Shown here: piece after piece, positions 1-20,799 of the stretch
How the letters are laid out: every line of letters begins with the position of its first letter
Numbering within the stretch: the first letter of the stretch is position 1
IMG/VR virus record: IMGVR_UViG_3300003894_000036
Location: 1 to 20,799 of that record
Strand: one strand, 5' to 3'
Origin: a virus
Length of the DNA: 20,799 nucleotides
Program-made: the position numbers and the translations under genes
Notes under the pieces: generated by a model
What the model was told of the DNA's origin: nothing
The model's input: only the letters and a program-made list of their open reading frames with translations
Database searches by the model: none

Positions 1-1
1 T

Positions 2-112
2 ATTATTTTTGGGACCAAGCCAGTGGAACCATTTGACCACGGGTTAATAATCTTAGGAATTTGGCTTCTGGGGGTGTTCCTGGGCTTATTGGTTTATGAA
101 AGCGTGTTTTGA
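2..112 (+). CDS. C-terminal end of a membrane protein (partial)
   Basis: The reading frame that is open from base 2 ends at TGA 110-112 and gives the last 36 residues of a protein cut by the window edge. After a short polar stretch (TKPVEPFDHG) come about 18 hydrophobic residues (LIILGIWLLGVFLGLLVY) and a tiny ESVF tail, which is a convincing C-terminal transmembrane helix. The next gene starts about 15 bases after the stop, so the two may share an operon. A small membrane protein just before the terminase genes could belong to a lysis cassette, but nothing in the visible part decides this. The frame is short, so it could be spurious; the membrane-helix composition is the main support. Confidence 0.5.
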   Translation: MIFGTKPVEPFDHGLIILGIWLLGVFLGLLVYESVF

Positions 113-127
113 TATTGGGGGAGAATG

Positions 128-355
128 ATGTTTGCCAATAAAGCTGCATTAAGCTCCAAAGCAAGTACATTTGTTGACTGGAGGAAGCTTGGCCCCAGTG
201 AAAATGAAATTATGCTCAGCAAAATAAACGAGGGCTGGACCGGAAGGAATGGTGGGTTGTTCGACTTGAGCCAGGAAGAAATTAATTTAATAAAAGAATT
301 TCGGCTGAAGAAGAAAGATCTCGAAGCCAATAAACGTAAAGCAATGTTGATTTAA
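128..355 (+). CDS. Hypothetical protein, 75 aa
   Basis: I do not recognise the family. The protein is small and mostly helical. It contains a patch of W, G and N residues in the middle (INEGWTGRNGG) and a charged C-terminal helix rich in K, E and R. There are two ATG codons in a row at 125 and 128. The purine run GGGGGAGA at 117-124 touches the first one, so the second leaves slightly better spacing; both are close for a standard ribosome site. It lies directly upstream of the small terminase gene, separated by a 64-base gap with a hairpin. Small genes in this position are common in tailed phages, and the compact spacing supports a real gene. Confidence 0.55.
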   Translation: MFANKAALSSKASTFVDWRKLGPSENEIMLSKINEGWTGRNGGLFDLSQEEINLIKEFRLKKKDLEANKRKAMLI

Positions 356-364
356 AAAATCCAC

Positions 365-384
365 GGCAGACCTCCTCCTCTGCC
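365..384 (+). promoter_or_regulatory. Hairpin with anti-Shine-Dalgarno-like loop
   Basis: GGCAGA (365-370) pairs perfectly with TCTGCC (379-384), leaving an eight-base loop CCTCCTCC. Only a short T run follows (387-389), so it is at best a weak terminator. The loop matches the anti-Shine-Dalgarno core of 16S rRNA (CCUCC) and could pair with a purine-rich ribosome site. It lies between the 75-residue gene and the small terminase gene. Confidence 0.35.
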
Positions 385-419
385 CGTTTGAGCGAAGGCC
401 GAGTGGATAATTAAAAGTT

Positions 420-848
420 ATGAGTAGACCAACTAAATTCAAACCTAAAATGTGCAGACAAGTGATTGAGCTTATGGAAAAAGGCGCTTCACTTGTTGAG
501 GTAGCTGCAGAACTAGGAATCTGTGAGGACACTTTGCATGATTGGAAAAAAAATAAAAAAGAGTTTTCCGAGTCCATAAAAAGAGGTGTGCAATTGTCCC
601 AGGCTTGGTGGGAAAGGCAAGGGAGAGAAAACTTAGTTAATCATAGGTTTCAATCGGCTCTTTGGTATATGAACATGAAAAACCGCTTTAAATGGGCAGA
701 TAAGCATGAGTACAGCGGTCCAGGTGGTGGTCCTATTGAAACTAAAGACCATAGAGAAAAACTAAAAAATCTCTCAAACGAAGATCTTAGAAAACTAAAG
801 GGTATGAGCGAGAAAATTAATGGAGATAGAGTCGTGCCTACTGGATGA
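420..848 (+). CDS. terS: Terminase small subunit
   Basis: This is the DNA-recognition subunit of the packaging motor, expected to bind the phage packaging site and to load the large subunit. Residues 15-45 form a helix-turn-helix-like segment (ELMEKGASLVEVAAELGI, then a second helix with DTLHDWKK), as in other phage small terminases. The centre has the family-typical region ending NRFKWADKHEYSGPGGGP (about 88-105). The lysine-rich C-terminus (about 108-140) is likely the part that contacts TerL. Its length (142 aa) is usual. No strong ribosome site precedes ATG 420; only a weak GGATA lies upstream. The last 29 bases overlap the start of the large terminase gene, which suggests translational coupling. 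Confidence 0.85.
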   Translation: MSRPTKFKPKMCRQVIELMEKGASLVEVAAELGICEDTLHDWKKNKKEFSESIKRGVQLSQAWWERQGRENLVNHRFQSALWYMNMKNRFKWADKHEYSGPGGGPIETKDHREKLKNLSNEDLRKLKGMSEKINGDRVVPTG

Positions 849-2343
849 GGAATCAATATGTTATGAGCTTGCCTCCAGGTTTTATGGAGAATTTATCGAG
901 CTAGCTTCCCATGAAGGGATACCAGCAAAGCACCACCAATTATTAATCGAAAAACTGGAGGAAATAGAAAGAGGCGATATTGATCGATTGATGATCTTTA
1001 TGCCTCCAGGAAGCGCAAAGAGCACATATGCCAGTAAATTTTTCCCACCTTGGTATTTAGGGAAGAATCCAAGTAAAAACATTGTCCTTGCAAGTTACGG
1101 GCAAAGATTAGCGGCAAGATTTGGGAAGAAATGCAGGGACATAGCGTCAAGCGATTTATTCAAAAAGGTTTTTGGTTATAGCTTAGCCGCAGATAGCAAA
1201 GCTAAAGATGAATGGGAGATAACAAAAGTTGAGGGAACTAAAGCATTCTCCCAAGACATAAGTTTAGGCGGTGAGTTTACAGCTACATCGGTAGATGGAA
1301 GCGTTACAGGTAGAAGAGCCGATTTAATAGTTATTGACGATCCTATTAAGGGTCGTAAGAACGCGGATTCTGAGGTTTATAGAGATGCAACATGGGAATG
1401 GTATTTATCGGATCTACTAACAAGATTAAAGCCCGGTGGGGCTGTTGTGCTGATTCAAACAAGGTGGCATGAAGACGATTTAGCGGGAAGGATATTACCG
1501 GAAGATTATGAAGGCGATAGCGGAAAAATTACAGCTAAAGACGGTGAAGAGTGGGAAGTTATCTCTATTCGTGCAGAGGCAGAAGCAAAAGACCCTCTTG
1601 GAAGAGAGCCCGGTGAATTTCTTTGGGCTGATTGGTTTGGCGGTTCCTTCTTTCCTCAGAAAAAGAAAACGATGGGAGAGCGCAACTGGAACGCGCTCTA
1701 TCAACAAAACCCAACGCCCGGAGAAGGCAATTTCTTCAAGCGCGAACACATCAAATACTACGACGCCCCTCCAAGGCATTTGCGAATTTATGGGGCCAGT
1801 GATTACGCGGTTTCAGATGGCGAGGGAGATTATACCGTTCATGGCGTTGCGGGTACTGACACCGATAAAAAACTTTATATTTTGGATTGGTGGCGCGATC
1901 AAAAAGATTCAAGCGTTTGGGTTGAAGAATTTATCAATCTTGCAAAAAAATGGAAGCCTCTTGAATGGGGGGAAGAGCAAGGGCAGATACTTAAATCACT
2001 TAATCCCTTCATTCGCCAAAGGATGGAAGATGAGAAATGTTATTTCTACCGCAAGCAATTTACTAGCGCGGTTGACAAACAGACAAGGGCGCAAGCTATA
2101 CGCGGTTTGTTTGCAATGGGCAAGATTTATCTTCCCCGCAACGCTCCCTGGGCAGCGAAGCTCGTTGCTGAATTGTTGGCTTTCCCGGCCGGGACTTATG
2201 ATGACCAGGTTGACGTTCTCTCGTTGTTTGGGCGCATGTTGATGGATATGGATAAGGCGAAAGAGCCAAAGCCTACAAAGAAAAAGGAAGGCATAATAGG
2301 CAATGATTTATTAGCAATGGCTAAAAGGATGGGGAGAGATTAA
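820..2343 (+). CDS. terL: Terminase large subunit (ATPase and nuclease)
   Basis: This is the motor and DNA-cutting subunit that drives genome packaging through the portal. The N-terminal ATPase carries Walker A MPPGSAKST (residues 61-69), Walker B DLIVIDDP (168-175) and the coupling motif QTRWHEDDL (213-221), which is typical of one large class of phage terminases. The C-terminal RNase H-like nuclease has candidate acidic metal ligands at D328 (GASDYA), around E385-E386 (WGEEQG) and at D461, D462 and D465 (TYDDQVDVL). At 507 aa it is full length. The ATG at 820 overlaps the small subunit gene in another frame; the following gene starts on the last base of the TAA stop. The function is secure. 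The exact start is less so, because upstream purines are only moderate. Confidence 0.95.
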   Translation: MEIESCLLDEESICYELASRFYGEFIELASHEGIPAKHHQLLIEKLEEIERGDIDRLMIFMPPGSAKSTYASKFFPPWYLGKNPSKNIVLASYGQRLAARFGKKCRDIASSDLFKKVFGYSLAADSKAKDEWEITKVEGTKAFSQDISLGGEFTATSVDGSVTGRRADLIVIDDPIKGRKNADSEVYRDATWEWYLSDLLTRLKPGGAVVLIQTRWHEDDLAGRILPEDYEGDSGKITAKDGEEWEVISIRAEAEAKDPLGREPGEFLWADWFGGSFFPQKKKTMGERNWNALYQQNPTPGEGNFFKREHIKYYDAPPRHLRIYGASDYAVSDGEGDYTVHGVAGTDTDKKLYILDWWRDQKDSSVWVEEFINLAKKWKPLEWGEEQGQILKSLNPFIRQRMEDEKCYFYRKQFTSAVDKQTRAQAIRGLFAMGKIYLPRNAPWAAKLVAELLAFPAGTYDDQVDVLSLFGRMLMDMDKAKEPKPTKKKEGIIGNDLLAMAKRMGRD

Positions 2344-2681
2344 TGGAAAGTCGCCCAATGGATATTGCCTCAATGAGGATTAATAATTTGATCAAAGCAA
2401 AAAGAAACGTTCTTGTTGATTATTTTAAGGCACATAAAGTTGATGGAAGAGTTTTGCCTGACCTAGAAAACCATCTCCTGTCCTTATCAAGACCAGAGCT
2501 GGTGAGGTGGAGCTATAAAGCCATAGAGTTGCTTGAGGAATTTTGGTTATTAAAAAGATTGTCAGCTATGGGGGTGAATGGGAGAGGCCTGTTTATTGGC
2601 TTTAGAGAAATCCCTGAGGGAGATTATTTTGGCACGAGAACTATTAATAGTATTAATGGGCTTCTTTCAAGGTTGAGATGA
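2343..2681 (+). CDS. Hypothetical protein between terminase and portal, 112 aa
   Basis: I do not recognise this family. The protein is predicted to be mainly helical and charged, with a W/L-rich helix near residues 55-75 (WSYKAIELLEEFWLLKRL) and a glycine-rich turn region afterwards. It lacks a signal peptide and an obvious transmembrane helix. The start is well supported: the ATG uses the last A of the terL TAA stop, and GGGGAGAG lies just upstream within terL. Its own TGA overlaps the portal start by four bases (ATGA). Such tight coupling suggests a packaging- or head-related accessory role, but that is inference from position only. Confidence 0.75.
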   Translation: MESRPMDIASMRINNLIKAKRNVLVDYFKAHKVDGRVLPDLENHLLSLSRPELVRWSYKAIELLEEFWLLKRLSAMGVNGRGLFIGFREIPEGDYFGTRTINSINGLLSRLR

Positions 2682-4642
2682 TAGAAGAAACAAATAAAAC
2701 AGATGCCTCTTTAGAGGTAAAGGAAGACGCCGGAAAGGGTCAAGCTGGAGTTGTTAAACGTTGGCTATTTGAGCTTGATGCCGCTGACGCACGTGAAAGC
2801 GATTGGAGGAATAAGGGCGTTGAGGCTCTAGAAGAGTACCGCAACGAAAGGACTAATAGTCAAAGCGATAATATATTTTTATCGAACGTTGAAACGTTAC
2901 GCCCTGCCCTTTTTAACAGTAATCCTAAACCAGATTGTAGAAGGCGTTTTGGGTCTAAAGACCAAGTTGGAAGGTATGCCGCAGAAGCACTTGAAGAGAT
3001 CCTTTCAACCAGTATGGATGAGTACGATTTTTATGACGTTATAGAGGACGTTGTATTAGACGCCAGCATCCAAGGAAGGGGTATCCCTCGTGTTTATTAT
3101 GAAGCAAAAATAGAGTCAAAAGCTGGTGAGATTGAAGGCGAAGCCGTAGAGCGGCTTGGCTATGAGTATGTTTATTGCGATGTCGTTCAATGGGATAGGT
3201 TTCGGCATGGCCCTGGTAGGAGGTGGCCCGATGTTAAGTGGATATCATTTGATCATTATTTAACGAGAGAGGAGCTTGTAAGGAAGTTTGGTGAAGAAAT
3301 TGGAGGTGGTATCGACCTTGAGACATACGTAGACCACGGGAAAGACGATGACCATAAGGAATATCAAGATAAAGATGTATTTAAGAAGGCTTTAGTTACT
3401 GAAATTTGGGACAAAGAAAAGAGAGAGGTTATTTGGATCAGTAAAACGGAAGAGTCAACGCCGTTAGGAGTGGATAAAGACCCATTAGGGCTAGTCAACT
3501 TTTTTCCTATCCCGAAGCCCTTAATTTTTCTCAAGACCGCTAATTCTATGGTGCCAATGAATGAGTTGTCGCAGTACAAGCCAAAAATTAAAGAACTTAA
3601 GCGAATTCAACAGCGCATTAATAAGATTACAGAAGCGATAAAGGCGAACGGTTTTTATGACCCTACATTAATTGAGTTAGCCGCTTTACAGAAAATGGAT
3701 GACAGTATGTTTGTTCCTCTAGATGCCGAGTCAATCGCAAAGATTCAAGACAAAGGCATTCAAAACTTTATTTATTTTGTTTCAATTAAAGAATATATCG
3801 ACGCGCTTCGGGAGCTTTACCAGCGTAGAAACGAAATAAAAGAAGAGATTTACGAGCTAACGGGAATTAGCGACATTTTACGGGGGGTTGGCGATCCGAG
3901 GGAAAAGGCTACTACCCAAAACATAAAAAATGAATGGGCGAATTTACGTTTAAGTCGTAGACAAGGGCAAGTTGAACGCATGATTCGGGGAACAGTGGCT
4001 ATCATGGGGGAAATAATTTCGGAGCTCTTCTCACCTCAAACAATTCGCTCAATGACTGACATAGATATTCCGACACAAGCTGAAAAGCAATTTATGGCCC
4101 TGTCGGGAGCCAGCGAAGAAGAATTAAAAAAGCCCACATGGGAAGAGGTGTTCAATCTCCTCAAGAGCGATCACGCAAGAACCAATCGAATAGACATAGA
4201 AACCGAATCAACTATAGCCGCAAGCGCTCAAAAAGATAAAGCTGCTATCAATGAATTGTTAGGCGGTATTAGTTCGTTTGTCCAAGCTATTGGCCCAGCC
4301 GTTGAAAGCGGCTTGTTCCCATTGCCAGCGGCAAAAAGCCTGCTAATTACAGCGTCAAGGCGTTACAAATTTGGGCGTCATGTTGAGGAGTCGTTAGATG
4401 AAATACCGGACAAACTACCCAACCAACCGCAAAGCCAAGAGGGGCAACCCGGTCAACCTAATCAATTAGACCCATTATCGCAAGCGCAAAACCAAGTAAA
4501 CCAAAAGCGTTTAATGAATGAATCCGGCAGAGCTGATTTAGATTCAAAACGATTGCAATTTGATAACTCAAAACTTGAAATGGAAATGAGAAAGTTTTTA
4601 GAAGAGCAGACCGCTTTATCTGGGGGAGTGAATGCCAATTAG
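2678..4642 (+). CDS. Portal protein
   Basis: The portal forms the twelve-subunit ring at one capsid vertex through which DNA is packaged and ejected. This 654-residue protein has the size of short-tailed-phage portals. It opens with a charged helical segment (ALEEYRNER near residue 50) followed by the NIFLSNVETLRPALF region. It also carries the conserved portal segment GVGDPREKATTQNIK (about residues 402-416), which precedes a long helix that in known portals lines the ring. The C-terminal 90 residues are rich in Q, N and P and then form a charged helix, consistent with a flexible crown or barrel tail. It overlaps the preceding gene by four bases and the next one by eleven. Position directly after terL agrees with the assignment. 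Confidence 0.9.
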   Translation: MIEETNKTDASLEVKEDAGKGQAGVVKRWLFELDAADARESDWRNKGVEALEEYRNERTNSQSDNIFLSNVETLRPALFNSNPKPDCRRRFGSKDQVGRYAAEALEEILSTSMDEYDFYDVIEDVVLDASIQGRGIPRVYYEAKIESKAGEIEGEAVERLGYEYVYCDVVQWDRFRHGPGRRWPDVKWISFDHYLTREELVRKFGEEIGGGIDLETYVDHGKDDDHKEYQDKDVFKKALVTEIWDKEKREVIWISKTEESTPLGVDKDPLGLVNFFPIPKPLIFLKTANSMVPMNELSQYKPKIKELKRIQQRINKITEAIKANGFYDPTLIELAALQKMDDSMFVPLDAESIAKIQDKGIQNFIYFVSIKEYIDALRELYQRRNEIKEEIYELTGISDILRGVGDPREKATTQNIKNEWANLRLSRRQGQVERMIRGTVAIMGEIISELFSPQTIRSMTDIDIPTQAEKQFMALSGASEEELKKPTWEEVFNLLKSDHARTNRIDIETESTIAASAQKDKAAINELLGGISSFVQAIGPAVESGLFPLPAAKSLLITASRRYKFGRHVEESLDEIPDKLPNQPQSQEGQPGQPNQLDPLSQAQNQVNQKRLMNESGRADLDSKRLQFDNSKLEMEMRKFLEEQTALSGGVNAN

Positions 4643-4928
4643 ACAAACTTTTGTGATCCGTGAAGGCAAGTTGATAGAGGTCAAGAAAAAGCCTCCAGCA
4701 AGAATCCATCATATCCAGCCTGATATTCCTATGTATTTTTCACCCGTAACAAATCAGCCTATAGACGGGCGAACCCAGAGACGCGAGGACTTAATCCGGC
4801 ACGGTTGTCGGGAAACCGATCCAAGCGAAATTAAATACATTAATCAGCCAAGAGATGAGCGACAAAAACGATTGAACGATTTTGTGGACAATAAAATTAA
4901 TAATTATTTAAACGAAAAATGGGGTTAA
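4632..4928 (+). CDS. Small conserved phage protein between portal and scaffold, 98 aa
   Basis: A small basic protein beginning with a short beta-like segment (QTFVIREGKLIEVKK), then a P- and H-rich stretch and a segment with TNQPIDGRTQRREDLIRHG. It ends in a charged helix. I have the impression that similar proteins occur between portal and scaffold genes in other short-tailed phages, but I know no assigned function. The GGGGGAG at about 4622-4628 provides a good ribosome site inside the end of the portal gene. The start lies 11 bases before the portal stop, so translation is probably coupled. A head-morphogenesis accessory role is an inference from context. Confidence 0.75.
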   Translation: MPIRQTFVIREGKLIEVKKKPPARIHHIQPDIPMYFSPVTNQPIDGRTQRREDLIRHGCRETDPSEIKYINQPRDERQKRLNDFVDNKINNYLNEKWG

Positions 4929-4930
4929 CC

Positions 4931-5983
4931 ATGGAATTAGACGCCGTAGAAATGCCAGGAGCGGAAAGCGTAGAGACTCCAAGCTCAACAAATAAAGAGT
5001 TTGATTTAGATGCCACTGTAAATAGCGCTTATGACGCAATAGAGAATAAGAGCGAAGAGGGCGAGCCGGAAGATACCACGAACAAATTAGACGCTGAAGA
5101 AGAGGTTCCAGAAAAAAGCGAAGAGGTTAAAGCGGAGACCAGCGAAGCCGAAGAGCCAGCGCAAGCCACTCAAGCCACAGAAGGGATGTCAAACGCGTTA
5201 ACAGAGGCTTATAACGGTATGCCCGATGACGCCAAGAAAGAGGTTGATTCGCTTTTATCCTTCAAAAAAGAAAATGAACCTAAGTTAGAGGTGTCTACGC
5301 AGCTGGACACTATTTATGAGCAGCATCAAGACAGGTTTGCCGCTTCCAACATAGAGCGCAATCAAGCCATTGAATATCTACTAAATAAAGAACGCGAGTT
5401 GTGGATAGGAACGCCTGAGCAAAAAATTGCCGCTATAAAAAAGATAGCTAGTGATTATGGCATCCCCATTGAAAGCATCGGAGGTAAAGTTGAGGCGAAC
5501 AACGAACAAGAAGAAGAAATTTACAGCGATCCTCAAATAGCCGCTTTACAGAAAAAAATAGACCAACTTGAAAGCAGAGAGAGTGAACGTCAACAAAGCA
5601 TCAATAAAAGCGAATGGGAAAAAGCCGGAAACCTAATCGGTCAGTTAAAGGAAGAAAAGGACGGCGAAGGAAATCTTTTGCGTCCTTATTGGGACGAGGT
5701 TGAAAAACAAATGGCTCAGCTTATTAGGTCGGGACAGGTTAAAGACCCTAAAACCGCTTATGAAAACGCCATTTGGGCCAATCCGACGATCAGGGAAAAA
5801 ATGTTAAGCGAACAAAAAACAAAGCAAGAGGAAAAGGAAAACAAAGATTCTGAGGAACACCTTGCAAAGGCAAAAAAAGCAGCTGCGGTGAACGTAAAGA
5901 GTGAAAATAGTAAGCCTAAGCGCAAGGTTTCATGGGACCAGGATTTGGAAAGAATTTACGATGAGGCAGTTTTAAAAACTTAA
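4931..5983 (+). CDS. Capsid assembly scaffolding protein (predicted)
   Basis: The protein is about 350 aa, strongly acidic in its first 80 residues (many E and D) and helical with coiled-coil character later (LQKKIDQLESRESERQQ). It ends in a basic segment (KPKRKVSWDQDLERIYDEAV). Acidic, helical proteins located directly before the major capsid gene are typical phage scaffolds, and a basic C-terminal helix is what binds coat protein in well-studied scaffolds. I chose ATG 4931 rather than 4919. GGGG at 4921-4924 is correctly spaced for 4931, while nothing resembling a ribosome site precedes 4919, which lies inside the previous gene. The call rests on position and composition, not on a sequence signature. 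Confidence 0.75.
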   Translation: MELDAVEMPGAESVETPSSTNKEFDLDATVNSAYDAIENKSEEGEPEDTTNKLDAEEEVPEKSEEVKAETSEAEEPAQATQATEGMSNALTEAYNGMPDDAKKEVDSLLSFKKENEPKLEVSTQLDTIYEQHQDRFAASNIERNQAIEYLLNKERELWIGTPEQKIAAIKKIASDYGIPIESIGGKVEANNEQEEEIYSDPQIAALQKKIDQLESRESERQQSINKSEWEKAGNLIGQLKEEKDGEGNLLRPYWDEVEKQMAQLIRSGQVKDPKTAYENAIWANPTIREKMLSEQKTKQEEKENKDSEEHLAKAKKAAAVNVKSENSKPKRKVSWDQDLERIYDEAVLKT

Positions 5984-6004
5984 CTATAATTAGGAGTATT
6001 AATC

Positions 6005-6997
6005 ATGGCATCACCAAACGCGATTGCCACCGAAATTGTGACTACAACATTTCGCGACCACGGCAAAAACATCAACGACATTATTAGTAATAGTAACGCA
6101 TTGTATGAGCGCTTGAACAAGAAGGGCCATATTGACCTGACTTATGATGGCGGTCATGAAATTTTTGAGCCTATTGAGTACGATGAAAACAGCACCTATC
6201 AACGCTATTCGGGTTATGACAAGTTAAACATTGCCCCTAGTGACGTGTTTTCAGGCGTCACCTATGACCCAAAAATGTGGGGGGTTGCTATCTCTATTAG
6301 CGGGGAACAAATGCTAAAAAATAGCGGCAAAAACCGAATTATTCCCCTCATGAAATCCCGCATTAAAAACGCCATTAAATCTAAGGCGAATAACGAATCT
6401 CAGGACATGTATTCTGACGGGACCGCCTCCAAACAAATGGGAGGGCTTCAGCTTCAAGTGGCGGACGCCGGAACAGGAACGGTAGGAGGGATTAATTCCT
6501 CGACATATTCATGGTGGCAAAATACGGTACAAAGCGCGGCAAGCCCCCTAAGTGGAGGCGGGGCTGTTACTGTTGGCTCAACAACGATTCAAGAGCTAAT
6601 GATGGATCTTTGGATGGAGACCACTAGAGGCCGTGACGGCATTGATTTGATTGTTGCTGATAACACTTACTATCGTTACTACTGGCAATCGCTAACCGCT
6701 CTTGAGCGATATACCAGCGAAGACGGAGAGGGTCGAGCGCCAGGATTCAAGAAATTAAAATTTATGGATGCGGATGTTGTTTACGACGGCGGCTCTAATT
6801 TTAATTCTGGGATTCCGGCAAATCGTATGTATTTCTTGAACACGGATTATCTCAAAATGAAAAAACATAAAGACGCTAATTGCAAGCTGTTGCCAGAGCT
6901 CCGACCAAACGACCAACATGCTTTTAATAGCTTTATTTTTAGCATGGGTAATTTAATCGGAACTAATCGTCAAATGCAAGGCGTTTTAAAGCCTTAA
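6005..6997 (+). CDS. Major capsid protein
   Basis: This 330-residue protein is the probable HK97-fold coat subunit. It begins with a helical arm (ATEIVTTTFRDHGKNINDII), followed by a region of G/Y-rich strands (STYQRYSGYDKL) and a helix-rich domain with a lysine-dense segment (MKSRIKNAIKSKANNES) that could be the spine helix. Its C-terminal part contains VVYDGGSNFNSGIPANRMYFLNT, a pattern common in phage coat proteins whose loop presents a glycine. It has the best ribosome site in the region, AGGAG at 5992-5996, as expected for the most abundant virion protein. The order scaffold, capsid, decoration is standard. There is no protease gene, so maturation without a dedicated protease is likely. 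Confidence 0.88.
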   Translation: MASPNAIATEIVTTTFRDHGKNINDIISNSNALYERLNKKGHIDLTYDGGHEIFEPIEYDENSTYQRYSGYDKLNIAPSDVFSGVTYDPKMWGVAISISGEQMLKNSGKNRIIPLMKSRIKNAIKSKANNESQDMYSDGTASKQMGGLQLQVADAGTGTVGGINSSTYSWWQNTVQSAASPLSGGGAVTVGSTTIQELMMDLWMETTRGRDGIDLIVADNTYYRYYWQSLTALERYTSEDGEGRAPGFKKLKFMDADVVYDGGSNFNSGIPANRMYFLNTDYLKMKKHKDANCKLLPELRPNDQHAFNSFIFSMGNLIGTNRQMQGVLKP

Positions 6998-7001
6998 ACA
7001 C

Positions 7002-7020
7002 GGCCCTTTGGCCTTTATAT
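7002..7020 (+). terminator. Weak hairpin after the major capsid gene
   Basis: GGCC (7002-7005) can pair with GGCC (7010-7013) around CTTT, followed by TTTATAT. The stem is only four pairs, so this would be a leaky terminator or an mRNA-stabilising hairpin. Its place just after the capsid gene fits attenuation of downstream expression, but it may be chance. Confidence 0.25.
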
Positions 7021-7036
7021 AGAAAGGAATTTTTTT

Positions 7037-7510
7037 ATGTCCGGTGAATTTCAAACAGAGGGTATGCTTGGCGTGAGCTTTTCGAGGGTTGATAGTTCGC
7101 AAGAGTTTGACTTAGGTCTTTGTGTCTCTGGCACAAAGGGATCTAAGTGGATGTATTGCCAGTTTAGTTCGGCGGTAGCTCAATATGATGCGGTTGGCAT
7201 AGTGGAGACGTTTACAGCGGCAAGCCTAACTAAAGCGTTAGCGGATGAAGGGGCTAAGGTAGGGTTTGCTCAAGTTGCTTTTGCTTCAGGGGAATACGGA
7301 TGGGTTGCCCTTGAAGGTATGGATATTAGCGTTACTTGTTTAGCTAATTGCGCGGCAGACGCGGCTTTATATACAACTTCTACGGCTGGGAGCTTAGACG
7401 ATGACGCAACCAGTCAAACAAAAGTCGAAGGCGTTACTTTGGTGACCGCTATAGGCGGTTCTGCTGCCGCTGGTACGGTTAAAGCCGTTAACGTTAAAGC
7501 AACCGTTTAA
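7037..7510 (+). CDS. Head decoration/cement-like protein (predicted)
   Basis: This 157-residue protein is rich in A, G, V, S and T and is predicted to be nearly all beta strand (for example VGFAQVAFASGEYGWVALEG and AGTVKAVNVKATV). Small beta-rich proteins encoded right after the major capsid gene in tailed phages often decorate the capsid surface, and the GEYGWVAL segment resembles such proteins. Alternatives are a minor capsid or head-closure protein. AAAGGA at 7022-7027 gives a good ribosome site for ATG 7037. It stands 39 bases after the capsid gene, behind a weak hairpin, and one of the few real gaps in the operon lies here. The role is inferred from position and composition. Confidence 0.6.
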   Translation: MSGEFQTEGMLGVSFSRVDSSQEFDLGLCVSGTKGSKWMYCQFSSAVAQYDAVGIVETFTAASLTKALADEGAKVGFAQVAFASGEYGWVALEGMDISVTCLANCAADAALYTTSTAGSLDDDATSQTKVEGVTLVTAIGGSAAAGTVKAVNVKATV

Positions 7511-7523
7511 TTTGAGAGGAAAC

Positions 7524-8069
7524 ATGCAAACTTTAGCAAAGCAAGAATCTAAGGACGGGACAACCACCATTGTCCCTATTAGGTTTTGGTTGAATCCTGT
7601 TGAAGATCAAGACGATCAATCAGAATTTAAAGTATTTAAAGATATCGAAATGATAACGTTGACGCCCGATAAAAACACTTCGATAAATAAGGAGGTGGAC
7701 GAAGATATCAAAAGGCGTTTTCCTGAGCAATATCGAACATGGATAGAGTCTAGGGACGTTTCTAAGCAGGGTATAGACTTGAAGCTTTGGCCCATGGTTA
7801 CTCCGGCCGAAATTAGCACGTTGAACGAGATAGGCGTTCACACGGTTGAAGAGCTTGCAGATAATGACCCTGGGCGCTTACCTCCTTCCCTTAAGGCAAA
7901 AGCAGAACAAGCTACAATGTGGCTATTGACTTACAGTGAAGGCGGAAAAGAAATTCAAGATATTTCAACCCTTAAGAAAGACAAGGAGACTCTAGAGAAA
8001 ACTGTTAAACGGCTGGAAGGCGATGTGCAAAGGCTCAATAAGGCTTTAGAGGCCAAAACCAAAAAATGA
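7524..8069 (+). CDS. Structural protein with helix-hairpin-helix-like motif and C-terminal coiled coil
   Basis: A 181-residue protein in three parts: a beta-rich N-terminus (TTTIVPIRFWLNP), a helix-hairpin-helix-like segment at about 93-113 (TPAEISTLNEIGVHTVEELA) and a charged coiled coil at about 147-176 (heptads around LEKTVKRLEGDVQRLNKAL). The frame is open back to a TTG at 7512, but ATG 7524 is the better start because AGAGGA at 7515-7520 sits just before it. It shares four bases (ATGA) with the next gene. Phage head proteins with this hairpin motif occur between capsid and adaptor genes, although I cannot name their role. It may join the capsid or its DNA, or act as an assembly factor. 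Confidence 0.65.
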   Translation: MQTLAKQESKDGTTTIVPIRFWLNPVEDQDDQSEFKVFKDIEMITLTPDKNTSINKEVDEDIKRRFPEQYRTWIESRDVSKQGIDLKLWPMVTPAEISTLNEIGVHTVEELADNDPGRLPPSLKAKAEQATMWLLTYSEGGKEIQDISTLKKDKETLEKTVKRLEGDVQRLNKALEAKTKK

Positions 8070-8803
8070 GCCTGCTGACAATATCGCAAGACGTCGCTAG
8101 AGAGGTGAGCATTCCAGTGCCTACAGCTATAGCCGATTCAAATGATGAGTTTCCGCAATTGTTATTTAGACTCGCAAATAAGGAAATCAAAAGCCTTTTT
8201 ACCCGTCATGCTTGGCGGGTTGCGACTAAAGAGAAAACGATAACGGCAACCGGGAACGAGTCTCAAGGCGATATCATTACGGGTTCTGATGGTATAGGGG
8301 TAAGAGGGAAAATCGTTCCGGGAACCATTTGGAATTTAACTTCAAGCCTACCAATTGAAACGGAAGGCTCTTCGATCTATTGGCACACGTATAAAAATAG
8401 AGTTGCGGGGCCTTGCTATTCAAAATGTCGTTTCTTAGGCAATGAATTAAATATCGTTCCGGCTCCAACGGCTGGCGATCAAATCAAGTTTGAATATGTT
8501 GAGCCTAAATTGACGGTTGCCGGGTCTGGCTCGGTCACTTTCGCCGCGTCCGGCACTGTCACCCAAGAGGTTTTTTCCCATGACAACGACACCTGTTTAG
8601 TTGATGAGGAGATTGTCACTCTTGGGGTTATTTGGAGGTGGTTACGCAACAAAAAAAGGGCTTACGCACAAGAGTTTGAAGATTACGAGAAGTATTTACA
8701 AGCGGCCATAAGTCGAGACAGACCAAGGCCTATTTTGAATTTTTCTGGACCCCCCAATATAACGCCTGGGGTTTGGATGGATGGATATTATATTACGCCT
8801 TAA
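8066..8803 (+). CDS. Head-tail adaptor / connector protein
   Basis: A 245-residue protein with the layout of adaptors that sit under the portal in short-tailed phages. An N-terminal helical region (TISQDVAREVSIPVPTAI, then LLFRLANKEIKSLFTRHAWR) is followed by a beta-rich middle with the family-typical IVPGTIWNLTSSLPIE (about residues 82-97) and ELNIVPAPTAGDQIKFEYV (about 126-144). A final helical part contains VIWRWLRNKKRAYAQEFEDYEKY. I recognise this from adaptor or tail accessory proteins of several podoviruses. It overlaps the previous gene by four bases and ends three bases before the tail hub gene. Confidence 0.78.
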   Translation: MSLLTISQDVAREVSIPVPTAIADSNDEFPQLLFRLANKEIKSLFTRHAWRVATKEKTITATGNESQGDIITGSDGIGVRGKIVPGTIWNLTSSLPIETEGSSIYWHTYKNRVAGPCYSKCRFLGNELNIVPAPTAGDQIKFEYVEPKLTVAGSGSVTFAASGTVTQEVFSHDNDTCLVDEEIVTLGVIWRWLRNKKRAYAQEFEDYEKYLQAAISRDRPRPILNFSGPPNITPGVWMDGYYITP

Positions 8804-8806
8804 ATC

Positions 8807-10345
8807 ATGAGAAGAGTAGTAAGCGAATCCTTAAGAGATATTTCCATCAATAAAACTATGTCTGCACCCTTTGGAGGTTGGAACGCTTTAGATGATGAGG
8901 AAGAATTGCAGGAAAACGAAGCCTCTATAATGGATAATTTTTTTCCTGAAAGAGGCCGGGTGAAAATGCGAAATGGGTATCAAGGACATTTAACGGGCCT
9001 TGGCTCTTCCCCTAAGTCGATCTTAGTTTACAACAGTCCAAACGCGGCAAGCTCTAAAATGTTTAGCTGTGTTAATGGGAATATATATGATTCTACGGTT
9101 TCGGCAACAGTGGCCCCTACCCCCGCTGTTAGCGGATTGATTAGTGATGAATGGGAATATACCCAGTTTGGCACTTTAGGCGGTCAATTTCTTTGCGCTG
9201 CAAGCGGTTCTGATCATCCTCGTATATATGACGGTTCTACTTGGTCAAATATGAGCGTTACAGGCACAGGGTTAACTCCTTCTGATATTTCCAATATTAA
9301 TAAGTTCAAAGAACGTCTTTTTTTCATTGAAAAGGAAAGTTTTAACGCCTGGTATCTACCCGTTAATTCAATTGCGGGTACGGCTTCAAAATTGAACTTA
9401 GGCTCTTTGTTTGGGCATGGTGGCTACCTAGTAGCCCAATTTGGTTGGACGATTGATGGAGGCTCCGGGGTAGATGATATTTGTTGTTTTTTAACGAGCA
9501 AAGGAGAAATAGCGTTATATCAGGGAACCGATCCTTCAAACGCTTCAACATGGTCGAAGGTTGGCGTGTTTAAAGTTGCGCCTCCCATTGGTAAACGATG
9601 CTGGTTTAAGATTGGCTCAGATGTCGTGCTGATAACTGAAGATGGAATAGAGTTGCTGTCTCAGATACTCGGAACAAATAGAACGGCCCCTCAATTAGCT
9701 CTATCAAATAAGATAGATCCCGCGTTTCAGGATTCCGCAAATAGCTATGGCGATTTATTTGGATGGGAGCCAATTTTATATCCTGGCGGGAAAATGGGGA
9801 TTTTCAATATCCCTATTCAGGCAGATAAAACTTTTCACCAATATGTTTTTAACCTAACGACAAAAAAATGGTGCAGGTTTAAAGGTATCAACGCTCGTTG
9901 CTTTGCGATCTTCAATAAGAAATGTTACTTCGGCGGGGATGACGGGGTTTACTTGTTTGATTCCGGCCAAAGCGATAACGGCGCAGAAATCAGCGCAGAA
10001 TTTAAAACCTCATATTCCTACTTTAAGTACCCTGGAGATGAAAAGAATTTTTTAATGGTGATGCCTGTTATTAGCGCAAACGGCAACATTGAAATGGGGA
10101 TTAAGCTAAATGTTGATTTTGAAAATACCAGGCCTCCTTCAACGTTCACATTTAAAGGCGCAAGCGGTAGAGGTTGGGATGTTTCATGGCCTTCTTTTAA
10201 GTGGAGCACTGGCGACGCGGCGAGAAATGAATGGGTTAGCGTTAACGGCTCAGGTTATGCGGGGTCGCTTTATGTAACGGCTAGATCCAAGGCGGTAACC
10301 GCGTCTTTTAGGCGTTGGGGTTGCCTGTTTGAGGTCGCTAATTGA
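8807..10345 (+). CDS. Tail hub / packaged DNA stabilisation-like protein
   Basis: At 512 aa and almost entirely beta strand and turn (repeated GG, YxG and WxR patterns), this resembles the gp10-type hub protein that closes the portal and retains packaged DNA in short-tailed phages. The N-terminal pattern APFGGWNALDDEEELQENEA, followed by NFFPERGRVKMRNGY, is typical of the family, whose proteins anchor a propeller-like fold beneath the adaptor. Several segments such as KFKERLFFIE and GEIALYQGTD look like propeller blades. Start choice is uncertain. ATG 8807 has no ribosome site but sits 3 bases after the previous stop; ATG 8858 (giving MSAPFGGWNA) would match the usual short N-terminus better but also lacks a ribosome site. 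Confidence 0.72.
   Translation: MRRVVSESLRDISINKTMSAPFGGWNALDDEEELQENEASIMDNFFPERGRVKMRNGYQGHLTGLGSSPKSILVYNSPNAASSKMFSCVNGNIYDSTVSATVAPTPAVSGLISDEWEYTQFGTLGGQFLCAASGSDHPRIYDGSTWSNMSVTGTGLTPSDISNINKFKERLFFIEKESFNAWYLPVNSIAGTASKLNLGSLFGHGGYLVAQFGWTIDGGSGVDDICCFLTSKGEIALYQGTDPSNASTWSKVGVFKVAPPIGKRCWFKIGSDVVLITEDGIELLSQILGTNRTAPQLALSNKIDPAFQDSANSYGDLFGWEPILYPGGKMGIFNIPIQADKTFHQYVFNLTTKKWCRFKGINARCFAIFNKKCYFGGDDGVYLFDSGQSDNGAEISAEFKTSYSYFKYPGDEKNFLMVMPVISANGNIEMGIKLNVDFENTRPPSTFTFKGASGRGWDVSWPSFKWSTGDAARNEWVSVNGSGYAGSLYVTARSKAVTASFRRWGCLFEVAN
10331..10344 (+). promoter_or_regulatory. Ribosome site deciding a TTG start
   Basis: GAGG at 10331-10334 lies seven bases before TTG 10342, inside the last codons of the tail hub gene. 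The TTGA overlap mirrors the ATGA junctions elsewhere in the operon, so this gives strong support for a non-ATG start of the acetyltransferase-like gene. Confidence 0.6.
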
Positions 10346-10764
10346 TCGTAACAGACGCTAAAAGAGTTCATGATTATGTGGCGCCATTAATACCAGGTTA
10401 CTTTGGAAAGTTTAGCTTGGTTTGCTCTTATCATGCGATTGGGATTGAAAAAGATGGAAAATTGATAGCGGGTTGCCTTTATTACAATTTTAGAGAGAAC
10501 GGCTTAGAGATGACGTTTGCCGCGACAAATAAAAGATGGCCCACAAGGAAAAACCTGAAAACTTTTTTCGATTACCCCTTTGAACAGCTAGGCTTGCAAC
10601 GAGTGACCGCGTTAATAAGAAGAGATAACAAGCAGTCAATTGATATGGTTAAGCGCTTGGGTTATCGGCTTGAGGGAATCTGTAGGAAAACTTTTTCCGA
10701 TAACTGCGACGCTGTAATTTTTGGAATGTTAAAAAATGAATGTAAATGGATTGAGGTTAAATAA
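10342..10764 (+). CDS. GNAT-type N-acetyltransferase-like protein
   Basis: A 140-residue protein with the GNAT signature region LGLQRVTALIRRDNKQSIDMVKRLGYRLEG in its second half (residues 83-112), including the N96/S99 and LGY elements that bound the acetyl-CoA fold in acyltransferases. The usual Q/RxxGxG/A loop for CoA is not evident, with NKRWPTRKNL at that place, so activity is not certain. The start is TTG 10342: it overlaps the upstream TGA (TTGA), has GAGG at 10331-10334 with seven-base spacing, and no ATG occurs near. It lies between the tail hub and ejection protein genes, so it may modify a virion or host protein. The next gene starts on the last A of its TAA. Confidence 0.7.
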   Translation: MIVTDAKRVHDYVAPLIPGYFGKFSLVCSYHAIGIEKDGKLIAGCLYYNFRENGLEMTFAATNKRWPTRKNLKTFFDYPFEQLGLQRVTALIRRDNKQSIDMVKRLGYRLEGICRKTFSDNCDAVIFGMLKNECKWIEVK

Positions 10765-11894
10765 TGGGTAAAAAAGCTCCCCCAATTCCGGCGTCTCCAG
10801 ATCCCGAAAAAACAGCTAGGTCTCAGGGCATAGAAAACCGGGAAACGGCTATCACTCAAGCTATTTTAAATAATACTAATGAGTATACGCCTTACGGTAA
10901 TGTAGTTTATGAAAAAATTCCAGGCGACGGGGAATTTGATCAAGGCGGTTGGGATTCTGCGATGGCAGAATGGGAGGCAAACGCAAATAACGCCCGTCAA
11001 GACGGTAAGCCATTGCCGCCAAGACCTAGTAGAGAGAACTTTATGCCTACTCCAAGGTTTGAAAAAAGAGTAACTCTTAACCCCTTGGCGCAATCGGCTC
11101 TTGATGAGCAATTGCAATTACAGCTTTCCCTCAGTGAGCTTGCAAATGGTCAAGTCCCAAGAGTCGAGGAAACATTAAGCTCAACGATAAATTTTGATGG
11201 TCTCCCAGATAGAGTGACAAGTTTAGACGTTGATCCTATTAGGCGACCTACTGTTGCTATCCCTGGAATTGATGATTTTTCAGCGGAAAGAAACGAGGTT
11301 CAAGACGCTTTATTTGAAAGATACATGAGTCGGTTGGACCCAAGGTTTGACGATCAGAGAGCCGCGCTAGAGACGACATTAGCTAATCAAGGAATTTTTG
11401 AGGGCTCCGAAGCCTATGACAATTCTTTACGCAATTTCAACTTTTCACGAAACGACGCCACGCAATCAGCTCTAAATGAATCTGTATTAGCTGGAGGAAA
11501 CGAGCAATCAAGAATGTTTAATCAAGCGTTAGCTGCAAGAGGCGCTCAGTTTGGAGAAAACGCAACAATAAGCAACTTTGACCTACAAAGAGCTTTGACC
11601 GACGCAAACCTTGCTATTGCGGCGCGAGAGGGAGGTATTCAAGAAAGATCCTTACAAAGAAATCAGCCTTTGAATGACGTTGCAGCGTTACTAGGAACCA
11701 GTCAAATTCAAGTGCCTCAGTTTTCAGGGTCGCAACCCGTAGGGGTCAGCCCCACAAATATAGCCGGATTGGTTGGGGATCAGTATCGAGCGCAACTAAA
11801 CAGTTTTAACCAACAAAGCGCGAACGCTAACTCAAACAATCAGGCAACCGCTCAATTGATAGCGTCTCTACTAATTGGACCTGGAGCATTATGA
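10764..11894 (+). CDS. Ejection / internal virion-type protein
   Basis: This 376-residue protein starts with a conserved pattern that I recognise from virion proteins of podoviruses: an APPIPASPDPEKTARSQ stretch, then ETAITQAILNNTNEYTPYGNVVY (residues 27-49). The remainder is helical and rich in Q, N and A (NNARQDGK, LEQQ-like runs and ANSNNQATAQLIASLL), with no signal peptide or clear transmembrane helix. Such proteins are thought to be carried in the head and ejected with DNA, although a direct tail attachment role is also possible. GAGG at 10753-10756 precedes the ATG by seven bases; the ATG shares its first base with the previous stop, and its own stop overlaps the next gene by four bases. 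Confidence 0.65.
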   Translation: MGKKAPPIPASPDPEKTARSQGIENRETAITQAILNNTNEYTPYGNVVYEKIPGDGEFDQGGWDSAMAEWEANANNARQDGKPLPPRPSRENFMPTPRFEKRVTLNPLAQSALDEQLQLQLSLSELANGQVPRVEETLSSTINFDGLPDRVTSLDVDPIRRPTVAIPGIDDFSAERNEVQDALFERYMSRLDPRFDDQRAALETTLANQGIFEGSEAYDNSLRNFNFSRNDATQSALNESVLAGGNEQSRMFNQALAARGAQFGENATISNFDLQRALTDANLAIAAREGGIQERSLQRNQPLNDVAALLGTSQIQVPQFSGSQPVGVSPTNIAGLVGDQYRAQLNSFNQQSANANSNNQATAQLIASLLIGPGAL

Positions 11895-13723
11895 GAAATA
11901 TACAATTTTATAAACCGAATAGCTTTGCGGACCCTAGAATGAAAAGAACTGGAGTTGTTCCGACTCCGAAGCCTGGTCAAATGGACCCGCTTAGAAAGGG
12001 GTTTTTGCGGGATAAGTTTGGAGGTAGCGCAAACAGCAATTTACCCATGACCGACAAAGAAAAATTAATTGCTGCATTAGCGCAAAGCAATTTAGATATT
12101 GCCGCATCGAACAACAATATCAAGCCGTGGCTAAGAATCGGCAATGCGGTTGCTGGGGCTGGCCTAGGTTTAAAGAACAGTATCGCTAGAAAGGAACGGC
12201 AAGACGATCGAACCAACACTCTTTTTAAGTTTGGAAACCAAATGTCCGGCGCGTCCCCTGAGCAAATCGAAGCGGCTTTACAAGATAGACAGCCTAAAGA
12301 AAGCGGTTTTTTAAATTTCTTCGATCCTTTGGTAAAAGGTTTTATGCGTGATAAAGAGGAAAATATGGACCCTTTAGCAAAAGGGATGATTAGAGAAGGC
12401 TATGCTCCAAGTCCAAATACCATAGACCCTAATCCTAATTTATCTGCAGAACAAGAAGTTGAAAGGGGAAGAAAAGGATTAACGCCTATTAACGGGCAAC
12501 CGCAAGCAACTAATATTCCGAGCGGCGGGAAACCAAACCCTCCCAGCCAATACGATCCAATTACAACCGCTTCGCCTGTCGAAGCAAAGTATCGAAGCAA
12601 TGGCTTTAAGCCCGATCCGAACACAGAGTTTCCCGTATTGAGTGGCGGGGGTCGAAAAATTCGAATGGATGATATTGGCGTTAATGATTCGGCTATTAAT
12701 GAGCAAAGTACGAGCCAGCCACTAATCCCAAGAGAAATGTTTGCTCAGTATCCAAATTTAGCCATGATGGAGGCTCAAAGGCGATTCGGCTTGAATGCGC
12801 GTGATACTGAATTGGCTTTAGCATTAGACCAAATGAGGAAACAGCAAGACATTAAGTTGAACTCTCAAAAACAACTTGAACAATTCAAGCTTGATCAGAA
12901 AAGTAAGCTGCCTATTGAGGTAGGGAAAGACGAGAAGTTAATTAATCCAAAAACAAAAGAGGTCATATTTGACAACACAAACCCATCAAAAGCTTTTTCT
13001 GATCGTATTGCTAAAATAAGCCATAAAGATTTCACTGTTGACTCTATACAAAAATATAGGCAAACGGGCAACGACGCGGACCTTGTGAGGCTAGCAAACC
13101 CTGAAAACTTTCAGAAGCGATTTAAAAACGAAAAAGACGTAAGGGATGGTTTTAGGGCTGATTCTAAAAACTATGTGATAACGAGAAACGGATTTTTAAA
13201 GGTTCAAGCATCAGCAGTAAACCCAAGCCCCGCAGGCGATCTATCTATGATTTTTGGATATATGAAAGTTCTGGATCCAACTAGTGTCGTCAAAGAGACA
13301 GAGCAATCTATGGTTCAACATGCGGGTGCCTTTGGAGATAAAGTCGAAAGCGCTGTAAGCCAAATTGTATCAGGGGTAAGGCTAACCGCAACGCAAAGAG
13401 CCGATTTCCTTAGCCGCTCAGAAATGCTATTTAAAACAACCCAACAAAGCCAAGACGGTATTACAAATTTTTATCGAGCGATGGCTAAAAGGTACGGGCT
13501 CGACGAAAGGAATATTATTGTTGATTATGCGGGCAATAACCTACAAGCGGGGCAAAAGATAATCAAAAACCCTCAGTCAACGGCTGGGCTGAAGGTTAAT
13601 GATGTGGTGGATGGTTTGCCGAAAACGGCCAATGAGAAAGATGAGGTTAGAGACGATGAAACCGGAATTGTCTATAGGTGGATTAATGGAGAGTGGGTTC
13701 AAGTTAGAAAGGAGGAGCGTTAA
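11891..13723 (+). CDS. Ejection protein with conserved DPxSVV segment
   Basis: A 610-residue protein of long charged and Q/N/P-rich stretches. Its C-terminal third has the sequence ending GDLSMIFGYMKVLDPTSVVKETEQ (residues 449-472). I recognise this LDPxSVV pattern from large virion proteins of many short-tailed phages that are thought to be ejected into the cell. The N-terminal part carries a repeated element DPLxKGxxR at residues 32-40, 145-153 and 160-168. Residues 170-260 are mostly P, N and S, probably disordered. Its TAA shares the TTAA with the stop of the minus-strand gene after it. A specific enzymatic function, such as a lytic domain, is not visible. Confidence 0.68.
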   Translation: MRNIQFYKPNSFADPRMKRTGVVPTPKPGQMDPLRKGFLRDKFGGSANSNLPMTDKEKLIAALAQSNLDIAASNNNIKPWLRIGNAVAGAGLGLKNSIARKERQDDRTNTLFKFGNQMSGASPEQIEAALQDRQPKESGFLNFFDPLVKGFMRDKEENMDPLAKGMIREGYAPSPNTIDPNPNLSAEQEVERGRKGLTPINGQPQATNIPSGGKPNPPSQYDPITTASPVEAKYRSNGFKPDPNTEFPVLSGGGRKIRMDDIGVNDSAINEQSTSQPLIPREMFAQYPNLAMMEAQRRFGLNARDTELALALDQMRKQQDIKLNSQKQLEQFKLDQKSKLPIEVGKDEKLINPKTKEVIFDNTNPSKAFSDRIAKISHKDFTVDSIQKYRQTGNDADLVRLANPENFQKRFKNEKDVRDGFRADSKNYVITRNGFLKVQASAVNPSPAGDLSMIFGYMKVLDPTSVVKETEQSMVQHAGAFGDKVESAVSQIVSGVRLTATQRADFLSRSEMLFKTTQQSQDGITNFYRAMAKRYGLDERNIIVDYAGNNLQAGQKIIKNPQSTAGLKVNDVVDGLPKTANEKDEVRDDETGIVYRWINGEWVQVRKEER

Positions 13724-14061
13724 GCGCCTGATTTAGAATTGATATGCGATTGGTGTCTAAAAAAACGGCCCACTTCGTTTAAGATTTCGCAATCTGAGGG
13801 CTTGCAATTTTGAGGAACGATTTTCTGAAATCGCGGACCATTTGGGTTAGATTTAAAGTGTTTAGAAATATAGGGGCTTACTTTGGCGCCTAAGTTAAAC
13901 AGCTTATCGCCTCTCTCTTTATTAGTTAAAAACCCAGCTTCATATTGAGCCTGAATATTTTTGAACTCAACAATTATCTGATCGTAGAAAGGGTCAAAGT
14001 TTTCCGCGAAAACAGGAGCCGAAAAAACAAGAATGGCGAATATTAAAAAATATCTAAGCAT
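13720..14061 (-). CDS. Exported protein of unknown function (moron candidate)
   Basis: A 113-residue minus-strand protein that begins MLRYFLIFAILVFSAPVFA followed by EN, a typical Sec signal peptide with a cleavage site after VFA (residue 19). The mature part is hydrophilic, with a helical charged region and two cysteines in CKPSDC, suggesting a disulphide in the periplasm. No family was recognised. I place the start at ATG 14061 instead of at upstream codons in the same frame, because only this gives a clean signal peptide and because a near-consensus promoter ends just before it. The gene sits opposite in direction to the late genes around it and its stop overlaps that of the preceding plus-strand gene. 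This fits an accessory gene with its own control, perhaps for superinfection exclusion. Confidence 0.78.
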   Translation of the reverse strand: MLRYFLIFAILVFSAPVFAENFDPFYDQIIVEFKNIQAQYEAGFLTNKERGDKLFNLGAKVSPYISKHFKSNPNGPRFQKIVPQNCKPSDCEILNEVGRFFRHQSHINSKSGA

Positions 14062-14097
14062 AATGATAAATATAACCCTCAATTTTTGGAATGTCAA
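14062..14097 (-). promoter_or_regulatory. Near-consensus sigma70 promoter of the exported-protein gene
   Basis: On the minus strand TTGACA (14092-14097) is followed by exactly 17 bases and then TATATT (14069-14074), five of six matches to the -10 consensus with a perfect -35. Transcription would start near 14061-14062, right at the ATG, so the mRNA would have little or no leader. The -35 lies 4 bases before the start codon of the plus-strand gene at 14102, so the two control regions overlap. Confidence 0.7.
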
Positions 14098-14101
14098 ATA
14101 A

Positions 14102-16303
14102 ATGCCAAAATTCACCTTTCTAGGAAACGAAAATAATCAGGCTCAATCTGAATTCTTAAAAAAAGAAATTGACGATATGAGCGCTCTTGAAAAGTTTGGC
14201 GCTAGCGCGGGCGGTAGCCTTCATGGTGCCGGGTTAGCAGTACAACAGGGGGTCAGGCGACTAGGCAGAGAGATTGGCTTACTTAATGATAGCGACGTTG
14301 AAAAAATAGATCGGGAAGCAAAAGAACACCAAGAAAGCATGGAACCCTTGCTAGATACCACCGCTGGAGCGGTCGGAGATTTTACGGGTGATGTTATTGC
14401 AGCAGCGCCAACAATGGCAATCCCTGGAGGGGCTGCGGCTCGATTTCTGCCAAGGGCAACCAGTAACGCACTTCAAGGCGGGGCGGCATCTCTTCTAGAC
14501 CCAGTAACAGAAGGCGATTTTGTAACTGAGAAAGCAAAACAATTTGGAGTTGGCAGTGCATTCGGCGCAGGGGGTAGCGAAGCCTTAAGGGCTGGGTCAA
14601 GCGCTATAGGTAAAGGCTACCATGCCATTAAAGATAGAGCTACGGACAAGCTAGATAATACCGCCGATTCAATTGTAAGGGGCGTCAGTGAAGCAAACCA
14701 ACAAGCCGTTCAGCAAGTCCAAGCTCAAACATCACAAGCCCTTGAAGCCAATCAAGAAGCCGTTAAACAAATGCAATCGCAGATTACAGAAGCGCTAGCA
14801 AGTCAAGGGGTAGATTTTAATCGACTAGGTAAGGACGTAAAAGAAAGCATGATTGCGCAGGCAATGGACGCTGTAAAAAGCGGTTCTCCGGTGGATGGAA
14901 AACAATTAGCCGTAAAGGCTGATTTTGCAGAAATTGGAGCAACTCCAACCTTAGGTCAATTAACGGGTGACTTCGAGCAACTTCAAAGAGAGGCGAATCT
15001 AGCAAGAATCGGCCAGGTAGGGGAGCCAATAAGAGCCAGAAGAGCGGACACAAATCAAAAAATAAAAGGTTTTGCCGAAAAAACAAGAGACTTGACAGGG
15101 GGTAGAGACAATGACCTCTTTGGAGCTGGCTCGGCTAATTTTGATGCGATAAACGCAAAGTTTAACTTAATGCAAGAGGATATAACCAATCTCTATAAAG
15201 TCGCGGAAACAAGATTTGGCGATAAGCAAGTGGTAACACCTGAAAAACTTTATAGCTTTATTAAAGAAAATCAATTCCAAGGTCCAATTGCAAGAGCCTT
15301 TCCAATCGCAAACAAATATTTAACTGATCGAGGGGTAGTTAAAGAGGCGAAGCTTTTAAACGGGTCAACCGTTGCTTACTTTGATAGAAATTTAAACGTA
15401 AAAGAAGCCGAAACCCTTAGAAAGATTCTTTCCGAAGCTTCAAATAGCGAAACAAGGGGAGATGGCAGAAAATTAATGTGGGAGATGGTCGAAGCGTTAG
15501 ACGATGACGTAGAAAACGGCCTAGGCTTTGATGCTTTTAAAAATGGAAGAGATTTGGCGAGGCAAAGGTTTACCGAGATATTCGGCGATCAAAAAGGGCG
15601 AAGAGTTGACCCTATTGCCCGTCAAATCGTTGAGGAAAAAATTAGAAAAGAGGATATTTATGTTTCGGTCATTAAAAATTCTGGTATCGACCAATTAAAA
15701 CAGTACAAAAGAGCCGTATTAACTTCTCCAAACGGCAAGCAGGCATGGGATGATTTAAGATACCAAACCTTTCAATGGTTAATCGATCAAGCTTTAAAGT
15801 CCGGCGGCAAAGATGCGGCAGGGCAAACTATTTGGAGTGGTCAAAATTTTAAGAAAGCTTTAGCTCAACTACAAAAAAATAAAAAACTGAATATCATTTT
15901 TGATAAAGAATCGGAGATTGCGCGACTAGGCACACTATCAAGGGTAGGCGAAATTACAATACCAATGGAAGGTCAAGTTAATTTTTCTGGAACTGCTGGT
16001 TCCCTGGTCTCCACGGTAATGGATTTTCTTGAAAAGATACCTCGATTAGGTCGTCCTATCTCATATTTTAAAAACTTAAATAAAATGGCAGAAAAGGGAA
16101 AGGCGTTAAGGGAAAGCGAGGTCAACACTCAAAACGCTCTGAATCCAGATGGCTTTATAAAAAATGAGGCTCAACAAAAAATAGCGCTTAACAAAAAAAC
16201 TAAAAGGAAAAACCGTAATTCAAAAATAAGCAAGAATGTCCGTGAAAATTTATCTCGGATTCCCGTACCTCAAGGCTTTGCGGCTTTATTTGATGAGGAT
16301 TAA
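14102..16303 (+). CDS. Large ejection / internal virion protein
   Basis: This 733-residue protein has an N-terminal amphipathic and glycine- and alanine-rich region (GDVIAAAPTMAIPGGAAARFL, about residues 96-116) that could act on membranes during DNA entry. A long coiled coil rich in Q, A and E follows (about residues 195-240), then a helical body, and a very basic C-terminus (KKTKRKNRNSK). This pattern resembles the large DNA-ejection proteins of short-tailed phages that form a channel or sheath in the cell envelope. No enzymatic motif is visible. The ribosome site is weak (GGA at 14088-14090), and the region also holds the promoter of the divergent minus-strand gene. It ends 6 bases before the tail fibre gene. 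Confidence 0.68.
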   Translation: MPKFTFLGNENNQAQSEFLKKEIDDMSALEKFGASAGGSLHGAGLAVQQGVRRLGREIGLLNDSDVEKIDREAKEHQESMEPLLDTTAGAVGDFTGDVIAAAPTMAIPGGAAARFLPRATSNALQGGAASLLDPVTEGDFVTEKAKQFGVGSAFGAGGSEALRAGSSAIGKGYHAIKDRATDKLDNTADSIVRGVSEANQQAVQQVQAQTSQALEANQEAVKQMQSQITEALASQGVDFNRLGKDVKESMIAQAMDAVKSGSPVDGKQLAVKADFAEIGATPTLGQLTGDFEQLQREANLARIGQVGEPIRARRADTNQKIKGFAEKTRDLTGGRDNDLFGAGSANFDAINAKFNLMQEDITNLYKVAETRFGDKQVVTPEKLYSFIKENQFQGPIARAFPIANKYLTDRGVVKEAKLLNGSTVAYFDRNLNVKEAETLRKILSEASNSETRGDGRKLMWEMVEALDDDVENGLGFDAFKNGRDLARQRFTEIFGDQKGRRVDPIARQIVEEKIRKEDIYVSVIKNSGIDQLKQYKRAVLTSPNGKQAWDDLRYQTFQWLIDQALKSGGKDAAGQTIWSGQNFKKALAQLQKNKKLNIIFDKESEIARLGTLSRVGEITIPMEGQVNFSGTAGSLVSTVMDFLEKIPRLGRPISYFKNLNKMAEKGKALRESEVNTQNALNPDGFIKNEAQQKIALNKKTKRKNRNSKISKNVRENLSRIPVPQGFAALFDED

Positions 16304-16309
16304 AATAAC

Positions 16310-18847
16310 ATGACCCTAAATTCAGACGGAACATATACCCTCCCCTACAACTGGTCAGATGACAAAGAAAATGGAGTCGATCCAGATCCAAGCCGATTTG
16401 ACGCACAAGAATCGGATTTAGTAACTGGAATCAAGGAAAGCGTCAATAGAAATGGCTATAACGAAGCGTTAGCCAATCTACCCATGGGAGGCTTTAAGCA
16501 TACCGGAGTGGGTGACGCTACCAATTTAACGGATTATTCCAGCGCTTCTCAAATTCAAAGCGCCTCTATAGTTTACGCCGCTACAGTGGCCGGAACGGTG
16601 GACGCAATAACAGTTACTCTTGCTCCAGCTCCTACCGCTTACACGACGGGAGCGTATTTAATTTTTAAGCCCACTGGAGAAAATACGGGAGCGGTTACCA
16701 TTGATGTTAACTCCTTGGGTGTAACAAACGTCAAAAGAGTTGATGGTTCTGCATTGGGCGCTGGAGATATACCCAGTGGATCAGTTATTTTATTGGTCTA
16801 CGATGGAACTAATTTTCAAATAATTAACCCTAGGAACACAACCCAAGCGGAATTACAAGAGGTTCAAAGCTGGCTGCTCACCGTCACCGCTCAAATGTCC
16901 GAGGACTTAGGCGAAGCCCTTCTAATGGAAACGGGCTGGACAGATAGTTTTGGAGCTTCAAATCTTCAAGGCGCAGATGAGGCGAACTCAACAGGTTACC
17001 AGTATGACGCTACAAATGATTTGTATTCTGGGCAAGATGCGGTTGCAGGCGTTAACTCTGATAAGGACTACACAGGCGAATCGAATTACATCCAACAAGA
17101 ATGGACAAATTCTTTACTGTCAACTAGTCAAGCAACAGTTACCAATGGAGATGCTACGGTTTCGCTGTCTTCTGGCAGTTGGCCGACTAACTGCGCGAAA
17201 GGCCGAATTAGCTTTGATAGCGGCTCTACCTGGTATGACATAGATACTAGAACCGACGCGACAAATATTGAACTATCTACAACCGCGACAGAAAGTACAG
17301 CCTCATATGATTATATTATAAGGCTCAGTGAGATTGATTCGGAAGGCGCGAAGCTCACTATGGTAGGCGATGTAGGGAACTTATTGTTACTTCACGGAGA
17401 CGGAGCAGACACTAGCACAACGATTACTGATAGCGGGAACACGGGTCATTCGCCTACAGCAAACGGGAACGCCCAAATTGATACCGCACAAAGTAAGTTT
17501 GGTGGAGCTTCAATTTTATTTGATGGGACTGGCGATTATATCTCTATTCCAAACCATGTAGATTGGGACTGGAATGTGGATGGAAATGATTTTACGGTTG
17601 ATTTTTGGGTAAGATTTAATTCAGTGGCAGGAGCTCAAACGTTTTGGGGTAGAGGATCTTCTGGCGGCGACTTTGAAAGGCTCTATTTTGACGGGTCAAA
17701 CATTGTATATAATTCGAATATAGCGCCAAACGAACAAGGTTATATTGTAAGAGCTTGGTCTCCCTCAGTTAATACTTGGTATCATATAGCGCTTGCTAAA
17801 AGTGGGGATGATTATAAATTATTTGTAGACGGAACCCAACAAGGCGCGACCGCTACGGACTCAGATCTTGGAACCAGCGCCCCATCGGCGGATTTTGAAA
17901 TAGGCAAAAACCCTTATTCAGCGGCGTCCTATCTAAACGGCTGGATAGATGAGTTTCGTATCTCAAGTGAAGCTCGATGGACGGCTAATTTTACGCCGTC
18001 TACCTCAGCTTATGTTGTTGGCGCGGCTGTTGGGGGTGAGCGTGTGTCTTTTTGTGATTCATATGCTCAAAAGACGGATACTTCGGGATGGAGCGACATA
18101 AATAGCGGTTCGGTCACTGAGGCTTTACGCGCTCAAGAAGCAACCTATTGGCTGGCTCATGACCCTGCTTCAGGGTTTGGGGCTGACACCGAAGTAAAAA
18201 TTTTTAATCAAACGGGCGGGTTGTGGCGCGTAATTGCAAAAAATAACGCTGGGACTTGGCAATACAACAACAACGCATCCCATAATGTGACCTTTACCGG
18301 AGTCAATGCAACGGTTAATGATATGCTCCATGCCGTTTCTCAAGCGGTGTCAACTCAAGCGGCTAATCGTATGACAGGCTCAGAGCTTGCCGCGATTACA
18401 GATAACGAATGGGAGGGGGCAAGCGGTTGGTCTACCTCCACAGCATCAATAGTTAGAGGTGTAACAATTTATTCGAGTTCGGGCTCCCAGACCCCAGTGA
18501 TCTCACAATACAGAATAAATCATGATACCGAGCGTTCTGTAATGGACATTAGGTCAAAAGCCTACGATCCGAGCTTTGTTCCAACTGAGTGCTATTTGTG
18601 GGCCTTGGCTCAACATTCTACAAGCGACGGCCCAGGCACTTTTTATGTTTCAAGGAATGGCGGTTCTGAATGGGCAACCGCAACAATGGCCCAAGCAGGA
18701 GACCCTATATCGGGAGACACACGAGTTTTAAGGGGAACGGTTGATTTGAGTGGCCAAACATCAGGTCAAGATTTACGGTGTCGATATGTCACGGAATCAG
18801 GCAAAAATCAGTATCTACACGCCTGGGGCCTCCAGGCCAAACAATAG
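16310..18847 (+). CDS. Tail fibre / receptor-binding protein with LamG domain
   Basis: This 845-residue protein has a modular fibre layout. Residues 60-175 match a common N-terminal fibre module (FKHTGVGDATNLTDYSSASQ, then GDIPSGSVILLVYDGTNFQI). Residues about 357-570 look like a laminin G / concanavalin A-like sugar-binding fold (LLLLHGDGADTST, FGGASILFDGTGDYISIP, YKLFVDGTQQG and WIDEFRIS). About 590-720 hold another beta-rich module. The C-terminal about 60 residues (FYVSRNGGSEW to LHAWGLQAKQ) match a recurring fibre end domain. Such proteins usually bind host surface sugars. GAGGAT at 16295-16300 is a somewhat distant ribosome site. The LamG core suggests carbohydrate recognition; no depolymerase catalytic motif was seen. 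Confidence 0.82.
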   Translation: MTLNSDGTYTLPYNWSDDKENGVDPDPSRFDAQESDLVTGIKESVNRNGYNEALANLPMGGFKHTGVGDATNLTDYSSASQIQSASIVYAATVAGTVDAITVTLAPAPTAYTTGAYLIFKPTGENTGAVTIDVNSLGVTNVKRVDGSALGAGDIPSGSVILLVYDGTNFQIINPRNTTQAELQEVQSWLLTVTAQMSEDLGEALLMETGWTDSFGASNLQGADEANSTGYQYDATNDLYSGQDAVAGVNSDKDYTGESNYIQQEWTNSLLSTSQATVTNGDATVSLSSGSWPTNCAKGRISFDSGSTWYDIDTRTDATNIELSTTATESTASYDYIIRLSEIDSEGAKLTMVGDVGNLLLLHGDGADTSTTITDSGNTGHSPTANGNAQIDTAQSKFGGASILFDGTGDYISIPNHVDWDWNVDGNDFTVDFWVRFNSVAGAQTFWGRGSSGGDFERLYFDGSNIVYNSNIAPNEQGYIVRAWSPSVNTWYHIALAKSGDDYKLFVDGTQQGATATDSDLGTSAPSADFEIGKNPYSAASYLNGWIDEFRISSEARWTANFTPSTSAYVVGAAVGGERVSFCDSYAQKTDTSGWSDINSGSVTEALRAQEATYWLAHDPASGFGADTEVKIFNQTGGLWRVIAKNNAGTWQYNNNASHNVTFTGVNATVNDMLHAVSQAVSTQAANRMTGSELAAITDNEWEGASGWSTSTASIVRGVTIYSSSGSQTPVISQYRINHDTERSVMDIRSKAYDPSFVPTECYLWALAQHSTSDGPGTFYVSRNGGSEWATATMAQAGDPISGDTRVLRGTVDLSGQTSGQDLRCRYVTESGKNQYLHAWGLQAKQ

Positions 18848-18855
18848 GAGCGATC

Positions 18856-19095
18856 ATGACAGTTAATATTATAAGTAGGCCCGATGTAAAAAAGAAAAAT
18901 GAGAATAAAAGCTTTAGAAAGGCCGGGCTCTTAGCTTTGTTGTCCAAGTACGGAACCCTTGAAGAGGCTAAAACAAAAGTTGAAACCGATATTAATACCG
19001 CTACGAACTTAGCCGAAATAAAGGTGGAGTTAATTGAAAAATTAAAAGACGTTGTTACCGCTATCTACTCATTAGGCAAGGGTGAAACAGAATGA
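18856..19095 (+). CDS. Small helical protein downstream of the tail fibre, 79 aa
   Basis: I do not recognise this protein. It has a short strand-like N-terminus (MTVNIISRPDV), a basic patch (KKKNENKSFRKAG) and two helices with alternating K and E (LEEAKTKVETDINTAT and ELIEKLKDVVTAIYSL). It has no signal or transmembrane helix. AGGAG at 18846-18850, six bases ahead, decides for ATG 18856; an earlier GTG in the same frame lies inside the fibre gene and is unlikely. The TGA overlaps the ATG of the receiver gene by four bases, so the two are likely produced together. Candidates are a fibre assembly factor or a partner of the receiver protein, but neither is shown by sequence. Confidence 0.7.
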   Translation: MTVNIISRPDVKKKNENKSFRKAGLLALLSKYGTLEEAKTKVETDINTATNLAEIKVELIEKLKDVVTAIYSLGKGETE

Positions 19096-19478
19096 AAGTT
19101 TTAATCGTTGAAGACAGTCAAAACGATATCGATTTTTATTCTAGACAATTAAGTGACTGCGATGTCTTTATAGCGAACAACCTTAAGGAAGGTAGGCTAG
19201 CTTTAAGCGCCCAGCAATTCGACTTGATAATTCTAGACAACGGCCTGCCTGATGGAATGAGCGTTGATCACTTGGATAGCATTACAAGTCTAAGCGAAGA
19301 GGCTTTTATTGTTATGGTCTCTGGGGCTGTGAATGCGGAAATAGTTAAAAAGGCGTTGGGTTTTGGGGTATCGACTGTAAGAAAGAAAGGCAGCCTGGGC
19401 AACGATTCGATTAAGAAAATTGTTACCTGTATTAAATCAGGTAAGCAGGCTTGCGGTGATTTGGTGTGTCAGGCATGA
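19092..19478 (+). CDS. Stand-alone response-regulator receiver domain (CheY-like)
   Basis: The 128 residues form one complete receiver fold and nothing else. They begin MKVLIVEDSQND, with the acidic pair E7 and D8; then LIILDNGLPDG, placing the phospho-acceptor D49; then FIVMVSGA with S77 in the switch position; and VRKKGS with K99 as the conserved lysine, followed by G instead of the usual P. All residues needed for phosphoryl transfer from a histidine kinase are therefore present. No output domain and no kinase occur in the window. Its ATG overlaps the preceding TGA, and its TGA overlaps the next ATG, so it is locked between the small helical protein and the holin-like gene. It could be phosphorylated by a host kinase or compete with host response regulators. 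Confidence 0.9.
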   Translation: MKVLIVEDSQNDIDFYSRQLSDCDVFIANNLKEGRLALSAQQFDLIILDNGLPDGMSVDHLDSITSLSEEAFIVMVSGAVNAEIVKKALGFGVSTVRKKGSLGNDSIKKIVTCIKSGKQACGDLVCQA

Positions 19479-19750
19479 ATGAGTTAGGAGAAATTAATAA
19501 AAAGCTCGAAGAGATCACCAGGCAGAACAAAGAGGTTGTTAGTTTGCAGGTCTGGAAAGAGGGCGTTAGCGAGCAAATTGCAGGAATGGAGGAAAAGATA
19601 GACGCGGTTGAAAATGTTCTGTGGGGGAAAGAGAGAAGAAATGGAGTCGTGGGGGATGTTTCAACCTTTAAGAAATTGTTTATTTGGGTTCCAGTTGCAA
19701 TTAGCGGGATAGTGGGAATATTAAAGTATTTCGACGTTATCCCTAAGTAA
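19475..19750 (+). CDS. Coiled-coil protein with C-terminal transmembrane helix (holin-like)
   Basis: A 91-residue protein with a long charged coiled coil (residues 1-48, LGEINKKLEEITRQNKEV and onward), a loop GKERRNGVVGDVST and one hydrophobic helix FIWVPVAISGIVGIL (residues about 69-83), ending in YFDVIPK. This layout resembles the XhlA-like small membrane proteins encoded in phage lysis cassettes. A virion or spanin-type role is an alternative. I use ATG 19475, which overlaps the receiver stop (ATGA) like the other junctions, instead of the GTG 19466. No recognisable lysozyme lies next to it, so the holin role is inference from the single helix and position. Confidence 0.6.
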   Translation: MNELGEINKKLEEITRQNKEVVSLQVWKEGVSEQIAGMEEKIDAVENVLWGKERRNGVVGDVSTFKKLFIWVPVAISGIVGILKYFDVIPK

Positions 19751-19771
19751 AACTAACTTTTGAAGGCGAAA

Positions 19772-20212
19772 TTATTTACACCAATCATGACTAGTTTTTG
19801 TTCCGTTTTTATATGGCACCCCATAACCATTATCCAGTAAAGCGGTTTTTAGGTTCAATCTGTGCCGGTCAATATCTAGTATAACATCCGCGTCAATACG
19901 GTAATACGTGTCCCGCTCCATGTCGCTCAAATAAATTTCAGACGCTGCCATTAATTTTTTAGCGACAAATTCCCGCGCTTGAATCGCTAATATTTTTTCC
20001 TTTTCGCATTTACCGCGTATCTCAGGCGTATCAACACCTCTCAATCTAACCCGTATCCCCTCTCCTATAATTGGATGCAATCCAGGCAAATTAAACGTTA
20101 TCGTGTCCGCATCATAATTACGGACGTATTGAGCCCCTTCGAAATCGCCGTAAGATTTAGCGTTCGCCGCAAACGGAAACAACAATATAATTATAGCTAT
20201 AATGGTTTTCAT
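19772..20212 (-). CDS. Exported staphylococcal-nuclease-like protein
   Basis: A 146-residue minus-strand protein with a Sec signal peptide (MKTIIAIIILLFPFAANA, cut after residue 18) and an SNase/thermonuclease fold. YDADTITF (residues 33-40) supplies calcium ligand D36. VRLRGVDTPE (55-64) supplies R56, D61 and E64. YYR (103-105) supplies R105 as the counterpart of catalytic R87. LLDNGYG near the end is also typical. Catalytic residues are intact, so a calcium-dependent nuclease acting outside the cytoplasm is likely. Two cysteines (C69 and C145) could form a disulphide. I chose ATG 20212 because it starts exactly at the signal peptide; the frame is open further upstream but lacks signal features. 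The stop lies 21 bases from the preceding plus-strand stop. Confidence 0.85.
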   Translation of the reverse strand: MKTIIAIIILLFPFAANAKSYGDFEGAQYVRNYDADTITFNLPGLHPIIGEGIRVRLRGVDTPEIRGKCEKEKILAIQAREFVAKKLMAASEIYLSDMERDTYYRIDADVILDIDRHRLNLKTALLDNGYGVPYKNGTKTSHDWCK

Positions 20213-20240
20213 GATTTTTAGGTAGGTTAGCAATACTCTA

Positions 20241-20268
20241 AATATAGCCGTGTTTTGGTTTTTGGCAA
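20241..20268 (-). promoter_or_regulatory. Sigma70-like promoter of the exported nuclease gene
   Basis: On the minus strand TTGCCA (20263-20268, five of six to the -35 consensus) precedes TATATT (20241-20246) with 16 bases between. Transcription would start near 20234, leaving a leader of about 20 bases with no clear ribosome site before ATG 20212. The same -10 sequence is used by the other minus-strand gene. Confidence 0.55.
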
Positions 20269-20315
20269 GAGGAGAGGAATATAAAGTCAAATATGGTATT
20301 TCACAAAGAATCGTA

Positions 20316-20441
20316 ATGGACGCGGCTAGGGCCGTTGTGCCAAAAGAGCTTGAAGAGCGCGAGAAATTTATTAGCGAAAATGAAAACAAAAGCCTCGCTG
20401 ATTACAAAATACAAAATAGAAATAAAAAAATAAAAAAATAA
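20316..20441 (+). CDS. Possible small protein or gene remnant, 41 aa
   Basis: A short plus-strand frame, divergent from the nuclease gene. It codes for a very charged, helical sequence (VPKELEEREKFISENENK) that ends in a lysine- and asparagine-rich tail encoded by A-tracts. The frame is open back to GTG 20250, but that part would run through the nuclease promoter; ATG 20316 has only a weak AAAGAA before it. A strong purine run at 20269-20279 has no start codon at a suitable distance. It could be the end of a gene whose beginning was lost when the nuclease gene was inserted, or a non-coding stretch. No family recognised. Confidence 0.3.
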   Translation: MDAARAVVPKELEEREKFISENENKSLADYKIQNRNKKIKK

Positions 20442-20447
20442 AAAAAA
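20423..20447. repeat. Phased A-tracts
   Basis: Three tandem copies of T followed by seven or eight A, beginning at 20423, 20431 and 20439, give an 8-base period. Such tracts bend or stiffen DNA and on the minus strand read as T-runs. They form the left edge of the AT-rich non-coding stretch. Confidence 0.6.
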
Positions 20448-20529
20448 TTGTAAAATTCTCCGTAAGTATTCAATTCTAAAGAAAAATTATTTTACAATTT
20501 CAGGAAGAGCGATAAAAAAAATGTAAAAT
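20445..20529. repeat. 12-base inverted repeat plus a third TGTAAAAT box
   Basis: AAATTGTAAAAT (20445-20456) and ATTTTACAATTT (20489-20500) are exact reverse complements separated by 32 bases. A further direct TGTAAAAT occurs at 20522-20529. Spaced boxes of this type are typical of protein binding sites (operators, a terminase or replication site), or the repeat could form a long-loop hairpin at the end of the operon. It has no T-run and the loop is large, so it is not a standard terminator. Confidence 0.5.
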
Positions 20530-20583
20530 CTGAAAACATTACCAAATAAAAGTAATTTGAAGCCTCAAGCAATAAAGGTAAAT

Positions 20584-20613
20584 GGGGAGGTAATACCCCC
20601 CCCCTTAAAGGGT
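20584..20613. repeat. Run of nine C inside G- and C-rich pairing elements
   Basis: GGGGAGG (20584-20590) is followed by TAATA, then nine consecutive C (20596-20604), TTAAA and GGG. The C-run can pair either with the upstream G-run or with the downstream AAGGG, so two mutually exclusive small hairpins are possible. Within the non-coding stretch 20442-20735 this is the only GC-rich block. Homopolymers of this length are prone to length change. Confidence 0.5.
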
Positions 20614-20735
20614 TAAACATTTTCTTCAAATTGGATTTCCCTAGTATACTGTTAAATTTTCTTAAGTGGTAAATCCTCTTTAAAAGCAAATCTCACCTAT
20701 GGGTAAAGAGTACCTTGATCGGGACAATCAAAGAT

Positions 20736-20799
20736 ATGGGGGACGAAATTTCGGCAGAACTTGCGAAAAACGAGAAAATCACCGTGCGTCTAATAGACA
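20736..20799 (+). CDS. Start of a gene cut by the window end (low confidence)
   Basis: ATG 20736 opens a frame that runs off the window, giving MGDEISAELAKNEKITVRLI, which looks like ordinary coding sequence (charged helix followed by a strand). TTG 20715 in the same frame, after AAAGAG, would add seven residues. A competing frame from ATG 20699 is also open to the end but reads as an R- and N-rich sequence and seems less natural. No clear ribosome site precedes either ATG. Confidence 0.3.
   Translation, partial: MGDEISAELAKNEKITVRLID

Follow-up and report, generated by a model that had tools for sequence, protein, structure and literature searches.

A Stand-Alone Receiver Protein in the Late Operon of a Tailed Phage, with a Candidate Membrane Partner Encoded by the Overlapping Gene

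A single-domain receiver among the late genes

The window (the whole 20,799-nucleotide stretch of phage DNA analyzed here) encodes a stand-alone receiver (REC) protein in its late region, joined by four-base overlaps to a small gene on either side, of which the downstream one specifies a predicted coiled-coil protein with one transmembrane (TM) segment. About a dozen unrelated phage lineages have a late REC of this stand-alone type, and its neighbors are usually of the same kind. The best explanation for the window protein, to which we assign a probability of about 40%, is that of a late switch, phosphorylated by the host and acting on the membrane partner, most likely to tune lysis; phosphorylation, partner binding, and the effect on lysis are all steps that we infer.

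An earlier note, made without database searches, had described the product as a CheY-like receiver of 128 residues in the late region, and the coordinates (Table 1), the family match, and the predicted structure bear this out. Residues 3 to 99 match Pfam Response_reg PF00072 (E = 1.9e-9; 38.1 bits versus a curated cut-off of 30.2). The AlphaFold2 model (pLDDT 90.1, pTM 0.85) has alternating strands and helices in the canonical (beta/alpha)5 receiver fold, and its best PDB matches are likewise receiver domains (KdpE, NtrC1, ArlR, PhoB, and others). In the model, the receiver core occupies residues 1 to 116 and is followed by a short helix (118 to 125) and no output domain, which places the protein among the single-domain response regulators, i.e., receivers without an output domain.

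The active-site residues named in the note can be read directly from the protein: the acidic pair E7/D8, the phospho-acceptor D49, S77, and K99 are all present. Across an alignment of 15 viral RECs, including that of the window, D8 and D49 are invariant and K99 is nearly so. By hand alignment, the aromatic switch residue (Y106 in Escherichia coli CheY) is replaced by V96, which speaks against CheY itself but not against the single-domain class, since not all single-domain RECs require this residue. The note was also right that neither a kinase nor an output domain accompanies the receiver: neither an HATPase_c kinase domain nor a second REC was found in the contig, itself a fragment of a phage genome that may encode a kinase elsewhere.

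Both junctions of the REC gene are ATGA overlaps, as first noticed, and the start of the downstream gene must be the ATG at 19475 rather than the GTG at 19466 given by the mechanical ORF list. The description of the neighbors needs amendment. A fiber gene is indeed nearby, but the gene called fiber-linked is a 79-amino-acid (aa) ORF that follows the Laminin_G_3 fiber and has no convincing family match. The downstream neighbor, called holin-like, is not established as such: it has no significant match to holin families in Pfam or PHROG, and only a helix and a single C-terminal TM segment are predicted. Its model consists of a long helix (residues 2 to 56) and a second helix (62 to 85) over the TM segment, the latter at low confidence, and its coiled-coil periodicity is weak (z = 1.5), as it is for several of the partner proteins in other phages. 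An identity as an XhlA-like hemolysin (phrog_937) was rejected; the architecture is alike, but there is no profile match. No endolysin was identified in the window.

Table 1. Features of the window that bear on the receiver gene and on the identity of the phage
Feature	Position	Strand	Evidence or remark
Portal protein, phrog_12082	2678..4642	+	E = 1.3e-143; lineage of the phage assigned from this and the major capsid protein
Major capsid protein, phrog_9953	6005..6997	+	Query that fetched 80 viral relatives
Tail-fiber-like protein, 845 aa, Laminin_G_3 (concanavalin-A-like lectin) domain	16310..18847	+	Pfam PF13385, E = 3.2e-18; PHROG virion/baseplate matches
Soluble protein, 79 aa, no convincing family match	18856..19095	+	ATGA-coupled to REC; between Laminin_G_3 fiber and REC
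ATGA start/stop overlap, 79-aa gene and REC	19092..19095	+	Sequence
Stand-alone receiver (REC) protein, 128 aa	19092..19478	+	ATG at 19092, stop TGA at 19476-19478; PF00072, AlphaFold, and PDB matches
ATGA start/stop overlap, REC and coiled-coil/TM gene	19475..19478	+	Sequence
Partner candidate, 91 aa, N-terminal coiled-coil-like helix, C-terminal TM at residues 68-86	19475..19750	+	Coiled-coil side richer in K/R and predicted to be cytoplasmic

The receiver gene within its phage lineage

The virus record is a linear fragment, among whose ORFs no host genes were recognized. Pfam and PHROG searches recover the structural block of a tailed phage, comprising terminase (phrog_38), portal, capsid, and further structural genes, the Laminin_G_3 fiber-like protein, and a few small genes. 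Its kin, recognized through the portal or capsid protein, include phages of Bradyrhizobium, Ruegeria, Myxococcus, Stenotrophomonas, and Microcystis, plus many environmental contigs. The sample of relatives comprises 87 records (the 80 viral relatives and seven phage records), many of which are fragments. None contains a REC above the PF00072 cut-off, a count in which absence is not proven for each fragment; the same search does recover the REC of the window and that of each of the 18 other carriers to which it was applied. One relative (G017) gave 13.9 bits over 41 positions, under the cut-off, and was dropped as a carrier. Because no REC appears in any of the 87, the gene is accessory in its phage lineage. 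For the small genes on either side of it, too, no relative was found in the stretches of these records that were compared.

Three further genes of the window deserve mention in their own right. A GNAT acetyltransferase-like gene lies within the tail gene block (10342-10764, +) and has a homologue in 46 of the 87 relatives by tblastn. A small, apparently secreted protein of no family match (13720-14061, −) is encoded opposite to the late operon and may be accessory, and a Staphylococcal-nuclease-like protein with an apparent signal peptide (19772-20212, −) is convergent to that operon.

Late receivers in unrelated phages

The neighborhood search that the note had suggested found late RECs beside fiber, lysis, and membrane genes in unrelated phages. 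The membrane gene is usually 5′ of the REC: the order is coiled-coil/TM–REC–lysozyme in the Alteromonas siphoviruses R9Y1-3 and their environmental kin, fiber–holin–coiled-coil/TM–REC in the Autographiviridae R8W and H4/4, late protein or fiber–TM–coiled-coil/TM–REC in PB15 and XX1924 (followed in PB15 by a carboxypeptidase-annotated gene), spike-like beta-helix protein–coiled-coil/TM–REC in record L119, and tail collar–coiled-coil/TM–REC–cell-wall hydrolase in L121. The coiled-coil/TM gene lies 3′ of the REC in the window, in L135 (648-aa late protein–REC–coiled-coil/TM), and in L126/L129 (lectin or Ig-type late protein–small genes–REC–coiled-coil/TM–two-TM protein); both L135 and L126/L129 thus have the window's order of late gene, REC, and coiled-coil/TM gene, with the same ATGA overlap. 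Further orders are fiber–chaperone–amidase–coiled-coil–REC–spanin-like in the myovirus V22, two-TM protein–REC–lipoprotein-like gene–second REC in L137, and lectin–small gene–degenerate REC in L125, and the Alteromonas phage PT11-V19 carries a late REC as well. Most REC-partner junctions examined are ATGA overlaps, and the REC gene overlaps a lysozyme gene in the R9Y phages, a cell-wall hydrolase gene in L121, and the carboxypeptidase-annotated gene in PB15. Laminin_G_3 late proteins are present in several carriers. Terminase was detected in the records of L135 and L137 but not, by that model, in L126/L129, whose virus status rests on the classification of the collection.

Several of these loci have peculiarities of their own. 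In L137, two stand-alone late RECs (5938-6363 and 6888-7352) lie within 1.5 kb, with the lipoprotein-like gene and a small gene between them. The REC of PT11-V19 (L098, 3998-4450) has lost the phospho-acceptor Asp, reading LLFIPAS in place of the D motif, and keeps its coiled-coil/TM neighbor. In L125, a histidine kinase gene (4830-5999, +) overlaps an Rcp1-like REC gene (5983-6414, +), possibly a complete phage-borne two-component pair; the degenerate REC of this record is a second one, at 7943-7581 (−) among late genes. Stenotrophomonas phage Bhz63 (L096, 2989-4535) has a PhoP-like response regulator followed by a PRK11100-annotated gene, which may be another such pair. Viral RECs are sited elsewhere in the large-phage contigs L109, L110, L112, and L133 and in contigs L120, L122, and L136. 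Those at L109 4401-4781, L110 5983-6369, and L112 5998-6372 are CheY-like, lie away from lysis genes, and have the motif MPNMNGLE, with 73% identity between L109 and L110.

The closest kin of the window REC are two of the late phage RECs, those of L135 (34% identity over 119 aa) and L137 (27%). A tree groups the window with L137a, L135, and L137b (support 91/84), subject to a long-branch warning, and the R9Y, R8W, L119, and L121 RECs make up another family, which has a C-terminal extension. L135, from a different phage lineage, shares gene order and overlap with the window; L137, likewise of another lineage, has its TM gene upstream and two RECs. Judged by dN/dS values of 0.04 to 0.16 in close pairs, a set in which the window REC does not figure, phage RECs appear to be under purifying selection.

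Database searches with the window REC alone returned no matches in viral_contigs and, in genome_contigs, a single Marinomonas RpfG-like protein; the one match among cultured phages at E ≤ 0.01 proved to be a host KdpE fragment. The C-terminally extended family had no match at E ≤ 1e-36 in 369 genomes of one bacterial class (that around the Marinomonas genome), a weak negative in that at most ten candidates per genome were scored. Two further viral scans yielded little beyond known kin or host fragments. Many REC matches in the phage collection (Listeria, Enterococcus, Staphylococcus, "Acinetobacter phage MD-2021a," and faecal scaffolds) look like pieces of host chromosome and were excluded; phage-labeled records of this kind (OR84xxxx from Listeria, Enterococcus, and Staphylococcus; CAKLQH/CAKLQF from Acinetobacter MD-2021a) inflate counts of phage signaling genes.

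Pairing with small membrane genes

One representative was scored for each lineage of stand-alone viral RECs, and in 11 of the 17 a small TM gene adjoins the REC directly, a share that is biased upward because some of the scans in this census, which used simple gene calling, were seeded with late RECs. The local control consists of other small soluble genes lying no more than 4 kb from these RECs, of which 10 of 68 adjoin a small TM gene (Fisher P = 9e-5 versus 11/17); among similarly sized soluble genes in relatives of the window phage, the background is 5 of 179. Part of the pairing may be an effect of location, small TM genes being abundant in lysis regions, and the local control already stands at 15%.

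The partners belong to no single sequence family and lie upstream of the REC in some lineages and downstream in others; of those scanned, the PB15 protein alone could be assigned with confidence (phrog_937 hemolysin, 1.8e-16). In 12 of 12 partners, K/R residues are commoner on the coiled-coil side of the TM segment, whether the latter is N- or C-terminal. The coiled coil is therefore predicted to be cytoplasmic, on the side where the REC is, although a topology read from charge is rough: of the two spanin-like controls, one came out the wrong way. In inner-membrane spanins, by contrast, the coiled coil is periplasmic. We also weighed phosphotransfer to a conserved His of the TM coiled-coil partners but dismissed it, since by eye the residue is not conserved across lineages.

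Relation to described systems

The earlier note took the use of receivers as stand-alone late phage proteins to be unusual, but examples were already in print, namely, a CheY-like gene in Alteromonas phages (PMC10579305) and a "PhoB" in R8W (gp48; PMC8228385). Gonzalez-Serrano et al. 2023 (PMC10579305) report the CheY-like gene of V22 as common to phage A5, inside a tail-fiber module also found in P24, and as traveling with fiber modules among unrelated Alteromonas phages; between V22 and A5, both the REC (gp30/gp11) and the preceding gene (gp29/gp10), the equivalent of the partner here, are conserved. Searches of open papers turned up no description of a module that pairs a REC with a membrane partner, or of a role for receivers in phage lysis. 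What was not found described is thus the wider pairing with a membrane partner, the CheY-like gene with fiber modules being already published.

The V22 gp30/A5 gp11 proteins (PMC7289586 and PMC10579305) resemble that of the window as stand-alone late RECs just after tail fiber genes and beside small coiled-coil/TM genes, and V22, like the window contig, has no detectable kinase domain. They differ in belonging to another REC lineage with no pairwise match to the window REC, in having an amidase gene upstream, and in being regarded as an auxiliary metabolic gene (AMG) of a host-recognition module. R8W gp48, at 153 aa, is too short to hold a PhoB-type DNA-binding domain as well. It, H4-4 gp44 (also "PhoB"; PMC8228385), and the R9Y1-3 RECs are, as in the window, REC-only late genes ATGA-coupled to a TM coiled-coil gene, and they sit near a holin or lysozyme gene; unlike the window REC, they belong to the distinct, C-terminally extended family and have the partner upstream.

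The cREC (cyclic-phosphate-processing receiver) of jumbo phages (PMC7824862) is also a REC-like fold borne by a phage. It is linked to NAD/ADP-ribose enzymes, whereas the window protein matches PF00072 and no such enzyme genes were recognized among the scanned window ORFs; we rejected this identity. A paper on N4 was set aside as a precedent because its "Receiver domain" denotes a region of a pinholin and not a REC.

What the late receiver may do

No HATPase_c domain was found in 18 of the 19 REC-bearing phage records, seven of them cultured phages, the exception being L125, whose kinase lies beside a separate REC. If late phage RECs are phosphorylated, the donor is therefore most likely the host. 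On the reading that we prefer, that of a host-phosphorylated late switch, the REC would be made together with, and translationally coupled to, a coiled-coil protein tail-anchored in the inner membrane. D49 would be phosphorylated during infection by host sensor kinases or acetyl phosphate, which are invoked because the phage shows no kinase, and the change would be relayed through S77 and K99 to the alpha4-beta5-alpha5 face, as it is in CheY. Receivers are known to dock on the helical bundles of kinases; similarly, one phosphorylation state of the REC may dock on the cytoplasmic coiled coil of the partner and alter partner assembly. The most likely outcome would be that lysis is timed or triggered differently depending on the envelope or energy state of the host, since other carriers have the REC in a lysis-region setting. 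Direct action of a single-domain response regulator on a membrane protein has a cellular precedent in EpsW of Myxococcus xanthus, which contacts EpsZ (PMC12802240) and differs from the window REC in having a known kinase and an enzyme as its target.

Lysis timing and the diversion of host signaling, both guessed at in the earlier note, are still the best pair of explanations. The second is the main rival, although we consider it somewhat unlikely: a late REC would dock on host histidine kinases and drain or redirect phosphoryl flow as a phosphate sink, affecting motility, envelope stress, phosphate, or capsule responses, with the membrane neighbor either incidental or recruiting the REC to membrane kinases. 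The intact active site and the 18 kinase-less carriers suit this reading too, and single-domain RECs do serve bacteria as phosphate sinks, as exemplified by DifD (PMC12802240); phage proteins that act on host two-component systems also exist (PIT4; PMC10714779), and the travel of the REC with host-recognition modules in Alteromonas phages (PMC10579305) fits as well. Against it, late expression leaves little time for host reprogramming, and neither the recurring membrane-gene neighbor nor the overlap with lysis genes is explained.

Less probable is a phosphorylation-independent adaptor, in which the REC fold serves as a binding module for the membrane partner or for fiber assembly and the active site is ancestral baggage. 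The late REC without an acceptor Asp in PT11-V19 and the V96 of the window argue for this, and the acceptor Asp, invariant in 15 of 15 aligned viral RECs including the window (PT11-V19 being outside the alignment), argues against it together with the nearly invariant Lys. Least probable of those weighed is that the REC is simply cargo, carried with tail-fiber cassettes by recombination for a marginal or host-specific benefit unconnected to lysis. The failure to find it in any of the 87 sampled relatives, the Laminin_G_3 late proteins of several carriers, and the transfer of fiber modules with their CheY-like gene among unrelated Alteromonas phages (PMC10579305) all speak for cargo; the apparent purifying selection, the recurrence of the membrane neighbor, and the otherwise diverse late proteins adjoining the REC all speak against it.

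Extended from the window to the other carriers, the preferred reading of a late switch leads to a broader proposal, which we offer tentatively: unrelated phages may have repeatedly assembled one device, a kinase-less receiver plus a cytoplasm-facing coiled-coil membrane protein, through which the phosphorelay or acetyl-phosphate state of the host gates late membrane events such as lysis timing, with the window as a divergent member. To our knowledge, lysis timing is understood in detail for few phages, none of which reads host two-component signaling. If true, the proposal would link host physiology to lysis time by a direct route open to experiment, and genes of this type that are now labeled PhoB or metabolic would receive corrected annotations.
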